Below, piece by piece: positions 1 to 64,000 of a DNA stretch of 64,000 nt (its first letter is position 1; each line of letters starts with the position of its first letter). Origin of the DNA: Urechidicola croceus (GTDB lineage Bacteria; Bacteroidota; Bacteroidia; Flavobacteriales; Flavobacteriaceae); assembly GCA_905181865.1 (NCBI GenBank), contig CAJIZG010000003.1, positions 124,001-188,000 of the forward strand, written 5' to 3'. The position numbers and the translations under genes were made by a program. The notes below the pieces were generated by a model. That model did no database searches. It had not been told where the DNA came from and saw only the letters and a list, made by a program, of their open reading frames with translations.

Positions 1-1971
1 TAATGGAGGCGCAATTAATGTGTTTTCTCCAGTAGGCACTCCCATTAAATCAGATCCATGACACGTAGTACATACTTGTTTGTAAATATCATACCCTTTT
101 AGAGCTCTACTCTTATCTCCGTTTGATTTTGACTTAATTATCTTTTTAAACTTATTTAAGTCCGTATCATTTACTTTTAAACTTGCCGTTGCAGCGTAAC
201 TTACAATTTCATGAGTTTCATGTTTTTTCTGAATAGATTTCAATAGTTCCATCGCCGCTTTACTAGAACTATGTCGAAGACTCAATGCCAATTGATTGAC
301 TACATTTATATCCTTATCAATTTTAAAAGGCTCTAAAATCTCTAGGATTGTAGTATCTCTTTCCTTTAAAAAAGTTTCACATAACCGTATTGCTGTTATT
401 CGAACTCTAGTATCTTCATCTTTTAATTTTTCTACTATTAATTTTCTATCCACCACTCCCAATCCTTCTAAAACCCATAAGGCATGAACTCGTTCTATAC
501 CGTAATCCGTACTGTTTTTAAAAGTTCGAGTCCAAACTGATTCATTGGATTTAGCAATTTCTTTTAATAACGGAATTACCGATTTGTCATTTTTTAAAAT
601 AATTAATTTTTGAGCGGTATCTCTATACCAGCCGTTCGCATGCCCCAAATAGGATAATAATTCTGTAGCTGATTTTTCCAATAAATTTGGTCTTCCATCG
701 GGTTTAATGTCTTCATGTACAATCCGATAAATCCTTCCTCTTCCAAAGTTTTTATCTAAATTTTTCCGAACAATATGTGGCCGTATTTTACTTCCTTCAC
801 GTGTCCAATTACTCTCTTGAATAATTCCTCTATACATATCTACTATATACAAACAACCGTCTGGACCTGTTTTCGCCTGTACTGGTCTAAAATTCAAATC
901 TGTAGAAGCCATAAACTCTGCGTTCTCATAAGCATTATACAATACTTTCTTTCCGTTTTCGTTCTTCACTTTAGCTCTACGAATAAGTCTTCCTACAGGT
1001 TCTGGAATAAAAAGATCACCATACGTAGACGGAGGTAGTTTGTTCCCTCGATAAATTTCTTGCCCTGCTATTCCGGTAAATCTATTCAAAGTTCCATCCG
1101 GTTTTAATCTTCGTTCCACTCCACCCTGCACATCTGGAGTTCCAACTATAGGATAAGGAATTTCAAAGTCTTTTGCCAATCTTCCTTTAGGGTCGTAACT
1201 TCCATAATTTGGTGGGTTTTGATACCCATAGGCAGGATTCTCTCCACCCGCTGTAGAGTAGTATATGTGACCTAAATCATCATGGGTTAGTCCCCATTGT
1301 CCTCTCGTATAGCTTTCTAAAGTATCTACTTCCAATTTATTATCTGTAAATCGAAACCTCATAGGATTATAGGTAGTATACACCCAATTATCCAAATTCC
1401 AAATCAAACCGCTTTGTTGATGCTCTAAATTTCCACCACGTTTTTTTGGATGTGTGTATACCGGTATTTTTTCATCTGCAACTCCATCTCCATTCGTATC
1501 CCTATAACTTGTTAAATTATAAGAATATGTTTCATTTACAATTAATCGATCTTCCAATGCTAGAATCATTCTTGGCAAAAGCAAACTATCAATAAAAACA
1601 GAACTTTTATCCATTTTACCATCACCATTTATATCTTCTAATAACATGATACGACTTGTAGGTTCATCTATACCCTCTCCATCAACATTTTGCATATAGG
1701 TTTCCATTTGAGCCACATACATTTTACCATTTCCATCCCAATCAATAGCCACAGGTTCATTAATCATGGGCTCACTCGCAACTAGTTCTAGTTTAAAACC
1801 TTCAGGCAAGTACATTTTTTTCATACTTTCCTCTGGTGACAGAAAATCCGATGGAGCCTCTCTTACTATTTCTGGTTTCTCATATATCTTGTCAATATAT
1901 TCTTTTTTACTACATGCCGAAAACACCATAATTGTTAAAATTACAACACTTAATACATTGGTTTTTTTCAT
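1..1971 (-). CDS. PVC-type exported dehydrogenase with HEAT repeats and cytochrome c domain (3' end cut by window)
   Basis: Reading the minus strand from ATG at 1971 gives 657 codons open to the left edge, so the C-terminus is missing. The N-terminus is a lipoprotein signal with a FSAC lipobox (Cys20). A beta-propeller of the sorbosone-dehydrogenase/DUF7133 type follows (DWDGNGKMYVAQ near residue 80; two NGDGVAD/NGDGKMD calcium-like loops). After about residue 450 there is a helical HEAT-like segment, then a haem motif CTTCH at residues 634-638. This order is that of the 'membrane-bound dehydrogenase/PVC-type haem-binding' proteins abundant in marine Bacteroidota and Planctomycetes, thought to oxidise sugars in the envelope; the substrate is unknown. 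The gene lies 8 bp downstream of the sulfatase and probably shares its transcript. The family call is firm, the function is inferred. Confidence 0.85.
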   Translation of the reverse strand, partial: MKKTNVLSVVILTIMVFSACSKKEYIDKIYEKPEIVREAPSDFLSPEESMKKMYLPEGFKLELVASEPMINEPVAIDWDGNGKMYVAQMETYMQNVDGEGIDEPTSRIMLLEDINGDGKMDKSSVFIDSLLLPRMILALEDRLIVNETYSYNLTSYRDTNGDGVADEKIPVYTHPKKRGGNLEHQQSGLIWNLDNWVYTTYNPMRFRFTDNKLEVDTLESYTRGQWGLTHDDLGHIYYSTAGGENPAYGYQNPPNYGSYDPKGRLAKDFEIPYPIVGTPDVQGGVERRLKPDGTLNRFTGIAGQEIYRGNKLPPSTYGDLFIPEPVGRLIRRAKVKNENGKKVLYNAYENAEFMASTDLNFRPVQAKTGPDGCLYIVDMYRGIIQESNWTREGSKIRPHIVRKNLDKNFGRGRIYRIVHEDIKPDGRPNLLEKSATELLSYLGHANGWYRDTAQKLIILKNDKSVIPLLKEIAKSNESVWTRTFKNSTDYGIERVHALWVLEGLGVVDRKLIVEKLKDEDTRVRITAIRLCETFLKERDTTILEILEPFKIDKDINVVNQLALSLRHSSSKAAMELLKSIQKKHETHEIVSYAATASLKVNDTDLNKFKKIIKSKSNGDKSRALKGYDIYKQVCTTCHGSDLMGVPTGENTLIAPPL

Positions 1972-1979
1972 TTCTATTA

Positions 1980-3467
1980 CTATCGTATTCTAATTGTTAA
2001 TGTATCTCCAACTTCTTTCTGAAGTACTAATAGTTTTGCGTATAATTTATCTTTAACCCCAGCATATTTCTCATCATTAATTAAATTCGTCATTTCTTTC
2101 GGATCCTCCTCTATATCAAATAATTGTTGATTTCCATTGTGTGGATATAAAATCATTTTATGCTTCTCGGTTCTAACCATTCTTTGAAAATGTCGGTAAC
2201 TTCCAAATACTGCATCATACACTTTTTCTTCTTTACCATCCAATATTCCTTTTAAACTTGGAAAATCTACTATTTCTGGCACCTCTATACCTGCTAAATC
2301 ACACGTGGTCGCAAAAACACTTTGCATGTAAATTAGCGCATCTGTTTGAGTTCCTGCTTTTATAGCTGGACCAGCAATAAAAAATGGCATTCTTACACTG
2401 TGATCGTATTGATTTTGTTTGCCTAATAATCCGTGCTCTCCAACAGCCAATCCATGATCTGCACTAAAAATAATATACGTATTATTGGCTTTTCCACTTT
2501 TTTCAAGAGCCGTTAAAATGCGTCCAATCTGCTCATCCATGTGCGAAATAATGGCATAATATTCTCTTCTGTGAACTTGAATTTGGTGTTCTGTTCTAGG
2601 AAATGGAGCTAAAAGTTCATCTCTTAATTTATGATCTCCTTGATCAAAAGGATGTTCAGATACAAAATTTTCAGGAATTTTAATAGTATCAGTTGGATAC
2701 ATATCAACAAACCTTTTAGGAGCCTGTCTTGGGTCATGCGGAGCGTTAAATGCTACATACATTAAAAACGGATTATCAGAATCAGTTGCTTTATTTTGTA
2801 AGAAATCAATTGCATTACTAGCGTACAACTCTGACGTATGCTGCTTCACAGTATAAGTAGGTCCCATCTTTTTATTTCCATTTTCATCATAAACAATGTC
2901 GTTTACATGCGGCGCCCAATGACCCGTAAAAATTGGATCTGATGGATCCCATGTATTATTTTCTGGAGTAGGCCTCACATATCCTGGTTTTTTACCATCC
3001 TTCGGATGAAAAGTTTCATACATGCCTTTTCCAATACTTTTAGCATATTTAAAACTGCGCAATGCGGTCTTATTTCCATTATGCCACTTTCCCGTTAAAA
3101 ATGTTTCATACCCCGCTTTTCCAAAAGTTTCTCCCCAAGTTTGGTTTTTATTTAACCCTTCGCGTGTGGCAAAAACATATTGACCAGAATTTATCATTGA
3201 TCTACTCGCAACACATACTGCACCTCCCCAAGCTCCTTGGTTAAAACAATGAGAAAAGTTCATACCCGAAGCTGCCAATTTATCTAAATTGGGTGTTTTG
3301 ATCTCAGAATTATTTAGTGAATTTATAGTGGAGAACGCCTGATCATCTGCTAATATGAAAAGAAAGTTTGGACGAGAGTCCATTTTACTTTCAACAGATT
3401 CCGTTTGATTGCAAGCACTTAAAATCAACAATAAGATTCCGAATAATACAACGTTTATTTTTTGCAT
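1980..3467 (-). CDS. Lipoprotein sulfatase (type I, formylglycine-dependent)
   Basis: Arylsulfatase-superfamily enzyme predicted to cleave a sulfate ester from an extracellular or periplasmic substrate. Visible signs, numbered from the upstream Met at 3476: metal-binding LADDQ near residue 42, the FGly modification motif CVASR at 88-92 (Cys type, needing an anaerobic or oxygen-dependent FGly maturase not present here), NAPHDPR in mid-protein, SADHG followed by GEHGLLGK near residue 340, and the C-terminal FDIEEDP typical of the family. I prefer the fourth codon (ATG at 3467) because it opens directly into a lipoprotein signal, MQKINVVLFG, with lipobox LSAC. Length (about 495 aa) is normal. 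It is followed 8 bp later by the cytochrome-type dehydrogenase. The CAZy/SulfAtlas subfamily cannot be fixed by eye. Confidence 0.92.
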   Translation of the reverse strand: MQKINVVLFGILLLILSACNQTESVESKMDSRPNFLFILADDQAFSTINSLNNSEIKTPNLDKLAASGMNFSHCFNQGAWGGAVCVASRSMINSGQYVFATREGLNKNQTWGETFGKAGYETFLTGKWHNGNKTALRSFKYAKSIGKGMYETFHPKDGKKPGYVRPTPENNTWDPSDPIFTGHWAPHVNDIVYDENGNKKMGPTYTVKQHTSELYASNAIDFLQNKATDSDNPFLMYVAFNAPHDPRQAPKRFVDMYPTDTIKIPENFVSEHPFDQGDHKLRDELLAPFPRTEHQIQVHRREYYAIISHMDEQIGRILTALEKSGKANNTYIIFSADHGLAVGEHGLLGKQNQYDHSVRMPFFIAGPAIKAGTQTDALIYMQSVFATTCDLAGIEVPEIVDFPSLKGILDGKEEKVYDAVFGSYRHFQRMVRTEKHKMILYPHNGNQQLFDIEEDPKEMTNLINDEKYAGVKDKLYAKLLVLQKEVGDTLTIRIR

Positions 3468-3694
3468 GATGTACAATTTAATTTTAGTTACTTTTTTTTG
3501 TGAATTTTTAAAACTAAATATAGAGTTATTTGAATTTTTACTTATTTAATTTTCAAATACTAATAGAAAGTTAAACATAATTTTAAAGGTCATTGATGTG
3601 TATTAGTTTTAACCAAATAATTTGAGTTTGCTGAAAGCCTCACAAATTAATGAATTTATCATACAACTACTATCTAATAAAAATATAAGAGTAT

Positions 3695-3718
3695 GATTTG
3701 ACAATATTTAGTCAAATC
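3695..3718. repeat. Inverted repeat downstream of dctM
   Basis: GATTTGAC and GTCAAATC face each other across an 8-base spacer, about 40 bp past the dctM stop. It could be a weak terminator or an operator for the downstream sulfatase gene; there is no T-tract on the minus strand. The rest of the 3477-3757 gap is AT-rich and shows no gene. Confidence 0.45.
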
Positions 3719-3757
3719 CACTCAGAACTAAATGCTCTGTATCCAAAGTTTGATGAA

Positions 3758-5032
3758 TCAATCCATAAATAATTCTGGTAGAAATAATGACAGACTTGGA
3801 AACAGCGTTATCAAGATGAGTACCAATACACTTACCATTAAAAATGGAAAACCTGCTTTACTCACTTTTGCTATGGAAACCTTCCCAATACTTGAGGCTA
3901 CAAATAGACAAACGCCCACGGGCGGTGTTGTTAAACCAATGATCAAATTTAAAACTGCTATAACCGCAAAATGTATGGGATCTACATCGACAGAAATTGC
4001 AACTTTTAATAAAATTGGAAATAGTATTAAGAGTGCTGCTATGGTTTCCATAAATGTTCCTACAACTATAAGTACAATATTTATTAATAGTAATACCAAA
4101 TATTTATTTGTTGTGAAGCCCACTATTTCTGTCGACAACATTTGAGGAATATGTTCTGTTATCAATATCCATCCAAAAAGGTTGGCAAAACCGACGAGTA
4201 CCATTAAGGAAGCCGAAGTCTTCATAGATGATAGTAGAACGACTTGAACATTTTTAAAGGTTAGTTTTTCATATACAAAACGACCTATCACGAAAGCATA
4301 TAAAATAGCAATTATTGAGGCTTCAGTGGGTGTAAATATTCCTCCAATTATTCCAAACAATATTATAAAAGTCATTAATAGCGACCAAAAAGTATCTACA
4401 AAGCCTTTCCAAATTTGTTTAAAACTACTACGTGCATGTTTTGGATAATTTTTTCTTTTTGCAATCACATAAGCTACGAGCATCAATCCTACACCTAATA
4501 ATAGTCCTGGAATTGCTCCTGCTAAAAATAATTTTCCAACAGACAAACCACTCAATGTAGCGGCAATAATCATGGGAACACTGGGAGGGATAATAGGACC
4601 AACTGTAGAAGAAGCTGCAGTAATTGCACAAGCATAATCAACATCATAGCCTTCTTTTTTCATAGCAGGAATCATCACGGATCCCATACTAGCAGTATCC
4701 GATATTGCGGTACCAGAAATCCCTGCAAAAAGCATCGATGCGCCAATATTTACTAAAGATAGTCCACCTCGAATATGCCCTAATAGATGGTTACAGAATG
4801 AAATTATTTTTTCTGTAAGACCTCCCTGATTCATTAAATTACCGGCAATTATAAATCCGGGAATACTCAATAACACAAAAACATCAATTCCAGAATACAT
4901 TTTCATGGGAATAATAATTAATGGAATTCCTTTAAACAACAAGTATATTAAACATGAAAAACCCAACGAAAAAGCAATTGGAAATCTTAAAAATAAACAG
5001 ACAATAAAACATATAAATAGGATCCAGATCAT
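3758..5032 (-). CDS. dctM: TRAP transporter large permease subunit
   Basis: The 424-residue protein is almost wholly hydrophobic, with about 12 membrane spans, and carries DctM-family signatures: FAGISGTAISDTASMG near residue 100, the PPSVPMII segment near 150, and LTTPPVGVCLFV near 370. TRAP transporters use a sodium gradient and a periplasmic binding protein to import carboxylates, including uronic and sialic acids. The start overlaps the dctQ stop by 4 bp, so the three TRAP genes are translationally coupled. The ligand cannot be read from the sequence; the adjacent sulfatase and dehydrogenase make a sugar acid plausible. Confidence 0.95.
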   Translation of the reverse strand: MIWILFICFIVCLFLRFPIAFSLGFSCLIYLLFKGIPLIIIPMKMYSGIDVFVLLSIPGFIIAGNLMNQGGLTEKIISFCNHLLGHIRGGLSLVNIGASMLFAGISGTAISDTASMGSVMIPAMKKEGYDVDYACAITAASSTVGPIIPPSVPMIIAATLSGLSVGKLFLAGAIPGLLLGVGLMLVAYVIAKRKNYPKHARSSFKQIWKGFVDTFWSLLMTFIILFGIIGGIFTPTEASIIAILYAFVIGRFVYEKLTFKNVQVVLLSSMKTSASLMVLVGFANLFGWILITEHIPQMLSTEIVGFTTNKYLVLLLINIVLIVVGTFMETIAALLILFPILLKVAISVDVDPIHFAVIAVLNLIIGLTTPPVGVCLFVASSIGKVSIAKVSKAGFPFLMVSVLVLILITLFPSLSLFLPELFMD

Positions 5033-5496
5033 TTCTTTAAATTTTTAACTGCAGATTTTATTTTAATAGATGCATAAAAACAAATAGTGATACTCATTAT
5101 GAAAATACTTGAAAATGCGAGACTCATTCGAATGCCCATACTCGGTGATCTTTCAGTATTTCCAATAAACACAAACTGAATAGCATAGACCATAACAACC
5201 CCAAAAAGAGCAAATATTAGCGTTGGTATTAATAGATCAAGTACTTTTCTTATACGTGCACTAAACATGTTGTAGAACATATCTAAACCAACATATGAGT
5301 TGTTTTTTAATGCTATCCCAGAAGCAAAAGATATGGCGTATATAAAAAATAGTCTAGACGCTTCTTCCGTCCACGATGGAGCACTTGCCAAGAAAAAACG
5401 AGCAAATATCTGAAGTGAAACAGTTGCTATCAATCCGAGCGTACTTACCAAAGTACCCATCTTAAGAATTTTACCTATCCTTCTATATATACTCAT
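5029..5496 (-). CDS. dctQ: TRAP transporter small permease subunit
   Basis: 155 residues with four predicted membrane helices and a central SWTEEASRLFFIYAISF motif, the best conserved piece of DctQ proteins. It forms the membrane complex with DctM. It overlaps its neighbours by 4 bp on both sides (ATGA-type junctions), which shows a tight operon in the order dctP-dctQ-dctM. Size is normal for the family. Confidence 0.93.
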   Translation of the reverse strand: MSIYRRIGKILKMGTLVSTLGLIATVSLQIFARFFLASAPSWTEEASRLFFIYAISFASGIALKNNSYVGLDMFYNMFSARIRKVLDLLIPTLIFALFGVVMVYAIQFVFIGNTERSPSMGIRMSLAFSSIFIMSITICFYASIKIKSAVKNLKK

Positions 5497-6485
5497 CTAA
5501 GCTCCTCTTTAACTTGTTTATATATCAATTGCATTTCTTTTGAAAGACTGTTATAAATGGCTTCTTGACTTTTTTCGATAAAAGCATTTTTATCTACTTC
5601 TATAAATTCCATACCAGCCGCTTTTAATTCCGCTTGAATTTTTCTACCATTTTCTAAGAACAATTCATGTTCATAATATTGCATTTGTTTTCCAGCATTT
5701 AATACAATTTTTTTAAGGTCTTTTGGAAGACTTTGAAATTGTTTTTCTCCTAAAACCGGATATGCCCAACTATACACGTGACCGGTAAGATTAATATATT
5801 TTTGAACTTCAGCGAAACCAGCATTTTTAATCATCGCAAAAGGGTTTTCTTGAGCCTCTATAGTGCCTTGTTGCAAAGATGTAAATACTTCCGAAAAGGA
5901 CATCGGCGTAGGTTTTGCGCCTAAACTCCTCCAAGTCGTTACAAATGAAGGTACATTGGGCACTCTAATAATTAATCCTTTTAAATCATCTGGATGTTTG
6001 ATAGGCCTATTTGAAGTCAAATGGCGCTCTCCTCTTTGAAAATAACCCAAAGCACGAAGTCCGGTATCTTTAATCATACTTTCCTCCAGTATTCTCCCCG
6101 TAGAACTAGCGATAAAGCGGATCATATCTGAGGAATCCTTTAAAAAAAACGGCAATTCACAAAAAGTTAAAATCTCGGTCCAATTACTTAATGTAGAACT
6201 TGTAATTGTCATATCAATCACTCCAGCCTGAATCAGTCGAATCGCTTCTATCTCCTTTCCCAATTGTTCAGATGGATATACTTCTATACGGATCCTACCT
6301 TTACTCTGCTCTTCTACATTTTCTTTAAAATGTTCAAAAGCCTTAAACCAAGTATGCTCTTCATTAACTAGAAGGCCCGCTTTAAAAACAAAAGCGGCAT
6401 CTTTCTTCTGTTGACACTGACTTAGAAGAACTGCGACAAGCAGTAAAAATACAGTTCTAAAAATAACCAAATATCGAATTCTCAT
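5493..6485 (-). CDS. dctP: TRAP transporter substrate-binding lipoprotein (DctP family)
   Basis: 330 residues. The N-terminus has a hydrophobic signal ending in a LLSQC lipobox (Cys24), so the binding protein is tethered to a membrane rather than free. The DctP fold shows as the SEQLGKEIEAIRLIQAG stretch near residue 75, the LKGLIIRVPNVPSF segment near 170 (this region holds the Arg that grips the ligand carboxylate), and EVFTSLQQGTIEAQENP near 200. It is the first gene of the TRAP operon; a TATATTTG -7 box lies just upstream. The ligand is likely a carboxylate, not identifiable further. Confidence 0.95.
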   Translation of the reverse strand: MRIRYLVIFRTVFLLLVAVLLSQCQQKKDAAFVFKAGLLVNEEHTWFKAFEHFKENVEEQSKGRIRIEVYPSEQLGKEIEAIRLIQAGVIDMTITSSTLSNWTEILTFCELPFFLKDSSDMIRFIASSTGRILEESMIKDTGLRALGYFQRGERHLTSNRPIKHPDDLKGLIIRVPNVPSFVTTWRSLGAKPTPMSFSEVFTSLQQGTIEAQENPFAMIKNAGFAEVQKYINLTGHVYSWAYPVLGEKQFQSLPKDLKKIVLNAGKQMQYYEHELFLENGRKIQAELKAAGMEFIEVDKNAFIEKSQEAIYNSLSKEMQLIYKQVKEELR

Positions 6486-6509
6486 AAAAAGTAGTACGGC
6501 CTAGTTGCT

Positions 6510-6517
6510 CAAATATA
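6510..6517 (-). promoter_or_regulatory. Putative -7 promoter box of the TRAP operon
   Basis: On the minus strand this reads TATATTTG, matching the Bacteroidota -7 consensus TAnnTTTG, 25 bp before the dctP start. No good -33 TTTG is seen at the usual distance, so this is a partial match. Confidence 0.4.
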
Positions 6518-6586
6518 ATTAATAAAACAGTACATGTGATTTTTATTCAGTAAAAAGCTGATACTTCATTTTTTTTTTAGAAATCA

Positions 6587-7111
6587 CTACAATAGTATTT
6601 TTGAGATTTCAACCCAACCTTCCACTCTTTCATGTCCCCTATTTTCTTTGCCAAAATTATGAGGTTGAGAAAACAACAACGCTCTCCCATCAAAATAATC
6701 TAAATTTTTAAAATGATCATCAATCATGATGTCCCCTTTTGCCATTACTTTACTCCCACAAAGAACCAATTGTTTCCAAGTTATAAAGGGAAAGTGTTCT
6801 TCCATCCAATAATATTTTTCCTCCAAACTATTAGGAAATTCCATGGCCGATGAAATAATAAAAACTTCATACTTTTTATTTAATATCCGCAACGTATCAA
6901 TGGCGTTCGGCATAACCGGAATTGTTCTCCAAAACCCTTTTTTAATAACATATTTAAGACTATTTACAAACGCTTCTTGTTCCGTTTTACCAAGTGTCTC
7001 ACTTCGTTCAATTAACGTTCCCGTATCTTCCAATTCATATCTTTTGAATTGTTCATAGATATTAGATAGAACACCATCCATATCTACTAATATTCTTTTC
7101 TTTATATCCAT
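6587..7111 (-). CDS. 5'(3')-deoxyribonucleotidase-like HAD phosphatase (NT5C family)
   Basis: 174 residues. The HAD nucleophile motif is DMDGVLSN at residues 10-17 (Asp10 nucleophile, Asp12 acid/base), motif II is ISSAM near residue 92, and motif III/IV is IDDHFKNL near 130. Length and the IYEQFKRYE cap segment match the NT5C-type family (PF06941) that dephosphorylates deoxynucleoside monophosphates. It is a single cytoplasmic gene with about 75 bp on either side and no clear operon partner. The substrate is inferred from the family only. Confidence 0.85.
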   Translation of the reverse strand: MDIKKRILVDMDGVLSNIYEQFKRYELEDTGTLIERSETLGKTEQEAFVNSLKYVIKKGFWRTIPVMPNAIDTLRILNKKYEVFIISSAMEFPNSLEEKYYWMEEHFPFITWKQLVLCGSKVMAKGDIMIDDHFKNLDYFDGRALLFSQPHNFGKENRGHERVEGWVEISKILL

Positions 7112-7188
7112 TCCTTAAAGTTGCTTTCTCAATTTCTTTTAATTTACTTTTACCTACAAACAGCACAACAAATTGATATTAAATTATG

Positions 7189-7806
7189 CTATAGCATTTT
7201 TACATATTCTCGCACTCCAAACTCAGGACTTGATAGTACTGCTACTTTAAAATTCTGTAAATGATCTTTAGCACCCTCCATGGAGGCTTGTGCCAAAAAA
7301 ATAACATCAACCTCATTCTCAAATGACTTTATGGTTTTTGCAATACTACGTACATAACTGTCAAAATCATTGTTTTCATAATGAATCCAACTATCGGAAC
7401 AATTGCAATCAACAAGTTCGATATCTGCCTCCATTTCCGAGGCCATTCTTTCCAAAAGGTTTTCACTTGAATCTTTGGTAGACTTTGCAGTATAAGCCAC
7501 TCCAATTTTCTTAAAATTAGAAACCAAATGCTTTGCTATTGGCATATCTATTCTTTCTATGACTTCTAATTTATCACATTCTTCTCCATATGTTGAGCAA
7601 GTACAAACAATTAAAGCTGGATTTTCAATTTGTATTTTTTCTACCTCTTTTCCAAAGGTTTTGGAATCTATCTCTGCTGTTAATAAGGCTTTAGAAAGCA
7701 TTTCGGCATTTACATAATGCTTTATACCAACCTTACTATTGTATTTTTTAACTAGGTTTTCGAATTTAGTAATATGAATATCTGAAGTATGTAAAAATGC
7801 GATCAT
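7189..7806 (-). CDS. Aspartate/glutamate racemase-like protein
   Basis: 205 residues resembling the Asp/Glu/hydantoin racemase superfamily: an N-terminal Rossmann-like start (MIAFLHTSD), a Cys-rich loop VCTCSTYGEEC near residue 68 where the first catalytic Cys sits in relatives, and FLAQASMEGA near 170 where the second Cys would be expected but Ala/Ser stand. Loss of one of the two catalytic Cys positions, if the alignment is right, would argue for a non-racemase activity. It is read as an intact cytoplasmic protein. The superfamily call is moderate and the function is open. Confidence 0.6.
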   Translation of the reverse strand: MIAFLHTSDIHITKFENLVKKYNSKVGIKHYVNAEMLSKALLTAEIDSKTFGKEVEKIQIENPALIVCTCSTYGEECDKLEVIERIDMPIAKHLVSNFKKIGVAYTAKSTKDSSENLLERMASEMEADIELVDCNCSDSWIHYENNDFDSYVRSIAKTIKSFENEVDVIFLAQASMEGAKDHLQNFKVAVLSSPEFGVREYVKML

Positions 7807-7911
7807 TTATTTAATATATATTTAGAGTAAATATATAAATCATCTATAATTTGGCTAAGGAATGTTTCACTATTTTCATTTAGCGTCCAGTTATCTTTTG
7901 CCAAAGGATTA

Positions 7912-8859
7912 TTACTTTAAAGGTCTTTTTTTTATCATCCCTCCTTTTGCATCTTTTATACTATGCATCACAAGAAATGCTTCTTTGTCTATTTTGCCGA
8001 CTTCCTTTTTTAATTTTGCCAACTCCAGACGTGTTATGAGCGTGTAAATAATATCAATTTCCTCCATACTTTGACCACCTTTACCTGAATAAATAGTACA
8101 GCCTCTTCCTAAGTTTTCAATTATTGCAATTCTAATTTTTTCGTTATGATCAGATATAATGGTCACCCCTATGTATTCTTCAATTCCTGAAACAACAAAA
8201 TCAACTGTTTTAGATGCTGCTAAATAAGTGAGCATGGCATATAAAGCTATTTCTATAGTAAGCACATATGCCGCAAATGAAAATATGAGTACGTTAAATA
8301 GTAAAATTACATCTCCAATTGTCAATGAGGTACTTTTACTTACAAATATTGCAAGAACTTCGGTTCCGTCAATAACAGATCCTCCTCTAATGGATAACCC
8401 AATACCCAACCCTAAAAAGAAACCACCAAAAATGGCTATCAATAGCTTATCATCAGTAATCACAGGAAATGGTATAAACTGAACCGATATAGCAAGTAGT
8501 ATGATTGCAATAATACTTTTTAATGCAAATTGCTTACTAATTGTAGAAAAACCCAAGATTAAAAATGGTAGGTTAATGACAACTATCAATACCGATAGTG
8601 GTATATCAAATAGTTCTGCTAGCAAAAGAGAAATTCCCATCACACCTCCATCAATAAACATGTTTGGTAATAAAAATCCTTTTAATCCAAATCCAGCGGA
8701 CAATACTCCTAGAAAAATAAAAAAACTATCACGTAAAAAATCAAAAATATCAATCCGTATATTTTCTGCGATTTTTTCAAATTCTGTTGATTGATACTTT
8801 GCTTTTTTTAATCTACTTTTTGCTACTTCCGAAACAATATAGTTTAACACTCGATTCAT
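7912..8859 (-). CDS. YitT family membrane protein (DUF2179)
   Basis: 315 residues with an N-terminal soluble stretch (about 40 aa), five or six membrane helices between roughly residues 45 and 210 (FLGVLSAGFGLKGFLLP, GGVMGISLLLAELF, GGFFLGLGIGLSIRGGS) and a C-terminal soluble DUF2179 domain (GRGCTIYSGKGG...IDIIYTLITR). This is the standard YitT architecture. The transported substrate is not established; members are often called putative membrane or efflux proteins. The N-terminal charged extension is longer than in Bacillus homologues. The gene stands alone. Confidence 0.9.
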   Translation of the reverse strand: MNRVLNYIVSEVAKSRLKKAKYQSTEFEKIAENIRIDIFDFLRDSFFIFLGVLSAGFGLKGFLLPNMFIDGGVMGISLLLAELFDIPLSVLIVVINLPFLILGFSTISKQFALKSIIAIILLAISVQFIPFPVITDDKLLIAIFGGFFLGLGIGLSIRGGSVIDGTEVLAIFVSKSTSLTIGDVILLFNVLIFSFAAYVLTIEIALYAMLTYLAASKTVDFVVSGIEEYIGVTIISDHNEKIRIAIIENLGRGCTIYSGKGGQSMEEIDIIYTLITRLELAKLKKEVGKIDKEAFLVMHSIKDAKGGMIKKRPLK

Positions 8860-9223
8860 ATATTCTCTTTTGTTAATCTATTAAACAGCAATTCGGTCGT
8901 AATCATTTTGAAAACTATTATGAATCATCGCATAAAGGCGCTAATATAGGGATTGCCGGCGAAATTATGACAAGAATTCAACCTAAGTATATTTATAAAT
9001 CATTAGGTACACATAAGAGCATAAATTACTTTCGATTGTGATTAGTCAAAAAAATGGAGGCATAAAATAGAATACAAAAATACCATATTTCGCTTTAACT
9101 AATTATTTATACAAAATGAAATTGTCTAAAAAATTTGATTTTAAAAAGTCCATAATTTATACAAATAACATCAAATAAGAATATAGTAAATTTCGAAAGT
9201 CACATGAACCGGATGCAACAAAC
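8860..9223 (+). other. Gene-free stretch with a possible 3' gene remnant (open frame 8877-9041)
   Basis: Between the divergently spaced YitT and VOC genes nothing intact is found. On the plus strand the frame from 8877 to a TGA at 9041 stays open for 54 codons with no start codon and reads like real protein (FGRNHFENYYESSHKGANIG and PKYIYKSLGT). I take it as the possible tail of a lost gene, unnamed. From 9045 to 9223 the sequence is plain AT-rich DNA. Confidence 0.3.
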
Positions 9224-9736
9224 CTACTTATCTTGATAAGCACCAGAAGAATATGTCAATTCATAACTATGCGTATAAATTTCAAATACAATTCCGAACG
9301 GATCTTCTACATACACCATTTTATATGGTTTATCATTTGGATAATACGCTCTAATCGGCATTCTTTGTTTCCCCCCATAAGCTACAATTTTCTTGGTCAA
9401 CGCTTCTATATTGGGATCTTGAACACAAAAATGAAAAAGGCCTGTATTAAAAGGATTAAATTCTGGTGCTTCTTTAACCCCATGTGGGAATGAAAATAAC
9501 TCAATTCCGATTCCGTCAGAAGTAACTAAATGGGCTATTTCAAATTCACTCCATTCCTCGCCAAAAACATCAATACACATTTGCCCAATAGCAGTTTCTC
9601 TTTGTTTCTTTACTTGAGATGGCGGCATGATTAAATACCAACCCATTACATTTTTATAAAAATCAACTGCCTCTTTAATAGCTGGAACTGTAATTCCAAT
9701 ATGAGAAAATGACCTTGGGTATTTTGTTTCTTTCAT
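9224..9736 (-). CDS. VOC family (glyoxalase/dioxygenase fold) protein
   Basis: 170 residues with the two-module vicinal-oxygen-chelate pattern: SFSHIGITVPAIKEAVDFYK at the N-terminus (His as first metal ligand), LFHFCVQDPNIEALTKKI in the middle (second His) and YVEDPFGIVFEIYTHSYE at the C-terminus (Glu ligand). The family covers glyoxalase I, ring-cleavage dioxygenases and resistance proteins. Substrate unknown. It lies 42 bp downstream of the DUF2007 gene and could share its transcript. Confidence 0.88.
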   Translation of the reverse strand: MKETKYPRSFSHIGITVPAIKEAVDFYKNVMGWYLIMPPSQVKKQRETAIGQMCIDVFGEEWSEFEIAHLVTSDGIGIELFSFPHGVKEAPEFNPFNTGLFHFCVQDPNIEALTKKIVAYGGKQRMPIRAYYPNDKPYKMVYVEDPFGIVFEIYTHSYELTYSSGAYQDK

Positions 9737-9778
9737 AATTGTTTTTTTTTGTTATAAAAAACTTAGCATTAATAAAAC

Positions 9779-10009
9779 TTAAGCACTTAAGAATTCTTCT
9801 AAGATAGGTCGCGCTTTTACTACGTCTATTGTACGTATTTTAAACCGAACCGTATCAGCCGTTCCTCCATAAAATTCAGCTAAATTTCTAGAATTAAAAT
9901 TATCTTGAATAATTCCAAAAACCCCTATGCACTTTAGTTGTCTCCTTAAACCAATAATGCTTACTTCAGTTCCTGAATAAAAATCTATAAACTCATTTTC
10001 TTCTTTCAT
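9779..10009 (-). CDS. Small DUF2007-like protein
   Basis: Short protein with EVSIIGLRRQLKCIGV near the start and a closing pattern of hydrophobic and acidic residues ending RPILEEFL, resembling DUF2007 'putative signal transducing' proteins, which form a small alpha/beta fold. The frame is open from an earlier ATG at 10045; I prefer the internal ATG at 10009 because the homologous core begins shortly after it, but this is not decisive. There is no known function. The VOC gene follows in the same orientation. Confidence 0.6.
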   Translation of the reverse strand: MKEENEFIDFYSGTEVSIIGLRRQLKCIGVFGIIQDNFNSRNLAEFYGGTADTVRFKIRTIDVVKARPILEEFLSA

Positions 10010-10182
10010 AGTAGACTTTTTAATGCTCACATTAAAAATAGTCATTTTTTTTTAAATAAAGTCTACGCTTAAAAATTCGCTTGATCCAACCATATAATTA
10101 ATAAATATGGATCTCCGAATACATTAAGATTCACTGCCATTCGCTTGAATCTTGCCCATCGTTGACAGGTAAACTATACGAG

Positions 10183-10326
10183 TCAAATCTCAGCATTAAG
10201 AAAAGAGTTAGTGGGGTTGGTCTAAGTCTTTGTAAACAAATTATTATGCTTTACAAAGGAAGAATTAAAGTAAACAGCACTAAAGGAAAAGGAACTGCTA
10301 TGAGTTTGATTTTTATAAATCAATAA
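10183..10326 (+). pseudogene. C-terminal remnant of a sensor histidine kinase (ATPase domain G2 box)
   Basis: A 48-codon plus-strand frame without a usable start ends in TAA at 10324-10326. It reads RVSGVGLSLCKQIIMLYKGR then STKGKGTAMSLIF, which is the G2 box and last beta strands of a HATPase_c domain. No H-box, N-box or response regulator is present nearby, and upstream sequence (10046-10182) does not continue the domain. It is therefore a leftover of a deleted two-component kinase. The next gene on the minus strand ends one base away. Confidence 0.75.
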
Positions 10327-11082
10327 TTACGAATTTCTATGTACTATGTTAGCACTCGCCTGTATTGATGGAAGTACTACTAAATCTGCTATATTTACGT
10401 GATATGGTCTTGAAATAACGAAATAAATAATATCTGCTAAATCTTCTGGTTGCAATACCTTGATTCCCTGATAAACTTTACTCGCTTTTTCCTTATCTCC
10501 TTTAAAACGCACTTCGCTAAACTCTGTTTCTACCAATCCGGGGTGTATCCCTCCCACTTTGATTCCGTGTTCGTTTAAATCCATGCGCATTCCTGTAGTT
10601 AAAGCGTCTACCGCATATTTACTTGCACAATATACATTTCCGTTAGGATACACTTCTTTTCCAGCAATGGAACCAATATTAATGATATGACCAGATTTAT
10701 TCTCAATCATACTATTAATGATGACTTTAGACACATACAAAAGTCCTTTTACGTTGATGTCAATCATGGCATCCCAATCATCCAAAAAACCGTTCTGAAT
10801 GGAGTCTAAACCATGTGCATTACCCGCATTATTAATTAAAATATCAATTTTAGAAAATTCCCTCGGTAAACTATGAAGTGCAGCAACCACTTCTTCGTTA
10901 TTGCGTATGTCAAAATTTAAAATATGAACTTTTACTTTTGAACTTAATTCCTTTTGTATGGTTTGTAATCTCTCCAAGCGTCTTCCGCACAGTACAAGGC
11001 TAATCCCTTCAGATGCGAAGCGTTTTGCTGTTTCTAAACCAATACCACTCGTTGCTCCAGTTATAAGCGCTATTTTATTCAT
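10327..11082 (-). CDS. Short-chain dehydrogenase/reductase (YdfG-like)
   Basis: NAD(P)-dependent oxidoreductase of the classical SDR family, 251 residues from the ATG at 11082. The glycine-rich cofactor motif is TGATSGIG (residues 8-15), the structural NNAG lies near 85, and the catalytic Ser-Tyr-Lys set appears as NIGSIAG followed by YCASKYA. CGRRLERL after the second strand points to NADP preference. The frame opens 14 codons earlier, but AAAGGAG sits 8 bp before the 11082 ATG, an unusually good ribosome site for this genome, and the SDR core begins there. The closest familiar group is the 3-hydroxy acid dehydrogenase YdfG; the substrate is inferred. Confidence 0.9.
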   Translation of the reverse strand: MNKIALITGATSGIGLETAKRFASEGISLVLCGRRLERLQTIQKELSSKVKVHILNFDIRNNEEVVAALHSLPREFSKIDILINNAGNAHGLDSIQNGFLDDWDAMIDINVKGLLYVSKVIINSMIENKSGHIINIGSIAGKEVYPNGNVYCASKYAVDALTTGMRMDLNEHGIKVGGIHPGLVETEFSEVRFKGDKEKASKVYQGIKVLQPEDLADIIYFVISRPYHVNIADLVVLPSIQASANIVHRNS

Positions 11083-11122
11083 AGTTTCAAACTCCTTTAC
11101 ACAAATATACTTTAAACTAGGC

Positions 11123-11153
11123 AAAAAAAAACTGTCTTTTTAGACAGTTTTTT
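11123..11153 (-). terminator. Rho-independent terminator after typA
   Basis: ACTGTCT and AGACAGT flanked by A and T runs form a stem with a short T loop and poly-T on both sides, so it can stop transcripts from either direction. It lies 24 bp past the typA stop. Confidence 0.85.
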
Positions 11154-11176
11154 ATATTATAGTAAGAAATTAAGCT

Positions 11177-12946
11177 TTACTTAAAAATAATTTTTCTCAT
11201 TCTTAAACTTGCCGGAGTAACTTCTAAATATTCATCATTCTTAATAAACTCCATACACTCTTCTAAAGAAAATTCTCTCTTAGGAGCAATGTTCACAGCA
11301 GTATCTGTACCAGACTTACGAACGTTAGTCAATTTTTTCCCCTTCGTAAGGTTAATTGACATATCATCTTGTCTATTGTTCTCTCCTACAACTTGTCCTT
11401 TATAAATTTCTTGATTTATATCGATAAAGAAAACGCCTCTATCTCCCAACTTATCAATAGAATACGCCGTTGCTCTTCCTGCTTCTGCAGATATTAAAGC
11501 TCCGTTTACAACATCACTAAAATCTCCTTTATAAGGACCAAATTTATCAAAATTATGATTTATAATTGCGGTACCTGAAGTTGCTGTTAACATTTTATTA
11601 CGCAAACCAATCAATCCTCTAGAAGGAATCGTAAACTCTAAATGTTGTAAATCTCCTTTTGGCTCCATAATTAACAAGTCTCCTTTTCTTAAAGATACCA
11701 AATTAACTATTTTACTTGAAAATTCTTCTGGCACATCAACGACCAATGTTTCGTAAGGCTCAGACTTTACCCCATCAACCGTTTTTATAATTACTTGTGG
11801 CCTTCCCACTTGTAATTCATATCCTTCTCTTCTCATTGTTTCAATCAAAACAGACAAGTGAAGTACTCCTCGACCAAATACAGTAAATTTATCTTCAGAA
11901 TCAGTCGTTTTTACTTTAAGAGCAAGATTTTTTTCTAATTCTTTAAACAAACGATCACGTAAATGACGCGAAGTTACAAATTTACCCTCTTTACCAAAGA
12001 AAGGTGAATTATTAATTGTAAACAACATACTCATTGTAGGTTGATCTACTTGGATTCTTGGTAACGCTTCTGGGTTTTCAATATCGGCAATGGTATCCCC
12101 GATTTCAAAACCTTCAATACCAGTAATTGCACAAATATCTCCACTTCTTACTTTTGAAACTTTAACCTTACCCATCCCTTCAAAAACGTGTAATTCTTTA
12201 ATTCTCACTTTTTTTGTAGAACCATCGGCCTTACAAAGCATATAATCATTTGCTTCTTCTAAATCTCCTCTAAATACGCGACCAACAGCAATTCTTCCGG
12301 TAAAAGAAGAAAAATCTAAGGAAGTAATCTGCATTTGTGGAGATCCTTCTCTATAAGGTGCTTCTGGAATATGAGCGACTACAGCATCCAATAAAGGAAT
12401 AATATTATCAATTGGTTTATTCCAATCTGTATTCATCCAACCATTTTTGGCTGAACCATATATTGTTTCAAATTCTAGTTGATCTTCTGATGCATCCAAA
12501 GCGAACATTAGATCAAAAACCTTTTCATGAACTAACTCAGGAGTACAGTTTTCTTTATCAACTTTATTTACAACAACAATTGGTGTCAATCCTAATTCCA
12601 ATGCCTTACCTAAAACAAATCTTGTTTGTGGCATTGGCCCTTCAAAAGCATCAACTAATAGCAAAACACCATCTGCCATTTTTAATACACGCTCTACTTC
12701 TCCACCAAAATCGGCGTGACCAGGAGTGTCGATTACATTAATTTTTATTCCCTTATAGTTTACAGAAACATTTTTAGAAAGTATCGTAATTCCTCTTTCA
12801 CGTTCTAAATCATTGTTGTCCAATAATAAATCTGTTCGTACTTTACGATCATCCAAGATTTTTGCTTGGTCAATAATTTTATCAACCAAAGTAGTTTTAC
12901 CATGATCGACGTGTGCTATAATTGCGATGTTTCTAATAGACTGCAT
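11177..12946 (-). CDS. typA: Ribosome-associated GTPase TypA/BipA
   Basis: 589 residues of a translational GTPase related to EF-G. G1 is AHVDHGKTT (11-19), switch I carries ERERGITI, G3 is [11 protein letters not shown] near 73, G4 is NKVDKE near 127. The BipA-specific C-terminal region is present ([18 protein letters not shown] near 455 and [12 protein letters not shown] near 548). It assists 50S subunit assembly and growth in stress or cold. Single gene with its own promoter and terminator. Divergent from aroB. Confidence 0.97.
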
Positions 12947-13275
12947 ATCTTATTTTTTGAAAGTGCAAAAGTAATTGATTTATTTCGATTAAATGGTGTG
13001 GAATGAGAATTAAGTTTTAAGCATTTTATAGAGCACCATATAATTGAGTTTGCTGTTTTTTAGCATTTTGCACACTTATTCAGTATTAATTTATTTTAAA
13101 ATATTGTTATAATACGCATGTTTCACATTTATAGCTTTGATTTTTTAATTATTAACCCGTAAATTGCCGCAAAAAAAATTTACTGTGATTCGCGTATGTT
13201 AAAAAGCCTATCCTTCAAACAGGATATTCTCTAAACAGCTGCTGTAAACCATTAAAAAATAACAAATAAAGAGCC
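12947..13275. promoter_or_regulatory. Divergent promoter region of typA and aroB
   Basis: No gene is seen in these 329 bp. On the minus strand TACTTTTG at 12966-12973 is a good -7 box for typA, 20 bp before its ATG. Near aroB, TATCCT and AGGATA (13209-13226) form a small inverted repeat about 50 bp before the start. The middle is AT-rich without other structure. Confidence 0.5.
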
Positions 13276-14343
13276 ATGAATTCCATCCATTCAGAAGATT
13301 ATTTCATTCATTTTAAGGAAAAGGCCTACAAAGAATTAAATTCATATTTAAAGGAAAATAGCCCTACTAAGTTATTTATTCTTGTAGATGAAAACACCAA
13401 TGACAATTGTTATCCCGTTTTTATAAAACAATTGGAGACATCGGCTGAAATAGAAGTTATTGAGATAGAATCTGGAGAGGAAAATAAAACTATTGAAACT
13501 TGTATTGGTCTATGGAATGTCTTAACAGAATTGGGAGCAGATAGAAAAAGTTTATTAATTAATCTTGGAGGTGGTGTAATCACAGATATGGGTGGCTTCG
13601 TAGCTTCTACCTTTAAAAGAGGTGTTAAGTTTATAAATATTCCAACTACATTGTTGAGCATGGTAGATGCCTCTGTAGGTGGAAAAACGGGTGTCGATTT
13701 AGGGGTCTTAAAAAATCAAGTAGGTGTGTTTTCAAACCCAGAAATGATTGTAATAGACCCTCACTATCTTTCAACACTTATTGAGAGAGAAATGGTATCG
13801 GGAATGGCTGAAGTCATTAAATATGGATTAACCTATGATGTTAAGCTATGGGATGCGGTTAAAAAGAATACAGACTTCGATTTTGAGCGTTTAGATGATA
13901 TTATATTTAGATCTGTCGAAATAAAAAATGAAGTTGTAAAAGAGGATCCAAAGGAACAGGGTATCCGTAAAATATTAAATTATGGACATACTTTAGGTCA
14001 CGCTATTGAATCCTATCATTTAGATTCATCTCAAAAAGAAAACCTAACGCATGGTGAAGCAATTGCCATTGGTATGATTACGGAAGCTTATATTTCTCAT
14101 AAGTTGCTAGAATTCCCAAAGGAAACATTGGAAGATATAAAAAAGAGCCTAAAATCTCTATATGGTCATGTAATCCTTGACAAGCAAGATTATGCTCCTA
14201 TTTTAGACCTATTGAAACACGATAAGAAAAACACCGGTGGTAACGTAAATTTTGTATTGCTAAATGATCTTGAAAATTTCAAACTCAACTGCCTCGTTCC
14301 AGAACAATTATTAATTGAAAGTTTAGATTATTACCAATCTTAA
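13276..14343 (+). CDS. aroB: 3-dehydroquinate synthase
   Basis: Second step of the shikimate pathway: converts DAHP to 3-dehydroquinate with NAD and a divalent metal. The 355-residue protein shows the NAD loop ESGEENKT, then LGGGVITDMGGFVAST near residue 95, the substrate loop DASVGGKTGVD near 133, and metal ligands in EVIKYGL, the LNYGHTLGHAIE stretch near 235 and the HGEAIAIGM motif. Nothing is missing. The stop is 3 bp from the convergent bshA stop. No other shikimate gene is nearby. Confidence 0.97.
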   Translation: MNSIHSEDYFIHFKEKAYKELNSYLKENSPTKLFILVDENTNDNCYPVFIKQLETSAEIEVIEIESGEENKTIETCIGLWNVLTELGADRKSLLINLGGGVITDMGGFVASTFKRGVKFINIPTTLLSMVDASVGGKTGVDLGVLKNQVGVFSNPEMIVIDPHYLSTLIEREMVSGMAEVIKYGLTYDVKLWDAVKKNTDFDFERLDDIIFRSVEIKNEVVKEDPKEQGIRKILNYGHTLGHAIESYHLDSSQKENLTHGEAIAIGMITEAYISHKLLEFPKETLEDIKKSLKSLYGHVILDKQDYAPILDLLKHDKKNTGGNVNFVLLNDLENFKLNCLVPEQLLIESLDYYQS

Positions 14344-14346
14344 AGG

Positions 14347-15474
14347 CTACTTTTCAATTGCTTTTTGATATACTCCTTCGTAAAGCGGTAATATTTTATC
14401 AATAGAAAAAGTTTTTGCTTGCTTAAAAGCATTTGCTTTAAAGGTCTCTAATCTTTCATTATTTTCTAGTATAAAAATAGCATTTTTTGCCATTTCATTA
14501 ACATCTCCCAAATCACTTAAAAACCCGGTTACGTTGTTAATATTCACCTCTGGTAGCCCCCCCGTATTTGTAGAAATAATTGCAGTTTCAGCCGCCATGG
14601 CTTCTAATGCGGCCAATCCAAAACTTTCTGTCATTGAAGGCAATAAAAACACATCAGAATAACACAGTACTTTATTAACATCATCACTATTTCCTAAGAA
14701 TAAAACTTTATCATAAATACCTAATTCCTTTACCCTGTATTCTAACCTTTCAATTTCTGGCCCTTCACCCACCAATAATAATTTAGATGGAATTTCTTTT
14801 TGAATCTTATAAAATATTTCTATAACATCCATTGGTCTTTTTACAGGCCTCATATTACTCACATGCGTAATTATTTTTTCATTTTCGTTCGCTAGGGTTG
14901 TTCTATTGCACTCCTTGTCTTTCTTATTTGAATACTTATCGATATCAATAAAATTATAAATAACATCAATATCTATTTCAATATTAAAAAGACGTAAAGT
15001 ATCTTTTTTTAAATTATTTGAAACCGCCGTTACAGCGTCTGAGTTGCTTATAGAGAATTCGACTGCCGCTTTATACGTTGGATGACTCCCTACAAGAGTA
15101 ATATCGGTTCCATGCAAAGTAGTGACCAACTTAATATCAATTCCTTTTTTGGTTAACATTTTTTTTGCCATATAAGCCGCGTAAGCATGAGGAATTGCAT
15201 AATGTAAATGTAAAATCTCTAACTTATGAGTCAATACAACTTCTACTAATTTCGTAGATAAAGCCAACTCATAAGGCTGAAAATGAAATAACGGATATTC
15301 TTCAACAAACACCTCATGAAAATGAATATTTTTTGCCAATAAATCCAACCGAACAGGTTGCTTATATGTTATAAAGTGAACTTCGTGATCTTTATCTGCA
15401 AGTGCCATCCCTAATTCCGTAGCAACAACTCCACTACCTCCAAATGTTGGATAACAAACTATTCCTATCTTCAT
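14347..15474 (-). CDS. bshA: N-acetyl-alpha-D-glucosaminyl L-malate synthase
   Basis: GT4 glycosyltransferase that joins UDP-GlcNAc to L-malate, the first step of bacillithiol synthesis. The N-terminal glycine loop CYPTFGGSGVVATELG, the HLHYAIPHA segment near 95, HGTDITLVG near 125 and the nucleotide-binding ESFGLAALEAMA near 280 are the BshA pattern. 375 residues is the normal length. bshB and bshC are not in this window. It ends 3 bp from aroB on the other strand, leaving no room for separate terminators. Confidence 0.93.
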   Translation of the reverse strand: MKIGIVCYPTFGGSGVVATELGMALADKDHEVHFITYKQPVRLDLLAKNIHFHEVFVEEYPLFHFQPYELALSTKLVEVVLTHKLEILHLHYAIPHAYAAYMAKKMLTKKGIDIKLVTTLHGTDITLVGSHPTYKAAVEFSISNSDAVTAVSNNLKKDTLRLFNIEIDIDVIYNFIDIDKYSNKKDKECNRTTLANENEKIITHVSNMRPVKRPMDVIEIFYKIQKEIPSKLLLVGEGPEIERLEYRVKELGIYDKVLFLGNSDDVNKVLCYSDVFLLPSMTESFGLAALEAMAAETAIISTNTGGLPEVNINNVTGFLSDLGDVNEMAKNAIFILENNERLETFKANAFKQAKTFSIDKILPLYEGVYQKAIEK

Positions 15475-15616
15475 ATGTTTATATCAGTTATTAAAAAAAG
15501 TATCAAACGAAAAATTCATGGTTCTTAACATGTTGCATCTAACTGTTAGAATGTAACTCTGAGACGTAAAGATAATTATTTACTTACAGAATGTATTCTA
15601 CCAATACCCTAAAAAA

Positions 15617-15636
15617 AACGCGCCGATAGGCGCGTT
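15617..15636 (-). terminator. Terminator after the transketolase N-half
   Basis: AACGCGCC and GGCGCGTT around a GATA loop give an 8-bp stem that is GC-rich for this genome; on the minus strand it is followed by eight T. It lies 9 bp past the stop of the transketolase gene and fixes that gene as the end of its transcript. Confidence 0.93.
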
Positions 15637-15644
15637 AAATATTT

Positions 15645-16490
15645 TTAGTAATCACCGAGTGTTTCGGGATTCTGTGCCAATGCACTTTCAAGTTGCTCAT
15701 CGTTCGGTGCCTTTCCATGCCAAGCATGAGTACCTGACATAAAATCTACACCATGCCCCATATCCGTATATAATAAGATACAAACCGGCTTTCCTTTTCC
15801 AGTCATCGTTTTTGCTTTGTTAATACCAGCGATAATAGTTTCAATATCATTTCCTTTTTTAACTTCCAACACATCCCATCCAAAAGCTTCAAACTTTGCA
15901 CGAAAATCACCCATTGGCATTACGTGCTCTGTTGAACCATCAATTTGCTGTCCATTTAAATCAATTGTAGAAATTAAATTGTCTACATTTTTACCTGCAG
16001 CATACATGATTGCCTCCCAATTTTGTCCTTCTTGCAATTCACCATCACCATGCAACGAATATACTAATTTTGTATCTCCATTCAATTTTTTCGCTTGAGC
16101 TGCTCCGAGAGCAACACTCATTCCTTGTCCTAAAGAACCAGAAGCAATACGAATACCTGGCAATCCTTCATGCGTTGTTGGATGTCCTTGTAAACGTGAA
16201 TTCAATAGTCTAAAAGTTGCCAATTCTGAAACTGGAAAAAATCCACTTCTAGCTAACACACTATAAAATACAGGTGAAATATGTCCGTTTGATAAGAAGA
16301 ATAAATCTTCATTTTCACCGTCCATAGAGAAATCACTTGAGTATTCCAATATTTCTTGATACAAAGCAGTAAAAAACTCTGTACAGCCGAGAGATCCACC
16401 TGGATGACCAGAATTAACGGCATGAACCATTCTTACGATATCACGTCTTACTTGTTGTGAAAAATCCTGTAATTCTTGAGTTGTTGGCAT
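15645..16490 (-). CDS. Transketolase, N-terminal (thiamine-diphosphate pyrophosphate-binding) subunit
   Basis: 281 residues covering only the first half of a transketolase: HPGGSLGCTEFFTALY near 28, GSLGQGMSVALGAA near 117, and the ThDP motif HGDGELQEGQ near 146 with its magnesium-binding Asp and Asn (DLNGQQIDG). The pyrimidine-binding half and the substrate-binding C-terminal domain are absent. Split transketolases are usual in Flavobacteriia, where the partner normally follows directly. Here a strong terminator stands immediately after the stop and the next gene is bshA, so the partner must be elsewhere or lost. Promoter TTTG-N19-TATTTTTG is perfect. Confidence 0.93.
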   Translation of the reverse strand: MPTTQELQDFSQQVRRDIVRMVHAVNSGHPGGSLGCTEFFTALYQEILEYSSDFSMDGENEDLFFLSNGHISPVFYSVLARSGFFPVSELATFRLLNSRLQGHPTTHEGLPGIRIASGSLGQGMSVALGAAQAKKLNGDTKLVYSLHGDGELQEGQNWEAIMYAAGKNVDNLISTIDLNGQQIDGSTEHVMPMGDFRAKFEAFGWDVLEVKKGNDIETIIAGINKAKTMTGKGKPVCILLYTDMGHGVDFMSGTHAWHGKAPNDEQLESALAQNPETLGDY

Positions 16491-16514
16491 TTAATAAATC
16501 TTAAAAATTTTGCA

Positions 16515-16545
16515 CAAAAATAAGTCTTTTACTGAGTTGTACAAA
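16515..16545 (-). promoter_or_regulatory. Bacteroidota-type promoter of the transketolase N-half gene
   Basis: On the minus strand a -33 TTTG (16542-16545) and a -7 TATTTTTG (16515-16522) are separated by exactly 19 bases, the textbook arrangement for the primary sigma factor of this phylum. The start codon is about 24 bp further on. Confidence 0.75.
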
Positions 16546-16584
16546 GTATAATTTACTTTATTACTGACAAGATTGAAACATTTA

Positions 16585-17871
16585 TTACGTTTTTTGCTTT
16601 TTCTTCTTTGCGGCAGGAAATAAGATATTATTTAGGATCAATCGATACCCTGGAGAGTTAGGGTGCAGATCCAATTCCGTCTTTGGATCTCCAACCTTAT
16701 GCGTATAGTCTTCCGGGTCATGTCCGCCATAAAACGTAAACATACCTTTCCCTTTGGTACCATGTATATAACGTGCTTCTCCATTCAATTTATTCTCTCC
16801 CATAATTAGCACATTTGCTTTTATAGTATTTCTATCAAACGACGTGGTTTGCCCCATAAAACCTTTCACTAAACTGGTATGATTCTGACATAACATGGTC
16901 GGTATAGGGTCCCATTTAGCAGAATAATTCATCAAAGAAATATAATCCGATGTTCTCGGTATTTTTCTTTTTCTAGTCATATCAATACTAGAAAACTCAT
17001 ACGTGGTCGGACTTCTTTCGAGCACAAAATTGGTAAAAGCCAACGTTTTACTGAAATCTATTTTAGACTGATAACCTACTTCTGATGGATCTCCATCAAA
17101 CATAGATTCGCAAATATCAACTCCATCTGCAGCAAGGGCAATATCAAAACTATCCGTCGCAGAACACATTGCAAACATAAAACCACCACCAATTACATAA
17201 TCTCTAATTTTCTTGGATACTGCTAATTTCTCTTGAGAAACCTTTTCAAATCCTAATTTATGAGACAAAGCTTCTAAACTTATCTTTTCTTCAATATACC
17301 ACGGGGCTCCCCTATAGGATCCATAAAACTTTCCATATTGTCCAGAAAAATCTTCATGATGCAAATGCAACCATTCATAATTAAGCAGTTCATCATTCAT
17401 AACTTCTTCATCATAAATAACATCAAACGGAATTTCTGCATTTGTTAAAACCATGGTCACAGCGTCATCCCATGGCTTTTTACTTTTTGGAGAATATACG
17501 GCTATTCTTGGCGCTTTTTCTAATATAACAGCTTCCATATTCAAGGAGGGACTTGCTATTTTTTCTAAAATTTTTTCCACTTTAAGATCAGATATTACTT
17601 CATAAGACACCCCTCTAATCTTACATTCATTTTCAATCTCTTTCGTATTTTCTAACAAAAAAGATCCTCCCTCGTAATTCAACAGCCATTGTGCCTTAAA
17701 ACCTAATTCTAACGTCCAAAAGGTTATTCCATACGCTTTTAAATGATTCTCTTGTAATTCTGCACTCATCGGTATAAATATAAACGATGCAAACATAGAA
17801 TTAGACAAGAAAAAAGACAGCAGCAGCATTAGCAGCAGCGATTTTCCATATTCTTTTTTGAGAAATATCAT
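16585..17871 (-). CDS. Exported protein of unknown function (relatives often labelled 'asparagine synthetase B')
   Basis: 428 residues. A hydrophobic signal peptide spans about residues 12-30 (LLLMLLLSFFLSNSMFASFI), so the protein is exported. The mature part opens with IPMSAELQENHLKAYG and contains an amidotransferase-like glycine turn with Cys (GGGFMFAMCSATDSFDIA near 235) and a conserved HHEDFSGQYGKFYG patch near 172. I recall that orthologues in Flavobacteriaceae carry the name asparagine synthetase B, but neither the Ntn-type glutaminase (N-terminal Cys) nor the SGGxDS synthetase loop is present, so that name looks wrong. The gene stands between dnaB and the transketolase half and ends in a Lys-rich tail. 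Confidence 0.6.
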   Translation of the reverse strand: MIFLKKEYGKSLLLMLLLSFFLSNSMFASFIFIPMSAELQENHLKAYGITFWTLELGFKAQWLLNYEGGSFLLENTKEIENECKIRGVSYEVISDLKVEKILEKIASPSLNMEAVILEKAPRIAVYSPKSKKPWDDAVTMVLTNAEIPFDVIYDEEVMNDELLNYEWLHLHHEDFSGQYGKFYGSYRGAPWYIEEKISLEALSHKLGFEKVSQEKLAVSKKIRDYVIGGGFMFAMCSATDSFDIALAADGVDICESMFDGDPSEVGYQSKIDFSKTLAFTNFVLERSPTTYEFSSIDMTRKRKIPRTSDYISLMNYSAKWDPIPTMLCQNHTSLVKGFMGQTTSFDRNTIKANVLIMGENKLNGEARYIHGTKGKGMFTFYGGHDPEDYTHKVGDPKTELDLHPNSPGYRLILNNILFPAAKKKKQKT

Positions 17872-17966
17872 AAACGGAAAAATAAGTCTACGAATATAAT
17901 CATCTTAAATTGATTTAAAACACATAAAAACTTCGATATATACATTGACCGTAACTTAATTTATCA

Positions 17967-19472
17967 CTAAAATGGTACAGAGTCATCACTTCCAACGAAA
18001 GCATCGCTCGGGTCTATATGACTTGCACTTTCTGGAATAGCATTCATGCTAGATTGAAACTCACTACTTGCATCTTCATCTAAGTCTGAAAATTGTGCTA
18101 AATGCCCTGTAAATTTCAAACGAATATTATCCAATCCACCATTTCTATGTTTTGCCACTATAAACTCTCCTTGACCCTCACAATTGGAATGTGAGTCATC
18201 ATCCCATTCGGTTTGTCCGTAATACTCAGGTCGGAATATAAATGATACAATATCCGCATCCTGCTCAATCGCTCCAGATTCACGTAAATCTGATAACAAT
18301 GGCCGCTTACTACCTCCACGTGTTTCTACAGCCCGCGATAATTGTGAAAGCGCAATTACTGGAATACTTAATTCTTTGGCCAAGGCTTTTAAGTTTCTAG
18401 AGATCATAGAAATTTCTTGCTCTCTATTTCCATTAGCACTTGAACCGGCCGTCATCAATTGCAAATAATCAATTACAATTAATTTTACATCATGTTGAGA
18501 CACTAAACGTCTTGCTTTTGCACGTAAATCAAAAATAGAAAGAGAAGGTGTATCGTCAATAAATATAGGTGCCTTCGTCAAATTTTTGACCTTCACATTT
18601 AATTGTTCCCATTCATGTGGTTGTAAATTACCTGTTCTTAATTTACTCGAAGAAATACCAGTTTCACTAGAAATCATACGTGTAATTAACTGAACAGATG
18701 ACATCTCTAAAGAAAAAACAGCAACGGCATGATTAAACTGAATCGCCATATTTTTTGCCATAGAGATTACAAAGGCTGTTTTACCCATACCCGGTCTAGC
18801 CGCAATAATAATTAAATCTGAAGGTTGCCACCCTGATGTTAGTGCATCTAATTTTGTAAACCCAGAGGCAATCCCACTCATTCCTTCTTTTTGAGAAATT
18901 TCTTCCACTTTTTTAATAGCGGCTTGCACTAAACTTGCAGCATCTTCCGATCCTTTTTTCAAGTTTCCTTGCGTCACTTCAAAAAACTTACTCTCTGCAT
19001 CATCCAACAAATCAAATACGTCAATGGTTTCATCATACGCTTCTTCAATGATTTCTGAAGAAATGGTAATTAATTTTCGCTGAATATATTTTTGAAGAAT
19101 AATACGTGCATGAAATTCAATGTGCGCAGTGGATGCAACTTTTTGTGTTAACCCAATAAGATAAAAATCTCCCCCTACGAATTCTAATTTACTACTCTTT
19201 CGCAATTGGTTCGATACAGTTCGTAAATCTATAGGTTCAGAATTCTGAAATAAAGTATAAATAGCAGCATATATTTCTTGATGCCCTTCTTTATAAAAAG
19301 CTGCTGAATGAAGAATATCAATCACATCATCTACCCCTTTCTTGTCGATCATCATCGCACCAAGTACCGTTTCTTCTAATTCAAGTGCTTGAGGTGGTAA
19401 TTTTCCCTTTTCGAGGTTAATTACAGTATTTCTTTTAGAGAAATTAGATTGAAGGGGTTTGGCTTTTTCCAT
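17967..19472 (-). CDS. dnaB: Replicative DNA helicase DnaB
   Basis: 501-residue hexameric helicase that unwinds DNA at the fork. The N-terminal primase-interacting domain begins PPQALELEETVLGAMM near residue 23. The RecA-like motor has Walker A ARPGMGKTAF near 228, Walker B LIVIDYLQLM near 330, and ALSQLSRAVETRG with the arginine-finger region near 375, followed by LLSDLRESGAIEQDAD. Length is normal and no intein is present. A TACATTTG -7 box lies directly upstream. Confidence 0.97.
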   Translation of the reverse strand: MEKAKPLQSNFSKRNTVINLEKGKLPPQALELEETVLGAMMIDKKGVDDVIDILHSAAFYKEGHQEIYAAIYTLFQNSEPIDLRTVSNQLRKSSKLEFVGGDFYLIGLTQKVASTAHIEFHARIILQKYIQRKLITISSEIIEEAYDETIDVFDLLDDAESKFFEVTQGNLKKGSEDAASLVQAAIKKVEEISQKEGMSGIASGFTKLDALTSGWQPSDLIIIAARPGMGKTAFVISMAKNMAIQFNHAVAVFSLEMSSVQLITRMISSETGISSSKLRTGNLQPHEWEQLNVKVKNLTKAPIFIDDTPSLSIFDLRAKARRLVSQHDVKLIVIDYLQLMTAGSSANGNREQEISMISRNLKALAKELSIPVIALSQLSRAVETRGGSKRPLLSDLRESGAIEQDADIVSFIFRPEYYGQTEWDDDSHSNCEGQGEFIVAKHRNGGLDNIRLKFTGHLAQFSDLDEDASSEFQSSMNAIPESASHIDPSDAFVGSDDSVPF

Positions 19473-19487
19473 AGGAACAAATGTATC

Positions 19488-19495
19488 TTTTATGT
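19488..19495 (-). promoter_or_regulatory. Putative -7 box of dnaB
   Basis: TACATTTG on the minus strand, 15 bp before the dnaB ATG, fits TAnnTTTG. A TTTTTTG lies upstream but only 14 bases away, so the -33 element is doubtful. Confidence 0.4.
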
Positions 19496-19611
19496 CTTAC
19501 AAAAAATATAAATCACTTAATTAATTTGTGCACAGATTTTGTTTATAACTAAGTTTTTGTTCATAACTATGAAACAAAATTAGTAATGTTATAATTGTTT
19601 ATTTTTGATTT

Positions 19612-20679
19612 ATGAAAAAATTAAAATTTTATTGGTTTTGGTCGCTATGCCTACCTATACAATGGCTCATTATACAGCTACTATCACAGTACCCTCATTT
19701 CGTTGAGAATTATTATTCTACTGGAATATATGTGTTTATTTCCCAATCTGTTAGGTTTCTATTCGGATGGGTTCCGTTTTCAATTGGAGATGTTTTATAC
19801 CTCACTGCCATCTACTTTATCCTAAAATCTATTGTTAAAATCATAGGACATAGGAAAGTTCGAATAGTAAAAACTATAGGAATATTTTCTGTGGTTTATT
19901 TTGCGTTTAATTTTTTATGGGGAATTAATTATTTGAGGTTGCCAGTAGATCAATCTTTCAAATTTGAAGATACTCAATACACTACTGGACAACTTGATTT
20001 ATTTGCAAATAAATTAGTACAGAAAATCAACGGAATTCAACTGAAGTTAACCCAAAACGATACGGTTCCTGTTGAAATCCCATATAAAAAAAATGAAGTT
20101 TATAAGAAAATAAAAATAGGGTATGACCACCTTGAAAAATTCATTCCATCGTTACATTATAAGTATCAATCAAGTAAAAATTCAATCATAAGTCTTCCTC
20201 TTAGTTATATGGGGTTTTCTGGTTATTTAAATCCTTTTACCGGAGAGGCACAAGTAAACAGCCAAATACCTTTAACTTCTTTTCCTGCTACAAGTTGCCA
20301 TGAAGTTGCCCATCAATTGGGATATGCCGCAGAAAATGAAGCCAATTTCATTGGTTTTCTTGCCGCTACACATAATGATGATTTATACTTTCAGTATTCT
20401 GGGTATTTGTTAGCTTTAAGATATGTTCTAAATAATTTATATAATCACGATAAAGGAAAATATAAGGATCTTGTAAAAACAATAAATAGAGGGATTCTCA
20501 AAAATATGCGCCGAACACAGCAACATTGGGCAAAATATCAAAACCCACTTGAGCCTATTTTCAAAATGATATTCGATCAATATTTAAAGGCAAATAAACA
20601 AGAAGCAGGAGTAAAAAGTTATAGTTTATTGCTAGGACATCTTATTAAATATGAAAAACAAAACCATTTTTTAAATTAA
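19612..20679 (+). CDS. DUF3810 family membrane protein with HExxH motif
   Basis: 355 residues with two or three N-terminal membrane helices (about residues 8-25, 40-70 and 88-108), then a soluble domain with ATSCHEVAHQLGYAAENEANF near 230. HEVAH plus the downstream Glu of ENEANF is a gluzincin-like metalloprotease signature, and the domain matches DUF3810. A membrane-bound zinc protease is a fair guess but not proven. In related genomes I recall this gene being followed by amidohydrolase genes, a trmH-type methyltransferase and an M48 protease; here the amidohydrolases are replaced by an IS. Confidence 0.85.
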   Translation: MKKLKFYWFWSLCLPIQWLIIQLLSQYPHFVENYYSTGIYVFISQSVRFLFGWVPFSIGDVLYLTAIYFILKSIVKIIGHRKVRIVKTIGIFSVVYFAFNFLWGINYLRLPVDQSFKFEDTQYTTGQLDLFANKLVQKINGIQLKLTQNDTVPVEIPYKKNEVYKKIKIGYDHLEKFIPSLHYKYQSSKNSIISLPLSYMGFSGYLNPFTGEAQVNSQIPLTSFPATSCHEVAHQLGYAAENEANFIGFLAATHNDDLYFQYSGYLLALRYVLNNLYNHDKGKYKDLVKTINRGILKNMRRTQQHWAKYQNPLEPIFKMIFDQYLKANKQEAGVKSYSLLLGHLIKYEKQNHFLN

Positions 20680-20785
20680 AATGCTGGGATGGTTAATACC
20701 ATATTTGATAAAGGATTCAATTCTTCTTTCTATTTTTATATTCTAAATCCAAACTTTATGAGAAAACTAATATGCTACCGTTTGA

Positions 20786-20821
20786 TTGGATATGCAAATA
20801 AAAATTACAGAAAGAGTTAAG
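20786..20821 (+). repeat. Left terminal inverted repeat of the IS3 element
   Basis: Pairs with 22013-22048. The original orfB stop (TAA, 20817-20819) lies inside it, as is common in this family. Confidence 0.65.
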
Positions 20822-20866
20822 CTATATTTTTATATTTTTTTATTTGATTGTTAAATTCCTCGATAT

Positions 20867-21694
20867 TCATATAATTAAGTGCCAAATGCCTTTTTTTTTG
20901 TTGTACCAAATCTCTATGTATTCAAAGATTTCAAGTTTCATTTGTTCTTTAGAGATGAGTTTATTTCCATATACCAATGCTATTTTCAGGGGTTTAAAAA
21001 AACTTTCTGCTACTGCGTTGTCCCAGCAATTTCCTTTTCTACTCATACTCCTTTTAATATTATATGATTCAATGGTATTTACAAATTTCTTACTTGCATA
21101 TTGAACACCTCTGTCAGAATGAAAAATTAATCCTTTTTGAACAGGTCTGTTTTTAATAGCCATTCTCCAAGCAGCCAAACTTGTTTCTTCGGTGCTCATA
21201 CCATGGCTTAAACTCCACCCAATCACCTTTCTATCATATAAATCAATGATGGTTGTGAGGTATAAAAAACCTGTTTTGGTTTGAATATAGGTGATATCAG
21301 AAACCCAAACTTTTGATGGGTTACTAACTGTAAATAAACTGTTTAGGATATTTTCTACAACCAAATAATTGTGTTTCGAATTAGTTATAACTTTAAATTT
21401 CTTACTAAGTTTACTTCTTAATCCAAGTTCTCTCATATATTTTGCAACTGTAATTCTAGATATTTGATACCCTAAAGAAGCCAATTCTAGTGTAATTCTA
21501 GGGCTTCCATAACGCTGCTTTGATAAAAAATAAATAAATGTTATTTTTTCTTTTATAATATTCATTTTAAGCACTCTATTTGAAATAGGTTTGGTTTTCC
21601 ATTTATAGTAACTACTGGAACTTACTTCTAAAACTTTACACATCTTTTCAATCGGAAATACTTGCTGATGATTTTTAATAAAAATGTATTTCAT
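20867..21694 (-). CDS. IS3-family transposase OrfB (DDE integrase), C-terminus frameshifted
   Basis: 275 residues with the retroviral-type DDE core: WVSDITYIQT (first Asp), FHSDRGVQYAS (second Asp) and DNAVAESFFKPLK (Glu). The helix-turn-helix HRRS-type start is present around YYKWKTKP. The last residues YNKKKGIWHLII are not the family ending. A one-base change in the nine-A tract (20891-20899 as T on the plus strand) restores RHLALNYMNIEEFNNQIKKY and a stop at 20817 inside the terminal repeat. So orfB has lost its normal tail by homopolymer slippage, or the assembly has an indel. It overlaps orfA by 4 bp. Confidence 0.88.
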   Translation of the reverse strand: MKYIFIKNHQQVFPIEKMCKVLEVSSSSYYKWKTKPISNRVLKMNIIKEKITFIYFLSKQRYGSPRITLELASLGYQISRITVAKYMRELGLRSKLSKKFKVITNSKHNYLVVENILNSLFTVSNPSKVWVSDITYIQTKTGFLYLTTIIDLYDRKVIGWSLSHGMSTEETSLAAWRMAIKNRPVQKGLIFHSDRGVQYASKKFVNTIESYNIKRSMSRKGNCWDNAVAESFFKPLKIALVYGNKLISKEQMKLEIFEYIEIWYNKKKGIWHLII

Positions 21695-21990
21695 CGACCG
21701 CTCTTGGAAAAAATGCCTATTGCTTTTTTTAATATATCACGTTCTAACTCAACATCTTTTAGCTTTTTCTCCAACTGATGCATCTTTTCTTGTTCTGGAG
21801 ATAATTTTAGATTTCCTTTTCCAGGAAAACTTCCTTCTCCAAACTCTTCTTGTTCTTTACGCCATTTATATAGCAGGCTAACTCTAATTCCTAGTTCTCT
21901 AGCCAATTCTGAAATGTTTGACCTTTCCTGACTTAATTCAACAGCTTTTCGTTTAAAAACTGCATCATAAATTTTTCTTGATTGTTTCAT
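21691..21990 (-). CDS. IS3-family transposase OrfA
   Basis: 99 residues: a helix-turn-helix (FKRKAVELSQERSNISELAR then LLYKWRKEQEEF) and a leucine-zipper coiled coil (LSPEQEKMHQLEKKLKDVEL). Near its end the message carries a run of seven A followed by GC (complement of 21722-21730). A -1 slip there would fuse OrfA to OrfB, giving FFQERSMKYIF across the junction, which is the normal way IS3 elements make the full transposase. Confidence 0.9.
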   Translation of the reverse strand: MKQSRKIYDAVFKRKAVELSQERSNISELARELGIRVSLLYKWRKEQEEFGEGSFPGKGNLKLSPEQEKMHQLEKKLKDVELERDILKKAIGIFSKSGR

Positions 21991-22012
21991 AAATTAACAT
22001 TAAGATTTTATT

Positions 22013-22048
22013 CTTAACTCTAACTGTAAACTAAATTAGTACATCCAA
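22013..22048 (-). repeat. Right terminal inverted repeat of the IS3 element
   Basis: Pairs with 20786-20821; its inner part reads CTTAACTCTAACTGTAA on the plus strand. Confidence 0.65.
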
Positions 22049-22049
22049 A

Positions 22050-22379
22050 CCGTAGCCATTAGTGTTCGGACAAATGGAAAGAATGCAATCAAGAAACTTA
22101 CCGTTTTATGCAGGACCTTTTGCCGCCTATGGTTTAGATAAGGAAGATGGATTAAAATTAATTACTTCCAATCCCGCAAAAATTTTAGGAATTGATGATA
22201 TTGTTGGAACGTTAGAAGTTGGAAAGCAGGCTACCCTATTTATTTCTGAAGGTAATACCTTAGATATGCGAACCAATATATTAACGCATACTTTTATTCA
22301 AGGTAGAGAAATTAGTTTAGAATCTCATCAAACAGAATTACATAAACGCTACATGGATAAATATAAACTTCAGGAGTAA
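22050..22379 (+). pseudogene. 3' stump of an exported amidohydrolase gene, cut by the IS3 element
   Basis: The frame reads LPFYAGPFAAYGLDKEDGL, then LITSNPAKILGIDDIVGTLE and VGKQATLFISEGN, the closing part of an imidazolonepropionase-like amidohydrolase (metal-dependent hydrolase composite beta domain). A stop codon lies in frame at 22053-22055 and no N-terminal barrel or metal-binding HxH is present, so about 300 or more residues are missing. A GTG at 22062 could start translation but the product would be a bare fragment. Left of the IS, an ATG at 20758 reading MRKLICY may be the matching 5' end. A terminator follows at 22402. Confidence 0.85.
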
Positions 22380-22401
22380 AACACTCTTATAATATAGTTC
22401 T

Positions 22402-22431
22402 AAAAAGCCCTTATTTCAACGGCTTTTTTTT
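22402..22431 (+). terminator. Terminator after the amidohydrolase stump
   Basis: AAAAGCC and GGCTTTT with an 11-base loop and a following T-run. It originally ended the DUF3810-amidohydrolase transcript. Confidence 0.75.
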
Positions 22432-22446
22432 ACGTACTTTTGGCCC

Positions 22447-23250
22447 ATGCTTAAGCAAATTGATAGTCTTCAAAATCCTTTAATCAAAGAAATTTTTCAA
22501 CTCAAGGAAAAATCTAGAGTTCGAAAAAGAACGAAGCGTTTCATTATAGAAGGTCAACGCGAAATTTCACTTGCTTTAAAAGGAAATTACATCATTGAAA
22601 AGATTTTATTTGATAAAAATATAATCTCTCCAGGTCTTATTCAAGATACATATCAAGATTTGAATATTGAATGTATTCAAATAAGCCCTGAAATATATAA
22701 AAAACTTACATACAGAAATACTACGGAGGGAGTTATTGCTATTACCGAAGGCAAAAGCTTACATTTAAATTCCCTTGTTTTTAAAAATAAAAACCCTTTA
22801 ATCCTCATAGTAGAAGCACCTGAAAAACCTGGTAATATTGGCGCTCTTTTAAGAACCGCAGATGCCGCAAATGTTGCTGCTGTAATTATTGCGAATCCTA
22901 AAACAGACCTGTATAACCCTAACATTATTCGGTCAAGTGTTGGTTGCATCTTTACAAATCAAATTGGACTTGGCTCTACAAAAGAAATCATTTCCTTTTT
23001 AAAAGATAATGGAATCTCAATTTATTGTGCGGCACTCCAAGATGATAGCGAATTGTATCATACCCAAGATTTTAAAAACTCCACGGCCATTGTTGTTGGA
23101 ACAGAAGCAACTGGATTATCTGATGAATGGTTGCAAAACGCTACGAAAAATATTATCATTCCAATGCAAGGAGCCATTGACTCTATGAATGTTTCTGTAG
23201 CAGCAGGGATTTTAATATTTGAAGCAAAAAGACAACGAAATTTCATATAG
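22447..23250 (+). CDS. SpoU/TrmH-family RNA 2'-O-methyltransferase
   Basis: 267 residues. An N-terminal substrate-binding domain (RKRTKRFIIEGQREISLAL near 24) precedes the knotted SPOUT domain with motif 1 EKPGNIGALLRTADAANV near 125, motif 2 VVGTEATGLSDEW near 218 and motif 3 IPMQGAIDSMNVSVAAGIL near 238. It methylates a ribose in tRNA or rRNA using AdoMet; the target nucleotide cannot be told. TACTTTTG at 22435-22442 resembles a -7 box only 4 bp before the ATG, which would make the message leaderless. Confidence 0.92.
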   Translation: MLKQIDSLQNPLIKEIFQLKEKSRVRKRTKRFIIEGQREISLALKGNYIIEKILFDKNIISPGLIQDTYQDLNIECIQISPEIYKKLTYRNTTEGVIAITEGKSLHLNSLVFKNKNPLILIVEAPEKPGNIGALLRTADAANVAAVIIANPKTDLYNPNIIRSSVGCIFTNQIGLGSTKEIISFLKDNGISIYCAALQDDSELYHTQDFKNSTAIVVGTEATGLSDEWLQNATKNIIIPMQGAIDSMNVSVAAGILIFEAKRQRNFI

Positions 23251-23291
23251 ACATTCCCTAAACATATTCAGATTAACATTGAAAATCACCT

Positions 23292-24524
23292 ATGACTTCA
23301 ACTACTTTATTTTATATCATCATTTCTATAATAATTATTAATTTTATAATTGAAAAAATATTAGATTTTCTAAATGCTCAACAGTATAATGACGCATTAC
23401 CAAAAGAGGTTTCAGATGTGTATAATCAAAAAGAATACTTAAAATCTCAAGCCTATAAAAAGGTTAATTTTAAATTAAGTAATATAACTTCGTTATTTTC
23501 ATTGATCACTACTTTACTGTTTTTTATACTTAATGGATTCGAATTTGTCGATCAAATTGCGAGAACTCTATGTACAAATAATATCATTATTGCACTCCTA
23601 TTTTTCGGAATTATCTTTTTCTCGAGCGATATTATATCTACCCCGTTTTCCTATTACAAAACATTTACAATTGAAGAAAAATTCGGGTTTAACAAATCAA
23701 CCAAGAAACTTTTTTGGTTGGATAAAATCAAAGGTTGGGCTATGATGATTTTAATTGGTGGACTTGTTTTATCGCTAATCATTTGGTTCTATGAATTTAT
23801 CGGAGATTTATTTTGGATCTATGCCTGGGGATTCGTTGCCCTATTTACCTTATTCGTAAATCTATTCTATTCAACACTTATTGTTCCTCTATTTAACAAG
23901 CAAACTCCATTGAAAGATGGTGACTTAAAAACTGAAATTAAAAAATTTACTAACAAAGTTGGATTCAAACTTGACAGCATTTTTGTAATAGATGGATCTA
24001 AACGCTCTACAAAAGCTAACGCTTATTTTTCTGGGTTTGGTGCTACCAAGCGCATTGTTTTATTTGATACTTTAATCAATGATTTAAACACTCAAGAAAT
24101 TGTAGCAGTTCTGGCACATGAAGTCGGGCATTATAAAAGAAAACATACGGTCTTTAATTTAATTACGTCTATAGTACTTACAGGGTTTACATTTTATCTA
24201 TTATCACTTTTTATAGGAAATAACTTACTTTCTCAAGCACTTGGGGTTTCAGAGCCAAGTTTTCATATAGGTCTAATTGCCTTTGGGATTTTATACAGTC
24301 CTATCTCCCAAATTACGAGTCTTATTATGAATGTGATTTCTAGAAATTTTGAATATCAAGCAGATAATTATGCTAAAGAATATTATGGTTCAAAGCCTTT
24401 GGTAAGCTCATTGAAAAAACTATCTAAAAATAGTTTGAGTAATTTAACACCACATAAAGCATACGTTTTTATGCACTATTCACACCCAACCTTAAGAGAG
24501 CGGATTTTAAATTTGAATAAATAA
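23292..24524 (+). CDS. M48-family membrane metalloprotease (CAAX prenyl protease 1 / Ste24-like)
   Basis: 410 residues, multi-spanning, with the zinc motif HEVGHYKRKH near residue 280 and the third ligand in NFEYQADNYAKEYYG near 358. FTIEEKFGFNKST near 128 and FVIDGSKRSTKANAYFSG near 235 are standard Ste24 segments. Bacterial members act in membrane protein quality control; prenylated substrates are not expected in bacteria. It follows the methyltransferase gene by 41 bp in the same direction. Confidence 0.93.
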   Translation: MTSTTLFYIIISIIIINFIIEKILDFLNAQQYNDALPKEVSDVYNQKEYLKSQAYKKVNFKLSNITSLFSLITTLLFFILNGFEFVDQIARTLCTNNIIIALLFFGIIFFSSDIISTPFSYYKTFTIEEKFGFNKSTKKLFWLDKIKGWAMMILIGGLVLSLIIWFYEFIGDLFWIYAWGFVALFTLFVNLFYSTLIVPLFNKQTPLKDGDLKTEIKKFTNKVGFKLDSIFVIDGSKRSTKANAYFSGFGATKRIVLFDTLINDLNTQEIVAVLAHEVGHYKRKHTVFNLITSIVLTGFTFYLLSLFIGNNLLSQALGVSEPSFHIGLIAFGILYSPISQITSLIMNVISRNFEYQADNYAKEYYGSKPLVSSLKKLSKNSLSNLTPHKAYVFMHYSHPTLRERILNLNK

Positions 24525-24640
24525 TAAGAATATCCTTTCAAGTAGTTCATAACCATCGTTTGCTTTTAATACAAGCATGGCTATACTCTTATAACCCATT
24601 TAGTGAATCGAGATAAAAATGATATTCTGTTTCAACAACT

Positions 24641-24682
24641 AAGAATACGGATTAAATAATATTTTATTTAATCCGTATTCTT
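24641..24682 (+). terminator. Long perfect hairpin between the M48 gene and relA
   Basis: A 19-bp perfect stem (24641-24659 with 24664-24682) around a TATT loop. A second hairpin, AATCTACAA with TTGTAGATT, follows at 24693-24717. The first has no long T-run but its strength suggests a terminator or a structured relA leader. The rest of the 24525-24742 gap shows nothing. Confidence 0.65.
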
Positions 24683-24742
24683 TCAATGAAAGAATCTACA
24701 ATAAGTGCTTGTAGATTTAATTAATTCTGTTACTTTTATTCT

Positions 24743-26959
24743 ATGGCATATACTGTTTCAATGGAGGAAGAAAATAAAGAAATTGCACGTCGTTATAAAG
24801 ATCTTTTAAAGGGAACTTATCAACGATTAACAGTTAGTGACAAAAAAGATATCCGTAAGGCTTTCGAATTTGCGCTAGAGGCCCATAGCGAACAAAGAAG
24901 AAAGACCGGTGAGCCCTATATATATCATCCTATTGCAGTGGCTAAAATTGTAGCCTATGAAATTGGATTAGGCACTAAATCAATTGTAGCGGCATTACTA
25001 CATGACGTAGTTGAAGACACTCATTACACACTTGAGGATATTGAGGGAGAATTTGGTGAAACTATTGCTAGAATAGTAAATGGTTTAACAAAAATATCTC
25101 GTTTAAGTAAAGAACAAAATGCCTCTATACAAGCGGAGAATTTCAGAAAAATGATTCTTACGCTACATGACGATGTCCGGGTTATCTTAATAAAAATAGC
25201 AGATCGTTTACACAATATGCAAACGATGGATGCTATGCCAGAATATAAGCAACAAAAGATTGCTTCGGAGACCTTATATATATATGCACCACTTGCACAT
25301 CGATTGGGATTGTATAATATAAAGACGGAGTTAGAAGACTTAGGTTTAAAATATACAGAACCTGAAGTTTATAATGATATTTATTCCAAAATTGAAGATA
25401 GTAAAGAGGAGCAAGTACAATACATTGAGTTCTTTTCTAAAGTAATTAAAGATACTTTAAGCAAAGAAGGGTTTTCATATACTATTAAAGGTAGAAGTAA
25501 ATCTATTCATTCTATGCGAAGAAAAATGCGTACACAGGGTGTAAAATATGAAGAGATTTATGACAAATTTGCTGTTCGAATAATTTATGAATCTGAACCG
25601 TCACAAGAAAAATTTGATGCTTGGAAAATATATTCGATTGTAACAGATCATTTTCAACCGAACCCTACTAGATTAAGAGATTGGATTACACAACCGAAAA
25701 CTACAGGATATGAATCTCTTCATATTACGGTAATGGGGCCATTAGGACGTTGGGTAGAAGTTCAAATTCGTTCGGAAAGAATGGATGAGATTGCAGAAAA
25801 AGGATATGCCGCACATTATAAATATAAAAATGCACAAGAAAAAGAATCCGGTCTTGATAGTTGGTTAAATCGATTGAGGGAAACTCTTGAAAACCCAGAA
25901 GGAAACGCTGTAGATTTTGTTGAAAATTTTAAATTGAACTTATACGCTGAAGAAATTTTTATTTTCACACCTAAAGGTGATTTAAAATCAATGCCAAAAG
26001 ACGCCACAGCATTAGATTTTGCCTTTTCTATTCATACCGAAATTGGAATGAAATGTCGTGGTGCAAGAGTGAATAAAAAATTGATGCCCATAAATTATGT
26101 TTTAAAGAGTGGTGATCAAGTTGAGATAATTACAGCAACTCAGCAAAAACCCAAACTGCGATGGCTTGATTTTGTTGTTACCGCAAGAGCTCGGACTCGA
26201 ATAAAGGCTGCTCTAAGAGATGAACAAAAAGAGATTGCTCAAGAGGGAAAAGACGTTTTAGTTCGAAAATTACGTTCCATGAAATTCACTTTCAACGAAA
26301 GTCTTATAAATGAAATGGTTGCTTATTTTAAACTTAAAACGAGTTTAGATTTGTTTTTTAGAATTGGAAACGGCTCTATAGAGAATTCACATTTAAAAGA
26401 GTTTGCCGCGCAGCGAAGTAATGTATTTGTAAATTTCTTTAAAAAGAGAATGAGAAGTTCTCCGGACACTTCAAACATTGAAAAAAATGTTGTGAATGAA
26501 AATTATGATATGTTGGTTTTCGGAAATGAAGAAGAACAACTCGATTACACATTTGCAAAATGCTGTAACCCAATAGCAGGGGACAAAGTATTTGGATTCT
26601 TAACTATTAATGAGGGTCTTAAGATTCATAAACATAATTGTCCGAATGCAGTGAGCTTGCAAGCGAACTATGCCTATAGAGTCATGCTTGCCAAATGGAT
26701 TGATTCTACTCAGCAAGACTTTAATGTGTTTTTGACAGTGAGCGGAACAGATAAATTTGGCTTGGTAAGTCAGTTGACGCGTATTATTTCAAATAATATG
26801 CACGTAAATATTCAAAGTTTAAATATTAGCGGACAAGACGGTATTTTCGACGGTCAAATAACAATTGGCGTAAAAAACAAACAACAATTAAAAAAACTAA
26901 CAGATAACATTAAAAAAATTGATGGAGTTGAAACTGTAGAACGAATTTATAAGCAATAA
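24743..26959 (+). CDS. Bifunctional (p)ppGpp synthetase/hydrolase (RelA/SpoT family)
   Basis: 738 residues with all long-RSH domains. The HD hydrolase has the intact HDVVED motif near residue 88; the synthetase has KGRSKSIHSMRRKM near 247 and TTGYESLHITVMG near 322 with the catalytic Glu; TGS begins IFIFTPKGDLKSMP near 407; a Cys/His-rich zinc-finger-like patch (FAKCCNPIAGDKVFG, HKHNCPNAV) lies near 608; ACT closes the protein. Both catalytic halves look active, so this is likely the only long RSH of the cell, controlling stringent response. Monocistronic by spacing. Confidence 0.96.
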   Translation: MAYTVSMEEENKEIARRYKDLLKGTYQRLTVSDKKDIRKAFEFALEAHSEQRRKTGEPYIYHPIAVAKIVAYEIGLGTKSIVAALLHDVVEDTHYTLEDIEGEFGETIARIVNGLTKISRLSKEQNASIQAENFRKMILTLHDDVRVILIKIADRLHNMQTMDAMPEYKQQKIASETLYIYAPLAHRLGLYNIKTELEDLGLKYTEPEVYNDIYSKIEDSKEEQVQYIEFFSKVIKDTLSKEGFSYTIKGRSKSIHSMRRKMRTQGVKYEEIYDKFAVRIIYESEPSQEKFDAWKIYSIVTDHFQPNPTRLRDWITQPKTTGYESLHITVMGPLGRWVEVQIRSERMDEIAEKGYAAHYKYKNAQEKESGLDSWLNRLRETLENPEGNAVDFVENFKLNLYAEEIFIFTPKGDLKSMPKDATALDFAFSIHTEIGMKCRGARVNKKLMPINYVLKSGDQVEIITATQQKPKLRWLDFVVTARARTRIKAALRDEQKEIAQEGKDVLVRKLRSMKFTFNESLINEMVAYFKLKTSLDLFFRIGNGSIENSHLKEFAAQRSNVFVNFFKKRMRSSPDTSNIEKNVVNENYDMLVFGNEEEQLDYTFAKCCNPIAGDKVFGFLTINEGLKIHKHNCPNAVSLQANYAYRVMLAKWIDSTQQDFNVFLTVSGTDKFGLVSQLTRIISNNMHVNIQSLNISGQDGIFDGQITIGVKNKQQLKKLTDNIKKIDGVETVERIYKQ

Positions 26960-27053
26960 TTATACGCTAATTAATTGATAAATAATTTCCTTTTTTACCA
27001 GCTCTACTCTAAAAATTTACATTAAGTTTGTTTTTTGTTTACAAATATAAAAT

Positions 27054-27497
27054 ATGATTGATAACAAAGATAATCAAGCAATTGTACGTGAAGTGTTTGT
27101 TAAATACTTACAGTCAAATGCGCACCGAAAGACCCCAGAGCGATTTGCTATACTTCAAGAAGTTTATAACTTAAAAGAACATTTTGATATTGAATCATTG
27201 TATATCAAAATGAAGAATAAAAAGTATCGGGTTTCTCGCGCTACTTTGTACAATACAATTGAACTTTTATTGGAATGTGGACTAGTTAGGAAGCATCAGT
27301 TTGGTCAAAATCAAGCTCATTATGAGAAATCTTTTTTTGACAAACAACACGATCATGTTATTTTAACGGATACTGGAGCTGTTATGGAATTCTGTGACCC
27401 TCGTATTCAAGTTATTAAAAAAACGATAGAAGATACTTTTAACATAAATATTCATTCTCATTCTTTGTATTTCTACGGAACAAAGAAAGAAGATTAA
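27054..27497 (+). CDS. Fur-family transcriptional regulator lacking the Cys zinc site
   Basis: 147 residues. Winged-helix DNA-binding part ([20 protein letters not shown] and [19 protein letters not shown]) followed by the dimerisation domain ([18 protein letters not shown]). In classical Fur the segment after HDH holds CxxC for a structural zinc; here it is DTG, and only one Cys (FCDP) remains nearby, so the structural zinc site is absent while the His/Glu regulatory site seems kept. It precedes purA by 22 bp and could be co-transcribed with it. Whether it senses iron, zinc or peroxide cannot be told. Confidence 0.9.
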
Positions 27498-27519
27498 AAC
27501 ATATAATTTAACAAAAAAA

Positions 27520-28791
27520 ATGGCGATAAATTTATTATTAGGCTTGCAATGGGGCGATGAAGGCAAAGGAAAAATTGTAGATGTATTAACATCAGATTAT
27601 GATATTATTGCAAGATTTCAAGGAGGTCCTAATGCAGGGCATACTTTAATCTTTGATGGATACAAACATGTATTGCACACTATTCCATCTGGTATATTTC
27701 ATAAAACAGCCGTAAATGTTGTTGGAAATGGGGTTGTAATTGATCCTGTCATATTTAAGAATGAATTGGATAATCTCGATAAATTCAATCTTGATTTTGA
27801 ATCAAAATTATTAATTTCGAGAAAGGCACATTTAATTTTACCTACTCACCGTTTACTTGATGCCGCCTCGGAAGCCGCTAAAGGAAAATCCAAAATAGGC
27901 TCTACACTTAAAGGAATTGGACCAACATACATGGACAAAACTGGTAGAAACGGATTACGTGTTGGTGATTTAGAAATGGATGATTGGCAAGAACGTTTTG
28001 ATGCTTTAACTCAAAAGCATTTAAAAATGTTAGAATTCCAAGGTATTGAACTTGAATATAATTTAGAAGAATTACACGCTGAATTTAATAAAGGAATAGA
28101 ACGTCTAAAGCAGTTAACTTTTATTGATAGTGAGGAATACTTGAACAATGCTATGAAAAACGGGAAAACCATTTTGGCAGAAGGAGCGCAAGGATCTTTA
28201 TTAGATGTTGACTTTGGAACTTATCCTTTTGTTACGTCTTCAACTACGACAGCGGCAGGAGCTTGTACAGGCCTTGGTATAGCGCCAAATAAAATTGGTG
28301 AAGTCTTTGGTATTTTTAAGGCGTATACAACACGTGTTGGATCAGGCCCATTCCCTACCGAATTATTTGATAAGGATGGAGCAACAATGGCCAAAGTTGG
28401 ACATGAGTTTGGTGCGACTACTGGTAGACCAAGAAGATGTGGTTGGTTAGATATCGTTGCATTAAAATATGCTGTTCAAGTAAATGGTGTTACGCAATTA
28501 ATGATGATGAAAGGAGATGTGCTTTCTGGTTTTGACACCTTAAAAATATGTACATCTTATAAGTATAAGGGTACTGAAGTTTCTCATTTTCCTTTTAATA
28601 TTGAAGGAGAAAATGTTACTCCAGTATATACTTCAATTGCAGGTTGGAAAGAAGATTTAACTGGAATGACGTCTGCAGACGAATTGCCTCAGAATTTACT
28701 TGATTATATTACTTTTATTGAAAAAGAAGTTGAAGTACCCGTAAAAATAGTTTCTGTAGGCCCGGATAGAAAACAAACTATCCTTAGATAG
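27520..28791 (+). CDS. purA: Adenylosuccinate synthetase
   Basis: Joins IMP and aspartate with GTP in AMP synthesis. 423 residues with QWGDEGKGKIVD at 9-20 (catalytic Asp, P-loop), the GPNAGHT motif near 36 (catalytic His), GSTLKGIGPTYMDK near 127, GPFPTEL near 270, and GATTGRPRRCGW near 298. All expected loops are present. It follows the Fur-family gene closely and ends before a strong terminator. Confidence 0.97.
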   Translation: MAINLLLGLQWGDEGKGKIVDVLTSDYDIIARFQGGPNAGHTLIFDGYKHVLHTIPSGIFHKTAVNVVGNGVVIDPVIFKNELDNLDKFNLDFESKLLISRKAHLILPTHRLLDAASEAAKGKSKIGSTLKGIGPTYMDKTGRNGLRVGDLEMDDWQERFDALTQKHLKMLEFQGIELEYNLEELHAEFNKGIERLKQLTFIDSEEYLNNAMKNGKTILAEGAQGSLLDVDFGTYPFVTSSTTTAAGACTGLGIAPNKIGEVFGIFKAYTTRVGSGPFPTELFDKDGATMAKVGHEFGATTGRPRRCGWLDIVALKYAVQVNGVTQLMMMKGDVLSGFDTLKICTSYKYKGTEVSHFPFNIEGENVTPVYTSIAGWKEDLTGMTSADELPQNLLDYITFIEKEVEVPVKIVSVGPDRKQTILR

Positions 28792-28836
28792 ATAGCACAT
28801 ATAGTTCTGATTTTATTTTCGGAATGTTTAATTAAT

Positions 28837-28872
28837 ATAAAAGGTTTCTAACTCTTGTTAGAAACCTTTTAT
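28837..28872 (+). terminator. Terminator after purA
   Basis: A 16-bp perfect stem (28837-28852 with 28857-28872) with a TCTT loop and a following ATTTT, 45 bp past the purA stop. Confidence 0.93.
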
Positions 28873-28922
28873 ATTTTGGCAAAGTTATTGAAGAGTCACT
28901 TACAAAGTAGCAACAAATTAAA

Positions 28923-28953
28923 TTTATAAATCGACATTAAATAGTTAGATTTG
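28923..28953 (+). promoter_or_regulatory. Promoter of the OstA-like gene
   Basis: TTTA at 28923-28926 and TAGATTTG at 28946-28953, 19 bases apart, match the Bacteroidota TTTG-N19-TAnnTTTG pattern with one mismatch; the ATG follows 19 bp later. Confidence 0.6.
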
Positions 28954-28972
28954 TCCTTGTAAAAATCGGTTA

Positions 28973-30847
28973 ATGAAGAATATTTTCTTACTCCTATTAT
29001 TCAGTATTGCATTTAGTGCATATAGCCAGCAGCAACCTAAGAAATTAAAAATAATTAATGCCGGTCAGACGTATCCGCATAAAGAAGATCAAGACGTTCA
29101 GATTTTTATTGACCCAGTAGTTGTAGAAATAAACGGTGCTACAATACGTTGCAAGCGAGCCGAGATAAACTCCAAAATAAATTATCTCAAGGCGATGGGA
29201 AATGTTATAATGAACCAAGGAGATACGGTTTTTCAAACGAGTGATTTCGCCGATTATGATGGAAATATCAAATTAGTTACTTCTTGGGGAAATGTGGTTC
29301 TAAAAGATCCAACAATGACTTTAACCTCAGAAAAAATTAAATTTGATAGAGCACGACAGCATTTATATTACAACAATTACGGTACCATAAAGGATAGTAT
29401 CAACGTTTTAAAAAGTAAAGAGGGCAATTATTTTTTAGAGAGTACTAAATTTCAAGCTTATAATAATGTAACCGTAGTAAATCCAGATCAAACATTAGTT
29501 ACAGATCATCTAGAATATTTTACAGACACTGGTAAAGCATACTTGTACAAACCTTCAACAATTACGAGTGAAGAAAGTGTAATCTATACCGAAAAAGGCT
29601 TTCATGATTCTAAAAATAAAATCTCTCATCTAACTAAAAATTCTTGGATACAATACGACGATCGATTAATTGAAGGTGATAGTCTGTTTCATAATGAACT
29701 TCAAAATTTTTCTACGGCTACGGGTAATATTAGAATTACAGATACCATTAACAACAGTATTTTAAAAGGTGGCTATGGAGAGTTTTATCGCAATAACGAT
29801 TCTGCTTTTGTCGTTAAAAGAGCTGTTGCCATTACATTACAAGAGAAAGATTCTATCTATATCCATGGAGATACTCTACTGGTCACTGGAAAGCCAGCGC
29901 TTAGAGTTGTTAGAGCGTTCCATCATGTAAAGTTTTTTAAAGAAGATTTAAGAGGGAAATGCGATTCTTTGGTAAGCATACAAAGTTCAGGTCTGACTAA
30001 AATGTTTCGAAAACCAGTTTTATGGTCGCAAGAAAGTCAAATTACTGGTGATATCATTCATTTTTTAACAAATAAGGAAACAGAACAAATGGATTCTCTT
30101 AAAGTTTTATCAAATGCTTTTATGATTCAAAAGGATTCGGCAGGATACAATCAGACTAAAGGAAGAGTAATATTAGGGAAATTTGAGAATAACGACCTAA
30201 AAAATATAGATGTAAACGGAAATGCAGAAGTGGTACAATTTGTTAGAAACGGTGAAGATGAATTAATAGGAATTACTAAAAATAAGTCCAGTTCAATTCA
30301 TATAACAATGAAAGACAAACAAATGATAACCGCTGAGTTTATAGGAGCATCCTCTGGTAGAACTTATCCGGAAGAAGATCTTCGGGAAAGAGATAGAATA
30401 TTGCGCGGGTTTATATGGCGAGAATCTGAAAAACCGGTAACAAAAAAAGATATTTTTTATCATAACCCAGCTGACGATTTAATAATACAACAAGAACGTG
30501 CTAAAGAAAGAGAAGAAAATATTCGTAAGCAAAAAGCTGCTGAAAAGAAACGTTTAAGAAGACTTGTGGCAAAAGCATTACGAAAAAAACAAGATAGTAT
30601 AGATGCTTTAATTGATACGAAACTACCAATTAAACAGGATAGTATAAATGTATTAATTGATAAGAAACTACCAATTAAACAGGATAGTATAGATGTATTA
30701 ATTGATACGAAACTACGTATAAAACACGATAGTATAGATGTACTAAATGATACGAAACTACCAATTAAACAGGATAGTATAGATGTACTAAATAATATGA
30801 AACTACCAATTAAACCAGTTTTTACAGAACCTATATTAGATAATTGA
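28973..30847 (+). CDS. Exported OstA/LptA-like protein with C-terminal 15-residue tandem repeats
   Basis: 624 residues. A signal peptide (KNIFLLLLFSIAFSAYSQQ) leads into a long beta-rich region of alternating strands typical of the OstA/LptA jellyroll (RCKRAEINSKINYLKAMGNV, SDFADYDGNIKLVTSWGNVV, LTSEKIKFDRARQHLYYNN), which in other bacteria forms the lipopolysaccharide bridge. After about residue 500 the protein turns charged and helical (a Lys/Glu/Arg segment) and ends in five near-identical 15-residue units of the type KQDSIDVLIDTKLPI. The stop overlaps the TTG start of the aminotransferase, so the two are coupled. The LPS role is inferred from the fold. Confidence 0.85.
   Translation: MKNIFLLLLFSIAFSAYSQQQPKKLKIINAGQTYPHKEDQDVQIFIDPVVVEINGATIRCKRAEINSKINYLKAMGNVIMNQGDTVFQTSDFADYDGNIKLVTSWGNVVLKDPTMTLTSEKIKFDRARQHLYYNNYGTIKDSINVLKSKEGNYFLESTKFQAYNNVTVVNPDQTLVTDHLEYFTDTGKAYLYKPSTITSEESVIYTEKGFHDSKNKISHLTKNSWIQYDDRLIEGDSLFHNELQNFSTATGNIRITDTINNSILKGGYGEFYRNNDSAFVVKRAVAITLQEKDSIYIHGDTLLVTGKPALRVVRAFHHVKFFKEDLRGKCDSLVSIQSSGLTKMFRKPVLWSQESQITGDIIHFLTNKETEQMDSLKVLSNAFMIQKDSAGYNQTKGRVILGKFENNDLKNIDVNGNAEVVQFVRNGEDELIGITKNKSSSIHITMKDKQMITAEFIGASSGRTYPEEDLRERDRILRGFIWRESEKPVTKKDIFYHNPADDLIIQQERAKEREENIRKQKAAEKKRLRRLVAKALRKKQDSIDALIDTKLPIKQDSINVLIDKKLPIKQDSIDVLIDTKLRIKHDSIDVLNDTKLPIKQDSIDVLNNMKLPIKPVFTEPILDN
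30587..30811 (+). repeat. Five 45-bp in-frame tandem repeats
   Basis: Units start at 30587, 30632, 30677, 30722 and 30767, each beginning AAACA[AG]GATAGTATA or close to it, with a few substitutions; a sixth partial unit begins at 30812. The unit is a multiple of three, so gain or loss keeps the OstA-like frame open. Confidence 0.93.
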
Positions 30848-32022
30848 AAGAAGACTTTTTTAAATATCAAGCTCAAACAAGTTCACATCCACTTGCACTA
30901 GAAATTTCACATGCGAATGGTTCCTTTATGTATGATTCTTTCGGCAAAGAATATTTAGATTTTATTGCAGGTGTATCTGCCAATAGTTTAGGACATAATC
31001 ATCCAAAAGTTTCACAAGCGATAAAAGATCAACTGGCAAAGTATACACATGTGATGGTATATGGAGAATTTATCCAAAGTCCACAAGTTGAACTAACTAA
31101 ATTTTTAGCAAAGCAATTACCTTCCTCTTTGGATACTACCTATCTTACTAATTCTGGAACTGAAGCAACGGAAGGATCCATTAAATTGGCAAAACGGTAT
31201 ACAGGCAGAAGTCAAATTATAGCTAGTATAAATGGGTATCATGGAAATACACAGGGCGCCATGAGTGTTTCTGGAGTTGAACAGCAAAACAGAGCATATA
31301 GACCCCTAATACCGGGAGTTTCGTTTATAGATTTCAATGACGCTGCTCAACTTTCACTTATCACCAATAAGACAGCTGCTGTAATTCTTGAAACTATCCA
31401 AGGTGGCGCTGGATTTATAGAACCCGTAAATGATTATTTACACAAGGTTCAAAAGCGCTGTAATGAAGTTGGAGCATTACTCATATTAGATGAAATTCAA
31501 TCCGGAATTGGTAGAACTGGAACTTTTTTTGGTTTTGAAAATTACAATTGCATCCCCGATATTATAATATCGGGTAAAGGTCTCGGTGGGGGAATGCCTA
31601 TAGGCGCATTTATTTCTTCAAATGAGATCATGTCTTCCTTACAAGAAAAACCAAAATTGGGACATATAACAACATTTGGTGGACATCCAATAATTGCTGC
31701 GGCATCTCTAGCAACTATAAAAGAAATTGTAAATTCTAATTTAATGGCTGATACTATTGAAAAAGAAAAATTAATTCGAAAAATTTTAGTTCATCCCGAA
31801 ATAGCAGAAATAAGAGGTAAGGGCTTAATGCTTGCCTTAATTTTTAAAGATGAAGAAATTGCTTCTAAGGTCATTCTGAATTGCCTTGAAAACGGATTGA
31901 TTTTATTTTGGTTACTTTTTGAAGGAAAAGCAGTTCGTATTACTCCCCCGCTAACAATCTCTTCCATAGAAATAGAAACGGGCTGTAAAGTAATTCTGGA
32001 TGTTTTGAATGAGCTTAAATAA
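30844..32022 (+). CDS. Class III pyridoxal-phosphate aminotransferase (acetylornithine/aspartate aminotransferase family)
   Basis: 392 residues with TNSGTEATEGSIKLAKRYTG near 100, YHGNTQGAMSVSG near 137, the LDEIQSGIGRTG motif near 218 and the PLP lysine in ISGKGLGGGMPIGAF near 246. The family moves amino groups between omega-amino acids and 2-oxo acids; the exact substrate is unclear. The start is TTG at 30844, which overlaps the preceding stop codon (TTGA) and matches where homologues begin. Coupling to an OstA-like gene is a genomic habit without a clear functional link. Confidence 0.88.
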   Translation: MKEDFFKYQAQTSSHPLALEISHANGSFMYDSFGKEYLDFIAGVSANSLGHNHPKVSQAIKDQLAKYTHVMVYGEFIQSPQVELTKFLAKQLPSSLDTTYLTNSGTEATEGSIKLAKRYTGRSQIIASINGYHGNTQGAMSVSGVEQQNRAYRPLIPGVSFIDFNDAAQLSLITNKTAAVILETIQGGAGFIEPVNDYLHKVQKRCNEVGALLILDEIQSGIGRTGTFFGFENYNCIPDIIISGKGLGGGMPIGAFISSNEIMSSLQEKPKLGHITTFGGHPIIAAASLATIKEIVNSNLMADTIEKEKLIRKILVHPEIAEIRGKGLMLALIFKDEEIASKVILNCLENGLILFWLLFEGKAVRITPPLTISSIEIETGCKVILDVLNELK

Positions 32023-32035
32023 GATTTAAACCTTC

Positions 32036-32596
32036 CTATTTTATCAACAATTCATCAAGTAATTTTCTAACTTTATCGCTGTCCCATGAAGCAGGACCTA
32101 CCTTATCAACTACAATAAACCCTTCTTTATCAAGAACATAAGTTGCCGGTATACTTGAAACTGAAAAATTATTTGGTGTTTTTGAATACTGATTAAAAGA
32201 AGGAGTTTTATAGTCGTATTTATCTAAAAATCTATGTACCACGGTATCTTCTTCATTTGTTATAAACAAAAACACAACTTTATCCTTATAATCGGTATAT
32301 AGATTTTGAAGACTTGGCATTTCCGCTCTACAAGGCGGACACCATGTTGCCCAAAAATTTAGCACTACTACTTTACCTTTAGCTTCAGAAAAATCATAGT
32401 CTTCAGCATTAATACCTTTTAATTTCCATATATAATCAACCAATTGATCTCGAGACTCAACACTTTCTACGGATGGAGAAAAAGATAGTAATCTAGCGGA
32501 CCACTCTTTAACCTCACTACCTATAGGTGTAAAAAAAAGTATTCCTAAAACTCCAATAAAAATAATATTCGAACGCTGTGACTTCGTTATTTTCAT
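32036..32596 (-). CDS. TlpA-family membrane-anchored thiol-disulfide oxidoreductase
   Basis: From the ATG at 32596 the protein has 186 residues: an N-terminal membrane anchor (SNIIFIGVLGILFFTPIG), then a thioredoxin fold with FWATWCPPCRAEMPSL (redox CPPC near residue 92) and the cis-Pro segment VSSIPATYVLDKEG near 145. The frame opens 13 codons earlier, but the hydrophobic anchor starts after this Met. It probably reduces disulfides in exported proteins, as in cytochrome c or cysteine delivery. Convergent with the aminotransferase, 13 bp apart. Confidence 0.9.
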   Translation of the reverse strand: MKITKSQRSNIIFIGVLGILFFTPIGSEVKEWSARLLSFSPSVESVESRDQLVDYIWKLKGINAEDYDFSEAKGKVVVLNFWATWCPPCRAEMPSLQNLYTDYKDKVVFLFITNEEDTVVHRFLDKYDYKTPSFNQYSKTPNNFSVSSIPATYVLDKEGFIVVDKVGPASWDSDKVRKLLDELLIK

Positions 32597-32659
32597 ATTT
32601 CTAATTTGAGGTAAATTAGTTGTAAAATTAAACAATACTTACAATGTAAAAGAAGAAAA

Positions 32660-32675
32660 GACACTCGAAAGTGCC
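32660..32675 (-). terminator. Terminator of the former Crp/Fnr gene
   Basis: On the minus strand GGCACT and AGTGTC pair around a TTCG tetraloop and are followed by TTTTCTTCTTTT. It lies about 40 bp beyond the Crp/Fnr pseudogene stop and before tlpA. Confidence 0.7.
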
Positions 32676-32713
32676 TTTCATCTATTATTATTTATTGAAA
32701 CTCTTAACATGCC

Positions 32714-33364
32714 TTAATTTTTAATTAACTGTATTTTTTTTCTATCAAAATTGACCAGCCCTTCATCCTTAAATTCATTCATCATATTATTTAAGGCAGG
32801 TCGAGAAACATCAATAAGAGGAAATCTCTTTTTGAATATATGGATACAACTTTATATCCCGTTTCTTCAAAATTATAGCCATAGTCTTGAAGAGATTCTT
32901 TTAAACGTGTTTTAGGATCTTTGAATAAAAGTAATTATAACCGTCTTTCTAATCTTTTAATTCTAAATAAATTAGCTTGTAAAAACCCAAAGTAAATGAT
33001 CCGTTATCACGAATTAAATTTTGCAAAGTGAGGTCATCTATAGGTGGTAAATATAAGTGTTATCAATTATGGATGGAACTAATTTATTTCGTTTCTCTTG
33101 CCCCAAAACGTCTTTCTCGCCAAACACCTCACCTTTTGACTGAATCGCTTTTACTACCTCCTATCCATCTTCAAGATAATACCCCAAATTTATTTTACCC
33201 ACGTATATAAGATACACTTTACTCGCCGAATCATCTGTAAAATAAATATAATCCATTTTATTATATGCGGTGCTAAACTCATGTGTTGATTTATAGGCGG
33301 TAAACCTATGTAGACATAAAATCTTAAAAATATGTACGCATTCTAAATACCAAATATTTTTCAT
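32714..33364 (-). pseudogene. Crp/Fnr-family transcription regulator, broken by stops and frameshifts
   Basis: From an ATG at 33364 the minus strand reads DYIYFTDDSASKVYLIYVGK and INLGYYLEDG, the cyclic-nucleotide-type sensor domain, then a stop (33161-33163). The next stretch continues as EVVKAIQSKGEVFGEKDVLG, then after frame changes LFKDPKTRLKESLQDYGYNF, and finally PLIDVSRPALNNMMNEFKDE with GLVNFDRKKIQLIKN, which is the winged-helix C-terminus ending at 32714. The total span (651 bp) is that of an intact gene, so it decayed in place by point mutations and small indels. No intact copy is in the window. Confidence 0.88.
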
Positions 33365-33410
33365 AGAAGACCAAGGTTGGTTTTTTACAAATTGCAGTCG
33401 TATAAAAACA

Positions 33411-33441
33411 AAAAAACTCACAATTAAATTATGAGTTTTTT
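33411..33441 (-). terminator. Terminator after the aconitase gene
   Basis: AACTCATAAT and ATTGTGAGTT (minus strand, one G-T pair) with flanking A and T runs, about 26 bp past the aconitase stop. Confidence 0.85.
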
Positions 33442-33466
33442 GTTTTTATACTAAATATATTTGATA

Positions 33467-35728
33467 TTATCTGTTTTGCTTTTTAATTAAATTCAAAGCG
33501 GAACCTTCATTATACCATTCTATTTGACCTGAATTGTACGTGTGATTTAGTTTGATCGTATCAATTAATCCATCAGCATGGACAACTTCTAATGTAAGTT
33601 GCTTCCCTGCCGCAAATTCATTTAAATCTGTGAAATTAAAAGTATCACCCTCTTGGATCAAATCATAATCACTTTCATTCGCAAATGTTAAACCTAACAT
33701 TCCTTGTTTCTTCAAGTTAGTTTCGTGAATACGTGCAAAAGATTTTACAATCACTGCAGCCACGCCTAAGTGACGAGGCTCCATTGCTGCATGCTCTCTA
33801 GAAGATCCTTCACCGTAATTATGATCACCAATAACAACAGTTTTAATTCCTGCAGCTTTATATGCTCTAGCAGTATCTGGCACCGGTCCAAATTCTCCAG
33901 TTAATTGATTTTTAACCTTATTTGTTTCTTTACTATATGCATTTACAGCACCAATAAAACAATTGTTTGAAATATTATCTAAATGACCTCTAAAACGTAA
34001 CCAAGGACCCGCCATTGAAATGTGATCTGTAGTACATTTTCCAAAAGCTTTAATTAATAACTTAGCTCCATTAATCTCATTCGATAACGGTTCAAACGGT
34101 GTTAATAATTGAAGTCTTTCTGAAGTTGGTGCTACCACAATATCAACTCCTGAACCATCTGCCATAGGAGCAACAAAACCAGCATCTTCAACATCAAAAC
34201 CTTTTGGTGGTAATTCCAATCCAGTTGGTTCTTCCAATTTTACTTCTTCACCATTTTGATTAATGATAGTATCCGTTAATGGATTAAAATCTAAGCGTCC
34301 AGAAATTGCCACTGCTGCAACCATTGAAGGAGAACCAACAAACGCATGCGTATTTGGATTTCCGTCAGCTCTTTTAGAAAAGTTTCTATTAAAGGAGTGT
34401 ACAATTGTATTCTTTTCTTGTTTATCAGCACCTTCTCTTGCCCATTGGCCAATACAAGGCCCACAAGCGTTTGTAAATATTTTTGCATGTAACTGCTCAA
34501 ATGCCTCCAATAATCCATCTCTCTCTGCCGTATATCGAACTTGTTCCGAACCAGGGTTTATTCCAAATTCAGCTTTTGTCACCAAGTTTTTATCAACTGC
34601 CTGTTTTGCAACTGAAGCTGCACGAGCTAAATCTTCATAAGATGAGTTTGTACAAGAACCTATCAATCCCCACTCTACTTTCAATGGCCATCCATTTTTC
34701 TTTGCCTTTTCAGTCATCTCACCAACTGGCGTAGCTAAATCTGGCGTAAATGGGCCATTTAAATGCGGTTTTAACACGTTTAAATCAATTTCAATTACTT
34801 GATCAAAATATTGTTCTGGGTTTGCGTAAACCTCATCATCACCCGTTAAGTACGGTTTTATTTTATTTGCTTCATCTGCAACATCGCCACGATCTGTTGA
34901 CCTTAAGTAACGCTCGATAGATTCGTCATATCCAAAAGTTGACGTTGTTGCTCCAATCTCAGCCCCCATATTACAAATAGTACCTTTGCCAGTTGCAGAC
35001 ATACTAATGGCTCCTTCACCAAAATACTCAACGATACATCCAGTACCACCTTTTGCAGTTAAAATTCCAGCTACCTTAAGAATTACATCTTTAGATTCAG
35101 TCCAACCAGATAATTTTCCAGTTAACTTAACTCCAATTAATTTTGGGAATTTCAATTCCCAAGGCATTCCAGCCATTACATCCACAGCATCTGCTCCTCC
35201 AACACCAATAGCAATCATTCCTAATCCACCAGCATTAACCGTATGTGAATCTGTACCAATCATCATTCCTCCAGGGAATGCATAATTTTCTAAAACTACT
35301 TGATGAATAATACCCGCTCCTGGCTTCCAAAATCCAATTCCGTATTTATTAGATACAGAAGCTAAAAAGTTAAAAACTTCACTGCTTGAATTTAAAGCAT
35401 TTTGTAAATCTTTATCTGCACCAATCTTTGCTTGAATCAAGTGATCACAGTGCACCGTTGTCGGGACCGCCACTTGCTTCTTTCCAGCCTGCATAAACTG
35501 CAATAAAGCCATTTGAGCCGTGGCATCTTGACACGCAATTCTGTCTGGGGCAAAATCGACGTAGTCTTCTCCTCTAGAAAAAGCCGTAGAAGGTTTGCCA
35601 TCCCACAAGTGATTATATAATATTTTCTCCGATAATGTTAAAGGTTTCCCAACAGTTTCTCTAGCTGCGTCTACACGCTCTGTCATTCTAGCGTAGACCT
35701 CTTTTATCATTTCAATGTCAAATGCCAT
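33467..35728 (-). CDS. Aconitate hydratase (mitochondrial type)
   Basis: 753 residues. Isomerises citrate to isocitrate in the TCA cycle with a 4Fe-4S cluster. The three cluster Cys lie in GSCTNSS near 358 and ACGPCIGQW near 421; [10 protein letters not shown] near 90, the [13 protein letters not shown] motif near 158 and the swivel-domain [13 protein letters not shown] and [15 protein letters not shown] (near 640) complete the active site. Length and order match the mitochondrial-type aconitase of Bacteroidota rather than AcnB. Single gene; upstream 200 bp are AT-rich. Confidence 0.95.
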
Positions 35729-35944
35729 ATCTGTATTGTTAATTGTTTACAAAAAGTTCCGCGAATTTACGAAATAAAACATCAAATAAAAAGATATTAT
35801 ATTGTCAAATTAACAAGTTTTCGGTTTTAATAATTCTAATCATATATTTTACTATAAATAAAATATTTTCATCAAATATTGTCAATAGTTTAATTAATTA
35901 TACTTGAATCGCTTTGAACTTAGCGCGTTCAACATAAAAAAGAA

Positions 35945-36331
35945 AAAAAGCAGATCTATAAGCCGGATCCTGTATCCACCCATGGCGGACTCTTATCATT
36001 TATCTAGGTTATCAATTACTCAATAACTCAATCTGTCTACCCCTTGAAATCGAGTGAGTACTCTTAGTTAATAAAAATTAACACTCCAATATACGTGACA
36101 TTGCACCGCATAGAGTTTACCTGGTTTCACTACAGCCGAACTGTACTTGCTTTCTGTTGCACTTGTCCTATTCGCTTTGCAACGAACGACGGATGTTATC
36201 CGCTATGCTACTCTATGGTGTCCGGACTTTCCTCCTTGTACCAAACTCAATTTGGAATCTTTTAAAATATTGCTATTATTAAAAAATACTGAGAATAAGT
36301 TCAGCACACGGCGATAAGACGATCTGCTTTT
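35945..36331 (-). ncRNA. rnpB: RNase P RNA (class A)
   Basis: The minus strand contains GGAGGAAAGTCCGGACACC, the hallmark P4/CR1 segment, ACAGTTCGGCTGTAGTGAAA in the middle, and the 3' element GGATCCGGCTTATAGATCTG. The 5' GCAGATCG and the 3' GATCTGC pair to form P1, which defines both ends. A T-rich run follows (35945 and below). It processes the 5' leader of tRNAs. The whole 35729-36462 gap is explained by this RNA plus its promoter and the dnaJ terminator. Confidence 0.96.
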
Positions 36332-36333
36332 GG

Positions 36334-36341
36334 CAAAGGTA
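36334..36341 (-). promoter_or_regulatory. Putative -7 box of rnpB
   Basis: TACCTTTG on the minus strand, a few bases before the mapped 5' end of RNase P RNA. The matching -33 position falls inside the dnaJ terminator hairpin and does not read TTTG. Confidence 0.5.
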
Positions 36342-36353
36342 TAAAATAAAAAA

Positions 36354-36375
36354 CCCACTTAATTGCTTAAGTGGG
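36354..36375 (-). terminator. Terminator after dnaJ
   Basis: CCCACTTAA and TTAAGTGGG around a 4-base loop, with a T-run on the minus-strand side (36353 downwards). It lies 88 bp past the dnaJ stop and just upstream of rnpB. Confidence 0.92.
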
Positions 36376-36462
36376 AAAATTGCTATGAAAAAGAATTATT
36401 AGTCTTTCGACTAATAAGAAGACAAATATATATTATTTATTTCATTTACTATGCAGTAATTG

Positions 36463-37602
36463 TTACGAAAACATATCTTTTACTTTTTCAAAAAAAGATT
36501 TATCTGATTTTGAGGGATTTGGAGCGAAATTATCATCACTAATATTTTTATCAAAAAACTGTTTTTGCTCTTTTGAAAGACTTTGTGGAGTCCAAACATT
36601 AATATGAACTAATAAATCACCCGTACCATATCTTTCTATACTCGGCAACCCTTTCCCTCTAAGTCGTAAAATCTTACCAGATTGAGTTCCCGCATCTAAT
36701 TTAATCTTTACTTTTCCAGATACTGTTTCTATCTCTTTACTTTCGCCTAAAACTGCCTCAGAAAAATTTATATATAAATCATGATGTAAATTCATCCCTT
36801 CTCTAGTTAACCTATCATGTGGAACTTCTTCGATCAATACGATTAGATCTCCAGCTATAGAATTCTTACCTGCAGCCTCATTTCCTTTTCCAGTTACCTT
36901 TAATTGCACACCGTCTGAAATTCCTGCTGGAATTTTAATTGAAACGGTTTCTTCTTCCTGAACTAATCCATTGGCATCCGAACCTTTTGGGCGGTTATCA
37001 ATAGATTGTCCTGCTCCTTGACAAGTAGGACAGGTAGCCGCTGTTTGCATACGTCCTAAAATAGTATTAGTCACACGCATTACCTGTCCTTGACCATTAC
37101 ATGTAGTACATGTAGTGAAAGTCACACCGTCGGCTTGAACTTTACGCTTAACTTTTACTTTCTTTTCTACACCGTTTGCAATATCCTCTAATGTGATTTT
37201 TACTCGAATACGCATATTACTCCCTTTCGCTCTTGACGTTCGGCCGCCACCGCCACCAAAACCTCCACTTCCTCCTCCGCCAAAAATGTCTCCAAATTGA
37301 CTAAAGATATCATCCATATTCATTCCGCCACCGCCGAATCCACCACCGCCGAATCCGCCAGCACCTCCACCACCATTTTCAAAAGCAGCATGTCCATACC
37401 GATCATAACGCGCTTTTTTATCATCATCACTTAAAACCTCATACGCCTCTGCAGCTTTCTTAAAGTTCTCCTCAGCAGATTTATCATCAGGATTTTTATC
37501 AGGATGAAATTTAATTGCTTTTTTTCTGTATGCCTTTTTAATCTCGGCTGCAGAAGCCTTTTTATCTATTTCTAATACTTCGTAAAAATCTTTTTTTGCC
37601 AT
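36463..37602 (-). CDS. dnaJ: Chaperone DnaJ with half of the zinc-binding domain
   Basis: J domain with HPDKNP near residue 33, a Gly/Phe-rich linker (about 70-125), then the cysteine-rich region, and two C-terminal substrate domains. Bacterial DnaJ normally has four CxxCxGxG motifs; here only motifs 2 and 3 (CTTCNGQG and CPTCQGAG) are kept, while the places of motifs 1 and 4 read VQADGVTF and PKGSDANG. So zinc centre 1 is lost and centre 2 stays. The start is ATG at 37602 ([10 protein letters not shown]); an 18-codon upstream extension in frame does not match the family. It follows grpE by 73 bp. Confidence 0.95.
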
Positions 37603-37675
37603 TAGTTGTATGCTAATTGTCCTCGTGAAAAAAGTGAAGTAATCTTCAAAATTCACACTTCACAAAGACGTTAAA

Positions 37676-38203
37676 TTATTGTCCTATTATTACTTTTGGG
37701 AAACGGATTGTTTTATCACCAAGTTTATATCCTTTTTCTACAACATCAACAATCTTGCCTTTCAAGTCATCACTTGGTGCAGGTATTTGCGTAATTGCTT
37801 CGTGAATTTCTGCATCAAAAACATCACCTGCTTTTACTTCAATCGTACTTAACCCTTTTTGAGTAAGTGTCGTATTTAGTTTGAAATTAATTAATTCCAT
37901 TCCTTTTAACAACTCTTTGTCCTTTACCTTTTTTATCTCAGCTAAACCTCTGTCAAAATCATCTATAATTGGCAATAAAACTGTCATTAATTCTTGATTG
38001 GCAGTTTTAAATAATTCAATACGCTCTTTACTCGTTCTCTTTTTATAATTTTCAAATTCTGCAAACAAACGTAAAAACTTATTCTTCTCTTGAGATAATT
38101 GCTCTTCAACAGTGGGTTCTACTGCCATTTCGTGCTTTTCTTCTTGGGCTTGCTCTTCTCCTTTTATCTCTTTATCTTCTGTATTTTCTTTAGTCTCACT
38201 CAT
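37676..38203 (-). CDS. grpE: Nucleotide exchange factor GrpE
   Basis: 175 residues from the ATG at 38203: an acidic disordered start (ENTEDKEIKGEEQAQEE), a long coiled-coil helix (EEQLSQEKNKFLRLFAEFEN, YKKRTSKERIELFKTANQEL) and the beta domain with GDVFDAEIHEAITQIPAP and VVEKGYKLGDKTIRFPKV. It exchanges ADP for ATP on DnaK. The frame extends 38 codons upstream, but that part is basic, unlike GrpE, and overlaps the promoter. Same transcript as dnaJ. Confidence 0.95.
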   Translation of the reverse strand: MSETKENTEDKEIKGEEQAQEEKHEMAVEPTVEEQLSQEKNKFLRLFAEFENYKKRTSKERIELFKTANQELMTVLLPIIDDFDRGLAEIKKVKDKELLKGMELINFKLNTTLTQKGLSTIEVKAGDVFDAEIHEAITQIPAPSDDLKGKIVDVVEKGYKLGDKTIRFPKVIIGQ

Positions 38204-38240
38204 AATATAATTACTATAAAATAATTTTAAATTATATTTG

Positions 38241-38248
38241 CAAAAGTA
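38241..38248 (-). promoter_or_regulatory. Putative -7 box of grpE-dnaJ
   Basis: TACTTTTG on the minus strand, 37 bp before the grpE ATG, with TTG about 21 bases further upstream. A second TATATTTG on the plus strand abuts it (38233-38240), so the site is nearly symmetrical. Confidence 0.5.
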
Positions 38249-38287
38249 CTGCCATTTAAATAATAATGTCAACTTGTCACAAAAAAA

Positions 38288-38313
38288 TCTCAAACCGAAT
38301 TCACAGTTTGAGA
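38288..38313 (-). terminator. Terminator after murA
   Basis: TCTCAAAC and GTTTGAGA with a 10-base loop and seven T following on the minus strand, 24 bp past the murA stop. Confidence 0.85.
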
Positions 38314-38337
38314 CCAATATATCATACTAAAATTGTA

Positions 38338-39645
38338 TTAATCTACTCGTTTAATTTTTGCACCAACCGAAACCAATCGCTCTACAATATTTTGATACCC
38401 TCTATCTATTTGCTCAATATTATGAATTGTACTGGTTCCATCTGCAGATAAGGCCGCTATCAGTAATGAAATCCCTGCTCTAATATCTGGAGATACCATA
38501 GTTGTAGCATTTAAACTTGACGTATGATTCATACCAATAATAGTAGCTCTATGCGGATCACATAAAATCACCTTTGCTCCCATATCAATTAATTTATCTA
38601 CGAAGAACAACCGACTCTCAAACATTTTTTGATGAATTAGGACACTTCCTTTTGCTTGCGTTGAAACCACCAAAGCAATACTCAATAAATCAGGCGTAAA
38701 TCCAGGCCATGGAGCATCAGAAACTGTTAAGATTGATCCGTCAATATAATTTTGTATTTCATATTCCTTTTGAGATGGAATATAAATATCGTCCCCTCTT
38801 CTTTCTAGGTTGATTCCTAATTTTTGAAAAACTCTTGGGATTTGACCTAAATTATCCCAACTTACATCTTTAATCGTTAATTCAGATTTAGTCATCGCTG
38901 CCATTCCAATCCAACTGCCAATTTCAATCATATCAGGTAGAATTCTGTGTTTACAACCACCTAGTGATTTCACTCCTTCTATAACCAACAAGTTAGAACC
39001 AACACCACTAATCTCTGCACCCATAGAATTCAACATTTTACATAACTGCTGAATATATGGTTCACAAGCTGCATTATAAATTTTTGTCGTTCCAGTAGCC
39101 AATACAGCCGCCATAATAATATTCGCCGTTCCTGTAACGGAAGCTTCATCCAATAACATGTCTGCTCCAAACAATTCGTCTGCCTCTACACCATAAAAAC
39201 GCTCCTTTTTTTTGAAGCGAAACTTCGCTCCCAAACTCATAAATCCTTCAAAATGCGTATCTAGTCGTCTCCTCCCTATTTTATCACCACCCGGACGAGG
39301 AATGTATCCCTTTCCGAAACGCGCTAGCAATGGGCCAACGATCATAATAGAACCTCTCAAGGAACTCCCATCTCGTTTAAATTCTTCTGATTCTAAATAA
39401 GATAGGTTGATCTTATCAGCCTCAAATGAGTAACTATCGTCTGCAAATTGTTCAATTTTTACACCTAGTTCACCTAGTATAAAAATCAATTTATTAACAT
39501 CTATAATGTTCGGAATGTTACTAATTATTACTTTTTCTGAAGAAAGAAGTACAGCGCAAATTACTTGTAATGCTTCGTTTTTAGCGCCTTGTGGATGAAT
39601 TTCACCATGAAGCCTATGACCTCCTTCAATTACAAATGATGCCAT
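38338..39645 (-). CDS. murA: UDP-N-acetylglucosamine 1-carboxyvinyltransferase (MurA, Asp type)
   Basis: First committed step of peptidoglycan synthesis: adds enolpyruvate from PEP to UDP-GlcNAc. 435 residues with the KNEAL substrate Lys near 22, the inside-out barrel repeats, and the DAPWPGFTPDL segment near 310 with the catalytic Asp. The active-site loop reads IPRPGGDKIGRRRLD: the Cys115 of E. coli MurA, which fosfomycin alkylates, is Asp121 here. It is 3 bp from the DUF4290 gene and ends at a terminator. Confidence 0.96.
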   Translation of the reverse strand: MASFVIEGGHRLHGEIHPQGAKNEALQVICAVLLSSEKVIISNIPNIIDVNKLIFILGELGVKIEQFADDSYSFEADKINLSYLESEEFKRDGSSLRGSIMIVGPLLARFGKGYIPRPGGDKIGRRRLDTHFEGFMSLGAKFRFKKKERFYGVEADELFGADMLLDEASVTGTANIIMAAVLATGTTKIYNAACEPYIQQLCKMLNSMGAEISGVGSNLLVIEGVKSLGGCKHRILPDMIEIGSWIGMAAMTKSELTIKDVSWDNLGQIPRVFQKLGINLERRGDDIYIPSQKEYEIQNYIDGSILTVSDAPWPGFTPDLLSIALVVSTQAKGSVLIHQKMFESRLFFVDKLIDMGAKVILCDPHRATIIGMNHTSSLNATTMVSPDIRAGISLLIAALSADGTSTIHNIEQIDRGYQNIVERLVSVGAKIKRVD

Positions 39646-39648
39646 AAA

Positions 39649-40302
39649 CTATCGTGTCTTTTTTCTGTAATTTTTTTGATTCTTATGATGACCAGAATGT
39701 TTTTGAGTCTTCTGATTTTTATATGCTGGTTTCTTACGAATTAACAATTCACTATCGGCCAATTTGTCTCCATTTTCCCTTAAGTCGATCTCTCCATTCG
39801 TTAAATCAAATAAGTGGTTGAATATAACTCTATCGTCTACAGTGTCCTTATTCCAATTCAAGTAGCATTTTTTCATATGATTTGCAATCACGTATGTCAA
39901 TCCTTCTCGTGGTTCTCCTTCTTCCCAAGAAAGTACAACGTCAATCATCGTCTGGATATTGTTTCCATAGAAACGATATTTTGAAGCCGATTTAGGGTAC
40001 GGTAATGATTCTGGCTTTTCTGAAAGTTCTTCTTTTGAAGGTTTTGGATATGGTGATTCTGCCTCTAATTTAAAATCAGAAATAATAAATAACTGATCCC
40101 ATAACTTATGTTTAAAGTCAGGCACATCGCGCAAATGAGGTTGTAAATTACCCATTACGTTAACAATGGATTTTGCCATTTTATTACGTTCCTCAGCATC
40201 TTCTAAAGCCACACAATGATCTACTAATTTCTGTATATGTCTTCCATATTCTGGAATGATCAAGTTTGATCTTTCTGAATTATATTCTATCTCAAATGTC
40301 AT
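39649..40302 (-). CDS. DUF4290 family protein
   Basis: 217 residues. Core FEIEYNSERSNLIIPEYGRH, then VNVMGNLQPHLRDVPDFKHK, is the DUF4290 signature found next to murA in many Bacteroidota. The C-terminal 35 residues are a very basic Lys/His/Asn/Gln tail, which suggests nucleic-acid or ribosome contact. No function is established. It precedes murA by 3 bp and almost certainly shares its message. Confidence 0.9.
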   Translation of the reverse strand: MTFEIEYNSERSNLIIPEYGRHIQKLVDHCVALEDAEERNKMAKSIVNVMGNLQPHLRDVPDFKHKLWDQLFIISDFKLEAESPYPKPSKEELSEKPESLPYPKSASKYRFYGNNIQTMIDVVLSWEEGEPREGLTYVIANHMKKCYLNWNKDTVDDRVIFNHLFDLTNGEIDLRENGDKLADSELLIRKKPAYKNQKTQKHSGHHKNQKNYRKKTR

Positions 40303-40412
40303 ATTTTCTCTATTGAAGTTTATCTATCCCTATCGAATAAATATAATTGTGCAAAGTACGTCAATTCAGTTAATTTCACAATAAAATTATTTAGAATCCT
40401 ACCTCACCATTC

Positions 40413-42758
40413 TTATCCAAGAATCTTAAGTTTAGCAAATTGAAGCAATAAATTTTTATTTCCGAAATTTTCAAACTTAATTTCTGCTTTCTTATTTGGA
40501 CCTGCCCCTTCCATACGTATCACTTCCCCCTTGCCGAATCGCTGATGTTCTACAATATTACCAACAATAACAGCGCTATCAAATAAATTAGACGGTGTCT
40601 CATTTAACGTAGCATTCGAAATCTTTTTTAAATTCTTTGGAGTTGCAAAATTCTTCTTCTCAATAAGCTTCGGCTTTTGATTTGGTTTTGGAATAGTTCT
40701 TCTATTCATTGGCTTTTTAAATCGAACTGTACTTTGCGGAGTTTGATCAAAAATGTCATCAGGAATAAATCTATTTTCAGAAATTTTTCTCTTTGGAGTC
40801 AAGTATTCTAAATACTTCTCGTCGATTTCTTCTAAAAAACGACTAGGCTCACAATCCACCAATTTCCCCCATCTATAGCGCGTTTCTGCATAACTTAAAT
40901 ATGCTTCTTGCTCTGCTCTTGTCAAAGCAACATAAAATAAACGACGTTCCTCTTCTAGTTCACTACGAGTATTCATACTCATAGCAGAAGGAAATAACGT
41001 TTCTTCCAACCCAACGATATAGACGATGGGATATTCCAATCCTTTTGACAAGTGAATTGTCATCAATGAAACACGCGGCTTATCATCTTTATTTTCATTG
41101 TCCAAATCTGTGGCAAGTGCAACATCTTCCAAGAAAAAAGCCAAAGAAGCATCTTCTTCTTTTTCTTTTTGAACCGTTATAAAATCTTTTATTCCGTTCA
41201 TTAACTCTTGTACGTTCTCCACCCTACTCACAGCTTCTGGAGTTCCATCTGTCTCTAAGTCTTTGATAATCTTAGCTGTTTTCAATACCAATTCAGCGAC
41301 TTCAAAAGCATCTTTTGTTTGAGCCTCAATTTGAAAATGACGAATCATATTTGAAAAATCCATCAATTTCATACGTGTACCTGAATTTAATTTAAGATCA
41401 ACTTTATCTAAATTCTGAATAATTTCAAAAATGGACTTCCCGTAGTGATTAGCTGCCACCGCCAATTTATCTATAGTGGAAGTGCCAATACTTCTTTTAG
41501 GGTAATTGATAACACGTTTTAGCGCCTCTTCATCATTTGGGTTAATCAACAAACGCAAATAACCCAACGTATCTTTAATTTCTTTTCTCTGATAAAAAGA
41601 AAGGCCTCCATACATTCTATAATCAATACCCTGTTTTCGCAAAGCATCTTCTATGGCGCGAGACTGTGCATTTGTTCTATATAAAATTGCAAACTGATTA
41701 TTGTCCAGTTGTTTATTCATACTATTCTCAAAAATAGATGCTGCAACGAATCTCCCCTCTTCAGCTTCAGAATAAGTCCGCATTACTTTCACCTTCGAAC
41801 CTGCATCATTCTCTGTCCAGATCTCCTTATCTAATTTGGTTTTATTTTTTTCGATAATACTATTTGCCGCTTCAACAATGGTACTTGATGAACGGTAATT
41901 TTGCTCCAACTTAAAAATACTCACATCTGGATAATCCTTTTGAAAACTCAATATGTTTTGAATATTTGCACCCCTAAAGGCATATATACTCTGTGAATCA
42001 TCACCAACCACACAAATATTTTGAAATCGATCTGCCAATGCCTTTACAATCAAATATTGAGAGTGATTCGTATCTTGGTACTCATCTACCAATATATATC
42101 GAAAACGATCTTGGTATTTTGCCAATACTTCTGGAAAGCGGCTCAACAACTCATTTGTACGTAGCAACAAATCATCAAAATCCATGGCTCCAGATTTAAA
42201 ACAGCGATCTACATAGTGCTTATAGACCTCCCCCATTTTAGGTCGATTTGCCATTTTGTCGGCCTCTTGTAAGTCTGAATTATTATGGTAAGCTCGAACT
42301 GTAATTAAACTGTTTTTAAATGAAGAAATTCTATTTAGTACCTGTTTTGTTTTATAATGATCCTTTTCTAATCCCATTTCTTTGATTATTGACGACAATA
42401 ATCTTAAAGAGTCTTGTGTATCGTAAATCGTAAAATTGGACGGAAATCCTAAATGATGCCCCTCAGATCTTAATATTCTTGCAAAAACGGAGTGAAAAGT
42501 ACCCATCCAAAGGTTTTTAGATTCGCTTGAGCCAACCACTTTTCCAATACGCTTTTTCATTTCTCGCGCCGCCTTATTGGTAAAAGTCAGGGATAAAATA
42601 TTAAAGGAATCTATACCTTGCCGCATTAAATGGGCTATTCTAAATGTGAGTACACGTGTTTTTCCTGAACCGGCTCCCGCAATAATAATCATCGGACCAC
42701 TCTTGTGAATAACAGCTTCTTTTTGAGCTTCGTTAAGGGAATCTAAATAATCTGACAC
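40413..42758 (-). CDS. ATP-dependent DNA helicase of the UvrD/PcrA family
   Basis: 781 residues with superfamily-1 motifs: Q motif LNEAQKEAV near 8, motif I IAGAGSGKTRV near 29, Ia LTFTNKAAREMKKRI near 58, II ILVDEYQDTN near 225, III VVGDDSQSIYAFRGA near 253, IV EQNYRSS, V LMTIHLSKGLEYPIV near 560, and VI FYVALTRAEQ near 610. The C-terminal 75 residues hold the RNA-polymerase-binding Tudor-like part (VGNIVEHQRFGKGEVIRMEG). Acts in nucleotide-excision and mismatch repair. Single gene. Confidence 0.95.
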   Translation of the reverse strand: MSDYLDSLNEAQKEAVIHKSGPMIIIAGAGSGKTRVLTFRIAHLMRQGIDSFNILSLTFTNKAAREMKKRIGKVVGSSESKNLWMGTFHSVFARILRSEGHHLGFPSNFTIYDTQDSLRLLSSIIKEMGLEKDHYKTKQVLNRISSFKNSLITVRAYHNNSDLQEADKMANRPKMGEVYKHYVDRCFKSGAMDFDDLLLRTNELLSRFPEVLAKYQDRFRYILVDEYQDTNHSQYLIVKALADRFQNICVVGDDSQSIYAFRGANIQNILSFQKDYPDVSIFKLEQNYRSSSTIVEAANSIIEKNKTKLDKEIWTENDAGSKVKVMRTYSEAEEGRFVAASIFENSMNKQLDNNQFAILYRTNAQSRAIEDALRKQGIDYRMYGGLSFYQRKEIKDTLGYLRLLINPNDEEALKRVINYPKRSIGTSTIDKLAVAANHYGKSIFEIIQNLDKVDLKLNSGTRMKLMDFSNMIRHFQIEAQTKDAFEVAELVLKTAKIIKDLETDGTPEAVSRVENVQELMNGIKDFITVQKEKEEDASLAFFLEDVALATDLDNENKDDKPRVSLMTIHLSKGLEYPIVYIVGLEETLFPSAMSMNTRSELEEERRLFYVALTRAEQEAYLSYAETRYRWGKLVDCEPSRFLEEIDEKYLEYLTPKRKISENRFIPDDIFDQTPQSTVRFKKPMNRRTIPKPNQKPKLIEKKNFATPKNLKKISNATLNETPSNLFDSAVIVGNIVEHQRFGKGEVIRMEGAGPNKKAEIKFENFGNKNLLLQFAKLKILG

Positions 42759-43065
42759 AAGCTTATATTTTGGAGATTCTTCTTCACCTTTGGTTTATCA
42801 GAATGACAAAGGGGAAATGCCATCTTGATCCGCGTTTGGCGTATAAAGATCTCAGTTTAAAAGTTCAAAAATACAGCTCCACTCGATGTATTACAATAAA
42901 AGTTATTGACAATATTGCCTTTTACATTTATCAATTTAAATCTTTACATATCTTTGAATCTAAAAGAAATATAGATATGCATGGTATGAAACATTCATAT
43001 CTAAAAATCGAGTCACAAAGAATGACTATTAGGCGTAAACTATAGAACAAAATAAATACATTCAG
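42759..43065. other. Gene-free stretch between the helicase and the oxidoreductase
   Basis: A 91-codon frame (42770-43045, plus) exists but has no recognisable domain or ribosome site and its composition is poor, so I leave it out as a gene. The left part (TTATCAGAATGACAAA) resembles flavobacterial intergenic repeats, though only one copy is present here. Divergent promoters for both neighbours must lie in this region. Confidence 0.4.
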
Positions 43066-44088
43066 ATGAAAGCAGCCGTTTTAGTAAAATTTGGAGCTAT
43101 TGAAAACGCCTTTGAAATTAGAGAAATCCCCAATCCAATGTTGAAAGATGGACAAGTTTTGATTCAGACTGAAGGTTTTGGACTCAACTACGCAGATATT
43201 TTGGCCATTCAAGGTGATTATAAAGATTGTCCGCCCCTACCTGCAATCATAGGATATGATGTTGTTGGAAATATCATAGAAACCAAAGGTGATTGTGGAA
43301 CTTTAAAAACTGGAGATCGTGTTACTGCGATGAGTCGCTTTGGCGGTTATGCGGAATTTGCTGCTACCGAAAGTTCTGCTTGCGCTATTATTAAAAAAGA
43401 TTTTGAAATGGGAAAGGCAATGGCTTTAACTACCCAATATAGTACTGCTGAATATTGTTTTAATGAAGTGCAAAATTTACATAAAGGAGATGCCGTTTTA
43501 ATTCATGCCGCGGCTGGAGGCGTCGGAACTGCTTTAGTTCAAATGGCCTTAGATAGAGGTTGTACTATATTTGGTACTTGTGGCTCTGATGAGAAAGTTG
43601 AATATTTAAAATCAATTGGCGTTCATCATCCTATTAATTACAGAAAACAAGATTTTTTTGAGGTCATTAAAAATATGATTGGCTCTAAAGGCTTGGATGC
43701 CGTTTTCGATGCTGTAGGTGGAAAATCAGTTAAGAAAGGATTTCAACTGCTCGGTACTGGCGGCAGAGTTATTGTATTTGGAGGAGCGAGTATGACCGAT
43801 ACTACTATTATTGGCAAAATTAAAACCCTTCTTGGCTTCGGGTTTTATCACCCCATTCTCTTTTTAATGAAATCAACTGCAATCATTGGTGTGAATATGT
43901 TACGCATTGGAGATGATAGACCTGACGTCTTGAAAAGGTGTCTAAATAGTGTTATTAGTCAATTAGATTCTGGGATACTAGACCCAAAGGTTTCTAAGGT
44001 TTTTAATAGTAAGGAGCTAACAGAAGCCCTTTACTTTTTGAAAAGCAGAAAATCTATTGGAAAAATTTCTATTCGTTGGAATTCATAA
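43066..44088 (+). CDS. Medium-chain oxidoreductase (quinone oxidoreductase / VAT-1-like)
   Basis: 340 residues of the zinc-free MDR group: GroES-like N-terminal part (GFGLNYADILAIQGDYKDCP then IIGYDVVGNIIE), then a Rossmann fold with HAAAGGVGTALVQMA near 150 and the NADP-turn GTCGSDEKVEYLKSIG near 175. No catalytic-zinc Cys/His set is present, as expected for quinone reductases. It reduces quinones or enals with NADPH; substrate not known. The loop GKIKTLLGFGFYHPILFLMK resembles the membrane-facing segment of VAT-1. A small membrane-protein gene follows 38 bp later. Confidence 0.88.
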   Translation: MKAAVLVKFGAIENAFEIREIPNPMLKDGQVLIQTEGFGLNYADILAIQGDYKDCPPLPAIIGYDVVGNIIETKGDCGTLKTGDRVTAMSRFGGYAEFAATESSACAIIKKDFEMGKAMALTTQYSTAEYCFNEVQNLHKGDAVLIHAAAGGVGTALVQMALDRGCTIFGTCGSDEKVEYLKSIGVHHPINYRKQDFFEVIKNMIGSKGLDAVFDAVGGKSVKKGFQLLGTGGRVIVFGGASMTDTTIIGKIKTLLGFGFYHPILFLMKSTAIIGVNMLRIGDDRPDVLKRCLNSVISQLDSGILDPKVSKVFNSKELTEALYFLKSRKSIGKISIRWNS

Positions 44089-44126
44089 ATTAAAGCTGAT
44101 TATATTTACATTTTTAAATCATATCA

Positions 44127-44648
44127 ATGGAAGACATTATTTTTGACCTAATCCCATATATTATTCCATCTATTATAACTGGGTTTGTCTCCTATTATTT
44201 TTTTAACACCTATGTCCAAAGTGAAAATAGACGGCAAAAAATAGAGTTGATTCGCGATAGAAAAAAAGAAATACTTCCCATAAGATTGCAAGCTTACGAG
44301 CGTCTAACGTTGTTTATGGAACGTATCAGTCCTTCAAAATTAGTACTTCGAATTACACCTACATCTGATGATATAGAGCTCTATGTTCAAAAATTGCTTA
44401 TTAGCATAGAACAAGAATTCGAACACAATCTTTCACAACAGATCTATGTTTCAGAATCTTGCTGGAATGCATTAATTGCTTCTAAAAATGCAACGCGAAA
44501 CTTGATCATCTCTAGTTCTAAAGAACCTAAATTATTTGATGCTAATCAATTGAGAGAAAATATTCTAAAAAAGATGACTGACACCAACCCACCTTCTAAT
44601 ACAGGCATGGCTTTCATAAAAGAAGAAGTGAAAGAATTGTATTTATAA
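44127..44648 (+). CDS. Small membrane-anchored protein of unknown function
   Basis: 173 residues. One N-terminal membrane helix (IPYIIPSIITGFVSYYFF) is followed by a soluble charged helical domain (QKIELIRDRKKEILPIRLQA, YERLTLFMERISPSKLVLRI) with likely coiled coil. The ILPIRLQAYERL stretch looks conserved from other flavobacteria, but I know no function. Orientation in the membrane is probably N-out, domain in the cytoplasm. It ends just before the riboswitch-led operon. Confidence 0.7.
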   Translation: MEDIIFDLIPYIIPSIITGFVSYYFFNTYVQSENRRQKIELIRDRKKEILPIRLQAYERLTLFMERISPSKLVLRITPTSDDIELYVQKLLISIEQEFEHNLSQQIYVSESCWNALIASKNATRNLIISSSKEPKLFDANQLRENILKKMTDTNPPSNTGMAFIKEEVKELYL

Positions 44649-44673
44649 TCACTTATATTTTGTAGTTTCGCAC

Positions 44674-44846
44674 CGATTTTGGTACTGTTTTTCATTACTG
44701 AAGAATAGTTTAAAAGGGAATCTAGTGTAAATCTAGAACTATACCCGTAGCTGTAAACTCTTTACAACTTTTAACAAACTTGATCCACTGTTCGCGAATG
44801 GCGTATGGGAAGGAAGTTAAAAGTAGAGTAAGTCAGAAGACCTGCC
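44674..44846 (+). promoter_or_regulatory. Cobalamin (B12) riboswitch
   Basis: Standard landmarks appear in order: TTTTGGTACTG, AAAAGGGAATCTAGTGTAAA, CCCGTAGCTGTAA, a CCACTG B12-box element, TATGGGAAGGAAGTTAAAAG, and AGTCAGAAGACCTGCC at the 3' end. It precedes the TonB receptor start by about 140 bp, leaving room for an expression platform; the segment 44860-44890 (TTTCGGGTGAAAAGTTATG) is part of it. High adenosylcobalamin is expected to shut the operon. A TATATTTTG-like -7 box lies just upstream (44654). No other gene lies in 44649-44982. Confidence 0.95.
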
Positions 44847-44982
44847 CTTATCCATGTATAATCTGAACTTTCGGGTGAAAAGTTATGACGTACAAGATAG
44901 CAGTCTATGACGATAGTCTTCATATTTTGTGTTTTATTATTCTCTCAGGGTTCAAAATATTTAATCATTAAAATAAATAATT

Positions 44983-46878
44983 TTGAACAAAAAAACATTT
45001 TTAATTGGCTGTGCGGCTCTATTCACTGCAACAATTTCAGCACAACAAACAACTGACAAAGCAATTGATTCAACAAAAGTGAATTTATTGAGTGAGGCAG
45101 TGGTCTCTGGAACTCGATTTAAAGTTCCCGTCAAAAAATCTGGTAAAACTATTTACAAAATCTCTTCAGAACAAATTGAAAAAAATGCAGGTAAAACTGT
45201 TGTAGATATTTTAAATGAAGTTCCGGGAGTACAAATGGAAGGACAATATGGCTCTCCTGGTACAAATATCAGTTATTTTGTTAGAGGTGGACGAAATAAA
45301 AATACTTTAATTTTAATAGACGGGGTTCCACTAAATGATCCTTCAGGAATTAATGCTTCTTTTGATTTACGCTTGCTTTCATTAAGCCAAGTTGAATCTA
45401 TAGAGGTTTTAAAGGGTAGTTTGAGTACCTTATATGGAACAGGGGCATCTTCTTCGGTAATCAATATAAAACTCAAAGAAAGTACCGCAGATCCCAAAGG
45501 AACCTTAAACTCAAACTTTGGTTCTTACAGCACTGTTAATACGAACGTAAATCTTTCTGATAGAATTGAAAAATTTTCATATTTCATTTCAGGAAATTAT
45601 AGCGTTTCAGAGGGGTTTTCTTCCGCTTCTGACGAGAACTCGCCAACTCCATTTGGAGATGATGGCTTTACGCAAAAAAACAGCTTACTGAAATTTGGGT
45701 ACGATTTTTCTGACCGCTTTAAAGTACTGGTTACAGGAGGATATGATGAATTTGAAACAGAATATGACGATTCTGGTTTTACGGATGGTGAAAATATCCA
45801 AAAAGGAAAATTAAAAAGATTCGGAATACTTCCTTCTTATAAATATAATACGGGAGAAATTAAATTAAACGCTTTATATATAAATAATGAACGTGAATTT
45901 ATTTCTTCATTTCCAGCAACTTATACAGGAAATAATATGCAACTCGATTTAACCAACAGACATAATTTTAATGAAACGATTACGCTTTTGTCAGGTTTAA
46001 ATTATCAGGATTTATCCTATAAAGAAGGAGCGTCATCTGACTATAGCGATACGCAATTCCAAATATTTGACCCATATACTTCATTGTTTTTAGATTATAA
46101 TTTCGGATTGAATGTACACGCCGGTGCTAGATTAAATACGCATAGCGTATATGGATCAAAATTTGTTTATAACCTTAATCCTAGTTATACTTTTGATGTT
46201 GCTGAACAATCTAAACTGAAATTTATTGTAGCTGCTTCAACCTCTTATATCACTCCAACCGGATATCAATTATTTTCAGATTCTGGAAATCGTAATTTAA
46301 ATCCAGAGGAATCTCTAAATTTAGAAGTTGGTTTTTCATATTACGCAGGAAAAAAATTTACATTCAATGCTGCTGCATTCAAACGCTATGAAGAAAATGC
46401 AATTGGGTATGAGTCTAAATATGACGGTCAAGGAAATTGGATCGGAGGGCAATATCAAAATATTGAGGGAGAACGCATCGTTGAAGGTGTAGAAATTGAC
46501 TTTACCCATATATTTTCAAAAAGTTTTAACTTAAGAGGTAATTACACATATGCAAATACTGAAGATGTATCGACTTTCTATAGAATTCCGAAACAAACTT
46601 TTGGTTTAGGCGCTACCATTAATCCGTCAGAAAACACTTCTGTTACTATTAAATATAACTTTACTGGAAGTCGAACGATTTTTGATTTTGGAAGTTCTAG
46701 TGAAATTATTTTAGCAGATTATGGTTTATTAGATCTATATGCGCAACAAAAAATTTATAAGAATAAGGTGACGCTTTATGGTGCTATTAATAATCTTTTA
46801 GACAAAGACTTTGTGAGTGTCTATGGTTACACCACTCGAGGTATAAATTATAATATCGGATTGAATTATAATTTCTAA
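44983..46878 (+). CDS. btuB: TonB-dependent outer-membrane receptor, B12-type (BtuB-like)
   Basis: 631 residues starting at TTG 44983. Signal peptide (KTFLIGCAALFTATISAQQ), plug domain (EQIEKNAGKTVVDILNEVPG then YFVRGGRNKNTLILIDGVPL and LSTLYGTGASSSVINI), and a 22-strand barrel ending in the aromatic YNIGLNYNF. No carboxypeptidase-like SusC N-domain, so it is a nutrient receptor of the classical type. The cobalamin riboswitch upstream and BtuF-like gene downstream indicate cobalamin/corrinoid uptake. The TTG start is supported by the signal sequence and by the absence of a nearby ATG. Confidence 0.92.
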   Translation: MNKKTFLIGCAALFTATISAQQTTDKAIDSTKVNLLSEAVVSGTRFKVPVKKSGKTIYKISSEQIEKNAGKTVVDILNEVPGVQMEGQYGSPGTNISYFVRGGRNKNTLILIDGVPLNDPSGINASFDLRLLSLSQVESIEVLKGSLSTLYGTGASSSVINIKLKESTADPKGTLNSNFGSYSTVNTNVNLSDRIEKFSYFISGNYSVSEGFSSASDENSPTPFGDDGFTQKNSLLKFGYDFSDRFKVLVTGGYDEFETEYDDSGFTDGENIQKGKLKRFGILPSYKYNTGEIKLNALYINNEREFISSFPATYTGNNMQLDLTNRHNFNETITLLSGLNYQDLSYKEGASSDYSDTQFQIFDPYTSLFLDYNFGLNVHAGARLNTHSVYGSKFVYNLNPSYTFDVAEQSKLKFIVAASTSYITPTGYQLFSDSGNRNLNPEESLNLEVGFSYYAGKKFTFNAAAFKRYEENAIGYESKYDGQGNWIGGQYQNIEGERIVEGVEIDFTHIFSKSFNLRGNYTYANTEDVSTFYRIPKQTFGLGATINPSENTSVTIKYNFTGSRTIFDFGSSSEIILADYGLLDLYAQQKIYKNKVTLYGAINNLLDKDFVSVYGYTTRGINYNIGLNYNF

Positions 46879-46897
46879 AATTTCAAATTAGAATATT

Positions 46898-47635
46898 ATG
46901 AAAATAAAAAAGACTAGGGCAATATTTAACTGGAGCGGAGGAAAAGATAGCGCCCTAGCTCTTTATTATATTCTAAAAGCCGATGAATTTGAGATCACAA
47001 ATTTAGTCACTACAGTGAATTCTATATACGATCGAATTTCGATGCATGGTGTACGGAAAGAATTGCTTTATGCGCAAGGAGAAGAAATTGGACTTCCTAT
47101 AAAAGAAATTCGATTGCCAGAAATGCCTTCTATGTCTGATTATGACAATATCATGAAAAAGGAACTTTCACCATTAAAAAATGACGGGATTACTCATAGT
47201 ATTTTTGGTGATATCTTTTTGGAAGACCTAAGAGATTATCGCGTTAAAAAATTAAGTGAAGTCGGATTAAAAGGATATTTTCCCCTTTGGAAAAGAGATA
47301 CCACAGAATTAGTAAGAGCGTTTATTAAACTCGGATTTAAAACTATAGTGGTTTGTGTAAAATCAGAATTATTGGACAAGAATTTTGCTGGTCGCGTTAT
47401 TGATGAAGATTTTTTAAACGATTTACCAGAAGGAATTGACCCATGTGGAGAAAATGGCGAATTTCATACTTTTGTTTTTGATGGACCTATTTTTAAGAAT
47501 CCAATTAAATTTGAAATCGGAGAAACGATATTTAAAGAATATAAAGCACCGAAAAATTCAGAGGATATCTGCAATAATAGTACATCTAAACCCAAATCTT
47601 CTGGATTTTACTTTTGTGATTTAATACCTAAATAA
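46898..47635 (+). CDS. Dph6-like PP-loop ATP pyrophosphatase, copy 1
   Basis: 245 residues. PP-loop SGGKDSALAL near residue 15 binds ATP; IFGDIFLEDLRDYR near 105 and the PCGENGEFHTFVFDGP segment near 182 are the diphthine-ammonia-ligase (Dph6) pattern, in which an acid is adenylated and then amidated. Bacteria have no diphthamide, so the substrate differs. The position between btuB and a BtuF-like gene under a B12 riboswitch points to corrinoid or adenosyl-nucleotide chemistry. It starts 19 bp after btuB and ends 3 bp before a paralogue. The C-terminal 30 residues are unique to this copy. Confidence 0.88.
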   Translation: MKIKKTRAIFNWSGGKDSALALYYILKADEFEITNLVTTVNSIYDRISMHGVRKELLYAQGEEIGLPIKEIRLPEMPSMSDYDNIMKKELSPLKNDGITHSIFGDIFLEDLRDYRVKKLSEVGLKGYFPLWKRDTTELVRAFIKLGFKTIVVCVKSELLDKNFAGRVIDEDFLNDLPEGIDPCGENGEFHTFVFDGPIFKNPIKFEIGETIFKEYKAPKNSEDICNNSTSKPKSSGFYFCDLIPK

Positions 47636-47638
47636 TAT

Positions 47639-48286
47639 ATGAAATTATTATGCTCATGGAGTGGTGGAAAAGATAGTTGCTATGCATTAATGCTACTAAC
47701 ACAGCAAGGCTATGAACTGAAAATATTGCTAAATATGATGAATGAAAACGAGCAAGTTTCTCGTTCTCATGGACTGTCTTTATCTATTTTAAATCAGCAA
47801 TCAAAAGCATTAAACGCTCCATTAAAAGGAATTCCAAGTACTTGGGCTGATTACGAAGAAAACTATATTAAAGCTTTACGTCATCTAAAAACGGCGTTTG
47901 ATATTGAATCGGTTGCGTTTGGAGATATTGATCTTGAATCTCATAGAGAATGGGAAGAAAAAGTATGTGATGCGGCTCAACTAAAGCCGCTCCTGCCCTT
48001 ATGGAAACAAAATAGAAAGCAATTGGTTTACGACATGATTGATCACGGAATTAAAGCCATAATCGTTTCCTGCGATAAGGAATTACTGGGAGAATCTTTC
48101 CTAGGTAGAGAGATTACAAAAGATTTGGTAAAAGAATTGGAAGATATAGGAGTTGACGCCTGCGGAGAAAATGGTGAATACCATACCGTTGTTCTTGATT
48201 GTCCTCTTTTTGCATCTCCTATTCAACTTCCCGAATTCAAAAAAAAAAGTCATCAAAATTATTGTTTCCTTACTTGGAATTTATAA
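47639..48286 (+). CDS. Dph6-like PP-loop ATP pyrophosphatase, copy 2
   Basis: 215 residues with SGGKDSCYALMLL near residue 10, SVAFGDIDLESHREWEEKVC near 98 and the CGENGEYHTVVLDCP segment near 175, so both ATP-binding and amidation motifs are intact. It differs widely from copy 1 (for example the RSHGLSLSILNQQSKALNAP segment against the HGVRKELLYAQGEEIG one), so the two are old paralogues rather than a fresh duplication. It is 3 bp after copy 1 and 20 bp before the BtuF-like gene, in one operon. Substrate unknown. Confidence 0.88.
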   Translation: MKLLCSWSGGKDSCYALMLLTQQGYELKILLNMMNENEQVSRSHGLSLSILNQQSKALNAPLKGIPSTWADYEENYIKALRHLKTAFDIESVAFGDIDLESHREWEEKVCDAAQLKPLLPLWKQNRKQLVYDMIDHGIKAIIVSCDKELLGESFLGREITKDLVKELEDIGVDACGENGEYHTVVLDCPLFASPIQLPEFKKKSHQNYCFLTWNL

Positions 48287-48306
48287 AAGAGAAATAGATT
48301 GTGTAA

Positions 48307-49455
48307 ATGAAAAAATTAAATCTAACAAATACCGTTTTACTCCTTATCGTGGCTTTTTTTATTTTGTCATGCAATTCTAACACAAATAAAAATCGGAAAA
48401 AATATATTGAATCTAAAACTTCAGTTAAATACGCTAAAGGGTTTGATATTCAAGATTTTGATACTATTATAAAACTCACTATAAATAAACCTTATCAAGG
48501 TGCTAACTCCCAACATGAATATATTTTAGTGCGAAATCGTTTTGACACTCCTACTTTAAAAGTTACAAAAAACATAATTCAAATTCCTGTCAAAAAAGTC
48601 ATCGCTACGAGTACAACTCATATCCCGATGATAGAAGCCTTAGAAGAAGAGAACTCTTTAATTGGCTTTCCCAATACAAACTATATCTCTTCAAAGAAAA
48701 CAAGGAAATTAATTGACAAAGGGGTTATTCAAGAAATTGGGATGGATGCTAATTTGAATACTGAAATTGTCATAGACTTAAATCCTGATCTGATTATTGG
48801 TTTTTCGGTAAATGGTACTAATAAATCATTAGAAACCTTAAAAAGAGGTGGTATTTCTATTATTTACAATGGCGCATGGCTGGAAGAAACCCCTTTAGGA
48901 CGTGCCGAATGGTTAAAGTTTTTCGGAGTTCTTTATGATAAAAAAGAAATGGCAGATTCGATTTTTAATGAAATTGAAAAAAATTACCTTGAAATTAAAA
49001 GTATTGCCTCAAAAAAAGATCAGAAGCCCACGATATTGTCTGGCGCCATGTTTAAAGATGTTTGGAATATTCCTGCGGGAGATAGTTTTATGGCACATTT
49101 TTTTAAAGATGCAAACACAAATTATTTATGGAAAGACACCAAGGGTACTGGAAGTCTTCAATTAAATTTTGAAAATATTTTAGATACAGGACAACAAGCT
49201 GATTTATGGATTGGCCCAGGATCTTTTACAACGAAGGAAGATTTATTCAATTCAAATCCACATTACGCTAATTTCAAAGCTTTTAAATCAGGTAATATCT
49301 ATACATTCTCTAAAAAGAAAGGAGCCACTGGCGGCATCGTTTATTATGAATTGGGCGCATTAAGACCTGATTTAATTTTAAAGGATATCATAAAAATTTC
49401 ATATCCAGATTTATTGAAAAATGAGCCGTTTTCTTTTTTCGATACAGTGAAATAG
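48307..49455 (+). CDS. btuF: BtuF-like periplasmic cobalamin-binding lipoprotein
   Basis: 382 residues. Lipobox FILSCN (Cys22) after a hydrophobic signal. The class-III binding-protein fold shows in VIATSTTHIPMIEALEEEN near 99, GMDANLNTEIVIDLNPDLII near 148 and GGIVYYELGALRPDLILKDI near 345. The long N-terminal part up to about residue 95 is unusual for BtuF. No BtuC or BtuD gene follows; the next gene is argE on the other strand, 4 bp away, so the permease and ATPase must be elsewhere. Cobalamin as ligand is inferred from the riboswitch operon. Confidence 0.85.
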   Translation: MKKLNLTNTVLLLIVAFFILSCNSNTNKNRKKYIESKTSVKYAKGFDIQDFDTIIKLTINKPYQGANSQHEYILVRNRFDTPTLKVTKNIIQIPVKKVIATSTTHIPMIEALEEENSLIGFPNTNYISSKKTRKLIDKGVIQEIGMDANLNTEIVIDLNPDLIIGFSVNGTNKSLETLKRGGISIIYNGAWLEETPLGRAEWLKFFGVLYDKKEMADSIFNEIEKNYLEIKSIASKKDQKPTILSGAMFKDVWNIPAGDSFMAHFFKDANTNYLWKDTKGTGSLQLNFENILDTGQQADLWIGPGSFTTKEDLFNSNPHYANFKAFKSGNIYTFSKKKGATGGIVYYELGALRPDLILKDIIKISYPDLLKNEPFSFFDTVK

Positions 49456-49459
49456 ATGG

Positions 49460-50617
49460 TCATTGGGAACTTAATTCTCGTACCAAATTCCGTATCATCT
49501 CTACCCCATTTTGCAATTGATCTATTGAGATATATTCATTAGCCCTATGCGCTTGAGCAATAGAACCAGGCCCGCAAATAACACTTTCATAACCTCCCTC
49601 AGCAAATTGACCTGCTTCTGAAGCATAGGATACCGTAGCTGCTTCGTTATTCCCTGTAATTCGTTTGACGAGACCTACAATTGGAGAACTCTCATCCGTA
49701 TTTAGCGCAGGTACAGGTGGATGTTCATCTGTAGTACGTATTTTAAAATCTTTAAATACTTTTCCTTTTTCTAATTCTAATTCGTCACAAAATGCTCTAA
49801 ATTCATTGACTATGTGCAAAACGTCATCCTGAGGAATAACTCTAACATCCCAATAGAATGTAGCCTTATCAGCAATAATGTTAGGTGCAATTCCAGCTTC
49901 AATTCGACCGATATGAATCGAAGTATGTGATGGGTTAAAGCGCTTATCAATATGACCATTAGCAACCAGTTGATTCATTTTATTTTCCAACCACAAAATC
50001 AATCGTGCAGATTCATGAATAGCACTTACCTCTTGCCTAATTCTACTACTATGCCCCGAAGAACCAGTAACAACCGTTTTCAATACGTAAATTCCCTTTT
50101 GTCCAACAATAGGCAGTAATAACGAGGGTTCCCCTATTAGTGCATATTTCGGAGTTTCATTAAAAGTTGCTTTAATTTGATTAACCATATTCTCGCCTTC
50201 CAAACAACCGATTTCTTCATCAAATGAAAACGCAAAATAAATAGGCTTTTTCAAATTCGCTTTTTGCATCTCTGAAACATTAGCCAAACAAGTTGCCAAA
50301 AACCCCTTCATATCACAGGATCCTCTCGCATATAAATTCCCATCTCCTTTATCTATCAATTCAAAAGGGTTTGTATCCCATTCTTGCCCTTTAACGGGTA
50401 CGACATCCATATGCCCCGAAAGGATGACCCCTCCGTCTATGGATGGACCAATTCGACAATGAATAGAAGCCTTCGTTCCTTCTTCATTTAAAAAGCGATA
50501 TACTTTAACACCCTTAGACTCTAAATACGTCTGAATCCAATTTGCAATAGACAGATTACTTTCTCCTCCCAATACAGGAAATGAAACTAATTTGGCAAGA
50601 ATTTGAGTAGCAGTCAT
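49460..50617 (-). CDS. argE: Acetylornithine deacetylase-like M20 peptidase
   Basis: 385 residues with the M20 metal-binding pattern: SGHMDVVPVKGQEWDTNPF near 67 (His-x-Asp), ARGSCDMKGFLA near 93, FSFDEEIGCLEG near 130 (catalytic Glu-Glu), a GEPS loop near 158, and the final His in CGPGSIAQAHRANEYIS near 355. The WDTNPF and CDMKGF pieces point to ArgE among M20 enzymes, which removes the N-acyl group in arginine synthesis. No other arg gene is near. It converges with the B12 operon with no terminator between them. Confidence 0.85.
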   Translation of the reverse strand: MTATQILAKLVSFPVLGGESNLSIANWIQTYLESKGVKVYRFLNEEGTKASIHCRIGPSIDGGVILSGHMDVVPVKGQEWDTNPFELIDKGDGNLYARGSCDMKGFLATCLANVSEMQKANLKKPIYFAFSFDEEIGCLEGENMVNQIKATFNETPKYALIGEPSLLLPIVGQKGIYVLKTVVTGSSGHSSRIRQEVSAIHESARLILWLENKMNQLVANGHIDKRFNPSHTSIHIGRIEAGIAPNIIADKATFYWDVRVIPQDDVLHIVNEFRAFCDELELEKGKVFKDFKIRTTDEHPPVPALNTDESSPIVGLVKRITGNNEAATVSYASEAGQFAEGGYESVICGPGSIAQAHRANEYISIDQLQNGVEMIRNLVRELSSQ

Positions 50618-50739
50618 ATTATTTCAAAATTTTTTTTAAATAATTTATAAATTCGTTTGTATTCATCCAAAAAATACTGTTTTGGAATGCTAACACTCTA
50701 AGTCATTAAAATTAATAAAGGCAAAATAAAAATACATAA

Positions 50740-53454
50740 TTAAAATAACTTAGTTTGATCTAAATCGTCGAAAGAATTTTTCTTTTTAGGTTTTATTATT
50801 AGAGGTGTTTTCTTCTCTTTGTCAACAATCGATCGTTTTTTTTCTAAGACAACTTCTTCTTCTTCATTTTCAACGACTGGAATATCCAATGCTGAATTTT
50901 CAATTATTTCTTCTTCTACCACCTCAACTCCTTTAATTTCAAGTGGAATGTATAGTAGCGGCTCTAGCAAGTTTACTTGTCTAATTTTTTCAGAAGTCAA
51001 TTTATTTCCTAAGGATTTAATCCCCTTGACTGCAATAAATTCTTCTAAATTAATATCTATTTTATCCAAACTTCTTTTTGAAAATACTATTTCTGCCATG
51101 GGTCTAAAATCAGTTGCAACGAACTCTAATTGAGATTTTGGATGTTCAGTAATAAATGATTCCTCCTTATTCGGATTATCAATCATAAATCGTTTTATGT
51201 AATGATTCTCTTTATCACCATCAAAATAAATTGCCGAAATCGGTTTATTCGGAATCCATTTTTCCAAAATAATCATATCGTTATCAAAATGTGTCGATAA
51301 ATCTGGTGTAATCGTTTTCACCATTCCTTTTTGATTGATGACCAATAACCTGTCTTTTGGTGTAAACTCACCTAATAAATCTCCACGCTCATCTACATTA
51401 AGTCGCTGAACAGTATCATCAAACCAAATTTTTCTTGGTTTCAATGTAGAAACACCTCTCTCCTTTAACTCTACTTTTTTAACCGCATTTTTGGTAAGTC
51501 TATTCCCTTTTGAACTTCTACCTTTTATAAGTAATTCAGAGAAATCAACGTCCCATTTTAACTTTTTAATACTTCCAACAGCACGCAAATGAATAGTCAC
51601 AGTTTCCGCTTCACCATTTGGATTTGGCGTAAAATAAAGCATTGAAGAGCCCTTATTGCCAGCGGTTAAATCATACGCTCTATCACGTGTAATGGATGTA
51701 ACATTAAAACGCTTTATTAAGGTTGGTCCACTGCGCCCATCGCGATAAATCATGTTATAAACGGTACGTTTGTCACTTTTCTTAAAGAGTGCTACATGAA
51801 TAATATCTTTCCCAACAAAAGTTTTAGGACCTGCTTTTGTAACCATCATTCGTCCATCTTTTCTAAATATGATGATATCATCTATATCAGAACAATCAGT
51901 TACATATTCCTCTTTTTTAAGTGATGTGCCTATAAAGCCCTCTAGTCTATTTACATAAAGTTTAGCGTTTCGCATCACCACTTTAGTAGCAACAATATCA
52001 TCAAAGACTCTTAACTCTGTTTTACGCTCTTTACCCTTCCCATATTTTGCTTTTAGGTTCTTAAAGTAATCTATTGCAAATACAATCAAATTATCTAAAT
52101 GATGCTTCACCGCAGCAATTTTTTCTTCTAAAGATTCAATATGCTGTTTTGCTTTGTCAATATCGAACTTCGAAATCTTTTTTATACGAATTTCCGTAAG
52201 ACGAATAATATCTTCCTCCGTTACTGCCCGCTTTAAATTTTTAGTAAAGGTTTTTAACCCGTCATCAATCGCTTTAATTACACCCTCCCAGGTATCAACT
52301 TCTTCAATATCACGATAGATACGGTTTTCTATAAAAATACGCTCTAATGAGGCAAAATGCCATTGGTCTTCTAATTCATCTAATTGAATTTCTAATTCCT
52401 GTTTTAACAAGTCAACCGTATGTTGGGTTGAATGTTTCAACATATCTCTAACCCCAATAAAAATAGGTTTGTTATTTTCAATGATACATCCCAAAGGCGA
52501 AATGGAATTTTCACAATTTGTGAATGCATACAATGCATCTATACTCTTATCTGGAGAAGTCCCTGAAGGTAAATGCACCAATATCTCTACATTGGCAGCC
52601 GTATTATCTTCAATCTTCTTTATTTTTATTTTCCCTTTCTCGTTTGCTTTAACAATTGAATCGATTAGTGTAGTCGTTGTTGTTCCGAAAGGAATTTCGG
52701 TAATTACTAAGGTCTTTTTATCTAAGGCTGACATCCTAGCGCGAACGCGAACCTTTCCTCCTCTTATACCTTCATTATAATTTGATACGTCGGCAATTCC
52801 ACCAACTAAAAAATCTGGTACAAGTGTGAAACTTTTCCCCTTTAAAATTTTTATGGAAGCGTCTATTAATTCATTAAAGTTATGAGGTAAAATTTTTGTT
52901 GATAAACCCACAGCAATTCCTTCTGCACCCTGTGCCAACAGTAATGGAAACTTTACGGGTAAATCGATTGGTTCTTTACGACGACCATCGTACGACATTT
53001 TCCATGCTGTTGTCTTCGGATTAAAAACAACATCTATGGCAAATTTAGAAAGTCTTGCTTCAATATACCGAGGAGCTGCTGCACGGTCACCTGTAAGTGT
53101 ATTCCCCCAGTTTCCTTGCATATCTATCAGCAATTCCTTTTGTCCTAATTGCACCATTGCATCTCCAATACTCGCATCACCGTGCGGGTGATATTGCATG
53201 GTGTGCCCAACTATATTAGCAACTTTATTATAACGACCGTCATCTAAATCTTTCATAGACTGCATAATACGACGCTGGACTGGCTTAAAACCATCTCCAA
53301 TTGCAGGTACAGCGCGCTCAAGAATTACATAGGAAGCGTAATCTAGAAACCATTCTTTATACATACCCGTAACACGCGTAATGGTTTCTTGGGCAGAGTC
53401 TGCCTCATTATTCAAATCTTCTATAAACTCGGGGTCGTTATTTTCTTCTTGCAT
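50740..53454 (-). CDS. parC: DNA topoisomerase IV subunit A (ParC)
   Basis: 904 residues, type IIA topoisomerase that decatenates chromosomes with ParE. The winged-helix active site has APRYIEARLS near 128 (catalytic Tyr), and the quinolone-determining region reads YHPHGDASIGDAM near 88, with Ala where E. coli has Ser. A coiled-coil gate (KAKQHIESLEEKI) follows and then a beta-propeller-like CTD. The last 60 residues are Glu/Lys rich (ENEEEEVVLEKKRSIVDKEK) and unstructured. The GyrA-box is absent, which separates it from gyrase. Same operon as parE, 157 bp apart. Confidence 0.93.
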   Translation of the reverse strand: MQEENNDPEFIEDLNNEADSAQETITRVTGMYKEWFLDYASYVILERAVPAIGDGFKPVQRRIMQSMKDLDDGRYNKVANIVGHTMQYHPHGDASIGDAMVQLGQKELLIDMQGNWGNTLTGDRAAAPRYIEARLSKFAIDVVFNPKTTAWKMSYDGRRKEPIDLPVKFPLLLAQGAEGIAVGLSTKILPHNFNELIDASIKILKGKSFTLVPDFLVGGIADVSNYNEGIRGGKVRVRARMSALDKKTLVITEIPFGTTTTTLIDSIVKANEKGKIKIKKIEDNTAANVEILVHLPSGTSPDKSIDALYAFTNCENSISPLGCIIENNKPIFIGVRDMLKHSTQHTVDLLKQELEIQLDELEDQWHFASLERIFIENRIYRDIEEVDTWEGVIKAIDDGLKTFTKNLKRAVTEEDIIRLTEIRIKKISKFDIDKAKQHIESLEEKIAAVKHHLDNLIVFAIDYFKNLKAKYGKGKERKTELRVFDDIVATKVVMRNAKLYVNRLEGFIGTSLKKEEYVTDCSDIDDIIIFRKDGRMMVTKAGPKTFVGKDIIHVALFKKSDKRTVYNMIYRDGRSGPTLIKRFNVTSITRDRAYDLTAGNKGSSMLYFTPNPNGEAETVTIHLRAVGSIKKLKWDVDFSELLIKGRSSKGNRLTKNAVKKVELKERGVSTLKPRKIWFDDTVQRLNVDERGDLLGEFTPKDRLLVINQKGMVKTITPDLSTHFDNDMIILEKWIPNKPISAIYFDGDKENHYIKRFMIDNPNKEESFITEHPKSQLEFVATDFRPMAEIVFSKRSLDKIDINLEEFIAVKGIKSLGNKLTSEKIRQVNLLEPLLYIPLEIKGVEVVEEEIIENSALDIPVVENEEEEVVLEKKRSIVDKEKKTPLIIKPKKKNSFDDLDQTKLF

Positions 53455-53522
53455 AGTCTTCTGTCACTCCTTTTTTTATGGATTCCTATTTGCACTTCTT
53501 GTTGTTTCGACTGTCTTTTAGT

Positions 53523-53600
53523 GACTTTAACTCCGCTCAGTCAACAGTACGTAATCATCATTTTATTCAAATCGTTCACTGAGCGGAGTCGAAGTGAACT
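53523..53600. repeat. Inverted intergenic repeat with CACTGAGCGGAGTCGAAGTG-like arms
   Basis: CTCCGCTCAGT at 53531-53541 faces ACTGAGCGGAG at 53578-53588 across 36 bases, inside the parE-parC gap. The second arm continues as TCGAAGTGAAC. I recall this motif from many Flavobacteriia intergenic regions. It could stabilise or attenuate the parEC message. Confidence 0.75.
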
Positions 53601-53611
53601 TCTTTATAGTG

Positions 53612-55471
53612 TCACATCGTTTCCTCTGCCAAATCTAATTCAACTTTTAAGTTCTCAATGATAAACTTCTGTCTATCAGGGGTGTTTTTACCCATGTAAA
53701 ATTCTAATAATTTTTCAATGGTCATTTCTTTATCGAGCATTACAGGGTCTAAGCGAATGTCTTTTCCTATAAAATGGACAAACTCATCTGGACTAATTTC
53801 TCCCAATCCTTTAAATCGTGTGATTTCTGGTTTTCCTCTTAGCGCTTTCAACGCATCCGATCTCTCTTGTTCTGAATAACAATAAAAAGTTTGTTTTTTA
53901 TCGCGCACTCTAAACAAAGGTGTTTCTAATATATATAGATGTCCCTCTTTAATTAATTCCGGAAAAAACTGTAAAAAGAACGTTATCAATAATAGTCGAA
54001 TGTGCATTCCATCTACATCGGCATCTGTTGCAATTACAATATTGTTATATCTAATGTTTTCGATTCCATCTTCAATATTTAAGGCAGATTGCAATAAATT
54101 GAATTCTTCGTTCTCATAAACAATTTTCTTACTTAATCCGTATGAATTCAGTGGTTTTCCTTTTAAACTAAAAACCGCTTGGGTATTTACATCTCTTGAT
54201 TTAGTAATAGAACCACTTGCAGAATCTCCCTCGGTAATAAACAATGTGGTATCCAACCGATTGTCCTTTTTCATATCACCTAAATGCACCCTACAATCCC
54301 TTAATTTTTTATTGTGAAGACTTGCTTTTTTCGCTCTATCTTTTGCTAATTTGCGAATTCCAGACAACTCCTTACGCTCCTTTTCTGCTTGTAAAATTTT
54401 CTTCTGAATCCTTTCAGCAACATCCGGATTTCTATGTAAGTAATTATCGACCCGTCTTTTTACAAAGTCATTGATAAAAGTACGGACGGTTGGCAAACCA
54501 CCTCCCATTTCTGTAGACCCTAATTTCGTTTTTGTCTGACTTTCAAAAATAGGTTCCATTACCTTAATACTCACTGCTGTTACAATGGATTTACGTACGT
54601 CAGAAGCATCATAGTTCTTCCCGAAATAATCACGAATAGTCTTTACTACGGCTTCTCTATATGCGACTTGATGTGTCCCTCCTTGCGTAGTATGTTGCCC
54701 ATTTACAAATGAGTGAAATTCTTCACTATATTGCGATTTACTATACGTCAACGCTATTTCTATATCCTCTTCCAACAAATGAACTATGGGAAAAAGCATG
54801 GATTCTTTCGCAATATTCTCTTCCAACAAATCTTTTAATCCGTTTTCTGAAAAATATTTTTCTCCGTTATATATAATTGTCAAACCCGTGTTTAGATACA
54901 CATAGTTTTTGATCATCTTAATAACATACTCACTTCTATACTTGTATTTTACAAAAATATCAGCATCCGGAATAAAAGTCACCTTCGTTCCTTTTCGTAA
55001 AGAAGAAGGTTCTAATTCACTCTTAGCTATTAATTCCCCTTTTTCAAATTCTGCAGTAGTAGTTTGTCCATCTCGTATAGATTGCACCTTAAAATAAGTC
55101 GATAATGCGTTAACCGCTTTTGTACCAACACCATTTAAACCAACTGATTTCTTAAACGCCTTAGAGTCATACTTTCCTCCTGTATTCATTTTAGAAACTA
55201 CATCAACTACTTTTCCTAGCGGAATTCCACGACCATAATCGCGAATGGTAACAGAAGTATCTTTTACAGAAATCTCAACCGTTTTACCAGCTCCCATCAC
55301 GTATTCGTCAATGGAGTTGTCTAAAACCTCTTTGATTAAAATATAAATTCCATCATCTGAAGAAGATCCATCACCCAATTTACCAATATACATTCCTGGT
55401 CGCATACGGATATGTTCTTTCCAGTCGAGTGAACGTATATTGTCTTCGGTATATTTAGTTTCTGCAGCCAT
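53612..55471 (-). CDS. parE: DNA topoisomerase IV subunit B (ParE)
   Basis: 619 residues. GHKL ATPase: [10 protein letters not shown] near 48, [10 protein letters not shown] near 76, [14 protein letters not shown] near 110. [19 protein letters not shown] near 412, [13 protein letters not shown] near 487. Typical length for ParE rather than GyrB (no large TOPRIM insert). Provides the ATPase for ParC. First gene of a parE-parC pair. Confidence 0.95.
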
Positions 55472-55557
55472 TGAAGTAAAAAGTATTGTATAGTTGCTAA
55501 AGTACTGTTTAGACCCTTAAAATAAAATGGGTCTCAAAATTAGTTATCAACAAGAAA

Positions 55558-56459
55558 TCAAACGTTTTTGGATTTGCTTAATGATATATACCCAACTCCT
55601 GAGATTACAATCGCTGCAACGATAAATTGTAATATGGAAAGACGCTCATCTAAAAATATATACGCCAAGGTAATGGTAGAAATTAACCCTATGATTCCAA
55701 TAATTGAAAAATTATTTGCAGCGAACTTTTTTATTGCTAAAGACACTAAAAAAGAGGGAATAATAGTCAATATAACCGCCATTAAAACACCTAACACGTA
55801 TACATGATAAGGATAATTCAAAACATCACTCCTATCCGTTACTAAATAATGAACAACCACACAAACCTAAGAAACAATCATGGCGCAACAGGTGAATGCT
55901 ATCACGCCAAATTTGGGAATTAACCAACCACTGCCCACTAAATACGAAGCATATGTTAAAGCACTTAAAAATATTAAGAAACTTCCCAAGACAATGTGCT
56001 CTCCCTGAAATTGCATTTCACCCCAAAAGCAATTACAACAGCAAAGTAGGTGATCAAAATGGCAATTAACTACTGATTGGTCATCTTCTTTTTTAAAAAT
56101 ATTTTTGAAATTAATAATACCAATGTTGGATATATAAACAAGATGATTCGTTCTAAACCTGCCTTGATATATTTTAAACCTAAAAAATCAAAATAACTGG
56201 CTAAATAATACCCTACAAATCCGAAAAACACAATCTATAAATAGTCGTTTTGTTTTATATCCTTCCGACTCATAGGAGTATAATAAAATGCACAAGCAAT
56301 ATAAATAGGCAATGAAAATAACATTCTAAACATCAGCAAATTAAGTGAAGTTACATGGTGTTGATAGACTAACTTTACCATGATTTCCTTTGCAGAAAAC
56401 AGAATGATTCCTACAATTGCAATAAAGATTCCTGATGTTAAAAATTTTTGGAATTTCAT
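55558..56459 (-). pseudogene. EamA/DMT-family transporter, inactivated
   Basis: The N-terminal part (ATG at 56459) reads ISIF-type membrane helices with IVGIILFSAKEIMVKLVYQH and MLFSLPIYIACAFYYTPMSR, then a stop at 56235. The middle carries LKYIKAGLERIILFIYPTLV with another stop (after KKMTNQ), a frameshift near IAFG, and a stop after CCAMIVS. The C-terminal part, 55558-55860, reads AVILTIIPSFLVSLAIKKFA and ends SKSKNV. At least three stops and one frameshift break one ten-helix drug/metabolite exporter. The total span is normal, so decay is by point mutation only. Confidence 0.88.
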
Positions 56460-56841
56460 TTGGCGAAGGTACTTTCTACTAAAAAAGTATGCTTTATGTA
56501 AAAAGTAGAAATACGATAGTCAAGAGTTATCAAAATTGGTTTTTATGTTGGATAACATTATATTCAATGATATAACCTAAACCAGCAAATCATAGTCTTT
56601 CGGTTCTATATTTTAAAATGTACCCTCTATTCTTTGCAAATTTAAAATAATAGGGAGTTATGGTTCTGATTTCATTGTAGATTGACCGTTTTATTTCGAT
56701 TTCACACCGAATTTACGGAAATCAAACCGTAAAGGTGCTGAGTCACTTTCGAAGCCAAACAAAAACTATGACAACAAAATGTTTCATAATTTGTTTTAAA
56801 GTTTAAGCATAAAAGTTATGCGGCTTTGTTATGCGTAGTTA
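56460..56841. other. Gene-free stretch downstream of the ParE remnant
   Basis: No intact gene. The minus strand can be read as KRSIYNEIRTITPYYFKFAK but with stops on both sides and no recognised family; it may be another degraded coding piece. Otherwise AT-rich filler. Confidence 0.35.
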
Positions 56842-57142
56842 TTATTCTTTCATTCTTTTCTTTAAATCCATTCTCTCGTGTAAAATCTTCGTGATTTCAA
56901 CATAGTTTTCATTAAATATTCGGTAAAAAATGATACGTCTATTGGTTTTCATTCCGAGTAGACTTTTTGTAATTCCCTCATGTTTTTTTTCCTGAATTCG
57001 GATTATCTGTAATTTCTTAGTAATTTTAAATAAGAGATTCATAATATTTATCGGCTTGTTTTTTAGACCAAACTTCAAATGTAAAATCCCAAATCTTTGA
57101 TAAATCCTCAACAGCTTTATTCGTCCTTTTAAATTCAGGTAT
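56842..57142 (-). pseudogene. ParE/RelE-type toxin, inactivated
   Basis: From 57142 the minus strand reads IPEFKRTNKAVEDLSKIWDF and TFEVWSKKQADKYYESLI, the usual start of ParE toxins of this type; the first codon is ATA, not ATG. Stops follow after ESLI and NY, then a frame change leads to KKHEGITKSLLGMKTNRRII and FYRIFNENYVEITKILHERM, the conserved C-terminus with the HERMD motif. So the toxin has lost its start, gained stops and shifted. It overlaps the end of the ParD remnant as in a live module. Confidence 0.88.
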
Positions 57143-57385
57143 TTGAAGGTGTTTTTGCTTTTAGAAGTTCAAGGTGTTTTTTCGGATCAAAATCATTAGC
57201 AATTTCACTATCAATTCCATCTTGAATTGCATTATTCAATGTAATTACTTTACTTTCCTCTTCTTCTAGAAGTCTCAATCATGCACGTAGAATTTCACTA
57301 ACATTTTTAAATCGCCCTTCAGTTATTTTTCCTCGAGCGAATTGGTCAAAATAATTTCAGTTGTTCTTGATGTATTTTTTTTTAT
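57135..57385 (-). pseudogene. ParD-type antitoxin, inactivated
   Basis: The minus strand reads NTSRTT, then in a shifted frame FDQFARGKITEGRFKNVSEI with LRA-stop-LRLLEEEESKVITL and NNAIQDGIDSEIANDFDPKK, ending at TGA 57135-57137. SGRF/NVSEI and LRLLEEEE are the ParD ribbon-helix-helix and linker signatures. There is an early frameshift near the third turn and an in-frame TGA after LRA. Start codon not found in frame. It forms a two-gene dead ParDE module with the next entry. Confidence 0.85.
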
Positions 57386-57399
57386 TCTTTTTCCATACC

Positions 57400-57640
57400 T
57401 TGATTCTTTACAATATTCTTAAACATCGTTAGCATTTTTGACACTGAATACCTAGGTACACTTTGAACCAAAAAATAAACATGGTCCTATTTATAACCTA
57501 TTTCCACAAACTAAACTTCATAACGCTCTGAAATATCAAAAAAAAATCTCTTTAAGAGTATTTGCGACCTATTTACTTATAGCCTTTTTCCTATATTTCA
57601 ATGGCAATACTAAATGATACAACAATAGAGATTTATTAGG
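57400..57640 (-). pseudogene. IS200/IS605-type TnpA transposase remnant
   Basis: Minus-strand frames give YHLVLPLKYRKKAISK, then ISERYEV, FVEIGYK, DHVYFLVQSVPRYSVSKMLT and MFKNIVKNQ, broken by at least three stops and a frameshift. DHVHxLVQxxP and the YRxx start are the Y1 transposase pattern. The HUH His and nucleophile Tyr are not both readable. It lies directly upstream of the dead antitoxin and has no recognisable hairpin ends left. Confidence 0.75.
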
Positions 57641-57730
57641 CTTTTTTATAGTATGATCACTCATAAAACAAATTTATACTTTTTCAAAGTGTTCTGAAAA
57701 ACCTGTCGTTTTACAAACTTTTCTGCTAAA

Positions 57731-57751
57731 CCCCGAGGCGGAGCTTCGAGG
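57731..57751. repeat. Short GC-rich intergenic repeat
   Basis: CCCCGAGGCGGAGCTTCGAG followed by G; CGAGG occurs twice, 8 bases apart. It is far richer in GC than its surroundings and resembles a palindromic-type repeat I recall from other flavobacterial intergenic regions. One copy only here. Confidence 0.5.
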
Positions 57752-57768
57752 AATTCTACAGATTAAAA

Positions 57769-57802
57769 ATACCTCCAAGGGTTCAAAAACCTGGGAGGTA
57801 TT
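57769..57802 (-). terminator. Terminator after ychF
   Basis: AATACCTCC and GGAGGTATT form the stem (minus strand), continued by a few more pairs, with TTTTTAATC following. It lies 44 bp past the ychF stop. Confidence 0.9.
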
Positions 57803-57845
57803 ATAATTATATTAATTTTAGCAAGAATTATCTGGAAAAAAGAAC

Positions 57846-58937
57846 CTATACGTTAAAGCGGAAATTCATCATATCTCCATCTTGAACGATATACTCTTTT
57901 CCTTCAACGCCTAATTTACCCGCTTCCTTCACTTTTAGTTCACTACCTAAAGTAACAAAGTCCTCATATTTAATAACTTCTGCACGGATAAACCCTTTTT
58001 CAAAGTCCGTATGAATAACTCCTGCTGCTTGCGGCGCTGTATCTCCAACATTAATAGTCCAAGCTCTTACTTCTTTTACACCGGCAGTAAAGTAGGTCTG
58101 AAGATTTAGTAATTTGTATGCAGCACGAATTAAAACAGCCGCTCCTGCTTCTTCTAAACCCATATCTTGTAAGAACTCCTTGCGTTCTTCATAGTCTTCT
58201 AATTCACTAATATCTGCTTCGGTACCGACTGCCAATATTATAATCTCAGCGTCTTCACCTTTTATCTCTTCACGAACTGCTTCAACATACGCATTGCCAC
58301 TTGCGGCAGATTCATCATCTACATTACAAACATATAAAATAGGCTTGCTTGTTAATAATTGCAATGGCTTTAAGTACTCCTGTTCATCTTCAGTCAATTC
58401 AATCGCTCTAACAGAATTAAACCCTTCTAATCCTGCAGCAACTTTTAGTAAAACTTCTAATTCTTTTTGAGAAGCTTTGTCTCCGGTTCTTGCTGCTTTT
58501 TTAACTTTCTCTAGGCGTTTCTCAATCGCTTCCAAATCTTTTAATTGCAATTCTACATCAATCGTACCTTTATCTCTAACCGGATCTACAGATTCATCTA
58601 CATGCACAATATTGTCATTATCAAAACAGCGCAATACATGAATAACAGCATCTGTTTCACGAATATTCGCTAAGAATTTATTTCCCAATCCTTCACCTTT
58701 ACTTGCTCCCTTTACCAAACCAGCAATATCAACAATTTCAACGGTTGCAGGCATCACTCGCTCTGGGTTTACCAATTCCTCCAATTTCTTCAATCTAGAA
58801 TCTGGCACATTCACCACCCCAATATTTGGTTCAATCGTACAAAATGGAAAGTTTGCACTTTGTGCCTTTGCATTTGACAAACAATTAAATAAGGTTGATT
58901 TTCCAACATTTGGTAATCCTACAATTCCTGCTTTCAT
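57846..58937 (-). CDS. ychF: Redox-regulated ribosome-binding ATPase YchF
   Basis: 363 residues of the Obg-HflX group with G1 GLPNVGKSTLFNCLS at 7-21, VDIAGLVKGASKGEGLGNKF near 69, and a TGS domain with the YFTAGVKEVRAWT and DFEKGFIRAEVI segments near 280-330. The NVDD motif in place of NKxD gives ATP preference. Universal housekeeping protein in translation and oxidative-stress control. A TATATTTG -7 box lies 20 bp upstream. It sits alone among decayed genes. Confidence 0.96.
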   Translation of the reverse strand: MKAGIVGLPNVGKSTLFNCLSNAKAQSANFPFCTIEPNIGVVNVPDSRLKKLEELVNPERVMPATVEIVDIAGLVKGASKGEGLGNKFLANIRETDAVIHVLRCFDNDNIVHVDESVDPVRDKGTIDVELQLKDLEAIEKRLEKVKKAARTGDKASQKELEVLLKVAAGLEGFNSVRAIELTEDEQEYLKPLQLLTSKPILYVCNVDDESAASGNAYVEAVREEIKGEDAEIIILAVGTEADISELEDYEERKEFLQDMGLEEAGAAVLIRAAYKLLNLQTYFTAGVKEVRAWTINVGDTAPQAAGVIHTDFEKGFIRAEVIKYEDFVTLGSELKVKEAGKLGVEGKEYIVQDGDMMNFRFNV

Positions 58938-58957
58938 TCTTGATAAATTTTGAGGTG

Positions 58958-58965
58958 CAAATATA
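58958..58965 (-). promoter_or_regulatory. Putative -7 box of ychF
   Basis: TATATTTG on the minus strand followed by C, a full match to the consensus, 20 bp before the ATG. The -33 region reads TTTA-like. Confidence 0.5.
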
Positions 58966-59071
58966 CAGTTTCAGATTATAAATAAATGGAAATTTATAGA
59001 GTAAAATCTTCTTTATGAAACGAGTATGTTAAAAACGCTATCAAAGAGGGGAATGATTCATAGCGAACAGC

Positions 59072-59332
59072 ATGGTAGTGCTTAAAAACAACAAAATCAT
59101 ACATGTCAATCACAAAAAAAAACTTGTTTTGACTAACGCGAGAATGATTGGTGATGCTGGAATTATACCTTTTAGAGATACCGATGGCCTATGGAAAAGA
59201 TAGGGTGTTATGTGAGGACTCCCTGAAAATGGGTGCGTAACACGCAAATAGCAGTGTGATTTTATAACCAAAGAAGAAAACAATTACTTGAAGTAGCACC
59301 TTACGATAAGTGATTTTAAAGATATGATTTAA
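59072..59332 (+). pseudogene. Unnamed coding remnant with in-frame stops
   Basis: An ATG at 59072 opens a frame reading VLKNNKIIHVNHKKKLVLTN and ARMIGDAGIIPFRDTDGLWK. Past a TAG (59201) the same frame continues as GLPENGCVTRK and CDFITKEENNYLK with three more stops before ISDFKDMI and the TAA at 59330. The codon usage is gene-like throughout and each stop is one mutation from a sense codon, so I read it as a decayed gene. I do not recognise the family. Confidence 0.45.
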
Positions 59333-59742
59333 TCCTATAATTTGAAATTTTATAAATAGAATTAGATCTAATTTCTTCTCCTGTTTTTCCCAAACTAAAA
59401 CTATTTAATAAAATTCTTAAAAAAACACCATGAGTTGCACACTATATAGGTAGGTTCTTTTTAAAGTCATTTTGTAACTATAACTGCTTTTTCTATATCA
59501 TATATATATATTCAATGTTAATTCTTTTAAGCAAACTTTCCTTATACAAATACTTTAGTAAAAACATACTAAATAATATAACCGAGATAAATTTGATTAG
59601 GAAAATCTTCATTTTGGTGTGGGGTTTAAATTAAAAAACATATTCTGTAATTTAAAAATTACCATAACTTTTAAGCGGTCAGACAAAATATAGACCCGCA
59701 AAACCATCAAATACAGAAAAAAATTGGATACTTTATAAGTAA

Positions 59743-59855
59743 AAATATAAACCTTGCATAAATATTACTCTAATTGATTTGTTATGTGGGGACTATTTTA
59801 GAACTTAGTTAAAAAATCAATCATGTTTAATCATGAAAATGCAAGGTTTATATTT
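59743..59855. repeat. 113-bp element bounded by a perfect 17-bp inverted repeat
   Basis: Positions 59743-59759 and 59839-59855 are exact reverse complements (core AAACCTTGCAT / ATGCAAGGTTT). Inside, ATTGATTT (59773-59780) and AAATCAAT (59814-59821) pair as well, so the piece can fold into a long nested hairpin. There is no gene in it. It could be a miniature inverted-repeat element or a lost IS end pair; no flanking duplication is clear. Confidence 0.65.
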
Positions 59856-60083
59856 AAAAAATTCTACTGTTGTGCTTTAATAATTGGGACTTCTTATTTA
59901 CACTACAAATGTATTAAAAAATAATCAACCTACCAAAATAAAATAATAAAAAATATACCATTTGTTCTATTTTTAATACCATTTATATATAAAAATAACC
60001 TTTTTGTTATTAATTGAATTGTCGACACGAACTCTTTTATAACATTTTAATAGCTAAAAATAGCATTATTAATACGAAGAAAA

Positions 60084-60423
60084 TAAGTAATTCTCAGGTA
60101 TAACCAACCTGGTATTGAACGAAAAAAAAGTATTAATTTAATAAAAACCTTCGGTTTACACACTTCTTCTGAAACGGTTGATAATACCTCGATAAATTAT
60201 TTAAATAGAACAGATACGCATCGTTTTAGCATCTCTAAAAACATAAAATTGGAAGAACTTCTGCACAAATTTATATTGCTACTCATTTATGCAACCGGAA
60301 TATACACCGCAATTCATTTATGTATCCTAAAGCCCGTATCGTTGAAAATAAATTTAAAAATTCAACTATAATTCTAGAAAACGAAACATTTGGTCTAGAG
60401 CAATTGGTTACACCTCTCTTATA
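60084..60423 (+). pseudogene. Unnamed coding remnant, frameshifted
   Basis: A frame without start codon reads NQPGIERKKSINLIKTFGLH, TSSETVDNTSINYLNRTDTH and RFSISKNIKLEELLHKFI. A second frame then continues AQIYIATHLCNRNIHRNSFM and YPKARIVENKFKNSTIILEN, ending LEQLVTPLL at 60423. It looks like the C-terminal part of one protein with a one-base shift near 60260. The tail overlaps the end of the convergent FMN-binding-like gene. Family not recognised; between 59333 and 60083 nothing else is seen apart from the inverted-repeat element. Confidence 0.4.
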
Positions 60424-61523
60424 AATTCTGTAACTTTAAGATTGTATTTAACATCTTTTGAACGCGCATATGTCTTTAACTCTTTCTTTATGAATTCGTT
60501 TAAATATGCAGAATGTTTCTTTAAGAGTTCTAAATAGGATTCTAACTGATTATTCGTCATTATATCAATATGAATAACTAATAATTCAGAACTTTTAGGA
60601 TCCGATTGAATCATTTTTGCAATTAACTGCGTTCTAGTATTCTTATCTACCTCATGAAATTTCGAGTAAAAATTACTTGTAACTATCTCTTTTTGAAAGA
60701 GTTCGTTTGGTATTTTCTTTAGAATATAAGCGCGAGTAATAGGTGTAGTGGTGTGAAATATTCGTAGTACATCTTCAATATGTTCTTCAAATTTCTCTTT
60801 CCTCAATTTTTTTAAGCCATATTCCTGATAATCTAAATAGCTTGATTTTAATAAATAATTAGTTATCGCATCAGAATAGATAGTTTCTAAATGTGATTTC
60901 ATTGCTTTTACTATAGCGCCATTCGCCAAATGCCATAGAGTATAACAAGAATACAATCCGCCTTTTACAACAGATTCTTTAATTTCTTTCTTCGTAGCGC
61001 CTGAAATAGCATCAATTCCTTTATACGTCTTCAAAGCTTCACCAACAATGGGAACTTCATCAATTAAATCATCCATTTTTCGACGTTCTAATACCGAATA
61101 TCTATCACCTAATAATTGATGAAGTTTTTTATAATCGGCATGTGTAAAAGGGTCATGTTCGTTTTTAGTTAAAGGAGTCTTTTCAAACACTCCAAAACCT
61201 ACGTAATTACCTAATAGATTCCAATACACTTTAATTTTGGCCAATTTACATTCACCATCAGCACAAACCGGAGTTTCTATATCAGCATAAAAAAAACGTG
61301 GTGCTCCTAAGGAATCAGACAGCATACGAAGTTGATGAACCACAGTGGTGTCTTGCCCTGTAAAATTAAAGATTTCTTGATCTAGTGCAATTTCTTTATA
61401 TTCCTGATCCATGTTAAAAAACATGGGATTATGTGCAGGTTGCTCTTGTTTTTTAAGGCCAACTATAATGGCAATGCATACAATAAAGAAACTTTGGTTT
61501 ATCAAGTTACTGTTGCTTTTCAA
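60408..61523 (-). CDS. Exported FMN-binding-domain-like protein
   Basis: 371 residues. An N-terminal hydrophobic segment (LINQSFFIVCIAIIVGL) exports or anchors it. The first half has VCADGECKLAKIKVYWNLLG near 86 and TYKGIDAISGATKKEIKESV near 165; DAISGAT is the motif where FMN_bind domains attach flavin (through a Thr) in Rnf/Nqr-type proteins. The second half is helical without a known domain. The start overlaps the end of the FAD oxidoreductase by 17 bp, so they are co-translated; the pair probably forms an envelope redox unit. Function inferred. Confidence 0.65.
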   Translation of the reverse strand: MKSNSNLINQSFFIVCIAIIVGLKKQEQPAHNPMFFNMDQEYKEIALDQEIFNFTGQDTTVVHQLRMLSDSLGAPRFFYADIETPVCADGECKLAKIKVYWNLLGNYVGFGVFEKTPLTKNEHDPFTHADYKKLHQLLGDRYSVLERRKMDDLIDEVPIVGEALKTYKGIDAISGATKKEIKESVVKGGLYSCYTLWHLANGAIVKAMKSHLETIYSDAITNYLLKSSYLDYQEYGLKKLRKEKFEEHIEDVLRIFHTTTPITRAYILKKIPNELFQKEIVTSNFYSKFHEVDKNTRTQLIAKMIQSDPKSSELLVIHIDIMTNNQLESYLELLKKHSAYLNEFIKKELKTYARSKDVKYNLKVTEFIREV

Positions 61524-63276
61524 TTAACTCCATATACTCCTCTAGGTGCTCGGTATATACTCCTCTAGGATTTACGCTATATTTCTTACATATAGCCGAT
61601 GCGAATCCAACTGCCGCGCCCATTTGACCTGTAGTCAACATAACTCGTGGTCCACCCAAACCAACATGGGAACAACTAAAGTTACGTCCCGCCATAAATA
61701 GGTTTGCGATATTCTTAGAATACAAACTTCTATAAGGGATGTAATATTTTGGTGTTTCAAAAAAAAGTGCAGTGGATAAAAAATCAGGTTTATCTTCATC
61801 CTTTAAATTTTGCTGAAAATGCACATCCACTTCACGTATTTCCATCACTACAGAATCTTTAAATTTTGTCAAATCACGCACATCTTTAAAAGTAAAAATA
61901 TGATCTCCAACCAATCTTCTAGATTCTCTTTTTCCAATCAAATATGAAACCCAGTCTAATTTGATGTTATCATTTTTATTATCATTTTTCGCTTTTGAAA
62001 AAGAACCGTAAATTGCTCGTAGCATATGATCTCTAATCGTTTCAGCATCATGAATTTGATGTAAGTCATTTCTTGAGAACTCCCAGTACCACTCCCCTGC
62101 TATTGCAGCGTGATTTCCAGAAACATCACTAGCCCAAGGAGTTTTAGGAAACGCTTGTTTTGTTTGCTTCTTTTCTGTTTGCCATAACACAGATGAACCC
62201 ATTACAAAATTATCCCCAACTTCTGGACTCCATAACTCGCCCCATTTCTCCCATTCTTCATCATATTTATTGACACTCTCTCTACCGTATGAAAATTCTG
62301 CTCCAGCCCAAAAACCAATCCATCCATCACCAGTAGAGTCAACAAATAAAGGTGCTTCAAAACGAATTCGCTCTCCAGTTGCTGTTTGTCTAGCATCTAC
62401 ATACTGAATTGAATTATTCTCAGCCAATACATCATAAGCCCTCCAATTTAAAAACAAACTAATGTTTTCAATAGATTTCATATTCTTATCCCTTTTCTCT
62501 TGATCATATTTAGCTTTATAAGATCCATTAGGATAATGCTCTGTATCTATCATCTTTAAAATTCGCTCGTACTTTCCGTAAATCCCCAACGTATGAACTC
62601 TTATTTCTTCACTTGCATTTCCTCCTAAAACTGGACGATCATGAATCAAAGCAACTTTTAGCCCTTGCTCCGCAGCGGCAATAGCCGCGGCGCAACCAGC
62701 AAGTCCACCACCAGTTATAACCAAATCAAATGTTATGGTTTTTTCTGGAGCGGTTGGTTCACCCAATACCGTTTTTCTCCATACTGCCAATCTATGAGTA
62801 TCATTTGTTGGTACCTCTTTTGTTTTACTAAAATATAGTGCATCACACCTGCCATTAAAGCCAGTTAAATCGTTGAGTTCAATAGCAACTTTATGCGACT
62901 TAATACGTGTTTTCCCCGCATATTCCCAAGTCCAATCATTTTCAAGTCCTAAAGTATTCTTCAATACTTTACCATTTATTATAACATTAAATCTTCCTGG
63001 AGCCTCCCAATTACCTGGAACCCAATTCTTCGTTCTAACCCATACATGATACTTTCCAGTTTCTTTAAGATTAATGGTTGTGGTTGCATTTAAAACTGGA
63101 GCACCCATTCCATGTGCCATTAAATATGGAGAGCCCATTTGCTCAACAAACTGAGGATCTACAACCCATCCTCCCTTACTAATAAAACTTTCTGCTTCAA
63201 CCAATACTTCATTTTGTGCACTTAAATAATGCAACCCAGCGATTGTAAGCGAAAGAAATAAAACTAGTTTTTTCAT
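61507..63276 (-). CDS. Exported FAD-dependent oxidoreductase with N-terminal carbohydrate-binding-like domain
   Basis: 589 residues. Signal peptide (KKLVLFLSLTIAGLHYLSA). Residues about 22-155 form a beta-sandwich like a CBM6-type domain (VEAESFISKGGWVVDPQFVE, GKYHVWVRTKNWVPGNW). The main part is FAD_oxidored (PF12831): dinucleotide motif TGGGLAGCAAAIAAAEQGLK near 188, LGGNASEEIRVHTLG near 217, FVDSTGDGWIGFWAGA near 310, and the closing GRNFSCSHVGLGGPRVMLTT near 540. Relatives are linked to polysaccharide breakdown; the substrate is unknown. cutC lies 53 bp upstream and the FMN-binding-like gene overlaps its end. Confidence 0.85.
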   Translation of the reverse strand: MKKLVLFLSLTIAGLHYLSAQNEVLVEAESFISKGGWVVDPQFVEQMGSPYLMAHGMGAPVLNATTTINLKETGKYHVWVRTKNWVPGNWEAPGRFNVIINGKVLKNTLGLENDWTWEYAGKTRIKSHKVAIELNDLTGFNGRCDALYFSKTKEVPTNDTHRLAVWRKTVLGEPTAPEKTITFDLVITGGGLAGCAAAIAAAEQGLKVALIHDRPVLGGNASEEIRVHTLGIYGKYERILKMIDTEHYPNGSYKAKYDQEKRDKNMKSIENISLFLNWRAYDVLAENNSIQYVDARQTATGERIRFEAPLFVDSTGDGWIGFWAGAEFSYGRESVNKYDEEWEKWGELWSPEVGDNFVMGSSVLWQTEKKQTKQAFPKTPWASDVSGNHAAIAGEWYWEFSRNDLHQIHDAETIRDHMLRAIYGSFSKAKNDNKNDNIKLDWVSYLIGKRESRRLVGDHIFTFKDVRDLTKFKDSVVMEIREVDVHFQQNLKDEDKPDFLSTALFFETPKYYIPYRSLYSKNIANLFMAGRNFSCSHVGLGGPRVMLTTGQMGAAVGFASAICKKYSVNPRGVYTEHLEEYMELIEKQQ

Positions 63277-63329
63277 ATATCGTTCTTCAATTAATAGTTT
63301 CTATGGATTTTAAAAAATCTAAAGATAGT

Positions 63330-64000
63330 TTAAAATTGATTTATGATACCCGCTATTTTTTTTTCATCTACAATCATCTTTTCTCCCATCGATAAATTTA
63401 TCTTTATTCCTGAAGGTTTACGTGCTGTAAAATGTAAATTTTTAATTCCGGATTCTGCCAATTCTAACGCATTCAAAGGACTTACCCCACTACCAGCCAT
63501 TATCTGAATTTTATCTCCATAATTTTCTTGCAAATAGGAAATCACCTCTAATCCTTCCATTGCGGTAGGTTGCAATCCCGATGTTAATAAACGATCAAAC
63601 CTCATGGCTACGAGCATTTTTATGGCAGACTTGTAATCAGTCACAAAATCGAAAGCACGATGAAAAGTAGCCTCGACACCTAATGACTTTGTAAATTCAA
63701 CCAATTCCCTATTCAATTCAGAAATAGTATTGTCTTCGTTTAAAATACCAAAAACAACACCTTTTACTCCTACATTTTTGGCCGCTTCAATATCAACCTT
63801 CATAATTTCTACATCGTTTTGGTCATAATCAAAACCACCTTCTTTATGACGAATAATTACATGAACCTCAACACTAGAATGCTCCACACATTTTTGAATC
63901 AATCCAATATTTGGTGTTAATCCACCTGCAGACAATGCAGCACACAATTCAATACGTTTTGCTCCATATTTCTCAGCGGCAATAGCCCCTTCAATAGAAT
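63330..64000 (-). CDS. cutC: CutC family protein (5' end cut by window)
   Basis: The frame runs from the stop at 63330 to the right edge and is open there (EGAIAAEKYGAKRIELCAAL at the edge), so the first few residues are missing. CutC TIM-barrel signatures: LSAGGLTPNIGLIQ, VHVIIRHKEGGFDY, VFGILNEDNTI, TFHRAFD near 115, RLLTSGLQPTAMEGL near 144 and the IMAGSGVSPLNAL segment near 172. Named for copper homeostasis, but the true activity is unsettled. In this genome it seems to head a unit with the FAD oxidoreductase. Confidence 0.93.
   Translation of the reverse strand, partial: SIEGAIAAEKYGAKRIELCAALSAGGLTPNIGLIQKCVEHSSVEVHVIIRHKEGGFDYDQNDVEIMKVDIEAAKNVGVKGVVFGILNEDNTISELNRELVEFTKSLGVEATFHRAFDFVTDYKSAIKMLVAMRFDRLLTSGLQPTAMEGLEVISYLQENYGDKIQIMAGSGVSPLNALELAESGIKNLHFTARKPSGIKINLSMGEKMIVDEKKIAGIINQF

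Follow-up and report, generated by a model that had tools for sequence, protein, structure and literature searches.

A riboswitch-led cobamide uptake operon with two paralogous DUF71-B12 proteins and their possible part in corrinoid amide repair

The window analysed here is a stretch of 64,000 nucleotides from Urechidicola croceus (Flavobacteriaceae; contig CAJIZG010000003.1, positions 124,001 to 188,000). It contains a compact run of one riboswitch and four genes:

44663..44863, + strand, cobalamin riboswitch aptamer RF00174, full length (score 97.2 bits, E 5.3e-23; gathering cut-off 31.5)
44983..46878, + strand, BtuB-like TonB-dependent receptor, 631 aa, TTG start (TIGR01779; Plug, PF07715)
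46898..47635, + strand, DUF71 type A, PP-loop ATPase, 245 aa (PF01902; motifs SGGKDS and CGENGEFHT)
47639..48286, + strand, DUF71 type B, PP-loop ATPase, 215 aa (PF01902; motifs SGGKDS and CGENGEYHT)
48307..49455, + strand, BtuF-like periplasmic-binding lipoprotein, 382 aa (Peripla_BP_2, PF01497; clustering)

Judged by its sequence, the locus is an operon for the uptake of B12 (cobamides), headed by a riboswitch and carrying two paralogous members of the DUF71-B12 group (N-type ATP pyrophosphatases), here called A and B. An original prediction made from the letters of the DNA had named the riboswitch, the TonB receptor, the two PP-loop genes and the BtuF-like lipoprotein; all were recovered with the models RF00174, TIGR01779/PF07715, PF01902 and PF01497. 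The motifs SGGKDS and CGENGE[FY]HT and the gaps of 3–20 bp that it gave were found as well, the gaps between the btuB-like gene, A, B and the btuF-like gene being 19, 3 and 20 bases in the list of open reading frames. Of its extent, 44674–49455, the end stands, and the start moves 11 bases upstream to the beginning of the riboswitch. No terminator-like site was detected in 44400–49700, and the next gene after the btuF-like gene (49460–50617) lies on the opposite strand. A and B are the only non-transport genes of this riboswitch-led run, and none of cobU, cobT, cobS or phosphatase genes is present in the operon. A genome-wide scan with stricter filters detected no cobalamin riboswitch besides this one.

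The receptor matches TIGR01779, a model of TonB-dependent B12 receptors, with E 3.9e-62 and 210.7 bits, which is below the curated cut-off of 599.7; it falls into a single cluster with receptors from 19 other fetched loci. The lipoprotein scores 91.5 bits against Peripla_BP_2 (cut-off 27.5, E 7.1e-26). Because its sole NCBIfam match is to a heme-binding model and lies far under the cut-off, the label BtuF rests on clustering with BtuF from 18 other loci, 17 of which carry btuC.

Both ATPases match PF01902 (Diphthami_syn_2; cut-off 23.2), A with 141.3 bits (E 4.3e-41) and B with 164.3 bits (E 3.9e-48), and no other PF01902 genes were detected in the window's genome (G000). A bacterial subgroup of this kind, ‘DUF71-B12’, was defined via the motif ENGE[FY]H by de Crecy-Lagard et al. 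in 2012, who proposed a CbiZ-like role in B12 salvage for it (PMC3541065). The motif, GENGEFHT in A and GENGEYHT in B, replaces the EGG[ED]xE188 of Dph6, where E188 is the predicted catalytic residue according to the same authors (PMC3541065). We found GExGE[FY]H[TS] with the histidine in both window proteins, in 53 of 53 clustered proteins of the family sample and in 87 of 87 proteins labelled as DUF71 in 80 wider loci. The subgroup is further marked by a neighbourhood of B12 transport or cbiB genes, which the window provides as BtuB- and BtuF-like neighbours and a riboswitch. On these grounds A and B are assigned to a bacterial branch of the Dph6 family that stands apart from diphthamide synthesis. 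The original prediction was right in placing them there, and since a B12 role was already suggested for DUF71-B12 in 2012 (PMC3541065) the main inference is not new. No later experimental test of it was found in the open-access literature searched.

The window's genome has genes to import B12 (for BtuB-, BtuF-, BtuC- and BtuD-like proteins, the latter two encoded on another contig), to adenosylate it (PduO) and to use it (split MetH and methylmalonyl-CoA mutase, MCM). Key genes for building B12 are missing: in this genome (97.39% complete) there is no PF03186 match for CbiB, and no match for CobS, CbiZ or a BtuR-type adenosyltransferase; the search for CobU and CobT covered the window and one other stretch. 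PduO was also detected in all 48 DUF71 genomes of a 120-genome sample of the window's family, so that A or B as a stand-in for a missing corrinoid adenosyltransferase was rejected. Since PduO, MetH and methylmalonyl-CoA mutase are kept and no CbiB, CobS or CbiZ was found, the product of A and B should be directly usable, and the missing partners point to a nearly complete cobamide as the substrate.

Dph6 is known for ATP-dependent carboxylate amidation (PMC3541065). Our best guess, to which we give somewhat less than an even chance, is that A and B carry out such an amidation on corrinoid side-chain acids, that is, a repair. The operon would be switched on when B12 is scarce; A and B would bind ATP and adenylate a carboxylate of the imported corrinoid, and reaction with ammonia or another amine would then give the amide. 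In this way cobamides whose side chains are free acids, as in partly hydrolysed B12, would become good cofactors, and the presence of two paralogs may reflect two side chains or two different substrates. The narrower version, in which they are two ATP-dependent ligases, one per side-chain site, that re-amidate scavenged cobamides in bacteria unable to build B12, is rather unlikely in all its parts. We know of no earlier B12 amide-repair ligases, and among the matches listed in a literature search for corrinoid monocarboxylic acids none was relevant. The histidine at the position of Dph6 E188 means that the reaction may differ from amidation. Repair appears consistent with the window's genome. 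As CbiB, CobS and CbiZ all went undetected there, we prefer it for this genome to the CbiZ-like role proposed in 2012.

In a phylogenetic tree, a branch with a support of 100 separates A from B. The B of the window stands on one side of it together with 34 other type B proteins, and the window's A groups with three other type A proteins (support 91), all from btu loci; the tree was built without a type A protein of at most 150 aa (L146) and without 52 of the type B proteins from the 80 wider loci. A and B belong to two anciently separated subfamilies and are not interchangeable copies, and a recent tandem duplication as their origin is ruled out by the branch between them. They were found together in one same-strand run at the window, in a Marinifilum MAG (L116) and in a Kordia MAG (L092). 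In Marinifilum a riboswitch precedes the gene order btuB, DUF6580, cobU, A, B, cobT; no paper on DUF6580 was found in the literature search.

The surroundings of type A are mixed. Among 46 family loci btu genes lie nearby in 18 and are lacking in 28, and 14 of these 28 contain a member of a class II dehydroquinase cluster (one such member was Pfam-tested). The btu-less loci count against repair and favour a non-corrinoid role, with A and B amidating another small molecule or a protein and the proximity to btu genes being a matter of inherited gene order or of regulation shared with B12-dependent metabolism. Such a role also agrees with the tree, where the B12-locus label on type A (24 tree rows) is explained by only 4 changes, i.e. 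few events; however, at least three gains or losses of the label are forced, so the B12 link is not a single frozen neighbourhood. A further point for such a role is statistical: a riboswitch is present in 48 of 48 DUF71 genomes and in 56 of 72 others (p 0.0002; 120 family genomes, kinship uncorrected), but the association drops to p 0.06 once genomes below 2.2 Mb are omitted. Further points against a non-corrinoid role are the presence of B inside cob operons that have few other foreign genes and the position of A and B as sole non-transport genes of the window's run. Altogether we regard it as unlikely, though the most probable of the alternatives to repair. A broken fragment in G014 (24.6 bits, 2 stops) was left unclustered, and neither the 46 proteins of type A nor the 7 of type B include it, although G014 is part of the 48-genome count; a far-edge ABC-ATPase at L034 that clustered with BtuD was excluded from the B12-locus counts.

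The original prediction took riboswitch control as making a link to B12 the simplest reading. At the window one riboswitch-led run joins A and B to uptake genes, but riboswitch control as a general DUF71 trait was rejected, which weakens this argument: with riboswitch positions taken from the genome scan with stricter filters, a riboswitch lies upstream on the same strand in the fetched locus for 1 of 46 type A and 1 of 7 type B proteins of the family sample, both being those of the window. DUF71 is absent from 56 of the 104 riboswitch-bearing family genomes, which shows that B12 use linked to the riboswitch can do without these enzymes and counts against repair. One of these 56 genomes (G113) is from the window's own genus; it has the riboswitch, BtuB and BtuF, no PF01902 match, and just weak matches to the right-hand neighbour gene of the window operon in a synteny comparison.

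Type B keeps closer to B12 genes. Besides the 120 family genomes, the scan covered the best 80 of 169 confirmed relatives of type B; open reading frames below 90 aa were left uncalled. The original prediction had named a majority of the phylum's Dph6-like genes outside B12 loci as a finding that would speak against it, and this is the situation for type A in the family but not for type B, which has btu genes nearby in 7 of 7 family loci and in 47 of the best 80 of 169 relatives. Within the same 80 of 169, at least three of cobU, cobT, cobS and phosphatase genes lie near type B in 43 loci, and in 28 type B is flanked directly by cobU on one side and cobT on the other, all on the same strand. 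The phosphatase of the cob-operon cluster from L038 (one member) clears the curated cut-off for alpha-ribazole phosphatase. Neither btu nor cob genes were found near type B in 33 of these 80 loci, 18 of the 80 being incomplete as fetched; 32 of the 33 are from Chitinophagaceae or unplaced Bacteroidota, and they too count against repair. In the 120-genome family sample type B occurs in 6 of 15 CobS genomes versus 1 of 105 without CobS (kinship uncorrected), and this one is the window's own genome. Type B is tied to loop-assembly genes.

CbiB is scarce beside type B: it is absent from 45 and present in 5 of the 50 other type-B genomes tested, and it was not detected in the fetched stretches around 86 type-B loci or in the window, with the positive control detected. 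This scarcity and the place between cobU and cobT would suit a type B that replaces CbiB by ATP-dependent ligation of cobyric acid with aminopropanol or aminopropanol phosphate, feeding CobU-CobT-CobS; by analogy, the reaction would be of the Dph6 kind with a different amine. However, cobinamide would be useless in the window's genome without CobS, and yet the motifs of B are intact there. CbiB also coexists with type B in the 5 genomes mentioned and in G019 and G061, two of the 7 type-B genomes of the family sample, and among the 15 family CobS genomes type B shows no significant excess in those lacking CbiB (4/8 versus 2/7 with CbiB, p 0.61, kinship uncorrected). We consider such a replacement improbable. 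Still less probable is a so far undescribed action of A and B by which the nucleotide loop of a complete cobamide is altered (lower-ligand exchange or activation) without a need for CbiB. Such loop chemistry is not, to our knowledge, known for PP-loop enzymes, which counts against it, and with CobS, CbiB and CbiZ all undetected in the window's genome the loop processing considered in the original prediction is disfavoured. For it speak its many genomes with cobT and cobS as close neighbours and a precedent for remodelling without CbiZ by CbiR or certain CobS enzymes (PMC7733943).

The published suggestion is that DUF71-B12 does the job of bacterial CbiZ, cutting the pseudo-B12 amide at the aminopropanol linker to give cobyric acid, which CbiB and the loop enzymes rebuild, or that it opens another pseudo-B12 salvage route. 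In the 2012 data DUF71-B12 and CbiZ were mutually exclusive across bacteria, and CbiB genomes carried one or the other with few exceptions (PMC3541065). In our family sample DUF71 is somewhat commoner in CbiB genomes, 5 of 7 (one being the G014 fragment) versus 43 of 113 without CbiB (p 0.11, kinship uncorrected), but two CbiB genomes, G003 (80% complete) and G072, have neither DUF71 nor CbiZ. CbiZ (PF01955) was found in 0 of 120 family genomes, and its absence is uninformative on this point. With none of the partner enzymes detected in the window's genome, where cobyric acid would be a dead end, and CbiB in just 5 of 50 type-B genomes, a CbiZ-like cut followed by rebuilding misfits, and we hold this suggestion to be very improbable.

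Taken separately, B very probably acts in B12 metabolism in the window operon and A probably does. If both indeed mend corrinoids, auxotrophic bacteria could draw on damaged forms of B12 as a supply. The window's genome makes a good test case, as it has DUF71-B12 genes and no detected partner enzymes of the published suggestion. Newly added here are the two old subfamilies, the tie of type B to loop genes, the scarcity of CbiB in type-B genomes and the riboswitch linkage that the family sample has at the window only.

Among known systems, CbiZ (adenosylcobinamide/pseudo-B12 amidohydrolase) shares with DUF71-B12 the proposed role in B12 salvage, but A and B belong to a different Pfam family, and CbiB and CobS, the rebuilding enzymes of a CbiZ-equivalent remodelling, were not detected in the window's genome. 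Dph6 (PF0828: 3RJZ, 3RK0, 3RK1; PH1257: 2D13) has the same fold, PP-loop and GExGE motifs. Foldseek matched the models of A and B to Dph6 structures with E down to 1.7e-18 and 26–29% identity; the model of A (mean pLDDT 86.4) resembles PF0828/PH1257 and that of B (mean pLDDT 96.0) resembles 2d13/3rk1. In contrast to Dph6, the alignments place a histidine, residue 190 in A and 182 in B, at the E188 position, the GENGEYHT of B facing GEGGEFET of 2d13 and 3rjz, and against the archaeal Dph6 model TIGR03679 both A (100.6 bits) and B (121.8 bits) stay under the curated cut-off of 197.3. Flavobacterium cobU-cobT-cobS-phosphatase operons hold type B between cobU and cobT, whereas the window operon has A and B with none of those genes. 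Compared with the DUF71-B12 subgroup (PMC3541065), the window's genome is without detected CbiB, contrary to the published co-occurrence, which is a correlate and not part of the definition; the word ‘riboswitch’ is absent from the main text of that paper. The likeness lies in PF01902, the ENGE[FY]H motif, the bacterial host and the adjoining B12 transport genes, and what sets the window apart is two separate paralogs in one riboswitch-led run.

A full cobalamin riboswitch in the window is followed by four genes on its own strand:

44663-44863: cobalamin riboswitch (RF00174), full, with the genes downstream on its strand
First gene behind the riboswitch, same strand: TonB-dependent receptor, 631 aa, most BtuB-like
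Second gene of the run, same strand: PF01902 protein, 245 aa (A)
Third gene of the run, same strand: PF01902 protein, 215 aa (B)
Fourth gene of the run, same strand: periplasmic-binding lipoprotein, 382 aa

The intergenic gaps measure 19, 3 and 20 bases, and a search of the operon stretch for terminator-like sites gave none. Receptor and binding protein were named by similarity under the curated NCBIfam cut-offs and by clustering with genes of related loci. The arrangement described in the original prediction (riboswitch, receptor, two PP-loop genes and binding lipoprotein) was borne out; the pair are the only PF01902 genes found in the genome. An ordinary bacterial class A RNase P RNA (173.7 bits) lies at 35943-36330 on the minus strand of the window.

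In PMC3541065, DUF71/COG2102 is divided into Dph6 and a DUF71-B12 subgroup marked by ENGE[FY]H replacing EGG[ED]xE188; of 102 subgroup genes, 75 adjoin genes for B12 transporters and 18 adjoin cbiB. Because genomes with CbiB, with few exceptions, carry CbiZ or DUF71-B12, the subgroup was proposed there to take the place of bacterial CbiZ when pseudo-B12 is salvaged, and the test was left open. In a 2016 table (PMC5041015) the group appears under B12 salvage, with its function given as unknown. No later test of the proposal was found in the open-access literature searched, including PMC8305020, PMC5041015 and PMC5481537. What the original prediction chiefly inferred is therefore a rediscovery; the B12 link is real and for the most part already in print (PMC3541065).

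A PF01902 match was present in 48 of 120 genomes sampled from the Flavobacteriaceae, and the 53 clustered proteins fell into a longer type A (n = 46) and a shorter type B (n = 7). In an 87-protein tree (quick method, root placed for drawing only) a branch with support 100 parts the 52 type A proteins from the 35 of type B, and the A and B of the window lie on opposite sides of it. The highest identities were 69% for B, with a groundwater Flavobacteriia MAG (locus L083), and 61% for A, with a Kordia MAG (L092). The motif histidine is retained in all 53 family proteins and all 87 labelled proteins of the wider loci; a few type A proteins vary at two other motif positions. In their AlphaFold models, both window proteins resemble Pyrococcus PF0828 and PH1257.

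A genome scan for type B confirmed 169 relatives; the counts given here cover the best 80 loci, 18 of them incomplete stretches. Among these best 80 of 169, a btu gene was present in 47, three or more members of the set cobU/cobT/cobS/phosphatase in 43, and a directly adjoining, one-strand cobU-B-cobT in 28; btu genes accompany 44 of the 45 Flavobacteriaceae loci. Neither btu nor cob genes occur in 33 (21 Chitinophagaceae, 11 unplaced, 1 Kordia), and a riboswitch scan of six of these (L117, L119, L123, L127, L112, L159) gave none. B lies downstream of a riboswitch on its strand in 2 of 17 wider type B loci scanned (L083, L116) and, in the family sample, in one of seven, the window. A DUF6580-cluster gene was found in 23 of the 33 loci lacking btu and cob, adjoining type B in 20; Pfam confirmed three cluster members:

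L083:4568-5161 and L116:5178-5777: DUF6580 (PF20221) gene after btuB, behind the riboswitch
23 loci without btu or cob, e.g. L139:7749-8327: DUF6580 (PF20221) gene, adjoining type B in many Chitinophagaceae

As a guess, its product might carry B12 or a precursor across the membrane. One gene cluster near btuB (L098:10246-11304 and nine other loci; the tested member is DUF5074, PF16819) might, again as a guess, encode a BtuG-like surface propeller. In L083 a nitroreductase-family gene (PF00881, 7646-8308) sits between type B and cobT; it could be a lower-ligand gene, since BluB, the DMB synthase, belongs to that family. At L145:6485-7639 a single 385-aa open frame includes type B, whereas in neighbouring loci an RNase H gene of its own lies upstream; the long frame may be a fusion or a frame or start artefact. 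In genome G061 the cobS match of the type B locus (C1:631372-632074) is broken into two fragments, one of them containing stops, and a second, full-length match lies elsewhere in that genome.

For type A, 18 of 46 family loci carried btu genes and 28 did not; 14 of the latter contained a class II dehydroquinase cluster gene. Among the 17 type A loci that carry a riboswitch, the window is the only one where A follows on the riboswitch's strand; in 15 others A is also downstream but encoded on the opposite strand, and in L041 it is divergent. Both types share a locus in 7 of the best 80 of 169 and in five of the seven type B family loci, window counted. Same-strand runs read cobU-A-B-cobT in L116 and A-btuF-cobU-B-cobT-cobS-phosphatase-btuC-btuD in L092; we infer from these shared runs that the window operon is such a cluster minus its cob genes.

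With kinship ignored, co-occurrence across the 120 genomes was as follows: riboswitch in 48/48 DUF71 genomes vs 56/72 without (p 0.0002, dropping to 0.06 among the 106 genomes of at least about 2.2 Mb), PduO in 48/48 vs 61/72 (p 0.003), CbiB in 5/48 vs 2/72 (p 0.11), and CobS in 6/7 type B genomes vs 9/113 others (p 9e-6). Overall, CbiB occurs in 7 of the 120, CobS in 15 and CbiZ in none. CbiB was present in only 5 of 50 wider type B genomes (50 of the best 80 loci checked), and none was found in the window or in the fetched stretches around 86 type B loci, where the positive control was detected. Neither CbiB, CobS nor a BtuR-type adenosyltransferase was found in the window's genome; at six contigs and 97.39% completeness, a single missed gene is possible. 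It does encode PduO, methylmalonyl-CoA mutase, a MetH divided between two genes (331 and 905 aa; contig C3:966000-971500, locus L166) and, on a different contig, BtuC- and BtuD-like proteins that share 61.5% and 50.8% identity with their btu-locus counterparts.

Corrinoid amides can be lost, giving acid forms. Since Dph6 chemistry is the ATP-dependent amidation of a carboxylate (PMC3541065), the simplest reading at hand that fits both cob-operon and cob-less contexts is that A and B may repair such amides. Doubt about amide repair comes chiefly from the substitution at E188, from the large number of type A genes that lie away from B12 loci, and from Chitinophagaceae type B genes that have no btu or cob neighbours. 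To matter in the window's genome, the product of A and B would have to be a cobamide directly usable by PduO, MetH and the mutase, or unknown enzymes would have to finish it. The need for a directly usable product argues, for this genome, against the CbiZ-CbiB route and against a replacement of CbiB. New relative to the published account are the pairing of A with B, the position of type B between cobU and cobT, and the missing CbiB; these points speak against the mechanism proposed there.
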